A stretch of DNA of 31,760 nt from a virus: positions 1 to 31,760 of the IMG/VR virus record IMGVR_UViG_3300042914_002973; one strand, written 5' to 3'. Below, piece after piece: positions 1-31,760 of this stretch. The position numbers and the translations under genes were made by a program. The stretch's first letter is position 1. Every line of letters starts with the position of its first letter. A model generated the notes under the pieces. That model saw only the letters and a program-made list of their open reading frames with translations, did not search any database and was not told the DNA's origin.

Positions 1-1
1 G

Positions 2-493
2 CCGGCTGTGGCCAAGGAGGCGGATTCAACAGGCAACCCCATGGCCTATCGGTTTGTCATCGAGACGGCGGCAAAAAATGGTGAGGCATTGCCAACGCCT
101 CCTGAGAGCTTTGTCGGGAATCTTCCTATCGCTCAAAAGGTCTGGCGCTCTCTTTATCGTGGCGAAGACTCGGTCGCTGTGGCCCGGGTTAGCCTGACGC
201 GGGTGGCCACCTTTTCCGGCAACCTCGGGCTGCCTGAGGTGCCGCAGGGCATCCCGCCGGTCTACCGGCCCTTCTCGTTTGCAATCGCCTGGGGGCTGCC
301 GACATCCGTGCAACAAATGCTGCCACGGGTGCCCACCGATGCGTCGGGTCAGATCCAAGCACCGAGCGGAACCGAGTGGGGCTGGAAGCAGACCAACTAT
401 TCCTCGAGCCTCATCCAGAAGACCAACCAGGTCGAGCAGGTGATCTCCTGGACGTTTGCTCCCTACGCCACCGACATCTATCCCTTCTTCTAA
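2..493 (+). CDS. Tail protein, 5'-truncated by window edge
   Basis: The frame is open from base 2 and ends at a TAA at 491-493, so this is probably the C-terminal part of a longer gene that begins outside the window; a GTG at 8 is the first possible start inside it but has no reason to be real. About 163 residues are visible. They look like a beta-rich structural protein, with an aromatic C-terminus (ending ATDIYPFF) and no catalytic motif that I recognise. It is followed after 24 bases by two small tail-type proteins and a 929-residue protein, which places it among distal tail genes. It could be the end of the gene cut off at the right edge of the window (31448 onwards), but the frames do not match if the two edges are joined directly. 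Function is inferred from context only. Confidence 0.7.
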   Translation, partial: PAVAKEADSTGNPMAYRFVIETAAKNGEALPTPPESFVGNLPIAQKVWRSLYRGEDSVAVARVSLTRVATFSGNLGLPEVPQGIPPVYRPFSFAIAWGLPTSVQQMLPRVPTDASGQIQAPSGTEWGWKQTNYSSSLIQKTNQVEQVISWTFAPYATDIYPFF

Positions 494-517
494 CCCTAAC
501 CCACACCATCCCCATCT

Positions 518-892
518 ATGGCAGACGAGATCCAAATGACGGCCCGGCTTTATGCGTCCAAGAATGGCGCCTACCTGCCGTCGGTAACCTACACCAAAAC
601 CGCCACCATGGTCGGCACCGACATGGGCAGTCAAACCCAGCTCATCGGCACCGGCGCTTCCGAGACGCTGGACGTTCCGGTCGACGTGACCAGCCCCTAC
701 AAGCTGCTCATCTCGAACCTCGACTCGACCAACTACGTCGAGCTGTCGTTCACCTCCGGCTTTGCCGCGGGCGCCGGCACGATGCGCCTTCCGGCCGGCG
801 AGACGATGATGATCCCGTACATCAACACCAACCTCTACCTGATCGCCAACACGTCGAACGTGACCATCCAGGCGACCTTCTGCGAGATCTAA
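518..892 (+). CDS. Small phage structural protein, first of a tandem paralogous pair
   Basis: This 124-residue protein starts at ATG 518 after a C/A-rich, SD-less spacer. It is clearly paralogous to the next gene: both begin MA(D/N)EI-M-ARLYA-K-GA, share a DMG-QTQ segment near residue 35, a PYK-LI-N-D stretch in the middle, and end in FCEI. Proteins with this N-terminus and a predicted all-beta fold are common beside tail-tip or fibre genes of siphoviruses, as I recall the family; none has a function I can name. The likely role is a tail-tip or decoration subunit. No signal peptide or membrane segment is visible. Confidence 0.8.
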   Translation: MADEIQMTARLYASKNGAYLPSVTYTKTATMVGTDMGSQTQLIGTGASETLDVPVDVTSPYKLLISNLDSTNYVELSFTSGFAAGAGTMRLPAGETMMIPYINTNLYLIANTSNVTIQATFCEI

Positions 893-905
893 CCAACCAC
901 CCGCC

Positions 906-1262
906 ATGGCCAACGAGATCGAGATGTCGGCGAGGCTCTACGCCGCCAAGGGCGGGGCCTCCATCAACCCGCAGACATGGACGACGGTCGTCAACATGAC
1001 CGGCCGCGACATGGGCCAACAGACGCAGGACGTCGGGACCACGCAGGAAACGCTGGACCTTACCGCCGACCTGACGGCCCCCTACAAGGTCCTGATTTAC
1101 AACATGGACCTCCAGAACAGCGTCAAGGTCGGCACCGCTCTGCCGTTCGAGTTCGAGATCCCGCCGCAGGAGTTCATCCTGTTGCCCCGGGTCAACGCCA
1201 CGCTCTACGTGATGGCCTTGAACAGCACCTGCAAGATCTTCGCCCAATTCTGCGAAATCTGA
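906..1262 (+). CDS. Small phage structural protein, second of a tandem paralogous pair
   Basis: A 118-residue paralogue of the preceding protein, with the same ends (MANEIEMSARLYAAKGG at the start, AQFCEI at the end) and the same central PYKVLIYNMD-type strand. The middle has diverged: a glycine-rich loop in the first copy (about residues 80-90, FAAGAGT) is replaced here by LPFEFEIPPQEF. The pair therefore looks like an old tandem duplication in which the exposed loop changed while the core was kept. The start at 906 follows the spacer AACCAACCACCCGCC with no SD, like its neighbour. The role is inferred to be structural, in the distal tail. Confidence 0.8.
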   Translation: MANEIEMSARLYAAKGGASINPQTWTTVVNMTGRDMGQQTQDVGTTQETLDLTADLTAPYKVLIYNMDLQNSVKVGTALPFEFEIPPQEFILLPRVNATLYVMALNSTCKIFAQFCEI

Positions 1263-1266
1263 CGCC

Positions 1267-1476
1267 ATGCCGATCCAACTGCCTGCCAAGCTGGCCGAGC
1301 GCGGTCTCAAGTCCGACCACGCCCGCGCGATCAACCAACTGATCGAGGCCGTCCGCCGGGTCCAGCTCGTCGCCGGGCCCGGCCAGCGGGTCGAGCAGAA
1401 CGCCAACGGCACGGTGCTGAAGCTGCAGCCTGGCACCACCATCACCCAGACGTCCGAGGAGTCCTGGTTCTACTGA
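1267..1476 (+). CDS. Small tail-associated hypothetical protein
   Basis: A 69-residue protein starting four bases after the previous stop (TGACGCCATG). It has a short amphipathic helical N-terminal half (residues 5-35, with HARAINQLIEAVRRVQ) followed by a beta-type segment (ENANGTVLKLQPGT). Small proteins of this shape, with a helix carrying an INxLIxxVR pattern and then a short strand region, often sit just upstream of the largest tail or fibre gene in siphoviruses. A linker or trimerisation role is possible but not shown. No catalytic residues or membrane segments are seen. Confidence 0.7.
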   Translation: MPIQLPAKLAERGLKSDHARAINQLIEAVRRVQLVAGPGQRVEQNANGTVLKLQPGTTITQTSEESWFY

Positions 1477-1485
1477 CCTGCCACC

Positions 1486-4275
1486 ATGCCCTACGCCGTC
1501 GACCGCCGGGAGAAGATGTGGACGGCGGCGAACCTCAACAGCCTCTACAGCCGCTTCGACCAGAAGTGCGCCCGGGTGCTGGATGACAAGTCGCCGCTGT
1601 TTGCCAACTCGAAAGACGGCCCGTGGGTCGGGCAGTATCCGTACGGCGTCTGGTACGTCTATCGGAACGACCCGGACTCCTGCCGGCGCCTGGTCGACGA
1701 CGGGGCCGTGCCCAACCCCTACATCCCGGGCATCGGCAGCATCTGGCGCAGCGAGCACAACGAGGTCTCCGCCCGGATCGAGCTGTCGAAGCTCGAGAAC
1801 AAGCACGTCGACGTCGAAGGCGGCCAGGTCTACGTCGACCGATTCGTTGGCGCCGGCGACCCGTTCACCTGCGACGTCGGCCGGATTCACTTCTCGTTCG
1901 AGCTGCACCGCCGGGAGATCGCCGGCGTGCCCTACGACGTCCACCTCGGCTGGGATCCGACCACCGCGGGGCTGACCTCCTACGTCCGCGGCAGCCTCGG
2001 CCCCATCGACCCGACGCTGCCGCCAGGCCGGATCCACAAGCACCGGCTGGCCGTCGCTGAGATCGCCATCGAAGGCCTCTCGTCATTCTCGATCCTCAAC
2101 ACCTACCAGCGCTTCGACTGCTGGCGGGTGCATAACTGCGGCGACAACGTGCTCCGGGTCAACCTGCAGAATCCGGACGGTAGTTCGGCGCCGCATTATG
2201 TCCCGAAGGGCGGGTGCCGCGCCTTCCGAAGGAAGCCCGACGGGAGCTGGGCGAACACCTGGCCGGGTGGCGGCGTCTGCACCTATTTCTTCCCGTGCTT
2301 CACCGGCGACGTTCCATTCTTCGCGGGCGGCCCTCCGGAATGGTCCGCCAACGCGACAGAATCGCCCTTCCTGGCCTTGGAACGGTCGGCCGCGGCCAAC
2401 AACGTCGCCAACCCGTTCGTGCTGCTGGAATGGCGCCGGGTGATGGGCGCGGTGCACGATCCGTTCGCATCCTACGACATCCGGCAGGTCTACCAGGGCG
2501 TCTATGGCGACCCGGGCGCATTCGCCAACGGTGTGGGCGACTGCGTCTTCACCTGGGGCCGTGCCCGTGTCACCTACTCGGACGCCACCGGCAATGTCTT
2601 CGACCAGCGGGTCGTCCGGTTCAGCGGCGCCGGCACTCTGGTGGCCGGCCTCCGGTCTCTGGGCATGACCGTGGTCGAGAACGCCACCAGCCTGACCCTG
2701 ACCTCCAACCGCGGCATCATTCGGATCTATCCGGTCGACGCCAACATCTTCACCACCGCATCCGATGCCTTCTGGGAGATCGGCGGGTCGCCGGTGACCA
2801 TCTCGACCGTCTACCCGCAGACCTTCATCCGATCCAATGGCGCCAACTTCTACGAGTCGAAGTCCTGGTCGGCAGGAAACGAGGTCACCATATTCGACTC
2901 CATCATCGACCTGCGGAGGAAGGTCGCCGTGGAGGAAGGATTCCTTGGCAGCTACGATGAAGCCCCGGACATCCTCGAGGAGAAGGTCTCGACCGTCACG
3001 ATGACGCCGATGGGGCTGGTCGTCCGCGCGACCAGCTCGAGCGGCATCTCCGGCGACCTCCTGGTCAACTTCGAGGCCAACGCTGACAACGAGTCGCTGT
3101 GGATCGGCGACCGCCCGATCAACTGGGGCGTCGGCCCATGGGCCAACAGCCGCTACACGTCCACCACCCGGATCTACTACCTGCACCGGGAGCGCAGCAC
3201 ATCGTCTCCGCTGTGGTCGAACCTCTTCCCGGGCATGTCGCTGGCCACCGTCAGCGGCTCCTACAGCTCGCAGGCGGTCAACACCGCATTCATCCCTCCG
3301 GGCGGCCCATGGGGCTTTTCATCGTCCATCTACGACACCGAGAAGGCCCGGGCCTTCGGCTTCTCGGAATCAAGCACCGAGACCCGCGGCTGGGGCGCCG
3401 ACTTCTGGCTCGACAAGTGGGGCGGTGCCGAAGGTGGGGACGCCTCGGTCCGGATCCCGGGCAGCCCCAACCGCACCAGGCAATACGAGCGCATCGTCGA
3501 CCCGTTCACCTTGGACGAGCTGACCGGGCAGATCGAAAGCCGCACCGATGACATCTTCAAGGACCAGGACGGGGCCGCCTTCGCCGCCACGGTGCCGCTG
3601 CCGGTGACCGGGGCGGCCAATTACAAGGAGGGCCTGACCGACATCCGGTGGACCTACGGCAACGACCAGCAGTTCGCCCTGGACTTCTATGCGGTCGAGA
3701 ATCGCCTGCTGGCCGGTGGCGGCCCATTCTTCCACAAGATCCCGAAGTCGCCCTGGCTTTGGAACCTGCTTGAATGGTCGGTCCGGAGCTGGACCCGCGC
3801 GGTGCCTTTGTGCCACGGCAACCTGGTCTGCCCGATCTTCGACGCCAGCGGGACCGCCGCGGTGCTGCAGGTGCTCACGGTCAACATGCTCCTGCTCGGG
3901 ACGACCGGCTACGAGGCCGGCCTCGACATGGACGTCTGGTACGTCAACGAGGGAGCGCACGACATCCTGATCGCCAACGGCGTGCCCGCCTACAAGCAGG
4001 TCGACCCATTCGGCAACGACTACTGGTTCGTCCAGGCCATCGACCTCGCCGCCTATTGCAACCGGATGGGCTTCGCCTCCTGGAACTGGGACACGCAGGA
4101 CGGCCGCCCCACCGAGAATCCGCCCGTCGACCCGACCCGCTACAAGTCGGTCCGGAACTACGGCCCGGGCGAGCGGGTGCAGGTCGGCAGCTACCTCGAC
4201 GTCACGACCGGCGACTACGTCTTCCTGACCCTCCGATACGTTGACCTGCGACTGCCAAACGAGCTCGCATCCTGA
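1486..4275 (+). CDS. Large tail tip / adsorption-type structural protein (929 aa)
   Basis: This is the largest protein in the window. It starts at ATG 1486 after an SD-less CTGCCACC spacer and stops at 4273-4275. The composition is typical of phage structural proteins: rich in aromatic residues, Gly, Asn and Asp, with no transmembrane segment and no enzyme motif I can identify. Scattered cysteines (for example CARV near the start, and CTYFFPC near residue 265) may support disulfides or a metal site. Its place, last in the tail block and just before the early region, fits a receptor-binding or tail-tip protein. I do not recognise a named family, so host recognition is inference from size, composition and position. 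Codon use matches its neighbours. Confidence 0.75.
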   Translation: MPYAVDRREKMWTAANLNSLYSRFDQKCARVLDDKSPLFANSKDGPWVGQYPYGVWYVYRNDPDSCRRLVDDGAVPNPYIPGIGSIWRSEHNEVSARIELSKLENKHVDVEGGQVYVDRFVGAGDPFTCDVGRIHFSFELHRREIAGVPYDVHLGWDPTTAGLTSYVRGSLGPIDPTLPPGRIHKHRLAVAEIAIEGLSSFSILNTYQRFDCWRVHNCGDNVLRVNLQNPDGSSAPHYVPKGGCRAFRRKPDGSWANTWPGGGVCTYFFPCFTGDVPFFAGGPPEWSANATESPFLALERSAAANNVANPFVLLEWRRVMGAVHDPFASYDIRQVYQGVYGDPGAFANGVGDCVFTWGRARVTYSDATGNVFDQRVVRFSGAGTLVAGLRSLGMTVVENATSLTLTSNRGIIRIYPVDANIFTTASDAFWEIGGSPVTISTVYPQTFIRSNGANFYESKSWSAGNEVTIFDSIIDLRRKVAVEEGFLGSYDEAPDILEEKVSTVTMTPMGLVVRATSSSGISGDLLVNFEANADNESLWIGDRPINWGVGPWANSRYTSTTRIYYLHRERSTSSPLWSNLFPGMSLATVSGSYSSQAVNTAFIPPGGPWGFSSSIYDTEKARAFGFSESSTETRGWGADFWLDKWGGAEGGDASVRIPGSPNRTRQYERIVDPFTLDELTGQIESRTDDIFKDQDGAAFAATVPLPVTGAANYKEGLTDIRWTYGNDQQFALDFYAVENRLLAGGGPFFHKIPKSPWLWNLLEWSVRSWTRAVPLCHGNLVCPIFDASGTAAVLQVLTVNMLLLGTTGYEAGLDMDVWYVNEGAHDILIANGVPAYKQVDPFGNDYWFVQAIDLAAYCNRMGFASWNWDTQDGRPTENPPVDPTRYKSVRNYGPGERVQVGSYLDVTTGDYVFLTLRYVDLRLPNELAS

Positions 4276-4400
4276 CTTTTGGACCCTCGTTTGACCCGCA
4301 TAAACATTGGGTTTTCTTCAAAAAGTGTAAAAATGTGTAATTCTGTGTTGCGTGGTCAAGTAGTTCGTGAGAGGTTGTTCCCGTCGAAAGGAACAACACC
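4276..4400 (+). promoter_or_regulatory. AT-rich leader with candidate early promoter
   Basis: These 125 bases separate the tail block from the early genes and are much richer in A and T than the flanks, especially 4298-4345. TTGACC at 4291 and TTGGGT at 4307 could be -35 elements; TAAAAA at 4328 and TGTAAT at 4336 could be -10 elements, though no pair has ideal spacing. This is the most promoter-like gap I found and would drive the early operon. No GC-rich stem followed by a T run is present, so tail transcription may read through. Confidence 0.4.
4374..4397 (+). promoter_or_regulatory. Hairpin next to the start codon of the first early gene
   Basis: GTTGTTCC (4374-4381) and GGAACAAC (4390-4397) are perfect inverted complements, an 8-bp stem around the 8-base loop CGTCGAAA. 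The stem ends three bases before ATG 4401 and covers the zone where a ribosome would land; the nearest SD-like bases (AAAGGAAC) lie in the loop and right arm. It could tune translation or protect the 5' end of the mRNA. Confidence 0.5.
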
Positions 4401-4643
4401 ATGAGCAACATCACCATCCAACTTCCTACCGAGCCCAGCTACTGGGGCAGCATTGCCACCGAGGCCGACGTCGACCGTATCCTCGGCAATCTTGAGACGA
4501 TGATCCGCAACCAGTTTGCCGATGTGGAGATCGACTTCCAGCGTATGCCCGAGCCCCGTGGCCGCGGTATCTGGGGCGACGATGAATGCCTCATGGATAG
4601 CATTCACCAGTTCATCCAGAACAACTGGACCGCTGCTCTCTGA
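4401..4643 (+). CDS. Early hypothetical protein (80 aa)
   Basis: An 80-residue acidic protein, first gene after the AT-rich leader. The start ATG 4401 is set by the hairpin and SD-like AAAGGAAC just upstream. It has an N-terminal strand (NITIQLP), a helix around residues 20-38 (EADVDRILGNLETMIRNQF) and a C-terminal helix (DECLMDSIHQFIQNNW). No family is recognised. Being promoter-proximal, small and acidic fits an early host-takeover or regulatory protein, but nothing in the sequence proves this. The next gene begins five bases after its stop. Confidence 0.65.
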   Translation: MSNITIQLPTEPSYWGSIATEADVDRILGNLETMIRNQFADVEIDFQRMPEPRGRGIWGDDECLMDSIHQFIQNNWTAAL

Positions 4644-4647
4644 CACC

Positions 4648-4977
4648 ATGAACCTGACCAACCTAATCACCGCCCTGATCGCCGTGGAGTCCAGCGGCAA
4701 CGACCTGGCCATCGGCGACGGCGGCAAGGCCATCGGCCCGCTGCAGATCCACAAGGCAGTTGTGCTCGACGTGAACCGGATCACCGGCAGCCACTACCGG
4801 CACCAGGACATGACCAACCGCGTGGCAGCCCGCGCTGTGTGCGAGGCGTACCTCAAACACTACGGCAAGGGCGCCACGACCGAGCAGCTCGCTAGGCGTT
4901 GGAACGGGGGCCCGAAGGGCGACACCAAGTCTGCGACCGAGGCCTACTGGGCCAAGGTCAAGAAGCACCTGAAATGA
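4648..4977 (+). CDS. Lysozyme/transglycosylase-like muralytic protein
   Basis: A 109-residue protein read from ATG 4648. Near the start is AVESSGND with Glu14, then GDGGKAIGPLQIHKA. This matches the SLT/goose-lysozyme pattern, in which a catalytic Glu lies in an ESSG motif followed by a G-(L/P)-(M/L)-Q-I motif, so it probably cleaves peptidoglycan glycan strands. A later ARRWNGGPKG fits the conserved W-N-G-G region of this fold. There is no signal peptide, so release would need a holin; the likely holin lies far away at 23759. It is followed by a gene overlapping its stop codon (ATGA at 4974). It could be the endolysin or a virion-associated lysin; its early position makes the timing unclear. 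Confidence 0.75.
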   Translation: MNLTNLITALIAVESSGNDLAIGDGGKAIGPLQIHKAVVLDVNRITGSHYRHQDMTNRVAARAVCEAYLKHYGKGATTEQLARRWNGGPKGDTKSATEAYWAKVKKHLK

Positions 4978-5114
4978 CCAAAACCAAAACCATCAACGTG
5001 ACCAACGAAACACACAAGGCGCTGCGCGACTACTGCCGGCGCACAGGCCAGAAGGTCGGCCACGTCGCCGACCAGGCGATCCAGAAGCTCCTGAGCAGGA
5101 GGGCCTCGAAGTGA
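4974..5114 (+). CDS. Ribbon-helix-helix DNA-binding protein
   Basis: A 46-residue protein overlapping the upstream stop by ATGA. The pattern is classic RHH (Arc/MetJ/CopG): a short basic strand (KTKTINVTNETH, residues 3-14), helix 1 (KALRDYCRRTG) and helix 2 (VGHVADQAIQKLLSRR). Such proteins dimerise so that the paired strands insert in the DNA major groove. It probably represses an early promoter, perhaps its own at 4276-4400. An antitoxin role is less likely because no toxin gene is adjacent. Its 3' end carries AGGAGGGCCTCGAAGTGA, which serves as the ribosome site, stop and GTG start for the next gene. Confidence 0.75.
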   Translation: MTKTKTINVTNETHKALRDYCRRTGQKVGHVADQAIQKLLSRRASK

Positions 5115-5566
5115 GACGCATCCTTGCAATCGACCCCGGGGCCTCGGGCGGCCTGGCCTACTACGGGCCCGCGGGCATCATCCTGGATTCCATGCCTGCC
5201 ACCGACCAGGACGTGTCCCTCCTGATCATGGACAGGCTGGCGATCTCGGACGTGGTCTACATCGAGAAGGTGGGCGGCTACGTCGGCGGCAAGGGCGCCC
5301 CGGGCAGCTCGATGTTCAACTTCGGGCGCAACGTCGGATTCCTGCACGGCCTGATCGCAGCCTCGAAGACCCGGGTGATTGAGGTCCCGCCGCAACGCTG
5401 GCAGAAGACCATCGGCGCCGGTGTAAAGGCCACCCATGGCGCCCGTTGGAAGGCGCACCTCAAGGGCATCGCACAGCAGAGGCAGCCCCGGCTGGTGGTC
5501 ACGCTCAAAACCGCGGACGCGGTGCTGCTCCTCGAGCACGCCATGCTGTCGGAGGGGGTCAAGTGA
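5111..5566 (+). CDS. RuvC-like Holliday junction resolvase
   Basis: A 151-residue protein starting at GTG 5111, with AGGAGG ideally placed upstream and a 4-base GTGA overlap with the previous stop. It has the RNase H-fold resolvase pattern: strand 1 LAIDPGASGG with Asp8, a YIEKV strand with Glu52, and a C-terminal helix KTADAVLLLEHA with Asp136. These acidic residues would bind the metals that cut branched DNA. The length is close to that of bacterial RuvC. In the phage it would resolve recombination or replication junctions before packaging. The next gene again overlaps by GTGA. Confidence 0.8.
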   Translation: MRRILAIDPGASGGLAYYGPAGIILDSMPATDQDVSLLIMDRLAISDVVYIEKVGGYVGGKGAPGSSMFNFGRNVGFLHGLIAASKTRVIEVPPQRWQKTIGAGVKATHGARWKAHLKGIAQQRQPRLVVTLKTADAVLLLEHAMLSEGVK

Positions 5567-5817
5567 ACAACCAGATCAACGACGGTGGACCGGCGTTTCC
5601 TAGAACCGGAGCCGATGGACATACGAGTCCGCAAAGCGGGATGAGTTTACGCGACTACTTCGCAGCAAAAGCAATGCAAGCGATCATATCGTCTGCATTG
5701 AGTGAAAAGACCAAAACTTACTACGACATCAACGAACCGGACTTTTTGGAATGCTTGTCGCTCGATGCTTATGCACACGCCGACGCCATGATCAAAGCGA
5801 GGGAGGTAAAGCCGTGA
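5563..5817 (+). CDS. Conserved small phage protein, GMSLRDYFAAKAM type
   Basis: An 84-residue protein from GTG 5563, overlapping the resolvase stop. It carries NDGGPAFPR near the N-terminus and GMSLRDYFAAKAMQ at about residues 26-39, then a helical C-terminus with AYAHADAMIKARE. These motifs recur together in small proteins of many phages and prophages, but the function is unknown. The C-terminus REVKP and the sequence GGGAGGTAAAGCCGTGA form an early version of the coupling box repeated downstream. Base composition drops in GC within this gene relative to the resolvase, which marks the beginning of the small-gene array. Confidence 0.75.
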   Translation: MNNQINDGGPAFPRTGADGHTSPQSGMSLRDYFAAKAMQAIISSALSEKTKTYYDINEPDFLECLSLDAYAHADAMIKAREVKP

Positions 5818-6005
5818 GTAGCATTTCACTTTTAGAACAATGCATGTACGGACTTGTAGCAGGTTGTTTTCTGTCCTTAGCAATCCTGTGGGGCGATCAA
5901 CTTGGCAAGAGCAGCATGCGCGAAGAAGCCGTGAGGAAGGGCCACGCTGAGTGGGTTGTCGATTGCGCGAATAAAAATCAATTCAAATGGAAGGAGTGCA
6001 AATGA
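5814..6005 (+). CDS. Small single-span membrane protein (array member, paralogue A)
   Basis: A 63-residue protein from GTG 5814 in the coupling box; an upstream in-frame ATG at 5751 would extend into the previous gene without an SD and was not chosen. Residues 8-26 (EQCMYGLVAGCFLSLAILW) form one hydrophobic segment. The tail is polar and ends QFKWKECK. The gene at 7236 has the same plan: one membrane span, an EA-(V/I)-x3-(H/V)A region, then QFKWKEAKP, so the two are paralogues within the array. Similar one-span proteins with a short charged C-terminal tail are common in phages and have no assigned function. The stop overlaps the next start (ATGA). Confidence 0.7.
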   Translation: MSSISLLEQCMYGLVAGCFLSLAILWGDQLGKSSMREEAVRKGHAEWVVDCANKNQFKWKECK

Positions 6006-6322
6006 GCCAAATCAACGACGCATTCGGAAGACCTCTGTATGATCCTCTGTATGATGCGATTCTCGGAACACCACCGCCAACGTGGGAGCAAACCTGCTTG
6101 GATCTGGACAAGAAACTGGCCGACTCACGCCAGCACGTCACCGAACTCGAAAACCGTCTCCGCGCTCTGTGGGACAAGCTGGAGGGTGAGAGGAAGCACT
6201 ACGAAGACCGCATCAAGCGGCTGGAGGATGCTCTTCGCCGCATCGCCAATCAGGACTACCGAGGCAACCGCTCGACCGAATCACAGATCGCCGCAGAGGC
6301 GCTGAAGGAGGCCAAGCCGTGA
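6002..6322 (+). CDS. Coiled-coil array protein (106 aa)
   Basis: This starts at ATG 6002, preceded by GGAAGGAGTGCAA as SD and overlapping the previous stop. It is 106 residues long. The region from about residue 32 to 84 is a continuous heptad-rich helix (LDKKLADSRQHVTELENRL, then EDRIKRLEDALRRI). EDRIKRLED is one copy of the DRIKRL module shared by several array proteins, and the C-terminus LKEAKP is encoded by a perfect copy of the 18-bp coupling box. It probably oligomerises through the coiled coil. Function unknown. Confidence 0.7.
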   Translation: MSQINDAFGRPLYDPLYDAILGTPPPTWEQTCLDLDKKLADSRQHVTELENRLRALWDKLEGERKHYEDRIKRLEDALRRIANQDYRGNRSTESQIAAEALKEAKP

Positions 6323-6558
6323 CGTGTCCTATCTGCAACCAAAAAATTGATCCATCGGATCATTCAGAAAAATGGGGTCCAGAGTTTGCCCATTCGCGTT
6401 GCGTTATCGCATTCACCGCAGGATCGGCTATTCAAAATGCGAAACTACAAGACCGCATCAAGCGGCTGAAGTGTGAGGTGGAACTGCTGCGACTCTACGG
6501 AAACAAGGACTGCACCGCCCAAGCCGATGAGGTGCTAAAGAAGGAGGCCAAGCCGTGA
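6319..6558 (+). CDS. Zinc-ribbon plus coiled-coil array protein
   Basis: A 79-residue protein from GTG 6319 inside a perfect coupling box. The N-terminus has CPIC (residues 3-6), then His15 and an HSRC (about residues 25-28), a likely Cys/His zinc-binding knuckle. A short linker leads to the module LQDRIKRLKCEVELLRL (about residues 44-60), which matches the coiled coil of the neighbours at DNA level. It ends KKEAKP. The build is therefore a variable N-terminal domain joined to the shared helix and shared C-terminus. Whether it binds DNA, RNA or protein cannot be told. Confidence 0.7.
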   Translation: MTCPICNQKIDPSDHSEKWGPEFAHSRCVIAFTAGSAIQNAKLQDRIKRLKCEVELLRLYGNKDCTAQADEVLKKEAKP

Positions 6559-6851
6559 GCAAATACATGAATCCATTCAAATCAGTCAGCGCCAATTTCA
6601 ACAACGAGCCATTGCTCACAATCCATTGCGATGGACGTGTGACGACAAGCGATAGGCTCAAGCCAGAAGAGACTGCCGCGCTTGTGCTGGATCAGATCAA
6701 GACCCAGTGGCAGAAGGATGCACAGGCCACGAAGATCCGCGAGCTACAAGACCGCATCAAGCGGCTGGAGGAGGCGGGGGATGCACTCGCCAACAATCAC
6801 AACCCGTTTACGTTTATCGACTGGCACAAAGCCAAGGAGACAAAGCCGTGA
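6555..6851 (+). CDS. Array protein with variable N-domain and shared coiled coil
   Basis: A 98-residue protein from GTG 6555 in a perfect coupling box. The N-terminal half (to about residue 60) is unique and strand-rich (PLLTIHCDGRVTTSD), followed by a helix (EETAALVLDQIKTQW). The second half has ELQDRIKRLEEAGDALANN, nearly identical in DNA to the module of the gene at 7045, then a DWHKAKETKP ending. The 34 bases from 6750 match those from 7144 with one mismatch. The shared C-terminal half and unrelated N-terminal half suggest module exchange by recombination. Function unknown. Confidence 0.7.
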   Translation: MSKYMNPFKSVSANFNNEPLLTIHCDGRVTTSDRLKPEETAALVLDQIKTQWQKDAQATKIRELQDRIKRLEEAGDALANNHNPFTFIDWHKAKETKP

Positions 6852-7048
6852 AGTATCAATACTACTACAAAAACAATGACTGCAAAGCATCCGAGGCAAC
6901 AGACGCGGACTGCATTTGCTGGCATGACGAGGGGACCGGCCCTTTTCCCGACATCCGATACAGCAGCAGATCATGGCATAACATACCGAGCTTCTGGCGG
7001 GTTAAACCTGAAGCCAACTTCAACCACAACAAGGAGGCCAAGCCGTGA
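6848..7048 (+). CDS. Small conserved phage protein with CICWHDEGTGP motif
   Basis: A 66-residue protein from GTG 6848, overlapping the previous stop; the variant box AAGGAGACAAAGCCGTGA gives its SD and start. It begins KYQYYYKNND, has cysteines at about residues 11, 21 and 23 within DADCICWHDEGTGPFPD, and ends NKEAKP from a perfect coupling box. The CICWHDEGTGP motif recurs in small phage proteins of unknown function. It lacks the coiled-coil module, so the coupling box alone defines its array membership. A metal site is possible (two Cys, one His close together) but unproven. Confidence 0.7.
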   Translation: MKYQYYYKNNDCKASEATDADCICWHDEGTGPFPDIRYSSRSWHNIPSFWRVKPEANFNHNKEAKP

Positions 7049-7239
7049 GTGATACACCGAGGACGGATGAAGCGCAGTTTGGAACCGGACGTGTGAGTGT
7101 CGGTTTCGCCCGCCAGTTGGAACTCGAACTGAACGCCGCCAATGACCGCATCAAGCGGCTGGAGGAGGCAGGGGATGAGTTGGTTGGAACCGCAGAGGCT
7201 ATGGACACATGGCGCAAAGCCAAGGAGGCGAAGCTGTGA
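7045..7239 (+). CDS. Coiled-coil array protein, TPRTDEAQFG type
   Basis: A 64-residue protein from GTG 7045. The N-terminus SDTPRTDEAQFG and the following FARQLELELNAANDRIKRL are motifs seen together in many small phage proteins, in which they form a coiled coil. It carries the DRIKRLEEAGDEL module almost identical to that at 6750, and ends TWRKAKEAKL, paralogous to the end of the 6555 gene. The box after it is a variant (AAGGAGGCGAAGCTGTGA). Function unknown; a self-association role is suggested by the heptads. Confidence 0.7.
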   Translation: MSDTPRTDEAQFGTGRVSVGFARQLELELNAANDRIKRLEEAGDELVGTAEAMDTWRKAKEAKL

Positions 7240-7424
7240 GTGACGATGCATTTCCGTACATAGCAGGAGTAATTGGAGGTGCGATATGCTTTGTCATGCT
7301 GTTTGTTGGAAGACACATCGGTGAATCAAACACTAAGCAAGAAGCCATACTCGCTGGAGTCGCGTACTACACCAACGACTCGAGCGGAATGGCGCAGTTC
7401 AAATGGAAGGAGGCCAAGCCGTGA
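7236..7424 (+). CDS. Small single-span membrane protein (array member, paralogue B)
   Basis: A 62-residue protein from GTG 7236. Residues 7-25 (PYIAGVIGGAICFVMLFVG) form a membrane span; the rest is RHIGESNTKQEAILAGVAYY, then a polar stretch and QFKWKEAKP. It parallels the gene at 5814, which has the same span-linker-QFKWKE design, so this family is present twice in the array, separated by about 1.4 kb. An insertion in the inner membrane with the C-terminus in the cytoplasm is likely from the charged tail. Role unknown; super-infection exclusion or membrane anchoring are only possibilities. Confidence 0.7.
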   Translation: MSDDAFPYIAGVIGGAICFVMLFVGRHIGESNTKQEAILAGVAYYTNDSSGMAQFKWKEAKP

Positions 7425-7600
7425 GCGAGAAAAACATCTCCAAGCTGGAGCAAGAGGTGATGGAACTAAAGGCCTGCAACGAATACCTCAGGCAGAAGAT
7501 CGGGCAGCGCGACGACCGCATCCGGCACCTGATCCGGCTGGGACTGGAAACCACACGGCCGGAGGCTCTGGACCAATGGCAGGAGGAGGAGGAGCTGTGA
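7421..7600 (+). CDS. Coiled-coil array protein (59 aa)
   Basis: A 59-residue protein from GTG 7421 in a perfect coupling box. It is nearly all helix with heptad hydrophobics: ISKLEQEVMELKACNEYLRQKI, then DDRIRHLIRLGLE, a diverged form of the DRIKRLEE module, then a W-x-EEEE end where the paralogues have W-x-KAKEAK. Thus it is the third copy of the coiled-coil family (with 6555 and 7045), more diverged. Its 3' end (AGGAGGAGGAGGAGCTGTGA) is purine-rich and provides a strong SD for the next gene, with GTGA overlap. Confidence 0.65.
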   Translation: MSEKNISKLEQEVMELKACNEYLRQKIGQRDDRIRHLIRLGLETTRPEALDQWQEEEEL

Positions 7601-7791
7601 AGCTGCACGAGCTGCCCAGCGACCACCCGGCCCGCAACACCGCCATCCGGGACCTAGATGTCAGGACGGTCTGCCGCCACACCGGCGCCAGGCGAGATCC
7701 GCGGACCTGGAAGATCCAGGCCGACACCTACAACCGCCTCGGCGACACCTGGAGGAATAACTTCGACTGGGTGCTCAACCAGAAACCATGA
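7597..7791 (+). CDS. Hypothetical protein (64 aa)
   Basis: A 64-residue basic protein from GTG 7597, overlapping the previous stop, with the purine-rich AGGAGGAGGAGG run as SD. It has DLDVRTVCRHTGARRDP and a Trp-rich C-terminal half (TWKIQADTYNRLGDTWRNN). It lacks both array modules, and GC rises again here, so it marks the end of the array proper. No family is recognised; the basic charge would allow nucleic-acid binding. Confidence 0.6.
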   Translation: MKLHELPSDHPARNTAIRDLDVRTVCRHTGARRDPRTWKIQADTYNRLGDTWRNNFDWVLNQKP

Positions 7792-7940
7792 ACGACCGCA
7801 TCAAACGCGACCGGGACGGCACCGGGCTCTACAACCTATCGAAGAAGGCAGCGGGCGAGATCTACCGCGCGGCCAAGAACTACAAGCTCAAGGACGACGT
7901 CACCACATGGAAACGACCAAAGAAGAAGGCCAGCCAATGA
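7788..7940 (+). CDS. Very small basic protein (50 aa)
   Basis: A 50-residue protein from ATG 7788, overlapping the previous stop (ATGA), and itself overlapped by the next start. It begins NDRIKRDRDGTG, where the first bases (GACCGCATCAAACG, 7794-7807) resemble the array coiled-coil module, then continues KKAAGEIYRAAKNYKLKDD and ends in a lysine-rich tail KRPKKKASQ. The high charge suggests nucleic-acid contact. There is no SD, so translation would depend on coupling. Confidence 0.55.
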   Translation: MNDRIKRDRDGTGLYNLSKKAAGEIYRAAKNYKLKDDVTTWKRPKKKASQ

Positions 7941-8134
7941 GACAACCGACCGACAGAGACGTGGCCAGGACGATGGAGGAATACGGCGGCAGCTTCGTCT
8001 CCCGCCTCGGCCATGCAGCGCTGGCTGCTGACCCCGGCAACCTCAAGAAGATCCGGGACACCTGGCCCGACTACTGGGCGCACTACACCCGGCTCGCACA
8101 ATCCAATCTCGAGGACGAGCAGTCGCCCTCATAA
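7937..8134 (+). CDS. Hypothetical protein (65 aa)
   Basis: A 65-residue protein from ATG 7937, coupled by a 4-base overlap; a longer frame from 7658 exists but would overlap two genes and lacks an SD. The sequence is helical: RDVARTMEEYGGSFVSRLGHAALAAD, then a second helix containing NLKKIRDTWPDYWAHYTRLA. Proteins with a ...IRxTWPxYWxxY pattern appear in replication regions of phages, without a known function. It is the last gene before the ssDNA-binding candidate, separated by a 33-base C/A leader. Confidence 0.6.
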   Translation: MRQPTDRDVARTMEEYGGSFVSRLGHAALAADPGNLKKIRDTWPDYWAHYTRLAQSNLEDEQSPS

Positions 8135-8167
8135 CACAACAAAAACAACCAACAACAAAGCAACGAC
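8135..8167 (+). promoter_or_regulatory. C/A-only leader before ssDNA-binding gene
   Basis: The 33 bases between the stop at 8134 and ATG 8168 are made almost wholly of A and C (two G, no T), with repeated CAACAA units. There is no SD. Such a leader cannot fold on itself and could give unhindered ribosome entry, similar in character to CAA-repeat translational enhancers. A shorter C/A-rich stretch (CACAACAACTTCCATCAC) precedes ATG 9403. Confidence 0.5.
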
Positions 8168-8956
8168 ATGGGAATCACAGCAACAAAGAGCCAAGGCGGC
8201 GGCAACTTCCAGCCCTGCCCGGAATACCAAGGCCGCGCGGTCTGCGTGGACATCACGCCGCTGAAGCCCTACGAGACGCAATTCGGCACCAAGGAGAAGT
8301 TCAAGATCGCCTTCGAGATCGACCTGGTCGACGACTCGAGGAAACCGCCGCAGCCCTGGGTGGTGATGACCGCCCCGATGACGCCAAGCCTGCACGAGAA
8401 GGCAGCCCTGACCCGCTTTCTGCGAGACTGGTTCGGCCGGAGCCTCACACCGCAGGAGACCTCCAGCCTCGACCTGGACACGCTCATCGGGCGCCCGGCC
8501 TCGGTGGTGATCGTTCACGAGTCCAGCCCGGACGGGTCGAAGACCTTCGCCAACATCAAGCTGATCATGGCGCACAAACAAGGGGCGCCGTTGGAGCCGT
8601 CCGGGCTCTGGGTGCGGCTCCAGGACCGGCCTCCGAAGGACGGCGCCACGGGTGCAGCCGGAGACGGCGGCGACAGCACCTACCGCCGCACCGGGCCCAC
8701 AGCGCCGCCCGACCAAGACACCGACATCAGCAAGACCAAGGTGCACGTCGGCAAGCACAAGGGCGTCGAGCTGCGGGAGCTGACCGAGGAGGCCATCACC
8801 GCCTTGATCGAGCATTGGCTGCCGAAGGCCAAGGCCGCCGAGAAACAGACGGCCGACGACAAGCGCCTCATCCGCGGCCTGGACTGGTACCAGGACCGAT
8901 TCAAGCAGGCCGAGCTGGCCCAACAAGATGTCGAGCAGGACGACATCCCATATTGA
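8168..8956 (+). CDS. Putative phage ssDNA-binding protein with SSB-like acidic tip
   Basis: A 262-residue protein starting at ATG 8168. The N-terminal two thirds (to about residue 165) look like a beta-rich fold, with FKIAFEIDLVDD and the segment PSLHEKAALTRFLRDWFGR; proteins with this layout lie in many phage replication/recombination modules. A GKHKGVELRELTEEAI stretch near residue 198 resembles the GKxKGxxLxEL motif seen in the DUF3820 family. The C-terminus DVEQDDIPY mimics the acidic aromatic tip of bacterial SSB (DDDIPF), which recruits repair and replication partners. It likely coats ssDNA for the helicases downstream, but I cannot confirm an OB fold. Confidence 0.65.
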   Translation: MGITATKSQGGGNFQPCPEYQGRAVCVDITPLKPYETQFGTKEKFKIAFEIDLVDDSRKPPQPWVVMTAPMTPSLHEKAALTRFLRDWFGRSLTPQETSSLDLDTLIGRPASVVIVHESSPDGSKTFANIKLIMAHKQGAPLEPSGLWVRLQDRPPKDGATGAAGDGGDSTYRRTGPTAPPDQDTDISKTKVHVGKHKGVELRELTEEAITALIEHWLPKAKAAEKQTADDKRLIRGLDWYQDRFKQAELAQQDVEQDDIPY

Positions 8957-8959
8957 CCC

Positions 8960-9337
8960 ATGACCACCCAGGAAAAGGTCCAGATCGCCTCGGACATGCG
9001 CCGGGCCGGGGCCACCTATCAGCAGATCGCCATCCGCCTCGGGGTCTCGAGGCAGCGTGCCTGCCAGCTCACCCAGGTGGGCGCCCGGCAGGATCTCGTG
9101 GAATCCATCTGGGGCTTCCGATTCAGCGTCCGGACGATGAATTGCCTGGCCAAGATGGCCATCACCAAGAAGGAGGACGCCATGGCGCTCTACCAATCGG
9201 GCCACCTCCGCCCCAACATCGTTCGGGGCTTTGGCATCGTCTCATTCTTCGAGGTGTGCCGATGGCTCAAGGTGCCTCCGACGGTGCAGCATCTCTGCCG
9301 CAACTGCGGCACGTCAACTTCCTCAGCCTGTAGCTGA
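8960..9337 (+). CDS. HTH protein fused to RNA polymerase alpha-CTD-like domain
   Basis: A 125-residue protein from ATG 8960 (TGACCCATG). Residues 15-38 (AGATYQQIAIRLGVSRQRA onward) form a helix-turn-helix. Residues 54-105 then follow the helix-hairpin-helix pattern of the C-terminal domain of RNA polymerase alpha: FSVRTMNCLAKMAI aligns with LxVRxxNCLxxxxI, and GFGIVSFFEV aligns with NLGxKSLxEI. The residues that contact UP-element DNA in E. coli alpha (Arg265, Asn268, Cys269, Gly296, Ser299) correspond to Arg58, Asn61, Cys62, Gly92 and Ser95. A C-terminal CRNC and a further Cys could bind zinc. It probably regulates transcription by binding AT-rich promoter DNA, or the host polymerase. The match is by eye, not by search. 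Confidence 0.7.
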   Translation: MTTQEKVQIASDMRRAGATYQQIAIRLGVSRQRACQLTQVGARQDLVESIWGFRFSVRTMNCLAKMAITKKEDAMALYQSGHLRPNIVRGFGIVSFFEVCRWLKVPPTVQHLCRNCGTSTSSACS

Positions 9338-9339
9338 GG
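9321..9339 (+). terminator. Hairpin over the stop codon of the alpha-CTD-like gene
   Basis: CCTCAGC (9321-9327) pairs perfectly with GCTGAGG (9333-9339) around loop CTGTA; the TGA stop lies in the right arm. No T run follows, so it is at best a weak or Rho-assisted terminator, or an mRNA stability element. The 63 bases after it up to 9402 hold no gene. Confidence 0.35.
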
Positions 9340-9402
9340 GGATCATGGACAACAGCGGGGGGCGCGCATCCGCGGAATAACGCGCACAACAACTTCCATC
9401 AC

Positions 9403-10065
9403 ATGCCAGCCAATCCAACCATCATCTTCGACATCGAGACCGGGCCGCTGCCTGCCAGCGAGCTGGTCATCCCGCCCTTCGACCCATCAGCGGTCAAGCT
9501 GGGCAACATCAAGAACCCCGACCTGATCGCCGAGAAGATCCAGAAGGCCGAGGAAAGCCACGCCGCCGACTACATCAAGAACGCCGCCCTGGACGCCATC
9601 AGCGGGCAGGTACTCTGCATCGGCTACCGCATCGAGCACGACCAGCCCGCGGTGCTGTGCGCCGACGCCGACGGCGAGGCCGCCATGCTGCGGCAATGGT
9701 GGGCAGCGCTGAACGACTTCCAGCGGCAGCCGCGCATCATCGGCTTCAACATCAAGGCCTTCGACCTGCCGTTCCTCATCCGCAGGAGCTGGCGCCACCG
9801 GCTGACGCCGCCCTATTGGCTACGCCAAGGGCGCTACTGGAACGACCTCATCGTCGACCTGCGGGAGGTCTGGCAGCTCGGTGACTCACGGGCCCATGGC
9901 AGCCTCGGCGCCATTAGCCGGCACCTCGGCCTCGGCGAGAAGGCGGGCAACGGTGCCGACTTCTCGGCCCTCTGGCAGACCGACCGCCAGGCGGCCATCA
10001 ACTACTGCCTGCGCGACGTACAGCTCACCCAGCAGGTCGCCGACATCCTGATCCCGACCTACTAA
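9403..10065 (+). CDS. DnaQ/PolB-type 3'-5' exonuclease
   Basis: A 220-residue protein from ATG 9403. The three DEDD exonuclease motifs are visible: Exo I IIFDIETG (Asp10, Glu12), Exo II IIGFNIKAFDLPFL (Asp121), and Exo III YCLRDVQLT (Tyr201, Asp205). The spacing and the N-x3-FD form of motif II are like the exonuclease domain of family B polymerases standing alone. No polymerase domain follows; the gene ends and the helicase starts within a TAATG overlap. It may proofread for a host polymerase, trim DNA ends for recombination, or process primers. Confidence 0.85.
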   Translation: MPANPTIIFDIETGPLPASELVIPPFDPSAVKLGNIKNPDLIAEKIQKAEESHAADYIKNAALDAISGQVLCIGYRIEHDQPAVLCADADGEAAMLRQWWAALNDFQRQPRIIGFNIKAFDLPFLIRRSWRHRLTPPYWLRQGRYWNDLIVDLREVWQLGDSRAHGSLGAISRHLGLGEKAGNGADFSALWQTDRQAAINYCLRDVQLTQQVADILIPTY

Positions 10066-11342
10066 TGACCACAACCACCTGCCCGGTGATGGACGACATC
10101 GACAGCTTCAACCCGACGCCGGAGGCCCGGTTCCTCGCCTGGGCGACCACGGGCGGCAACGTCTTCCTCACCGGGCAGGCCGGCACCGGCAAGTCCACCC
10201 TGCTCGGCAGGTTCCTCGACTGGGCCCGGCTGAAGGGTATCACCGTGGCCGTCACCGCCCCCACCGGGATCGCAGCCCTGAACGTCGGCGGCACCACCGT
10301 GCACCGCTGGTGTGGCATGCAGCTCGGGCCACAGGACGCCGAGACGTTCGAGGCCGCAGGCGCCCGACTGGAAAGCCACGGCGCCTACTACGGGGCGGTC
10401 AACCGTGTCCAGGAGACCTCGGTGCTGGTTATCGACGAAATCTCGATGATGGCCGGGCGGCAGCTCGACTTCCTCGACTTCTGGCTCAAGCGCATCAGAG
10501 AAGACGACGCACCGTTCGGCGGGCTCCAGGTGATCTTCCTCGGCGACTTCCTGCAGCTACCACCCGTCCGGACCGACGCCTCCAAACCCTACGACTGGGC
10601 CTTCCGCAGCGAGGCCTGGAAACAGGCCGACTTCAAGACCATCCGCCTCGAGACCGTCCGGCGCCAGAACGACCTCGCCTTCGTCCAGGCCTTGAGCGGG
10701 TTCCGCATCGGCAAACTGCGGAAGATCGACGCCGACATCCTGCGCTCTCGGGTGCAATGGTTCCCGAAGGCCGAGATCACCCATCTCCTGACCCACAACG
10801 CCCAGGTAACCAAATGGAACACCTACCGCCTCGAGAACGTGCCCGGCGAGGTCCTGACCTTCGAGGCCCGCACCAAAGGCGTCGAGCAGGCGGTCGACTT
10901 CGCCACCAAGAACATGTCCACCCCCCGGGTGCTCCAGATCAAGGTGGGCGCCGCCGTGATGTTCACGGCCAACGACGCCGAGCAGGGCTTCGCCAACGGT
11001 CAGATCGGCACCATCACCCGGGTCAGCGGCACCGTCATCCATGTCCACAGCCGCCGCACCACGATTTCCATGGAGCCACGAAAATGGTTCTTTGACAACC
11101 TGGGAGTGACCGTCTGGCAATACCCGCTCCGCCTGGCCTACGCCATGACCATCCACCGCGCCCAAGGCCTGACCCTCGACGCCGCCTACATCGACATCCG
11201 CGCAGCCCGGGAGCCCGGGCAAGGCTACGTCGCCCTGAGCCGCGTCCGCAGCCTTCCGGGCCTGCACCTCAAGGAATGGCCGAAGGGCTGGTTCATCTCA
11301 GAGGAGGCCTTGCGCTTCGAGAACCGCGAGCCCAACCCCTGA
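10065..11342 (+). CDS. PIF1/RecD-like superfamily 1B DNA helicase
   Basis: A 425-residue protein whose ATG overlaps the exonuclease stop by one base. Helicase motifs appear in order: motif I GQAGTGKST (residues 37-45), Ia TAPTGIAALNVGGTTVHRW (about 64-82), motif II VIDEISMM (122-129), motif III GDFLQLPPV (160-168), and C-terminal TIHRAQGLTLD and YVALSRV (about residues 363-395). This matches PIF1-like proteins in length and order, so it should move 5' to 3' on DNA with ATP. Together with the exonuclease and the primase-helicase it forms a replication or recombination unit. Confidence 0.9.
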   Translation: MTTTTCPVMDDIDSFNPTPEARFLAWATTGGNVFLTGQAGTGKSTLLGRFLDWARLKGITVAVTAPTGIAALNVGGTTVHRWCGMQLGPQDAETFEAAGARLESHGAYYGAVNRVQETSVLVIDEISMMAGRQLDFLDFWLKRIREDDAPFGGLQVIFLGDFLQLPPVRTDASKPYDWAFRSEAWKQADFKTIRLETVRRQNDLAFVQALSGFRIGKLRKIDADILRSRVQWFPKAEITHLLTHNAQVTKWNTYRLENVPGEVLTFEARTKGVEQAVDFATKNMSTPRVLQIKVGAAVMFTANDAEQGFANGQIGTITRVSGTVIHVHSRRTTISMEPRKWFFDNLGVTVWQYPLRLAYAMTIHRAQGLTLDAAYIDIRAAREPGQGYVALSRVRSLPGLHLKEWPKGWFISEEALRFENREPNP

Positions 11343-11353
11343 CCCGTTTTTCC

Positions 11354-13345
11354 ATGATCTCCCTTCACGACCTCGAGCAATGGCTCGGCACCCCGCTCTT
11401 CCTAGTGCCATGCCGCCCCGGCACCAAGATGCCGGTGGTCAAATACACCCAGGAGACCCTGCAGGGCACCGCCCGGCCCGCCTACCAGGCTCTGCTGGAG
11501 CAGTCGAACATCGCCGTCCGATTGGGCGAACACTCGGGCGGCCTGTGCGCCATCGACTTCGACGACGACGACAGCCTCGAGGAGTTCCTAGCGGTCAACC
11601 CCCACCTCCGGACTTCCGCGCGGTGGAAAGGCCGCCGCGGCGCCCAGATCGGCGTTCGCCTGACCGGCACCTACCCGGGCCCATGCAGCGCCCGCCACCC
11701 GACCGAGACCGTCGAGGTCAACGGCCGGCAGCTCGGGCGCCCCCTGTACGAATGGCGCAGCACCGGCAACCTCTCGACCGTCCGCGGCACCCACCCATCC
11801 GGCTGCAGCTACCAGGTGCTCGTCGCCAACCCGCCGGTCACCATCGCCTTCTCGCAGATCCGCTGGCCGGAGGGCTGGCCGGTTCCGGGCGAGGACGACA
11901 GCGTGGCCCGCCTCCTCGAGCAGTTCGGCGAGGCCTGGACCTTCAACAAGGCCGGCAACGGCACCCTGCAGCCCCCATTCTTCGCCGCCTACCTCGCGCA
12001 CAAAGAGCGGGTGCTGTTCGACACCGTCACCGGCCAGTTCTACTTTTACCTCGCTGATCGCGGCATCTGGCAGTCGATGTCACGCGAGGAAGTCGGGCAA
12101 CGGGTGCTGGCCATGGCCCGCAAGGTCATCCTGGATCACGCCGCCGCCCAACAGGCGCCCCATCTCCGCACCCTGCTGCCGAAGCTCACGGCCCAGTTCT
12201 CCAACCAGGTGATCGAGCTGGCCAGCCACCTGCAGGTCGAGCGCGCCCCATTCGGACGCCCGGACTCCATCGTGCACACCGAGAACGTCATGGTCGACCT
12301 TCGGGTGAGCCCCTACGGCATGCACAGCTTCTCGCCGGAATGGTTCAGCCGGAACCAGACCCCCATCCGGTACGTCGAAGGCGCCACCAGCCCGATGTGG
12401 CAGGCCTTCCTCGACCATTGCCTGCCGGATCCCGACGACCAACACCTCCTCCAGCATTGGGGCGGCCTGGCGCTGCTTCAACGCAACCGGCCGCAGGTCA
12501 TCCTCCTGCTCACCGGCACCGGGGGCGGCGGCAAGTCCACCGTCGCCGGCGTCGTCCGCCGCCTCGTGGGCGACGAGAACTGCACCGAGCTCCGCACCCA
12601 ACACCTCGGCGGGCGCTTCGAGGCCGGCCTATTCCACGACAAGACCCTCCTCATCGGCTCCGACGTTGCACCGGACTTTCTGTCCTGCGACTCCAGCGCC
12701 TTCCTCAAGGCCATGACCGGCGGCGACCGCATCATCGCAGAGTTCAAAAACAAGAACGGCGTAAAGACGCTGGTCGGCGACTGGAACGTCATCGTCACAG
12801 CCAACAGCCGGCTGAAGGTAAACGTACAAGGCGACCTCGGAGCATGGGCACGCCGGCTTCTGTTGTTAGATTTCTCACAGCCGAAGCCGGCCAATGTCAT
12901 TCCAAACTATCACGATGTGATGATAGACAAAGAAGGGCCCGGCATTCTCAACTGGTTCTTGGCTGGAGCTAAATCGCTTCGGGCTGTGATAGAAACCGGA
13001 AGGTCGTTTCCTATTACGCCAAGGCAACGCCATAGGGTCGACAACCTGCTCTCGGAATCGGACAGCGTCCGCTACTTCATCACAAACCACATCCAGGCCT
13101 CCAGCATGGCCGCCGATTGTATCACGAGGGCCGAGCTGTTCGAGGCATACCTGCAGCTCTGCGGTGCCAAGGAATGGTCGCCGGAGCCCAACAACCGCTT
13201 CCAACGCCGGGCGGCGGAGCTGATGCTGGAGCTCCACCAGGCCACCGCAACCGAGCATCTCAACCGGGACAACCGCGACGACTCAGGCGACCGCGGCTGG
13301 GTCCGAGTCGTTTTTACCGGCCTCCACGACCTGTCAAGATGTTAG
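11354..13345 (+). CDS. Bifunctional primase-polymerase / SF3 (D5-like) helicase
   Basis: A 663-residue protein. I take ATG 11354 as the start, since an earlier in-frame ATG at 11276 lies inside the helicase gene. The N-terminal part (residues 1-160) resembles a prim-pol domain: CAIDFDDDD (about 65-73) is the metal-binding acidic motif, and EWRSTGNLSTVRGTHPSG fits the later conserved region. The middle (from about 215) fits a D5 N-terminal domain, and the C-terminal AAA+ part has Walker A GTGGGGKST (about 387-395), then LLIGSD and a VIVTANSRL sensor-type strand. It should synthesise primers and unwind the fork. The phage-plasmid family of this type often binds an origin near its own gene. Confidence 0.85.
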   Translation: MISLHDLEQWLGTPLFLVPCRPGTKMPVVKYTQETLQGTARPAYQALLEQSNIAVRLGEHSGGLCAIDFDDDDSLEEFLAVNPHLRTSARWKGRRGAQIGVRLTGTYPGPCSARHPTETVEVNGRQLGRPLYEWRSTGNLSTVRGTHPSGCSYQVLVANPPVTIAFSQIRWPEGWPVPGEDDSVARLLEQFGEAWTFNKAGNGTLQPPFFAAYLAHKERVLFDTVTGQFYFYLADRGIWQSMSREEVGQRVLAMARKVILDHAAAQQAPHLRTLLPKLTAQFSNQVIELASHLQVERAPFGRPDSIVHTENVMVDLRVSPYGMHSFSPEWFSRNQTPIRYVEGATSPMWQAFLDHCLPDPDDQHLLQHWGGLALLQRNRPQVILLLTGTGGGGKSTVAGVVRRLVGDENCTELRTQHLGGRFEAGLFHDKTLLIGSDVAPDFLSCDSSAFLKAMTGGDRIIAEFKNKNGVKTLVGDWNVIVTANSRLKVNVQGDLGAWARRLLLLDFSQPKPANVIPNYHDVMIDKEGPGILNWFLAGAKSLRAVIETGRSFPITPRQRHRVDNLLSESDSVRYFITNHIQASSMAADCITRAELFEAYLQLCGAKEWSPEPNNRFQRRAAELMLELHQATATEHLNRDNRDDSGDRGWVRVVFTGLHDLSRC

Positions 13346-13380
13346 AACTGACCCCCCTTTTTGTTCTTGAAGTCCGAAAT

Positions 13381-13411
13381 GTGGCACACTTCTCGAAAAG
13401 ATGTGTGCCAC
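13381..13411 (+). repeat. Inverted repeat 1, GTGGCACAC
   Basis: GTGGCACAC (13381-13389) and its complement GTGTGCCAC (13403-13411) enclose 13 bases whose centre adds TCT/AGA pairing around CGAAA. It lies in the 150-base gap (13346-13495) between the primase-helicase and the next gene, together with a C6T5 run at 13352-13362. The perfect arms and the second, longer repeat using the same core point to a protein-binding site. Confidence 0.75.
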
Positions 13412-13444
13412 AGAAAACCCGCGCCAGTATTGATCGAAATGCGA

Positions 13445-13557
13445 TGTGGCACACAAGTCACACATTTTTCTGAACTCACCCGTACCCACGAGAAAATGAC
13501 CGTTTCATCGTATTCAGTAGGAACCGAGTCGAAAACTTCTGTGACTTGTGTGCCACA
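13445..13557 (+). repeat. Inverted repeat 2, 18-bp arms with the same core
   Basis: TGTGGCACACAAGTCACA (13445-13462) is perfectly complementary to TGTGACTTGTGTGCCACA (13540-13557), with 77 bases between. Both arms contain the GTGGCACAC core of inverted repeat 1, so four copies occur within 177 bases in alternating orientation. The right arm lies inside the start of the following gene. A CATTTTTCTG tract follows the left arm. A replication origin, a looping operator, or an RNA structure are all possible. Confidence 0.75.
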
Positions 13558-13819
13558 CGGCAACCCAGGCCTCCAGCTCGACCTTGTCGCAAACCTACGT
13601 CGCCAATCGTCCGGCTTCGTTGGACGGTGCCCAGCATGCGCCGAGGCAGGGCAGGACAAAGGCGGGAACCACCTGGTCATCTGGCCCGACGGTAAGTTCG
13701 CCTGCGTCTGCCATCCAGGCTACCAAGGCCGGGAACATCGCAAGCGAATCTTCTTTCTCGTCGGTAATAAACAAAGGACTCGTTCTTTCAACGTATCAAT
13801 TCAACCATCGCTTCTATGA
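13496..13819 (+). CDS. Zinc-ribbon protein (primase CHC2-like) downstream of primase
   Basis: A 107-residue protein if read from ATG 13496; a TTG at 13361 would add 45 residues that run through the inverted repeats, so I chose the ATG. GRCPACAEAG is followed about 19 residues later by FACVCHPGYQG, giving a C-x2-C ... C-x-C-H metal site with aromatic strands between, as in primase CHC2 zinc ribbons (template recognition). No TOPRIM domain follows. It may help the neighbouring prim-pol/SF3 enzyme recognise primer sites. The C-terminal 25 residues are basic. Its stop overlaps the next gene (ATGA). Confidence 0.6.
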   Translation: MTVSSYSVGTESKTSVTCVPHGNPGLQLDLVANLRRQSSGFVGRCPACAEAGQDKGGNHLVIWPDGKFACVCHPGYQGREHRKRIFFLVGNKQRTRSFNVSIQPSLL

Positions 13820-14175
13820 TTCAACAGTATGACATCGACCGGGCCAAGCTATTGGCGGAAGCCAAGGCGCTTGTCGCCAAGGCAATCAAGACAGGCCTCA
13901 TGTCTTATCCATTAGGAACCAAGTTCGATATTACAGGATCACCCATTGCCATCATCGACCCGGATGATTCCATTACATCATGCAAACATACTCCTGAGTT
14001 ATGTCTAAAGGCTTATCAATTACGGGATCTTGGCATGGCGCTCGAGGATGTGGCCAGGCAATGCCAAGTGCCCAAGGGCTCGGTGGTGTACATCATATCG
14101 AAGGGCCACGAGCTGCACCTGCAGGCCCAAAGGCAGGCACATCACCCATCCACCATCGGTCAAGAAGTCTCCTAA
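13816..14175 (+). CDS. Hypothetical protein with C-terminal HTH-like region
   Basis: A 119-residue protein from ATG 13816, coupled to the previous gene. The N-terminal 35 residues are an Ala/Lys-rich helix (DRAKLLAEAKALVAKAIK), followed by a short beta region. The C-terminal part has LCLKAYQLRDLGMALEDVARQ followed by CQVPKGSVVYIISKGHELH, matching a helix-turn-helix spacing (GMALEDVARQCQVPKGSV). It could regulate or help initiate replication, and the inverted repeats just upstream are a natural target to consider. Its base composition is lower in GC at the start than at the end. Not assigned to a family. Confidence 0.55.
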   Translation: MIQQYDIDRAKLLAEAKALVAKAIKTGLMSYPLGTKFDITGSPIAIIDPDDSITSCKHTPELCLKAYQLRDLGMALEDVARQCQVPKGSVVYIISKGHELHLQAQRQAHHPSTIGQEVS

Positions 14176-14245
14176 CCCCCTCCCAGAAACAGGTGAACGC
14201 GAAACCCCTATGATCTCGAGCGATCAACCGTAGATTCCATTCCCG
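14176..14245 (+). other. Gap upstream of packaging genes
   Basis: Seventy bases without a convincing gene, between the replication block and the packaging block. No strong terminator or clear promoter was seen; GATCTCGAGCGATC (14212-14225) is partly palindromic. In lambda the cos site lies just upstream of the small terminase gene, so this gap is a candidate by analogy only. Confidence 0.3.
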
Positions 14246-14473
14246 ATGCACCCAAACTCCCTCCAATTCCTCATCGACCAATACGGCCTAGCCAACACGG
14301 CCTGGTTCATCCGCCTGATGAAACGCGGCACCTCGCCAGAGCAACTGGCCGGCTATTGCGTGCCGGATCCGCGCGACAGCCGGCGCGATGGCGTTTTCCG
14401 GGCGCTCCAATACGCCGCGTCAGTGCCCGACTCGGCGCTGCCGGAAAACATCCGCACCGCCCTTCGCCCATGA
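14246..14473 (+). CDS. Hypothetical protein preceding small terminase
   Basis: A 75-residue protein from ATG 14246. It has two helices (SLQFLIDQYGLANTAWFIRLM and DGVFRALQYAASV) joined by a loop with GTSPEQLAGYCVPDP. No family is recognised. The stop overlaps the start of the small terminase gene (ATGA at 14470), so the two are translated together, which suggests a packaging-related or late regulatory role. GC content is as high as in the terminase genes. Confidence 0.6.
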   Translation: MHPNSLQFLIDQYGLANTAWFIRLMKRGTSPEQLAGYCVPDPRDSRRDGVFRALQYAASVPDSALPENIRTALRP

Positions 14474-15099
14474 CGCAGCGTGCCTATGCGGAACACGCCG
14501 GCCTCAGCCACGGCTACGTGAACTACCTGATGAAAAAGGGCATGCCGATGGACAGCCCGGAGGCGGCGGACGCCTGGCGTGCTCAGAACATCCGGGCCAA
14601 GAACATCCGGCGCCCCACCGACACCATCTCGGAGGAAGGCACCGCCGTGGAGCAGGAAGGCCCCTACAGGCCCGCGGAGGCCTCGACCCCAATCGACACC
14701 GCCACCGCGGCCACGGACTCGCCAGAGGGCGCCTACGAGCGCCAGCGCCAGATTGAGCGGGCAGCTTACGATCTGGCGGTGGAGGCCTTGCGTCAGCGTC
14801 GGGCGGATGCCGGGCGCCTGGTGGCGATCCATGCAGCCGCGGCCAAGAACCTGACCAGCGCCCGGGACGAGGTGACTGTGCAGGCCGAGAAGGAGCGCCG
14901 GCTTGTCTCCGGCGACTGGGTGAAGCGGGTGATGCAGGAGCATGACGGGGCCGTTGCTTCCCTGCTGAAGGCCATGCCGAAGCAGCTTTCCGGGCGCATT
15001 GCACCGCATGACCCAGAGCACGCCGAGCGGGAGCTCAACCGATGGGTGCAGGAGGTGGCGCTCAAGACCCTACACCAGACCGACCCATGGAAATCCTGA
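14470..15099 (+). CDS. Terminase small subunit, Nu1-like
   Basis: A 209-residue protein. ATG 14470 overlaps the previous stop and puts the helix-turn-helix TQRAYAEHAGLSHGYVNYLMKKG at the extreme N-terminus, as in lambda Nu1. PEAADAWRAQNIRAKN follows, then a Pro/Thr-rich linker and a long helical C-terminal half (YERQRQIERAAYDLAVEAL onward) that would oligomerise and hold the large subunit. The gene overlaps the large terminase by 13 bases. It recognises the packaging site, so DNA near 14176-14245 is a candidate target. Confidence 0.8.
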   Translation: MTQRAYAEHAGLSHGYVNYLMKKGMPMDSPEAADAWRAQNIRAKNIRRPTDTISEEGTAVEQEGPYRPAEASTPIDTATAATDSPEGAYERQRQIERAAYDLAVEALRQRRADAGRLVAIHAAAAKNLTSARDEVTVQAEKERRLVSGDWVKRVMQEHDGAVASLLKAMPKQLSGRIAPHDPEHAERELNRWVQEVALKTLHQTDPWKS

Positions 15100-16943
15100 C
15101 CGACCTGCAGCGCAGCCTGCTGGACTACCGCCGCAACCTCTACCGGCCGACCCCGCAGCAGACGGTCGTCGAATGGTCCGAGGCTAACCTCCGGCTGACC
15201 CAGCGGCAGACCGAGCACCCGGGGCCATTCTCAACCTCGGTGCGGCCCTACACCCGGGAGCCCATGGAGGCCTGGAAGGATCCATCGGTCTCCGAGGTGA
15301 CCCTGTGCTGGGGATCACAGACCAGTAAAACCACCACCCTGATGGCCGGCTTGGCCTGGCTGATCGCCAACGAGCCAAGCCCTGCCTTGTGGCTGATGCC
15401 ATCTGAGAACCTTGCCCGGTCGTTCTCGAAGAGCCGCTGGATGCCAATGCTGGAGGACAGCCCGGCCATGCTCGAATGTTTCCCGGCTGAGTCTGATAAA
15501 ATCACCAACCTGGAGCAGAACTTCACCCGCTCGACGCTCACCTTCGTAGGCTCCAACAGCCCGGCCAATCTGGCATCCCGCCCCGTCCGGGTGCTGATCG
15601 CCGACGAGGTCGACAAGTTCGCCGAGGCAACGGCCAAGGAGGCAGACGCCCTGGATCTGGCCGAGCAGCGTCTCAAGTCGTTCTCCAGCTCGAAGGCCTT
15701 CATGACATCGACACCCACCGTCGTCGAGGGCCGGATCTGGCAGCGCTTCCTTCGCGGCGATCAGCGCCGGTTCTACATCCCCTGCCCCCATTGCCGGGAG
15801 CCGATCAAGCTGCTGTGGCCGCAGGTGACCTGGGAAGACGCTCGCACCGAGGACGGCAAGCCCGACCTGGCCAAGATCCGGGCCTCGGCTCACTACGTCT
15901 GCCAGCTTTGCCAGGGGAGAATCACCGACGCGCACAAGGTGGCCGCCCTGCGCCACGGGCAATGGATCCCGGAGAACACCGGGGCGCTGCCTGGCGTCCG
16001 GTCCTACCACCTGTCCAGTCTCTATAGCCCCGACCGCAAGTGCACCTGGGGGCATCTGGCGGTCTCCTTCCTCGAGGCGAAATCCTCGATGGCCGGCCTG
16101 CAGGGCTTCATCAACGGAACCTTGGCGGAGCCCTGGGAGCAGCAGGACGTCCAGCAGGACCGAACCGAGACCGCCCAGATCGTCCGGGTGGACGGCGGGC
16201 GCCGTTACCTGACCGCGGACGTGCAGGCGGTGGCGCCGTTCCTCTGGTGGGTTTGCCGGGAATGGAAAGATGGGCACAGCACCCTGGTGGCCGCCGGACA
16301 TGCCGACGACTTCGCCGCCCTTCGGCGGGTGCAGGTGAAGCTCGAGGTGCACGACATGGACGTCGGGATCGACTCCGGGTTCAACACCCAGACGGTCTAC
16401 GATGCCTGCGCTGGCTATTCGACGATCACCTCCAACCCGGTGACCTTCCCGTGCGGGCTGCGCTACCCGCCGGAGGGCGGGCTCCGGAAGCCCATGGTCA
16501 TCGGCTGGATGCCGCTCAAGGGCCGGGAGGTGGGCGCCCGGTTCACGACAAAGTCCGGGGCGGTGCACCCGTTCGGCATCTCGACCTCCTCCTCGATGCG
16601 GACCGATGTGGTGCAGCCGCTCCTTGTCTTCGACACCGAGCACCTTCGGGAGATGCTGTCTCGCCTGCGAAAAGGCGACATCGACCGGGAATGGGGAATC
16701 TCGGACGCCCCGGGCGAATGGCAGGTCGACGGCGCCTACCTAGCCGAGCCCGACCTTTACTGGCGCCATCTGGATTCGCACGTTCTCCGCCCGCAGGCCA
16801 ACCGAGCCGGCAGGATCAAACACGTTTGGGTGAAGCGGAATCAGAAATGGCCGGACCACCTTCATGATTGCGAGATCATGCAACTTGCCATGGTGATGCT
16901 CTGGAACGACCTAATCCCGCAGGAATCTGTGCTAACGACTTGA
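15087..16943 (+). CDS. Terminase large subunit, lambda gpA family
   Basis: A 618-residue protein from ATG 15087; an upstream start at 15042 would run further into the small subunit. The ATPase half has a Walker A-like CWGSQTSKTTT (about residues 74-84) and a Walker B VLIADEVDKF (about 168-178). CPHC and CQLC (about residues 232 and 271) form a zinc ribbon typical of the gpA family. The C-terminal nuclease half has YLTADVQAV and VGIDSGFNT acidic strands. The length is close to that of gpA (641). It cuts concatemers and pumps DNA into the prohead. Confidence 0.92.
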   Translation: MEILTDLQRSLLDYRRNLYRPTPQQTVVEWSEANLRLTQRQTEHPGPFSTSVRPYTREPMEAWKDPSVSEVTLCWGSQTSKTTTLMAGLAWLIANEPSPALWLMPSENLARSFSKSRWMPMLEDSPAMLECFPAESDKITNLEQNFTRSTLTFVGSNSPANLASRPVRVLIADEVDKFAEATAKEADALDLAEQRLKSFSSSKAFMTSTPTVVEGRIWQRFLRGDQRRFYIPCPHCREPIKLLWPQVTWEDARTEDGKPDLAKIRASAHYVCQLCQGRITDAHKVAALRHGQWIPENTGALPGVRSYHLSSLYSPDRKCTWGHLAVSFLEAKSSMAGLQGFINGTLAEPWEQQDVQQDRTETAQIVRVDGGRRYLTADVQAVAPFLWWVCREWKDGHSTLVAAGHADDFAALRRVQVKLEVHDMDVGIDSGFNTQTVYDACAGYSTITSNPVTFPCGLRYPPEGGLRKPMVIGWMPLKGREVGARFTTKSGAVHPFGISTSSSMRTDVVQPLLVFDTEHLREMLSRLRKGDIDREWGISDAPGEWQVDGAYLAEPDLYWRHLDSHVLRPQANRAGRIKHVWVKRNQKWPDHLHDCEIMQLAMVMLWNDLIPQESVLTT

Positions 16944-16962
16944 AGTCTACCGTCTGGCGCGC

Positions 16963-17382
16963 ATGGTCCGCGCCGTGTTCACGTTCACCGTGGCCATCAA
17001 GCGGGCCTATCTTCGCAGCGTTTACGCTGCGCTGACCGGCACGACGCTGCTTGCCGCCCTGACCTCGAAGGTCATTGCCGCGGCCTCGGTGATCGAGTCC
17101 GGCCAAGTCGTGCGGTCGACGTCTTCCTCGGATGTTTCTGTCGAGTTCGCCGAGCCCGGCAAAGGCGCCCCCACCCCGTCGGAGATGGTCGAGATGTGGG
17201 AAAGCCTCCTCAATGACTACGACCTGGCTGTCTACTATCTCGGCCAGGACGGCATCAGCAGCCCGACCGATACCCAGATTTACAACAAGATGCTGTCGGT
17301 GGTCCTGATCGCTGCCACCAGTTTCGGCGGCGACTTCTCGAACTTCCGTCGAGAGGGCACCATCAGAACGGGGATGACCTGA
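16963..17382 (+). CDS. Head-tail joining protein, gpW position
   Basis: A 139-residue protein between the large terminase and portal, the position of lambda gpW. It has a helix-rich N-terminal third (IKRAYLRSVYAALTGTTLL), a beta pair VVRSTSSSDVSVEFAEPG, and then TPSEMVEMWESLLNDYD, loosely like the two-helix, beta-hairpin layout of gpW with an added C-terminal region. The N-terminal segment is hydrophobic but not a convincing membrane span. The TGATG overlap with the portal supports co-expression. gpW identity is by position and faint pattern only. Confidence 0.6.
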   Translation: MVRAVFTFTVAIKRAYLRSVYAALTGTTLLAALTSKVIAAASVIESGQVVRSTSSSDVSVEFAEPGKGAPTPSEMVEMWESLLNDYDLAVYYLGQDGISSPTDTQIYNKMLSVVLIAATSFGGDFSNFRREGTIRTGMT

Positions 17383-18920
17383 TGGGATTCCTCGACACCA
17401 TCCTGAACAAGTTCCGGTCGGCACCCGTCGACCGTTATGAAGGCGCGTCCAATTCAATTCGCCGTTCCTTCCTCGACACCAGCTACACCTCGGTGCGGTT
17501 CGATGTCACGAGCAGCACCCGGCAGCAGATCGTCCGAAAGTCCCGGTTCTTCGAGCAGAACAACGCGGTGATGAACCGCCTGGGCGATCTGTTTGAGAAT
17601 TACACGGTCGGCAGCAACTTCTCGGTGCAACCGGCCAGCTCCAATCCCGACTGGAATCTCCGGGCCAAGAAATGGTGGGATCTCTGGTGCCGGTTCCCGG
17701 ACATCGGCTCCCGCCAATCGTTCGGCACGCTGATGTCGCTGGCTGCCCGCGGGTGGTTCTACGATGGCGAATCGTTCATCCTCCTGACCCGCGGCGAATC
17801 TGGGCGCCCTCGTCTGCAGCTCATCGAGCCGCAACAGGTAGCCACGCCAACCGGCCAAGAAAACCAGCCTGACGTCTTCGATGGCGTTCGGTTCGATCCG
17901 CGCACCGGCCGGGCCCTGTCCTACTTCATCGGCCAGGAGCAGCAGCAGGGGCAGCTGTCCGACATCCGGTCAATCTCGTCGGATTCGATCATCCACATCT
18001 TCGAGGCCCAGCGTGCCGGCCAGCTCCGCGGCCTTCCTTTCGTGGCTTGCGTCATCAACGACCTGCACGATCTCGACGATCTGCAACGGCTGGAGATGGA
18101 GTCTTGCAAACTGGCCAGCTCGGTGGCCCAGATTATCAAGACCAGCTCCGGCGAGGTGCAGGCCACGAGCCTCCGGTCCGGTGTCGCCGGAAGCCAAGGC
18201 ACGGCCCAGACATACTACGAGAATATCTTTGGTTCGACGGTCAAGGTGCTCAAGACCGGCGACGAGTTTGAGCAGTTCCAGGCAGACCGCCCGAACGTCA
18301 ATATGCGCGAATACTGGCGCAGCCTGACCGAAAAGGTCTGTGCCGGTGTCGGCATTCCGTACGTCTTGGTCTTCCCGGAGGGAATGCAGGGAACCGTCTA
18401 CCGTGGCGCCCTGGATATGTCGTCGGTCTGGTTCCGCAGCCGCCACCAGGTGATGGCCTCGGCTGCTCGCCGGATCTGGGAATATGTGATTGAATACGCC
18501 ATCCGGGTGGACCCGACGCTGCAGGACAGCCCGGACGACTGGTACGAGGTGGCTATCCAGGCTCCGCGGTCGCCCAATGTCGACGTCGGCCGTAATTCGG
18601 CGGCCCAGCTGGCCGAGCTCGAGGCCGGGATTACGACCTACGACGAGATCTACGGCGCCCGCGGCATCGACTGGCGGTCGGCTTTGGAATCCAAGGCCCA
18701 GCAGGCGAAGCACATCCGAGACCTGGCGGTCAAATACGGCATCGACATCTCCGAGATCTCGACGGCCCAGAAGCTGCCAATCGCCCCGGAGCCTGCATTG
18801 CCGGCGGTCGAGGATACACCTTCGGGAGAATCATTGCCTGATCCGATCCCTGTTGAAACTCCCGGCCAAGTTATTGCCAAGGCGCCGACCAGGCGCAAAC
18901 TGAAGGCGAAGAAGAAATGA
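17382..18920 (+). CDS. Portal protein, lambda gpB family
   Basis: A 512-residue protein, about the size of lambda gpB (533). It begins MGFLDTILNKFRSAPVDRYEGA and has the pattern of the lambda portal family: an RFFEQNNAVMNRLGDLFENY helix region, ARGWFYDGESFILLTR, the LIEPQQV and DGVRFDPRTGRALSYFI strands, and the PDQ-like IPYVLVFPEGM and WFRSRHQVM region towards the C-terminus. It ends in a basic tail RRKLKAKKK. It would form the dodecameric ring at the head vertex through which terminase pumps DNA. The protease-capsid gene overlaps its stop by ATGA. Confidence 0.92.
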   Translation: MGFLDTILNKFRSAPVDRYEGASNSIRRSFLDTSYTSVRFDVTSSTRQQIVRKSRFFEQNNAVMNRLGDLFENYTVGSNFSVQPASSNPDWNLRAKKWWDLWCRFPDIGSRQSFGTLMSLAARGWFYDGESFILLTRGESGRPRLQLIEPQQVATPTGQENQPDVFDGVRFDPRTGRALSYFIGQEQQQGQLSDIRSISSDSIIHIFEAQRAGQLRGLPFVACVINDLHDLDDLQRLEMESCKLASSVAQIIKTSSGEVQATSLRSGVAGSQGTAQTYYENIFGSTVKVLKTGDEFEQFQADRPNVNMREYWRSLTEKVCAGVGIPYVLVFPEGMQGTVYRGALDMSSVWFRSRHQVMASAARRIWEYVIEYAIRVDPTLQDSPDDWYEVAIQAPRSPNVDVGRNSAAQLAELEAGITTYDEIYGARGIDWRSALESKAQQAKHIRDLAVKYGIDISEISTAQKLPIAPEPALPAVEDTPSGESLPDPIPVETPGQVIAKAPTRRKLKAKKK

Positions 18921-21055
18921 CGACCAAGGTCAACAACTGGCTTTCGTACAGCCCGCGGGCCTCGGCTTCCGAGCCGGCCATGCTCCAGATTTTCGATCAG
19001 ATCGGCGAGGACTGGTTCGGTGGCAGCGGCATTTCGGCAAAGGCTTTTGCCGAAGCGCTTCAATCGGTCGGCCAGGGCCCGCTGGTGGTTGAGATCAACA
19101 GCCCGGGCGGCAACGTCTGGGACGGTCTGGCGATTTACAATATGCTCCGCGGCCGCCAGGCCCCGGTGACCACCCGGGTGGTCGGCATCGCCGCTTCCAT
19201 TGCCTCGATCATCGCCCTTGCCGGCGATGACGTGGAGATCGCCGAGGCGGCCCTGTTCATGATCCACGATCCATCCGGCATGGTCGCTGGAACCTCCGAA
19301 GACATGCGGAAGATGGCCGACGCGCTCGACCAGCACGCGGAGGTGCTGGCTGGGATCTACGCCAAACGCACCGGCAGGACGACCGATTCGATCCGCGCGG
19401 CCATGAAGGCCGAGACTTGGTTCACGGCCGGCGAGGCGATCACCTTCGGCCTGGCCGACCGTTCCACCGAGCAGCTCGCCATGGCGGCCTGCTGGCATCC
19501 TCGGGCCGTCACTAAGACTGCACCTCCGGCGGTCCGCGCGGCCTTGGACAAGGGCATCAAGCAGGTCGAGGACGGCTACGGCGGCGACGGACTTGAGGAT
19601 GTGACCCTCCGGGAGGCCTACGCCCTCAAGGCCGGCGAAGCGCCATCCGAAGGCAAGATCCGCAAGGCCAATGCCTGGTGGGCCCGCAATGAGCGTTTCC
19701 TCGAGGCCGAGCCCAACACCCCGGCCGACGTTGCCGCCAACCTTTGGGGCGGTGCGGCAGGCCGTGACTGGTTCCGGGCCCTTTACGCCCAGCTCGAGCA
19801 GGAAGAGCTCGAGGAGGCCGATGAAGCCATCGACGACAAGATTTCGACCGACAGCACTCCCGCTGACGGCGATGGCGCGACAACCGCGCCGACATCACAG
19901 ACACCACACACAGATATGAGTGATACCAACACCGTGGTGGCGGCCGCACCTACCGCGCCGACCGCCGCCCTCGACATCGAGGCCATCGTTGCCAAGGCTG
20001 TTGCCGCGGCGATCTCGGCCAAGACCCCCACCGCCGCCCCGGCTCCTGAGCCCGTCGCCCCGGTCCGCATCGAGAACCTCGGCAACCCGCTGCTGGAGGC
20101 TCACAAGAAGATGCAGGCCGGTGCCAAGCGCCGCGACTTCCTGATCCAGAACCACTCCGAGCTGCTCCGGCAGTCGGCCATCCATGCCCCGCAGAACGCC
20201 AACACGTTCGCGTCCGGCCTGGTTGTCGACTACCTCGCTGACGCCGTGATCACCGTGGCGGCCACCCGCCTAGCCTTGGTCAGCGCCTTCAGCCGCAACG
20301 TCGGCCTGGACAACCTCCGCCCCCGCGCGACGGTCCAGGTGAAGAAGTTCACCACCGGCACAGCTGCTCAGACCAACCCGTCGAGCTGGGAGACCAACAA
20401 CGACAGCACGCTGGCCGCCACCTCTGTGACGGTGAACCAGATCTCGAAAAACTTCACGGTGACCCAGCAGGAGCTCAACCAGGGCTTCGCTCTGGCTGAC
20501 CTGGCTGCCGGTTCGGCTGACCTGTTCGCCTATGGCATCAGCGACGTGCTGACCGCGCTGATGGTCTCCGGCAACTACGGCGCCGCCACCGCCATCGGCA
20601 CGGCCGCGAACTTCGACACCTCGGACCTCCCGGCGATCCTGGCCCTGGCCAAGAACTACCGGAGCAAGAACCTGATCTTGGACGGTGGCCACCTGGCTCG
20701 CCTGCAGTTCTCGGCTGCCTCCAACACCTTCCCGGACGGCCGCTACGAGGCCCTCAACAACGGCCGGTTCGGCTTCGATGTGATCGCCGAGAACAACCGC
20801 TGGACCTCTGCCGAGACCAACGCGGTCGGCTTCGTTTGCGGTCCCGACGCCATCGCCATCGCTTCCGGTCTGCCGGTCGGCATGATCCCGGGCGAGTTCA
20901 TCGAGCAGCGCACGGTCACCACCAACAACGGCCTGAGCTGCCTGTTGTCGGTCTGGTACAGCCGCGCCTCCCGGGCTCACATGGCGTCGTACGACATCAT
21001 GTTCGGCGCCGCTGCTGCGGACACCACCCAGGCCGAGGTTCTGGTCACCGCCTAA
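18917..21055 (+). CDS. Fused ClpP-type prohead protease and major capsid protein
   Basis: One uninterrupted 712-residue frame. Residues 1-210 are a ClpP/S49-like protease as in lambda gpC: VVEINSPGGNVWDG, then GIAASIAS with nucleophile Ser94, MIHDPSG with His117. Residues 210-330 are helical and acidic and probably act as the scaffold part. From Met334 comes an Ala/Pro-rich segment and then an HK97-type major capsid protein (AFSRNVGLDNLRPRATVQVK; FTVTQQELNQGFALADLAAG; SVWYSRASRAHMASYDIMFG). Normally protease and capsid are separate genes. Either an internal start at 19916 makes free capsid, or the polyprotein is self-cleaved. It is followed after 11 bases by a 58-residue gene. Confidence 0.88.
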   Translation: MTTKVNNWLSYSPRASASEPAMLQIFDQIGEDWFGGSGISAKAFAEALQSVGQGPLVVEINSPGGNVWDGLAIYNMLRGRQAPVTTRVVGIAASIASIIALAGDDVEIAEAALFMIHDPSGMVAGTSEDMRKMADALDQHAEVLAGIYAKRTGRTTDSIRAAMKAETWFTAGEAITFGLADRSTEQLAMAACWHPRAVTKTAPPAVRAALDKGIKQVEDGYGGDGLEDVTLREAYALKAGEAPSEGKIRKANAWWARNERFLEAEPNTPADVAANLWGGAAGRDWFRALYAQLEQEELEEADEAIDDKISTDSTPADGDGATTAPTSQTPHTDMSDTNTVVAAAPTAPTAALDIEAIVAKAVAAAISAKTPTAAPAPEPVAPVRIENLGNPLLEAHKKMQAGAKRRDFLIQNHSELLRQSAIHAPQNANTFASGLVVDYLADAVITVAATRLALVSAFSRNVGLDNLRPRATVQVKKFTTGTAAQTNPSSWETNNDSTLAATSVTVNQISKNFTVTQQELNQGFALADLAAGSADLFAYGISDVLTALMVSGNYGAATAIGTAANFDTSDLPAILALAKNYRSKNLILDGGHLARLQFSAASNTFPDGRYEALNNGRFGFDVIAENNRWTSAETNAVGFVCGPDAIAIASGLPVGMIPGEFIEQRTVTTNNGLSCLLSVWYSRASRAHMASYDIMFGAAAADTTQAEVLVTA
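19898..19918 (+). other. Candidate internal start for the capsid part
   Basis: ATG 19916-19918 lies in frame inside the fusion and begins MSDTNTVVAAAP, a natural N-terminus for a capsid protein. The bases before it (CAGACACCACACACAGAT) have the same C/A-rich, SD-less character as the true intergenic leaders of this phage, such as the one before 518. Initiation here would yield a 379-residue capsid protein. Confidence 0.55.
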
Positions 21056-21066
21056 TCGGCTAAACC

Positions 21067-21243
21067 ATGAGAATCGCCACTACCATCTCGGTGGACAAGA
21101 ACGGCAAAACCAAGCTCGTTTCTGGTCCCGATGTCGACGCGACGCTCCAGCGCGACGGCTTCAACACCGCGACCGTTCCCGAAGGAGGCAAGCTCATCCT
21201 GTGGATACAGGGGGCCCTTGCACCGAAGATCCGAAAAGGATAG
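21067..21243 (+). CDS. Small protein after the capsid gene (58 aa)
   Basis: A 58-residue protein from ATG 21067, 11 bases after the capsid stop, ending TAG 21241-21243. It has a short strand-rich sequence (MRIATTISVDKNGKTKLVSG) and ends APKIRKG with a basic tail. Its size and position between capsid and a strong hairpin suggest a small structural or capsid-associated protein. No family is recognised. There is no SD (CTAAACCATG), as for other late genes. Confidence 0.6.
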   Translation: MRIATTISVDKNGKTKLVSGPDVDATLQRDGFNTATVPEGGKLILWIQGALAPKIRKG

Positions 21244-21254
21244 CAATTCAACCC

Positions 21255-21284
21255 GGGGGCATCGGCAATCCGGCCGGTGCCCCC
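21255..21284 (+). terminator. Strong GC-rich hairpin after the capsid genes
   Basis: GGGGGCATCGGC (21255-21266) pairs over all 12 positions (one G-T wobble) with GCCGGTGCCCCC (21273-21284), around loop AATCCG. No T run follows (TAACCG), so it is not a canonical intrinsic terminator. It sits in the only gap of this size among the head genes, so it may partly stop transcription or shield the capsid mRNA from 3' decay. Confidence 0.6.
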
Positions 21285-21299
21285 TAACCGAAAGACCAA

Positions 21300-21560
21300 A
21301 TGGCCGTTCAAGCAGACATCTCTACCGAGTATTCGATGGGCCGACACGGCAGTTTCATCACGTCGTCAACCTCGACCCAGACGGGAGCCTACGCCGCCAT
21401 CGAATGTGTGACACCGACCGTGTTTGTGTCGGTGACCGGCGAGAATATGAGCGGGTACAATTCCGCAACCACCTTCCCGGCCGGCTTCCAGATCCGCGGC
21501 ATCATCTCCGCGTTCCAGCTCGCGTCTGGCACCGTCCAAGTGACCCTCGGACGCTCCTGA
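21300..21560 (+). CDS. Putative head decoration-type protein (86 aa)
   Basis: An 86-residue Ser/Thr/Gly-rich protein from ATG 21300, just after the hairpin. The pattern of short strands (AAIECVTPTVFVSVTG; FPAGFQIRGIISAFQLASGTVQVTL) is like small trimeric capsid decoration or head-spike proteins, which also follow the capsid gene. There is no signal peptide or catalytic motif. The assignment to decoration is by composition and place; it could also be an anchor for the fibre protein downstream. Confidence 0.55.
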   Translation: MAVQADISTEYSMGRHGSFITSSTSTQTGAYAAIECVTPTVFVSVTGENMSGYNSATTFPAGFQIRGIISAFQLASGTVQVTLGRS

Positions 21561-21561
21561 T

Positions 21562-21792
21562 ATGCGCTCGGCTCTCGGCATCGGAATCAATCGGGAAAGG
21601 CTGTCTGGCGACAGCACGACCGACCTTCCCGTCCTGCGCCGAGACCTGCTTCAGGAGGACAACTTTTTTGTTCTGCAGGAAGACGCCAGCAAGATCGTTT
21701 TCACCTTTGGAACCGCAGACCATCTCGACCTGGAGAACAACGATTTCCTGCTCCAAGAGGACAGCTTCAAACTTCAAATCCAATCCAACTGA
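21562..21792 (+). CDS. Small protein with LLQED repeats
   Basis: A 76-residue acidic protein from ATG 21562, one base after the previous stop. It repeats a short motif: DLLQEDNFFVLQED (about residues 28-41), LDLENNDFLLQEDSF (about 54-68). The same L-L-x-E-D type repeat occurs in the tail-terminator candidate at 28820 (ETLLEDGHLLLLED). Such repeats make stacked short beta strands. The role is unknown; the place between decoration and fibre suggests virion assembly. Confidence 0.6.
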   Translation: MRSALGIGINRERLSGDSTTDLPVLRRDLLQEDNFFVLQEDASKIVFTFGTADHLDLENNDFLLQEDSFKLQIQSN

Positions 21793-21795
21793 CCC

Positions 21796-23001
21796 ATGCC
21801 TGACACCAAGATTACAGCCCTGACGGCGATCACGACCGTCGATCCCGCGGTGGACGTCCTGCCCATTGTCGATGTCTCCGACACGACGATGGCTGCGAGC
21901 GGCACCACTAAGAAGATCACCAGCAACCAAATCCTCGGAGCAGGTTGTACGGCCACGCTGGCCTCCGCCACCATCACCGGCGATCTGACGGTGGATACCT
22001 CGACGCTGAAGGTTGATTCGGCGAACAATCGGGTGGGTATTGGGACGGCGAGTCCTCTTGCCTATGCGTTGGATGTTTTGAGTTCTGGTGCAACCACCGT
22101 TGCTGTCCGATCAAGTGGTGCTGTTGGATTGTATCGTGGATACGCCATTGCTGATGGAACGACGGAATACGGACAGTTTAAGCAAAGCTTTTCGACAGGC
22201 GAACTTCAGATTGTTTCTGGAACTGCTGGATGGGGCGGTTTTCTGACGCTATCGACTGGAGGATCTGAGCGATATCGTATCGCTTCCGATGGCGTAGCCA
22301 CTTGGTCGAACGTCGGCGGAGTCGCTGGCACCGCCATGACCCTCAACAGCACAGGGTTGGGCGTGGGGGGAAGTCCGGGGTACAAGCTGGATGTTGCTGG
22401 TTCCTCGGCGGGTGTTTTGCGGTTGGTGAACATCAATAATTTATCCACCGATCCTGCAGCAGTTACACGGCTATCGATCGATGGTCAGGGTGCCACATGG
22501 CATCTTGATAACGAGCGCACCAACGGCATCTTCAAAATTACTCGCAATTCGACTGCGTGTTTGACGATTGATAACTCCGGCAACGTCGGCATCGGGGTTA
22601 GTCCTTCCTACAATCTTGACGTCCGTGCAGCGGCGGCGACGGCAAACGTACAGAGCAGCACCGGAACCAATGCTGTCAGCATTGTTGCTCGGAATACGGG
22701 TGGCAGTTTCACGCTCGGAAAAGAAAACTCTGTCGGTGGCGGCTCTGGAGTCTTTGGTCAGGATGCTTATGCGTCTGTGCTTTGGTCGACCGGAGCTTAT
22801 CCTGTGGTTTTCGGAACAAATGGCGCGCATCGGCTCCAAATAGACTCTGCTGGGAACATGATTCCTATCATCCAGACGACTGCCCCGACGCTAACGCTAA
22901 ATGGTCAGATGGTCTTCAACCTGACGTCCAACACAAACCTCCGCATCTCGGTTCGTGGAACTGACGGTGTTACCCGCACTGCCAACATCACCCTCGCCTA
23001 A
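21796..23001 (+). CDS. Fibre protein with GIGTASP-type repeats
   Basis: A 401-residue protein from ATG 21796 (TGACCCATG). The N-terminus ITALTAITTVDPAVDVLPIV and the following SDTTMAASGTTKKIT are typical of phage fibre anchors. Then come repeats of NRVGIGTASPLAYALDV type at about residues 76-95, 190-205 (LGVGGSPGYKLDV) and 264-282 (NVGIGVSPSYNLDV), which build trimeric beta fibres. No C-terminal self-cleaving chaperone (S74) is seen; it ends with LTSNTNLRISVRG. The segment 22021-22860 is visibly poorer in GC than its neighbours, as in recently acquired host-range modules. It may be a head or side-tail fibre. Confidence 0.75.
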   Translation: MPDTKITALTAITTVDPAVDVLPIVDVSDTTMAASGTTKKITSNQILGAGCTATLASATITGDLTVDTSTLKVDSANNRVGIGTASPLAYALDVLSSGATTVAVRSSGAVGLYRGYAIADGTTEYGQFKQSFSTGELQIVSGTAGWGGFLTLSTGGSERYRIASDGVATWSNVGGVAGTAMTLNSTGLGVGGSPGYKLDVAGSSAGVLRLVNINNLSTDPAAVTRLSIDGQGATWHLDNERTNGIFKITRNSTACLTIDNSGNVGIGVSPSYNLDVRAAAATANVQSSTGTNAVSIVARNTGGSFTLGKENSVGGGSGVFGQDAYASVLWSTGAYPVVFGTNGAHRLQIDSAGNMIPIIQTTAPTLTLNGQMVFNLTSNTNLRISVRGTDGVTRTANITLA

Positions 23002-23007
23002 TCCACT

Positions 23008-23403
23008 ATGAACATCTCTTGGATCATCGAACGCCTGTTGGTCAAGCCGACCGAAGGCACTCTCACCGATGTCGTCATCACCGCCGACTGGAGGTGCAAC
23101 GGCACCGAAACCACCGGCACCGGCGACACCGAGAAGACCTACACCGGCACCTGCTACGGCACCTGCTCGTTCGCGCCGCCGACGGGTAGCTTCACGCCGT
23201 ACGACGAACTGACCGAGCAGCAGGTGCTGGACTGGTGCTTCGCCGGCGGAGTCAACAAGTCGGCCATCGAAGCGAACGTCTCCGCGCAGATCCAGAACCA
23301 GATCAACCCGCCCGTGGTTGCTTTGCCGCTGCCGTGGGCGCCTCCGGTGCCTGATGCTGTTGCCGAGGCTGAGGTTGTTGCCGATGCTCCTGCCGCTGTA
23401 TGA
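23008..23403 (+). CDS. Conserved phage protein, DUF7936-like, fibre-associated
   Basis: A 131-residue protein from ATG 23008. The central part TDVVITADWRCNG, YTGTCYGTCSF, FTPYDELTEQQVLDWCF and a QIQNQINPPVV stretch with LPLPW match, from memory, the small phage family DUF7936, in which a beta sandwich is followed by a helix and a Pro-rich end. The C-terminus is an acidic Ala/Val/Pro tail. It follows the fibre gene after six bases and probably assists or caps a fibre. No enzymatic residues are visible. Confidence 0.65.
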   Translation: MNISWIIERLLVKPTEGTLTDVVITADWRCNGTETTGTGDTEKTYTGTCYGTCSFAPPTGSFTPYDELTEQQVLDWCFAGGVNKSAIEANVSAQIQNQINPPVVALPLPWAPPVPDAVAEAEVVADAPAAV

Positions 23404-23552
23404 TCAAGATCGAACTCACTCAGGAGCAGACCAATAGCCTGCTCCAGCTTATCGACATCGCCATCAAAGCGGGCGGCTATCAGAATGCCAAGGCCGCCGT
23501 CCCGCTGGTCGACATCATCCTCGACGCAGCCAGCTCCCAGAAGCCCCAGTAG
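23400..23552 (+). CDS. Small helical protein (50 aa)
   Basis: A 50-residue protein from ATG 23400, overlapping the previous stop (ATGA), ending TAG 23550-23552. It consists of two helices (TQEQTNSLLQLIDIAIKAGG and KAAVPLVDIILDAASSQ). No membrane span is convincing. Similar tiny helical proteins often sit just before holin genes in phages; a regulatory or chaperone function is possible but unproven. Confidence 0.55.
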   Translation: MIKIELTQEQTNSLLQLIDIAIKAGGYQNAKAAVPLVDIILDAASSQKPQ

Positions 23553-23555
23553 GCC

Positions 23556-23762
23556 ATGCCCCCCATCGACAACCACGAACTGGAAGTCCGAATCGTGCGC
23601 CTCGAAACCACCATCGGTGACAAGGACTCCGGCCTCGTCTCCGACATCCACGGAATCAAAGCCTGTGTCGAGGGGCTGAAACAGTTTCAATTCAAGCTGT
23701 TCGGCGGCCTCGCCGTCATCATCGTCATCGCTCAAATGTTCGTCCGCATCATCCTAAAATGA
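23556..23762 (+). CDS. Small coiled-coil/membrane protein, XhlA-like
   Basis: A 68-residue protein from ATG 23556. The N-terminal half is a charged helix with heptads (ELEVRIVRLETTIGDKD; DIHGIKACVEGLKQ) and the C-terminus is one membrane span (LFGGLAVIIVIAQMFVRIIL, about residues 48-67). This is the build of hemolysin XhlA-type proteins, which work with a holin in phage lysis. The next gene, which overlaps its stop, is a holin candidate, supporting a lysis role. It lacks a signal peptide, as expected for a C-tail anchored protein. Confidence 0.65.
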   Translation: MPPIDNHELEVRIVRLETTIGDKDSGLVSDIHGIKACVEGLKQFQFKLFGGLAVIIVIAQMFVRIILK

Positions 23763-23929
23763 ACCCCAACATCGCCTCCCTCATCCGCCACGCCCTCACC
23801 GCCGCCGGCGGCTTCCTCGTCGCCAAGGGCGTCGCCTCCACCGAGCAGGTGACCGAGATCGTCGGTGCCCTCCTGTCGCTGGCCAGCGTCGGCTGGTCGA
23901 TCAAGAGCAACTCCAAGAAGCCCGAATGA
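23759..23929 (+). CDS. Holin candidate (56 aa)
   Basis: A 56-residue protein from ATG 23759 (ATGA overlap), ending TGA 23927-23929. It starts NIASLIRHALTAAGGFLVAKG, a first hydrophobic helix, has a short acidic turn (STEQVTEI) and a second hydrophobic helix VGALLSLASVGWSI, then the basic tail KSNSKKPE. This two-span pattern with a RHALTAxGGFLV signature fits the small phage holins of the Pam3 gp28 kind. It would make the membrane hole that lets the muralytic enzyme out. Confidence 0.65.
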   Translation: MNPNIASLIRHALTAAGGFLVAKGVASTEQVTEIVGALLSLASVGWSIKSNSKKPE

Positions 23930-24105
23930 ACCCCGGCTGGATCTATCAGATCCTGCGAGCCATTCTCGACTTCTTTCGCGCAACCCCACCCACCGATGTC
24001 CAACACGGCAAAGCTCCGCAGGATTTACGCGACGACCTTGCTCGCCGTGTTGCCGATCTTCCCGGGCTGCCAGCAGACAAAAGTGGTCCTGGTCCCAAGC
24101 GGTGA
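23926..24105 (+). CDS. Small protein overlapping a lipoprotein gene (59 aa)
   Basis: A 59-residue protein from ATG 23926, overlapping the holin stop and ending TGA 24103-24105. It has an amphipathic N-terminal helix (WIYQILRAILDFFR) and a charged C-terminal part (DLRDDLARRVADLPG; ending GPGPKR). Its last 110 bases are shared, in another frame, with the lipoprotein gene at 23996. Such nested genes after a holin recall the Rz/Rz1 spanin pair, but the N-terminal helix is not a clear membrane anchor, so this is tentative. Confidence 0.5.
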   Translation: MNPGWIYQILRAILDFFRATPPTDVQHGKAPQDLRDDLARRVADLPGLPADKSGPGPKR

Positions 24106-24223
24106 CCCGGTGATGCTCGCCAAACCCACCAAGGCCAGCGTCTACAGCTTCGACAAAAACCAGAAGCTCGTCGGCCCTTCCACAGTCATCATCCCCGCCG
24201 GTTGGTACGCTCTCCCCAAATGA
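23996..24223 (+). CDS. Lipoprotein, candidate outer-membrane spanin subunit
   Basis: A 75-residue protein from ATG 23996, in the +1 frame relative to the overlapping gene. The N-terminus KLRRIYATTLLAVLPIFPGC is a lipoprotein signal with Cys25 as the modified residue after FPG. The mature part is short: a PSGDPVMLAKPTKASVYSF segment and an end with PAGWYALPK. It should be anchored by lipid at the outer or cytoplasmic membrane. A spanin role is suggested by the nested arrangement after holin-like genes; a surface or exclusion lipoprotein is the alternative. A lipoprotein with spanin function implies a diderm host. Confidence 0.65.
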   Translation: MSNTAKLRRIYATTLLAVLPIFPGCQQTKVVLVPSGDPVMLAKPTKASVYSFDKNQKLVGPSTVIIPAGWYALPK

Positions 24224-24573
24224 CCAACATCACCCAGGAGATTCCGCGTGGGGACCGGTGGATCGTCCCGGTGTCGGTCACCATCCCTGATGACGCCACG
24301 TTCGACTGGACGGGCATCCAAGCCAAATGCGAGGTCCGAGACGCATCGGACAACACGATCTTCCAGACGCTGACCCCGGCCGCCAATCTGTCGGTTGCGG
24401 GCACGGCTACATTCACGCTTGAGCTTACCGGTGCCCAGACCATTACCCGGGACATCGGTGACAAGCTGGTTGCCGATCTGGTCATCTGGAGGACGTCGCC
24501 AACCTTTGGCCCGCACACCTTGGTCGTTTTCCAGCTCAACATCACTCGACGGATCACGACGACCACGGCATGA
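24220..24573 (+). CDS. Beta-rich structural protein (117 aa)
   Basis: A 117-residue protein from ATG 24220 (ATGA overlap with the lipoprotein stop). It begins TNITQEIPRGDRWIVPVSVTI and continues as alternating strands (WTGIQAKCEVRDASDN; GTATFTLELTGAQT), an Ig-like or baseplate-wedge type beta sandwich common in phage fibre operons. It ends ITRRITTTTA. No enzyme motif is visible. It starts the second fibre group and may join fibres to the virion. Confidence 0.6.
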   Translation: MTNITQEIPRGDRWIVPVSVTIPDDATFDWTGIQAKCEVRDASDNTIFQTLTPAANLSVAGTATFTLELTGAQTITRDIGDKLVADLVIWRTSPTFGPHTLVVFQLNITRRITTTTA

Positions 24574-25328
24574 GCGACATCGCCATCCAGATCAAGGAGC
24601 AGGCTTTCCAGATCCAGTTCCCGCGATTCGTGGCTGGGACAACCGGCGCTGGAAACGTGGCTTGGAATGATGTCACCGGGAAACCGGCGACGTTTCCGCC
24701 TTCTGTCCACACCCATCCGATATCCGAGGTCATCGGGCTCCAGACCAGGCTGGATGAAGCAGACGGAACCGCGCTCAACCAGGCCGTCATCAAACAGGTC
24801 CGCAAATCGACCGCCGGCACGATCACCAAGGGGCAGGTTGTCTACATCGTCGGAAGCTCTGGGACTCATCTGACGGTCGAGCTTGCCGATGCCGATTCTG
24901 AGGCCACGGCCGCCACGACCATCGGTGTTGCGTTGGAGACCATCACCAACACGACCGAAGGTTTCATTATCACCCAGGGCTTCATCGACGGGTTGAGCAA
25001 CCTGCCGACGGCTACCTTTACCGACGGGCAAGCGCTCTGGCTTTCTTCCACGGCCGGTGGGTGGACCAACACGCGGCCGACCCAACCGGCGCACGGTGTC
25101 TTCATTGGATGGGTGGTCTCGGCCAGCAACGGGGCCTCGGGTCGAGCCTACATCAAGGTCATCAACGGGCAGGAACTCGAGGAGCTGCACGATGTGCTGA
25201 TTGCCAGCCCGGCAGACAATCAGGTTCTGACCTACGAAGCATCCTCTGGTCTTTGGAAGAACAAGGCCGCATCTTCTGGCGGAATCACCAACGGTCAATC
25301 CATCGTCAACGCTCTCATTTTCGGCTGA
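24570..25328 (+). CDS. Fibre-like structural protein (252 aa)
   Basis: A 252-residue protein from ATG 24570, overlapping the previous stop. The segment NVAWNDVTGKPATFPPSVHTH is a common fibre shaft motif, followed by a domain seen in many phage fibres: VRKSTAGTITKGQVVYIVG, then FIITQGFIDGL and GQALWLSSTAGGW, ending with a shaft-like ELHDVLIASPADNQVLTYEA and SGLWKNKAA. It probably forms part of a trimeric fibre. Codon use and GC fit the neighbours. No cleavage or enzymatic site is visible. Confidence 0.7.
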   Translation: MSDIAIQIKEQAFQIQFPRFVAGTTGAGNVAWNDVTGKPATFPPSVHTHPISEVIGLQTRLDEADGTALNQAVIKQVRKSTAGTITKGQVVYIVGSSGTHLTVELADADSEATAATTIGVALETITNTTEGFIITQGFIDGLSNLPTATFTDGQALWLSSTAGGWTNTRPTQPAHGVFIGWVVSASNGASGRAYIKVINGQELEELHDVLIASPADNQVLTYEASSGLWKNKAASSGGITNGQSIVNALIFG

Positions 25329-25331
25329 TCC

Positions 25332-27482
25332 ATGAAGCAATTCATCGCCCCTTCCTACACGTTCACCCCTGGAGCGTCTGGCGTCGGCACCGTGAACCTG
25401 TCGGGCATCTCCGGGTTCAACATCAAGTACCTGGTCGCGGTCATCAACCAGACCCGCGGCGTCGTCATCTACAGCACCGGAGACACCGCGACCCGATACA
25501 CCAATCTTTCGGGCACGACGTTGACGCTCAACGTGGACACGTCCACCCACAACAGCGGCGACGTTCTCCAGGTCATCTACGAGGTAACCTCGACGGATCC
25601 GTTGACTGACAGCCAACTCAGGGCCACAGCGGTCCCTGTGAGCGGCACCGTCACGGCCAACACCGGCCTGACTCAACCTCTGACTGACACGCAGCTTCGG
25701 GCATCGGCGGTTCCTGTCAGCGGCACGTTCTTCCAAGCCACGCAGCCGGTATCCGCCGCATCGCTTCCGCTGCCTTCCGGCGCCGCGACCGAAACAACGC
25801 TGTCATCCATTGACGGCAAGCTGGGATCATTGGGCCAAAAGACGATGGCCAACTCGGCTCCGGTGGTCATCGCGTCTGACCAGTCGGCTATTCCGATCAC
25901 CGGCAGCATCACCGCATCCAACCCGTCCGTTGGGACGACTGGATCAGCGGTCCCTGCATCCGGTACGCTGATCGGCGGCACCGACGGAACCAACCTTCGC
26001 GGCATCAAGACCGATGCGAGCGGTGAGCTTCAGGTCGATGTCCTGTCGAGCGCACTTCCATCCGGTGCTGCCACGTCTGCCAATCAAGCACCGCTGACGA
26101 CCACCCACCCGCTTCCAAATGCGAGCGGTGCGGTTGTCCGCCAAGCACCATCAGAAATCTGGTCGGTAGGATTTGCTGCTGTTGGGTCTTCGTTGCTGGC
26201 TCCTGAACTCACCCAGCGACGACTCGGCACTGGTGTCGGTGTTTCCCAAAGCGCATCCAACCTGGTCGTCACAAGCGGCACGACCGCAAACTCCGAGTAT
26301 CTTGCCCGCAGCGTCCAATCGTTTCGGGGCGCGCTGACGGCCAGATGCAAAACGATTCTGTCGCAACGCATCGCCAACAACAACTTTGCGGTCATGTTGG
26401 CCGACAAGGTTGGCGAAGGGCTGTCATGCACCATCAACAGCGCAACGAGCATCACCGTCACGCTGACCGCTCACGGATTCACTTCTGAGAACGTCGGCCA
26501 ATTTATGATGGTGGGCGCGATCAACGGCGCGAATGGCGTGCCTGGACGCTATGCCATCGCTTCGATTCCCAGCGTTGACACGATCAACTTCACGGTCGCT
26601 GGTTGGCCCGCTTCCGGTTCCTGCACGGTGGATCTTTTCGGGTGGAACTATCTGTGGACGCAATACACGGGCACGACCGCAACAAACGCTGGCGTTGATG
26701 CCCAACGTAAGGGTTGGAACAGCGGCAACACGACTGCCACGATCAACACCACGGCGTCCGCTGGACACGTCATGCAAATGTATGCAGACGGCAGGAACGT
26801 CAACTGGGCTGATACCGTGGTCGCAAGTTCCACGACTCCATCGGTCACCACTCGCGGAAGCCGCATCGAAAACATTCCCGACGACGACACGGAGCTTTAT
26901 TTCTATCTGTGGCTCTGGAACGGCACCACAAATCCGGCTAGCACGACGACGTGGACGGTCGGATTCTTGAGCGTCGAGGACAACGCCAACGTCCCCGCTT
27001 ACATCGCTGGTGTGCGGCCCAACGGCGCGCAAGCCGCACTCTCCGTCGGCGTCGTCGGCACCGTCACAACGAGCTTTACCCAACCCGCCTTGGTCGCTGG
27101 TACTGCCGCCATCGGTGACGTTGGCCAGCAATACCGCGGCAACGCGACCGGTGCGGCATCTGGCACCCACCTTGTTTCCGCTGCGACCACAAACGCCACC
27201 GTGGTCAAGGGTTCCGCCGGCCGCGTCCTTGGCTGGTTCTTCATCAACACCAACGCCGCCATCCGGTACGTCAAGCTGCACAACCAGACAACGACACCGA
27301 CGGCTGGCACCGGAGTCGTCCGCACCATCGGTATTCCTGCCAACGGCGTGGCCAGCTTCACGCTTGAAGGCGGCATCGCATTTTCCACTGGAATCGCGCT
27401 CACGACGGTTACCGGAGCCGCCGACGCGGACAACACCGCCGTAGGTCTCAACGACATCATCGGTGACATTTTCTTCGCATGA
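25332..27482 (+). CDS. Large fibre / adsorption protein (716 aa)
   Basis: A 716-residue Thr/Ala/Ser-rich protein from ATG 25332. Tandem motifs PLTDSQLRATAVPVSG (from 25599) and PLTDTQLRASAVPVSG (from 25677) lie 26 residues apart, followed by MANSAPVVIASDQSAIPI, all known from phage structural proteins. A middle domain contains LARSVQSFRGALTARCKTIL and LSQRIANNNFAVMLADKVG, and the C-terminus has RYVKLHNQTTTPTAGTGVV, another recurring virion motif. It probably makes a long trimeric fibre or collar whisker. Its location between head and tail genes suggests attachment to head or neck. Confidence 0.7.
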   Translation: MKQFIAPSYTFTPGASGVGTVNLSGISGFNIKYLVAVINQTRGVVIYSTGDTATRYTNLSGTTLTLNVDTSTHNSGDVLQVIYEVTSTDPLTDSQLRATAVPVSGTVTANTGLTQPLTDTQLRASAVPVSGTFFQATQPVSAASLPLPSGAATETTLSSIDGKLGSLGQKTMANSAPVVIASDQSAIPITGSITASNPSVGTTGSAVPASGTLIGGTDGTNLRGIKTDASGELQVDVLSSALPSGAATSANQAPLTTTHPLPNASGAVVRQAPSEIWSVGFAAVGSSLLAPELTQRRLGTGVGVSQSASNLVVTSGTTANSEYLARSVQSFRGALTARCKTILSQRIANNNFAVMLADKVGEGLSCTINSATSITVTLTAHGFTSENVGQFMMVGAINGANGVPGRYAIASIPSVDTINFTVAGWPASGSCTVDLFGWNYLWTQYTGTTATNAGVDAQRKGWNSGNTTATINTTASAGHVMQMYADGRNVNWADTVVASSTTPSVTTRGSRIENIPDDDTELYFYLWLWNGTTNPASTTTWTVGFLSVEDNANVPAYIAGVRPNGAQAALSVGVVGTVTTSFTQPALVAGTAAIGDVGQQYRGNATGAASGTHLVSAATTNATVVKGSAGRVLGWFFINTNAAIRYVKLHNQTTTPTAGTGVVRTIGIPANGVASFTLEGGIAFSTGIALTTVTGAADADNTAVGLNDIIGDIFFA

Positions 27483-27655
27483 AGATCAAGGCCCTGTTCA
27501 CCATCTACATCGACGGGAAAATGGTGCTGGCCGGTCAATCGGCCATCGTCGATGACGTGACCGGAAGCAACCTGATCGCCGAAGGTATGGCCGTGCTGCT
27601 TTCGGAGGACGAACGGGGCGGGTTTGCTGTTCCCATGGAAACCGACCCGGAATGA
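27479..27655 (+). CDS. Small protein between fibre and neck genes (58 aa)
   Basis: A 58-residue protein from ATG 27479 (ATGA overlap), ending TGA 27653-27655. It has a strand-rich N-terminus (MKIKALFTIYIDGKMVLAG) and an acidic C-terminus (SEDERGGFAVPMETDPE). It is similar in size and in the first residues to the 58-residue protein at 21067 (short basic-hydrophobic strand then a DGK/KNGK turn), but the match is too weak to call them paralogues. The role is unknown. Confidence 0.55.
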   Translation: MKIKALFTIYIDGKMVLAGQSAIVDDVTGSNLIAEGMAVLLSEDERGGFAVPMETDPE

Positions 27656-28029
27656 CCACCATCGGCACCAGTCTTCAGCAGGGGATGTCAGTTCTCGCCA
27701 AACTCATCGGCGAGCCGACATTCCTTTGGAAGGGTGCTGCCGTCGACTGCATCCCGGCCAACGTGCAAGACGCCAACTCGGTCGTCGCTGGCGGGTTCCA
27801 AGACGACGTGCAATTCCGCCTGCTGGTCAAGATTCAAGACTGGTTGTCGGCCGACTCGGCCATCGTCTTGGTCGACGACACGATTGCCGTGCTGGGTGAC
27901 GACGAGCGCCCCAAGCCGATCATCGGGCGCACGCTGACGTACAAGGGGCGGATCTACCGCATCACCGGCGTGCGCCAAGACCCCTCTGGAGGCTTCTACC
28001 AGATCAACCTAGCCAGCTCACGCAAATGA
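27652..28029 (+). CDS. Head-closure / neck protein candidate
   Basis: A 125-residue protein from ATG 27652 (ATGA overlap). The order helix (GTSLQQGMSVLAKLIGEPTF), then strands WKGAAVDCIPANVQD and FRLLVKIQDWL, and the end YKGRIYRITGVRQDPSGGFY resemble head-completion proteins of the gpFII type, which close the portal and hold the tail. It is the first of the ordered neck-tail series. No specific motif proves the family; position is the strongest support. Confidence 0.6.
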   Translation: MTTIGTSLQQGMSVLAKLIGEPTFLWKGAAVDCIPANVQDANSVVAGGFQDDVQFRLLVKIQDWLSADSAIVLVDDTIAVLGDDERPKPIIGRTLTYKGRIYRITGVRQDPSGGFYQINLASSRK

Positions 28030-28823
28030 GGCCCGTCGTCTACATGGACGTCGACACGACCCGCTTTGACGAGGCCATGAAGCGGTACCTGTCGACGACC
28101 AAGCGTGACCTGCACAAGGCGATCAACTCGCGGTTCTTCTTTCTGCTGGTTCGACTGTTCGTTCTGGTCCCACCCAAGAGCCCGGGGCAGGAGCGAAGGC
28201 GGATCGCCGACTACCTCGGCACTCCTGTTGGAGACATCAACCGCCGGGACCGAAAGACCGGCAAGCGGGTCGGGCGTTCGCGGATCCTGCGAAGGGTTCA
28301 TTTGATCTCGCAGGCGCGGCAGCAAAAGCAACGCGGCCGCGGATTGTACGGCGCACGGATGAAGAACGCAGCGTCGGAGCTTATGCGAAAGGCAATTGGC
28401 TCGGTCGGCTATTTGAGGTCGATGGTCGTCAAGGGCATTCGGGTCTACAACCGAGGATTCTCGCAATTCCAATCGGCCAAACGCAAGCCACTCGTCAAGC
28501 CGGCCGGTTACAGGCCGCCCAGACAGACCAACGCCGCGCTGGTGGCCTTGGCCAACCAGTACGGTTTGCCAGAAGAAAACGTGGCGGTTCACAAAGGAAC
28601 CCGGGCCAGAGGTTACGAGGCAAGCCCGGGCTGGAACCCAACGGCAGCAATCACGATGACCGCCGGCATCGCCGACGACCAGGTTGGCCGCGTGCAGGGC
28701 ATCTACAATCCCGCGATGCAACGAGCGCTCAACGACGAGCTGGCCGAGCTGGAGGCCCACATGGCCGAAGCGCTCTTGATTCACGGCGACGAACTGGTCC
28801 AGAATGGGATCGACATCAAATGA
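28026..28823 (+). CDS. Tail completion / neck protein, gpZ-like position
   Basis: A 265-residue basic protein from ATG 28026, overlapping the previous stop. It begins with VDTTRFDEAMKRYL and then a helix LHKAINSRFFFLLVRLF, then an arginine/lysine-rich middle (INRRDRKTGKRVGRSRILRR), and ends in an acidic helix DELAELEAHMAEALLIHG. The N-terminal helix and C-terminal plan resemble the HK97 gp10/gpZ neck proteins, which have the same neighbours. The strongly basic centre might touch DNA in the neck channel. Assignment is moderate. Confidence 0.55.
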   Translation: MRPVVYMDVDTTRFDEAMKRYLSTTKRDLHKAINSRFFFLLVRLFVLVPPKSPGQERRRIADYLGTPVGDINRRDRKTGKRVGRSRILRRVHLISQARQQKQRGRGLYGARMKNAASELMRKAIGSVGYLRSMVVKGIRVYNRGFSQFQSAKRKPLVKPAGYRPPRQTNAALVALANQYGLPEENVAVHKGTRARGYEASPGWNPTAAITMTAGIADDQVGRVQGIYNPAMQRALNDELAELEAHMAEALLIHGDELVQNGIDIK

Positions 28824-29371
28824 ACGGGGTCGCCCTCAGAGCCGAGCTTGCGCTTGCCGAATATCTTTCGGCTGCGTCGTGGCCTGATGACGGCGAGACG
28901 CTCCTCGAGGACGGACACCTGCTCCTGCTCGAGGATTCCGGGTCGATTATCATGTCCCGGGGCCTCGGCACGCCCGACGTGCTGCCGTCGTTTGCTCGAG
29001 GCGAGTTCGAGGACGAGGAAGACCAGGACACGATGCCGGCCTTCCCGCGCATCGTTGTCTCCGCTCAGTCTGCAATGCCGATGCAGAGGGACGACCTGAC
29101 GTGCGAGGTCCAGATCCAGATCGAATTGCAGGTGTCCGCCGATGATTCGACCCGCCTCGACATTCGCGAGACCACGGGGCGCCTCGACGGTCTGATCTTT
29201 CCGCTGTTCGGCCAATCTGGATCGGCCGTGCTCAACGCTGGAGTCGACTCCGAGTGGGGCCCGTTCTCTTCTCAGTTCGCCGTCCCGTCGGACTTCGGGC
29301 AGTCGTCCATGTCCAATCGTTCGCGAACCTTCCAGCGCACGTTCAGCCTTTTTTGTTCTGCAACCACCTAA
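28820..29371 (+). CDS. Tail terminator-position protein, gpU-like
   Basis: A 183-residue protein from ATG 28820 (ATGA overlap). It has LRAELALAEYLSAASW (helix), then a repeated TLLEDGHLLLLEDSG segment (an L-L-x-E-D pattern as in 21562), an acidic GEFEDEEDQD loop, then strands PRIVVSAQSA and CEVQIQIELQVSADDST and a C-terminal part RTFQRTFSLFC. The strand-helix core and the place just before the tail tube gene fit tail terminators. The acidic insert after the repeats is unusual. Confidence 0.6.
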   Translation: MNGVALRAELALAEYLSAASWPDDGETLLEDGHLLLLEDSGSIIMSRGLGTPDVLPSFARGEFEDEEDQDTMPAFPRIVVSAQSAMPMQRDDLTCEVQIQIELQVSADDSTRLDIRETTGRLDGLIFPLFGQSGSAVLNAGVDSEWGPFSSQFAVPSDFGQSSMSNRSRTFQRTFSLFCSATT

Positions 29372-29386
29372 CCCGCACCACCCACC

Positions 29387-29887
29387 ATGGCTAATTCACA
29401 AGGCCGCGTTTACCGTTTCGGATCACCGGCCACCCTCGCCCTCTACAACAGCGCCGGCAACCTGGTCGTGACGCTCTACACGTCTCCGGACATGGAGTCC
29501 TACGACCTCACGCACGAGGCCGACACCGAGGAGGTCCGCAACAGCTCCGGCGAGGTCGTCGGGCACATCACCTACAACAACCGCCTGACCCTGACGGTCA
29601 ACTTCATCCCGGCCGGCGCCAATGCCGCGGATGCGTTGAAGGCCATGGCCAGCCCGGATGCCAACGGCACCTGCGTGATCACCGGGGCGCCTGCGGTGCA
29701 ATGCGGGCCCTACGAGGACGCCATCAACGCCCCGGGCAGCCCAGGCACCGGCCCTGGCGGCCGTTGGATCTATGCTGGCGGCGCTTCGCTGAAGTTCACC
29801 CAGACCGGCAAGGTTACCGGCACCATCACGCTCAAGCGCTATGCCGGAATGGGCACCACGGTCACCGGCGGCGCAACCACGCTGTGA
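29387..29887 (+). CDS. Major tail (tube) protein
   Basis: A 166-residue protein from ATG 29387, after an SD-less CCCGCACCACCCACC leader. Its beta-rich pattern, with VYRFGSPATLALYNSAGN, SYDLTHEADTEEVRNSSGE and a GHITYNNRLTLTVNFIPAG hairpin, fits the tube protein fold; it ends KVTGTITLKRYAG. It is the gene between terminator and chaperone positions, where gpV lies. The independent leader rather than an overlap suggests strong translation, as needed for a tube subunit. Confidence 0.7.
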   Translation: MANSQGRVYRFGSPATLALYNSAGNLVVTLYTSPDMESYDLTHEADTEEVRNSSGEVVGHITYNNRLTLTVNFIPAGANAADALKAMASPDANGTCVITGAPAVQCGPYEDAINAPGSPGTGPGGRWIYAGGASLKFTQTGKVTGTITLKRYAGMGTTVTGGATTL

Positions 29888-30450
29888 CCGGCCTGGCCGA
29901 CATTCTAAACGCAGCATCTCCTGCGACTCCAACCGTGCTTGGTCTCCGCATGGAACCTTTCACGGTCGGCCACGCCATACTACTCCACAGGCTCGATTCT
30001 CCATTCGTAATCGGTGGAGAAATCACATCAAGCTCATTGGTGGAGGCCGTTCTGGTCTGCAGCCAATCCGCTGTCGAGTCGGTCAAAACCATGGCATCAC
30101 CATTCCGGTGGCTGCCGCTGCGGCTGATGCGCTCCCGAGTTCAGCGGTCGAATCTGGTCCAGGAATGTGAAGCCATGAAGTCTTGGATTGAATCTCAAAC
30201 CGATTGTCCGGAGGTTTTACAAAAGCCCGGATGTCGCGCAAAACGGCCGACAATGCCGTGGCCAGAACGCCTTCTCGTTGGATTGGTGGACATCGGTTTC
30301 AGCGAATCGACCGTCATTCAAATGCGAGTTGCCGATGCAGAGCGCCTCTATTTGACGAGGGCCGAGATGAATGGAGACGTTGAACTGTGGTCCGATAGGG
30401 ACGAGGAGCTGTGGCGCTACGCTCAGGAACATTCAGCCAATCGAAATTGA
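29884..30450 (+). CDS. Tail assembly chaperone-position protein
   Basis: A 188-residue protein that I start at GTG 29884, overlapping the tube stop by GTGA, since upstream frame extension would lie inside the tube gene. It has a LGLRMEPFTVGHAILLHRLDS segment and helical C-terminal parts (PERLLVGLVDIGFSESTVI; DRDEELWRYAQEHS). It occupies the place of lambda gpG. No second overlapping frame or slippery sequence typical of the G-GT frameshift is evident, so it may be a single-form chaperone. GC is a little lower than in the tube gene. Confidence 0.55.
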   Translation: MTGLADILNAASPATPTVLGLRMEPFTVGHAILLHRLDSPFVIGGEITSSSLVEAVLVCSQSAVESVKTMASPFRWLPLRLMRSRVQRSNLVQECEAMKSWIESQTDCPEVLQKPGCRAKRPTMPWPERLLVGLVDIGFSESTVIQMRVADAERLYLTRAEMNGDVELWSDRDEELWRYAQEHSANRN

Positions 30451-30453
30451 CGC

Positions 30454-31446
30454 ATGGCAATTTTTTCTCTCATCGCAAAGCTCGGCCTCGATGGCACCGC
30501 CTATGAATCCGGACTGAAGCGGGCCAGCAGTCTGACGGACAAGTTCCGAGGCAGCATTGGTGCACAGCTTGGCGCAGCGCTGTCGGTCGCTGCGGTCGCC
30601 AGCTTTGTGTCCAAGGTGATTGAAACCACCGATGCCATCGGCGATCTTTCGGAGCAGCTCAACATCAGCACCGATGACGTCCAGCGCCTGCAGGTCTTGG
30701 CCAGTCAAACAGGGGTTTCTTTTGAGACGATGGCAAAGTCCATCACAAAGGTCTCTCAAGAACGCCTAAAAGCCATCGAGGAAGGTGGAAAGGCCAGAGA
30801 GTATTTCGCAGCCTTGGGCATCTCGGTCAGCGAGCTAAACGACAAGAGCCTCTCCAACATCGAGCTGATCACCAGAATGGGCCAAGCCCATCAGGATGCC
30901 GGCAAAAGCGCGCAGACTCAGGCCGCCATCATGGAGCTATTGGGCGAAAAGGCGTTCAAGGCTGCCGGTGCGATTTCCAAGATCAACGAGCTCGGCCCGA
31001 TCAATCTAATAACAAAAGAGCAAATCGACGGCATCGGTCGAATGGCTGACCGCATCGACGAGATCAAGCGGCAGATGCTTGTGCAGGCCGCGCCATCGGT
31101 CAATTTCTTCGCTGACGCTATTGAAAGGGCGATCAAAGACGCGGAAGGCCTCGAAGATGGAATGAAAGGAATCGGCCAGATGCTGACCGGCAAGGGGTCC
31201 ATCGTGAAGGCCGCATTCCAGGAGGCATTCGCCTCTCCGGAGGAAGCATCAAAACGTTTCGAACCTTTGCCGGTAATGCGTGGCGCTATTTCACGGATCG
31301 ACATGAGAAAGAAGGAGACAGTTCTCGGAGGAAAGGACGTTCCAATTTGGGCGCAGTCGCTGTTGAATCAGACTAGGTCGCAGACATCGGAAATCAGGGG
31401 AATCAGAAGCAACACCGGACGAACGGCGAAGGCCGTCGAGGAATAA
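30454..31446 (+). CDS. Short tape measure protein
   Basis: A 330-residue protein from ATG 30454. It starts with FSLIAKLGLDGTAYESGLKR, a typical tape-measure opening, then a hydrophobic GAALSVAAVASFVSKVI, and long helical stretches with SEQLNISTDDVQRLQVLASQ, as in the TMP/minor tail family. It lacks a lytic domain. At about 0.15 nm per residue, the usual scaling, the tail would be near 50 nm, short for a siphovirus. The last part (SQTSEIRGIRSNT) may bind the tail tip. The gene ends just before the next start, which has a GAGG SD. Confidence 0.8.
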   Translation: MAIFSLIAKLGLDGTAYESGLKRASSLTDKFRGSIGAQLGAALSVAAVASFVSKVIETTDAIGDLSEQLNISTDDVQRLQVLASQTGVSFETMAKSITKVSQERLKAIEEGGKAREYFAALGISVSELNDKSLSNIELITRMGQAHQDAGKSAQTQAAIMELLGEKAFKAAGAISKINELGPINLITKEQIDGIGRMADRIDEIKRQMLVQAAPSVNFFADAIERAIKDAEGLEDGMKGIGQMLTGKGSIVKAAFQEAFASPEEASKRFEPLPVMRGAISRIDMRKKETVLGGKDVPIWAQSLLNQTRSQTSEIRGIRSNTGRTAKAVEE

Positions 31447-31447
31447 C

Positions 31448-31760
31448 ATGGCCACGATCCAGCAATCTCCAGAGCTATCCGCCTTCCCAGGGTACATTGA
31501 GGTCAGCCGAGGCTATGAAAACACCGGCAGCGGCAGGGTCGTCACGCTGGTCTTTAGAGGACCCAAGGACGTTCTTCGGATTGCATCGGCACAATGGGTC
31601 AGCCTCGGAGCCAAATATCAGATTCGCGAGGACGGCCCATTTTCTGAAGCAACGGTCACCATCGGAGGCAGCACTTTCGATCCTGGTACCGCTATTTACG
31701 ACCAGACAGCACCGTTGCCAGGTGAGGCTGCCGACATCCGCTACGAGTTCCGGACCGATT
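31448..31760 (+). CDS. Tail protein, 3'-truncated by window edge
   Basis: From ATG 31448, with GAGG six bases upstream, 104 codons are open to the end of the window. The sequence has strand patterns such as YIEVSRGYENTGSGRVV and RIASAQWVSLGAKYQIRE, and looks like a beta-rich distal tail protein. It follows the tape measure, so it is probably a distal-tail or tail-tip protein. It may continue into the sequence that ends in the left-edge gene, but the direct join is out of frame. Confidence 0.7.
   Translation, partial: MATIQQSPELSAFPGYIEVSRGYENTGSGRVVTLVFRGPKDVLRIASAQWVSLGAKYQIREDGPFSEATVTIGGSTFDPGTAIYDQTAPLPGEAADIRYEFRTD

Follow-up and report, generated by a model that had tools for sequence, protein, structure and literature searches.

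Phages modify, cut or block the C-terminal domain of the RNA polymerase alpha subunit (alpha-CTD), and they also remodel sigma region 4. At bacterial promoters, sigma region 4 occupies the -35 element, and alpha-CTDs occupy the UP DNA upstream of it (PMC2988021; PDB 3n97). Phage T4 ADP-ribosylates Arg265 of the alpha-CTD (PMC2988021), and phiKMV Rac is reported to cleave alpha (PMC7552054). The locus described below encodes a protein of 125 aa whose domain content is well supported and comprises counterparts of both recognition modules: a helix-turn-helix (HTH) like that of sigma-70 region 4 and, at residues 51-105, a diverged homolog of the alpha-CTD. It lies in a 31,760-nt stretch of viral DNA (IMG/VR record IMGVR_UViG_3300042914_002973), hereafter called the window. 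Our search of the open literature, with most subscription papers outside its range, returned no description of a phage-encoded alpha-CTD, which is weak evidence of absence.

Gene, Family and Genomic Context

The gene and its immediate neighbors are located as follows:

8168..8956, plus strand: upstream neighbor, 262-aa protein (conserved synteny)
8960..9337, plus strand: gene of the HTH/alpha-CTD-like protein, 125 aa (ORF; syntenic family; dN/dS)
9403..10065, plus strand: downstream neighbor, PolB-type 3'-5' exonuclease (PF10108, E 5e-12)

The ORF runs from an ATG, which follows directly on the codon that ends the 262-aa ORF, to a TGA; the exonuclease ORF begins 65 nt past its end. The 262-aa neighbor has no Pfam match. 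An earlier, sequence-only reading had placed the gene at the head of the replication module; instead, it is the second gene of the module, right behind the 262-aa ORF. Its surroundings have a GC content of about 61-65% and are not AT-rich.

A search with the window protein alone retrieved one relative, at 93% identity. More family members were reached through searches with the neighbor genes, which led to numerous contigs of related, uncultured phages. Of 112 distinct gaps bounded by the 262-aa and exonuclease genes, 109 encode a relative, mostly 31-48% identical to the window protein, the closest relative excepted. The collection amounts to 92 distinct proteins from uncultured phages, all at one fixed gene position; residue conservation was counted over 90 relatives, and Pfam families were scanned over 38 representatives. 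With dN/dS values of 0.03-0.26 (11 pairs), the ORF is a genuine gene under purifying selection. It is absent, with its neighbors joined, from L024, L038, L048, L403 and L439, and because a few relatives thus do without it, the gene is not essential to the module. These five contigs retain the neighbors and the pseudoknot described below; L403 and L439 also lack the P1 hairpin.

The family was not found in cultured phage records, where tblastn with two members matched HTH segments only. PHROGs matches are chiefly to HTH and sigma-factor families, and the CTD of RpoA used as a query against PHROGs gave no match below E 0.1. A search of genome contigs with the single window protein gave no match, and one with the family alignment gave a single phage-like contig, L295, which is binned in a Verrucomicrobiota MAG. 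Since this binning and a weak match of the window portal protein to Verrucomicrobia phage P8625, among others, are the pointers to a host, the host phylum is a mere guess.

N-Terminal HTH Domain

The encoded protein can be divided into three parts:

8960..9109, plus strand: tri-helical HTH, residues 1-50, sigma-70 region 4-like (Sigma70_r4 matches, AlphaFold2 helices)
9110..9274, plus strand: alpha-CTD-like domain, residues 51-105 (profile-profile comparison, PDB matches, conserved DNA-contact residues)
9275..9334, plus strand: tail with C113-x2-C116 (conservation), a possible metal site

All 38 family representatives match Sigma70_r4 (PF04545), with a best E of 1.9e-8; the window protein itself scores 18.5 bits, below the 24.1-bit cut-off, and its residues 4-48 give sub-threshold Pfam matches to several HTH families. 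Against the PDB, the family profile matches sigma region 4 of RpoD/SigA at residues 16-43, and the model of the relative L018 matches the same region at 33-40% identity over 45-49 residues. In the AlphaFold2 model of the window protein, helices span residues 3-15, 20-27 and 31-51. Because the structural Z of the HTH, about 7-8, is common to other HTH proteins, the assignment is carried by sequence and not by fold, and on that basis sigma-70 region 4-like is the most fitting label for the domain. The pairing of domains is therefore more pointed than the sequence-only reading, which had noted a helix-turn-helix, could see.

In sigma structures, the -35 element is read by R584, E585, R588 and Q589, a set that is not kept as a whole in the family. 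The equivalent of Q589 is Q36 (Q in 90/90) and that of R584 is R/K31; E585 is represented by Q32 (Q in 90/90), and R588 by position 35, which holds S, H, N, D, C or K. Since the equivalents of E585 and R588 are altered, the protein probably does not target a genuine -35 hexamer. Across the family, its recognition residues Q32, R33 and Q36 do not vary. No target DNA site of the protein was found.

Alpha-CTD-Like Domain and Cysteine Tail

In the window protein, the Pfam model RNA_pol_A_CTD (PF03118) matches residues 44-73 with 15.9 bits (E 0.011; cut-off 23.8). This cut-off is passed by no single family sequence scanned, E 0.011 being the best value, and 8 of the 38 representatives match below E 0.1. 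The comparison of profiles is clearer: family residues 45-110 against the CTDs of RpoA from 30 Verrucomicrobiota and E. coli score 29.4 (E 2e-5), a value reached by none of 300 column-shuffled profiles (mean 9.4, maximum 21.3) nor by the reversed profile (7.0), and the likeness is therefore beyond chance. A RuvA/HHH_5 control gave no match, and it counts for little because its alignment was of mixed to poor quality. Searched against the PDB, the family profile finds the alpha-CTD of H. pylori (2max) at residues 53-104 with E 0.025.

The predicted structure points the same way. The AlphaFold2 model of the window protein has a mean pLDDT of 86.9, and among the best 50 PDB matches, its residues 49-108 are covered by RpoA CTDs only (7vpd, 1z3e, 2max, 9dvu, 9dvt, 1lb2, 8y5l, 8igr, 9zum, 6vjs, 8f1j and 9msh), with Z of 5.3-6.3, rmsd of 1.7-2.9 A and identity of 21-28%. 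Over residues 51-104, the matches include 1z3e_B (Z 6.2, rmsd 1.7), 2max (Z 5.9) and 1lb2_B (Z 5.5, rmsd 1.8). Foldseek alone finds nothing at E below 0.001 for the window model, and the PDB matches listed for the L018 model are taken up by its HTH half; for these two reasons, the fold evidence is good, not overwhelming.

Residues that contact DNA in the alpha-CTD, known as the 265 determinant, are kept to differing degrees. The equivalents of R265 (R58) and G296 (G92) are invariant (90/90 each), that of S299 (S95) is S or T in 89/90, and that of E302 (E98) is conserved in 89/90; K298 and N268 are partly kept, as K in 64/90 and N in 60/90, and most members have lost N294, whose equivalent is kept in 7/90 only. 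The six determinant positions exceed the average conservation of the domain, and 9% of random six-position sets equal them; the weight of this conservation lies in its coincidence with known DNA contacts. The sequence-only reading had proposed an N-terminal HTH and an alpha-CTD-like C-terminal half, both of which are present in the ORF, and had pointed to two patterns in the latter. Its GxxS occurs as 'GIVS' at residues 92-95. Its VRxxNCL can be read in the window protein (FSVRTMNCLAKM, residues 55-66); across the 90 relatives, however, R58 is its only invariant residue, N61 being N in 60/90 and C62 being C in 6/90. The outcome which that reading had named as refuting, the absence of a profile match together with another predicted fold, did not occur.

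H82, C100, C113 and C116 are also invariant (90/90). C100 belongs to the last helix of the alpha-CTD-like domain, H82 to an inserted GHLxP loop, and C113 and C116 form a CxxC in the tail (residues 105-125), which is poorly ordered in the AlphaFold2 model. Given this conservation, the four residues are plausible ligands of a putative metal site, which could bind zinc.

Other Features of the Window

At 13380-13562, behind the primase gene, TGTGGCACAC occurs four times in the window, its orientation alternating, and this array runs on into a small zinc-ribbon-like ORF (13496-13819) at its 5' end. The layout is kept in relatives with different self-complementary sequences (TGTGGGGCGGAT, TGAGACGGAT, GTTTGGGACGG), the arms being about 90-105 nt apart. 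These covarying inverted repeats are a possible origin, operator or attenuator-like RNA.

A comparison of window positions 10065-13345 with L007, L008, L014 and L042 shows a swap of the replication module between conserved flanks. The PIF1 helicase and Prim-Pol/D5 genes of the window group are exchanged for DUF1376-like and DnaB-like genes, the latter two recognized from their sequence only.

At 5797-7941, the window carries an array of small ORFs, in which the junctions repeat AAGGAGGCCAAGCCGTGAG and the coding parts repeat GACCGCATCAAGCGGCTGGAGG (DRIKRLEE). They are apparently duplicated short proteins.

Proposed Function and Alternatives

The 125-aa ORF includes neither sigma region 2, responsible for -10 recognition and core binding, nor region 3, and the protein is therefore not a sigma factor. 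It has no N-terminal dimerization domain of alpha either, the HTH standing in its place, and so it is not an alpha subunit. The presence of both domain kinds in one chain leads us to expect a composite site in the major and minor grooves and an action at promoters. On balance, we lean towards a small DNA-binding transcription regulator of the phage, in which a sigma4-like HTH and an alpha-CTD homolog imitate the sigma4/alpha-CTD pair at -35/UP DNA.

In such a regulator, one long helix (31-51) would join the two parts; the HTH would recognize a specific major-groove site, and the alpha-CTD-like part would grip the adjacent minor groove through the retained residues of the 265 determinant. The protein would lie on DNA in much the way that sigma4 lies next to the proximal alpha-CTD at -35/UP, and host polymerase might be either recruited or displaced at the occupied site, so that the effect could have either sign. 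The sequence-only reading had suggested an early-to-middle promoter switch, an effect on host polymerase by recruitment or competition, and the binding of AT-rich leaders, all of which would be conceivable for a protein of this kind. A more specific version, which we put forward only tentatively, is a one-chain substitute for sigma4 and alpha-CTD that would act outside the polymerase on -35/UP-like promoter DNA of phage or host and re-program host start sites; if true, the phage would possess a promoter switch made of the polymerase's own recognition parts.

Considerably less probable is a competitor or decoy, which would bind UP/-35 DNA or the host's sigma4 or alpha-CTD and shut host transcription without activating phage promoters, by functional analogy with T4 Alt/ModA or phiKMV Rac, both directed against the alpha-CTD of the host. 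A stand-alone DNA-contacting surface could compete, and the disabling of alpha-CTD by phages is known from Arg265 ADP-ribosylation in T4 (PMC2988021) and from the reported cleavage of alpha by Rac (PMC7552054); however, the gene is located mid-operon between the 262-aa ORF and the exonuclease gene, not amid obvious host-takeover genes.

We regard as unlikely a replication accessory, that is, an origin-binding or nucleoprotein-organizing factor using both DNA-binding domains at the phage origin. The fixed position within the replication module and the repeat-rich possible origin at 13380-13562 are in line with such a role, but the gene stays when PIF1 helicase and Prim-Pol/D5 give way to the DUF1376-like and DnaB-like genes, and its retention beside two unrelated replication modules disfavors a role tied to one replisome. 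Moreover, no counterpart of the zinc-ribbon gene containing the 13.4-kb repeats was found in the relatives with the DUF1376-like/DnaB-like module, and the repeat sequence differs widely among lineages, whereas Q32, R33 and Q36 are invariant. Reading of these repeats by the HTH protein is not supported, given lineage-variable repeats against constant recognition residues and a protein that is kept with the other replication module.

Least probable of these alternatives, and improbable in our view, is a generic HTH protein whose C-terminal helices became alpha-CTD-like by convergence (helix-hairpin-helix-like) and are unrelated to RNA polymerase: the Pfam match is sub-threshold, the structural Z is modest (5-6), and WGxPF, GHLxP and a 3-residue insertion are specific to the family, but the profile-profile score falls far outside the 300 shuffles, only alpha-CTDs match the segment among the PDB matches listed, and the conserved positions fall on the 265 determinant.

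RNA Element at the 3' End of the Gene

The stretch between the HTH/alpha-CTD and exonuclease genes is conserved even in relatives that lack the former gene, and it contains the following structures:

9321..9339, plus strand: hairpin P1, 9321-9327 with 9333-9339 (covariation); straddles the HTH/alpha-CTD stop codon
9355..9385, plus strand: H-type pseudoknot (covariation; exhaustive motif search)
9355-9358 with 9370-9373: pseudoknot stem S1, GCGG with CCGC, 100% paired
9362-9366 with 9381-9385: pseudoknot stem S2, GCGCG with CGCGC, 99.6% paired

Over 46 distinct sequences, 97.2% of the cells in the hairpin and pseudoknot pair, both partners change in 9 of 17 pairs, and the covariation score is 0.270 compared with 0.130 after shuffling, with none of 500 shuffles reaching the observed value. 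In S1, one pair switches between G-C and C-G (24:22); in S2, one does so between C-G and U-A (23:23). When the partners are slid by 1-3 columns, pairing falls to 26-50%, a comparison biased toward the structure because it was drawn from the same sequences. The covariance model (cmsearch) has a single match in the window (9317-9385), and an exhaustive motif search finds the pseudoknot there once, against a mean of 0.06 in the first-order shuffled window. Where a gene has been inserted ahead of the exonuclease gene, the RNA element stays directly 5' of the inserted gene. L085, L042, L075 and L163 carry such an insertion, 3' of the pseudoknot and ahead of the exonuclease gene, in the form of a small ORF with an HTH-like segment (MKLNLSAERIAALCAPPP...). 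The hairpin and pseudoknot likely constitute a translational leader element.

The bare pseudoknot, about 24-31 nt long, is found ahead of many further phage genes as well, among them the lysozyme gene in relatives. For one version of its sequence, an ORF start follows 9-39 nt 3' (median 16) in 113 of 116 matches; the genes downstream in this set belong to 14 protein groups, and a Shine-Dalgarno-like stretch is present in 3 matches only. A general motif scan yielded 200 distinct instances, which represent 19 stem combinations; in 195 instances, an ORF start lies within 70 nt. As the contigs were chosen by the motif or by family genes, the pseudoknot counts describe context, not frequency. For instance, the pseudoknot was observed at L158:1335-1362 and L008:521-544, in L539, L560 and L584 and at about 200 other places, and the unrelated genes behind it include those for lysozyme, an HU-like protein and ORFs without assigned function. 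Among cultured phages, it occurs in Mycobacterium phage LilMcDreamy and in Corynebacterium phage BFK20, 18 nt before ORF32.

Rfam 15 has nothing for the hairpin/pseudoknot element at gathering cut-offs and chance-level matches alone below them, and the open literature, searched with most subscription papers outside its range, holds no description of the pseudoknot that we could find, again weak evidence of absence. Absent from Rfam 15 as far as tested and recurring ahead of many phage genes, the pseudoknot would provide a new type of phage mRNA leader that is open to experiment, and this side result may outweigh the protein finding.

Comparison with Known Systems

The C-terminal part of the phage protein resembles the CTD of RpoA (PF03118) in the fold and helix order of its model, in the equivalents of R265, G296, S299 and E302 and partly of N268 and K298, and in the profile-profile match. 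It differs from RpoA in having no alpha-NTD, in scoring below the Pfam cut-off and in the loss of N294 from most members, as well as in its 3-residue insertion, its fixed helix to the HTH and its Cys tail. The N-terminal part shares with sigma-70 region 4 (PF04545) the HTH sequence and fold, the invariant equivalents of Q589 and R586 and an R or K at the equivalent of R584, whereas it has only three helices, a Q in place of E585 and a variable equivalent of R588.

The pairing of the two domains is not unprecedented, since a bacterial protein also carries both: a 388-aa product encoded in a Verrucomicrobiota genome (L498:1457-2620) matches RNA_pol_A_CTD (PF03118) with 49.2 bits and then Sigma70_r4 (PF04545) with 28.9 bits. 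Compared with this cellular protein, which is three times longer and without a Cys tail, the phage protein has the reverse domain order, with the sigma4-like part first. The same domain types stand side by side on UP/-35 DNA in PDB 3n97; there they are two separate protein fragments, whereas the phage has one chain, and the likeness is one of domain types alone. The HTH/alpha-CTD protein could serve as a minimal tool for studying sigma4/alpha-CTD cooperation at -35/UP DNA.

With T4 Alt/ModA (PMC2988021) and phiKMV Rac (PMC7552054), the protein would share a phage action centered on alpha-CTD function. Those proteins act enzymatically, modifying or cutting the subunit of the host, whereas the phage protein described here is a copy of the domain; if both recognition domains are carried in one 125-aa protein, this would be a different route to taking over promoter choice.
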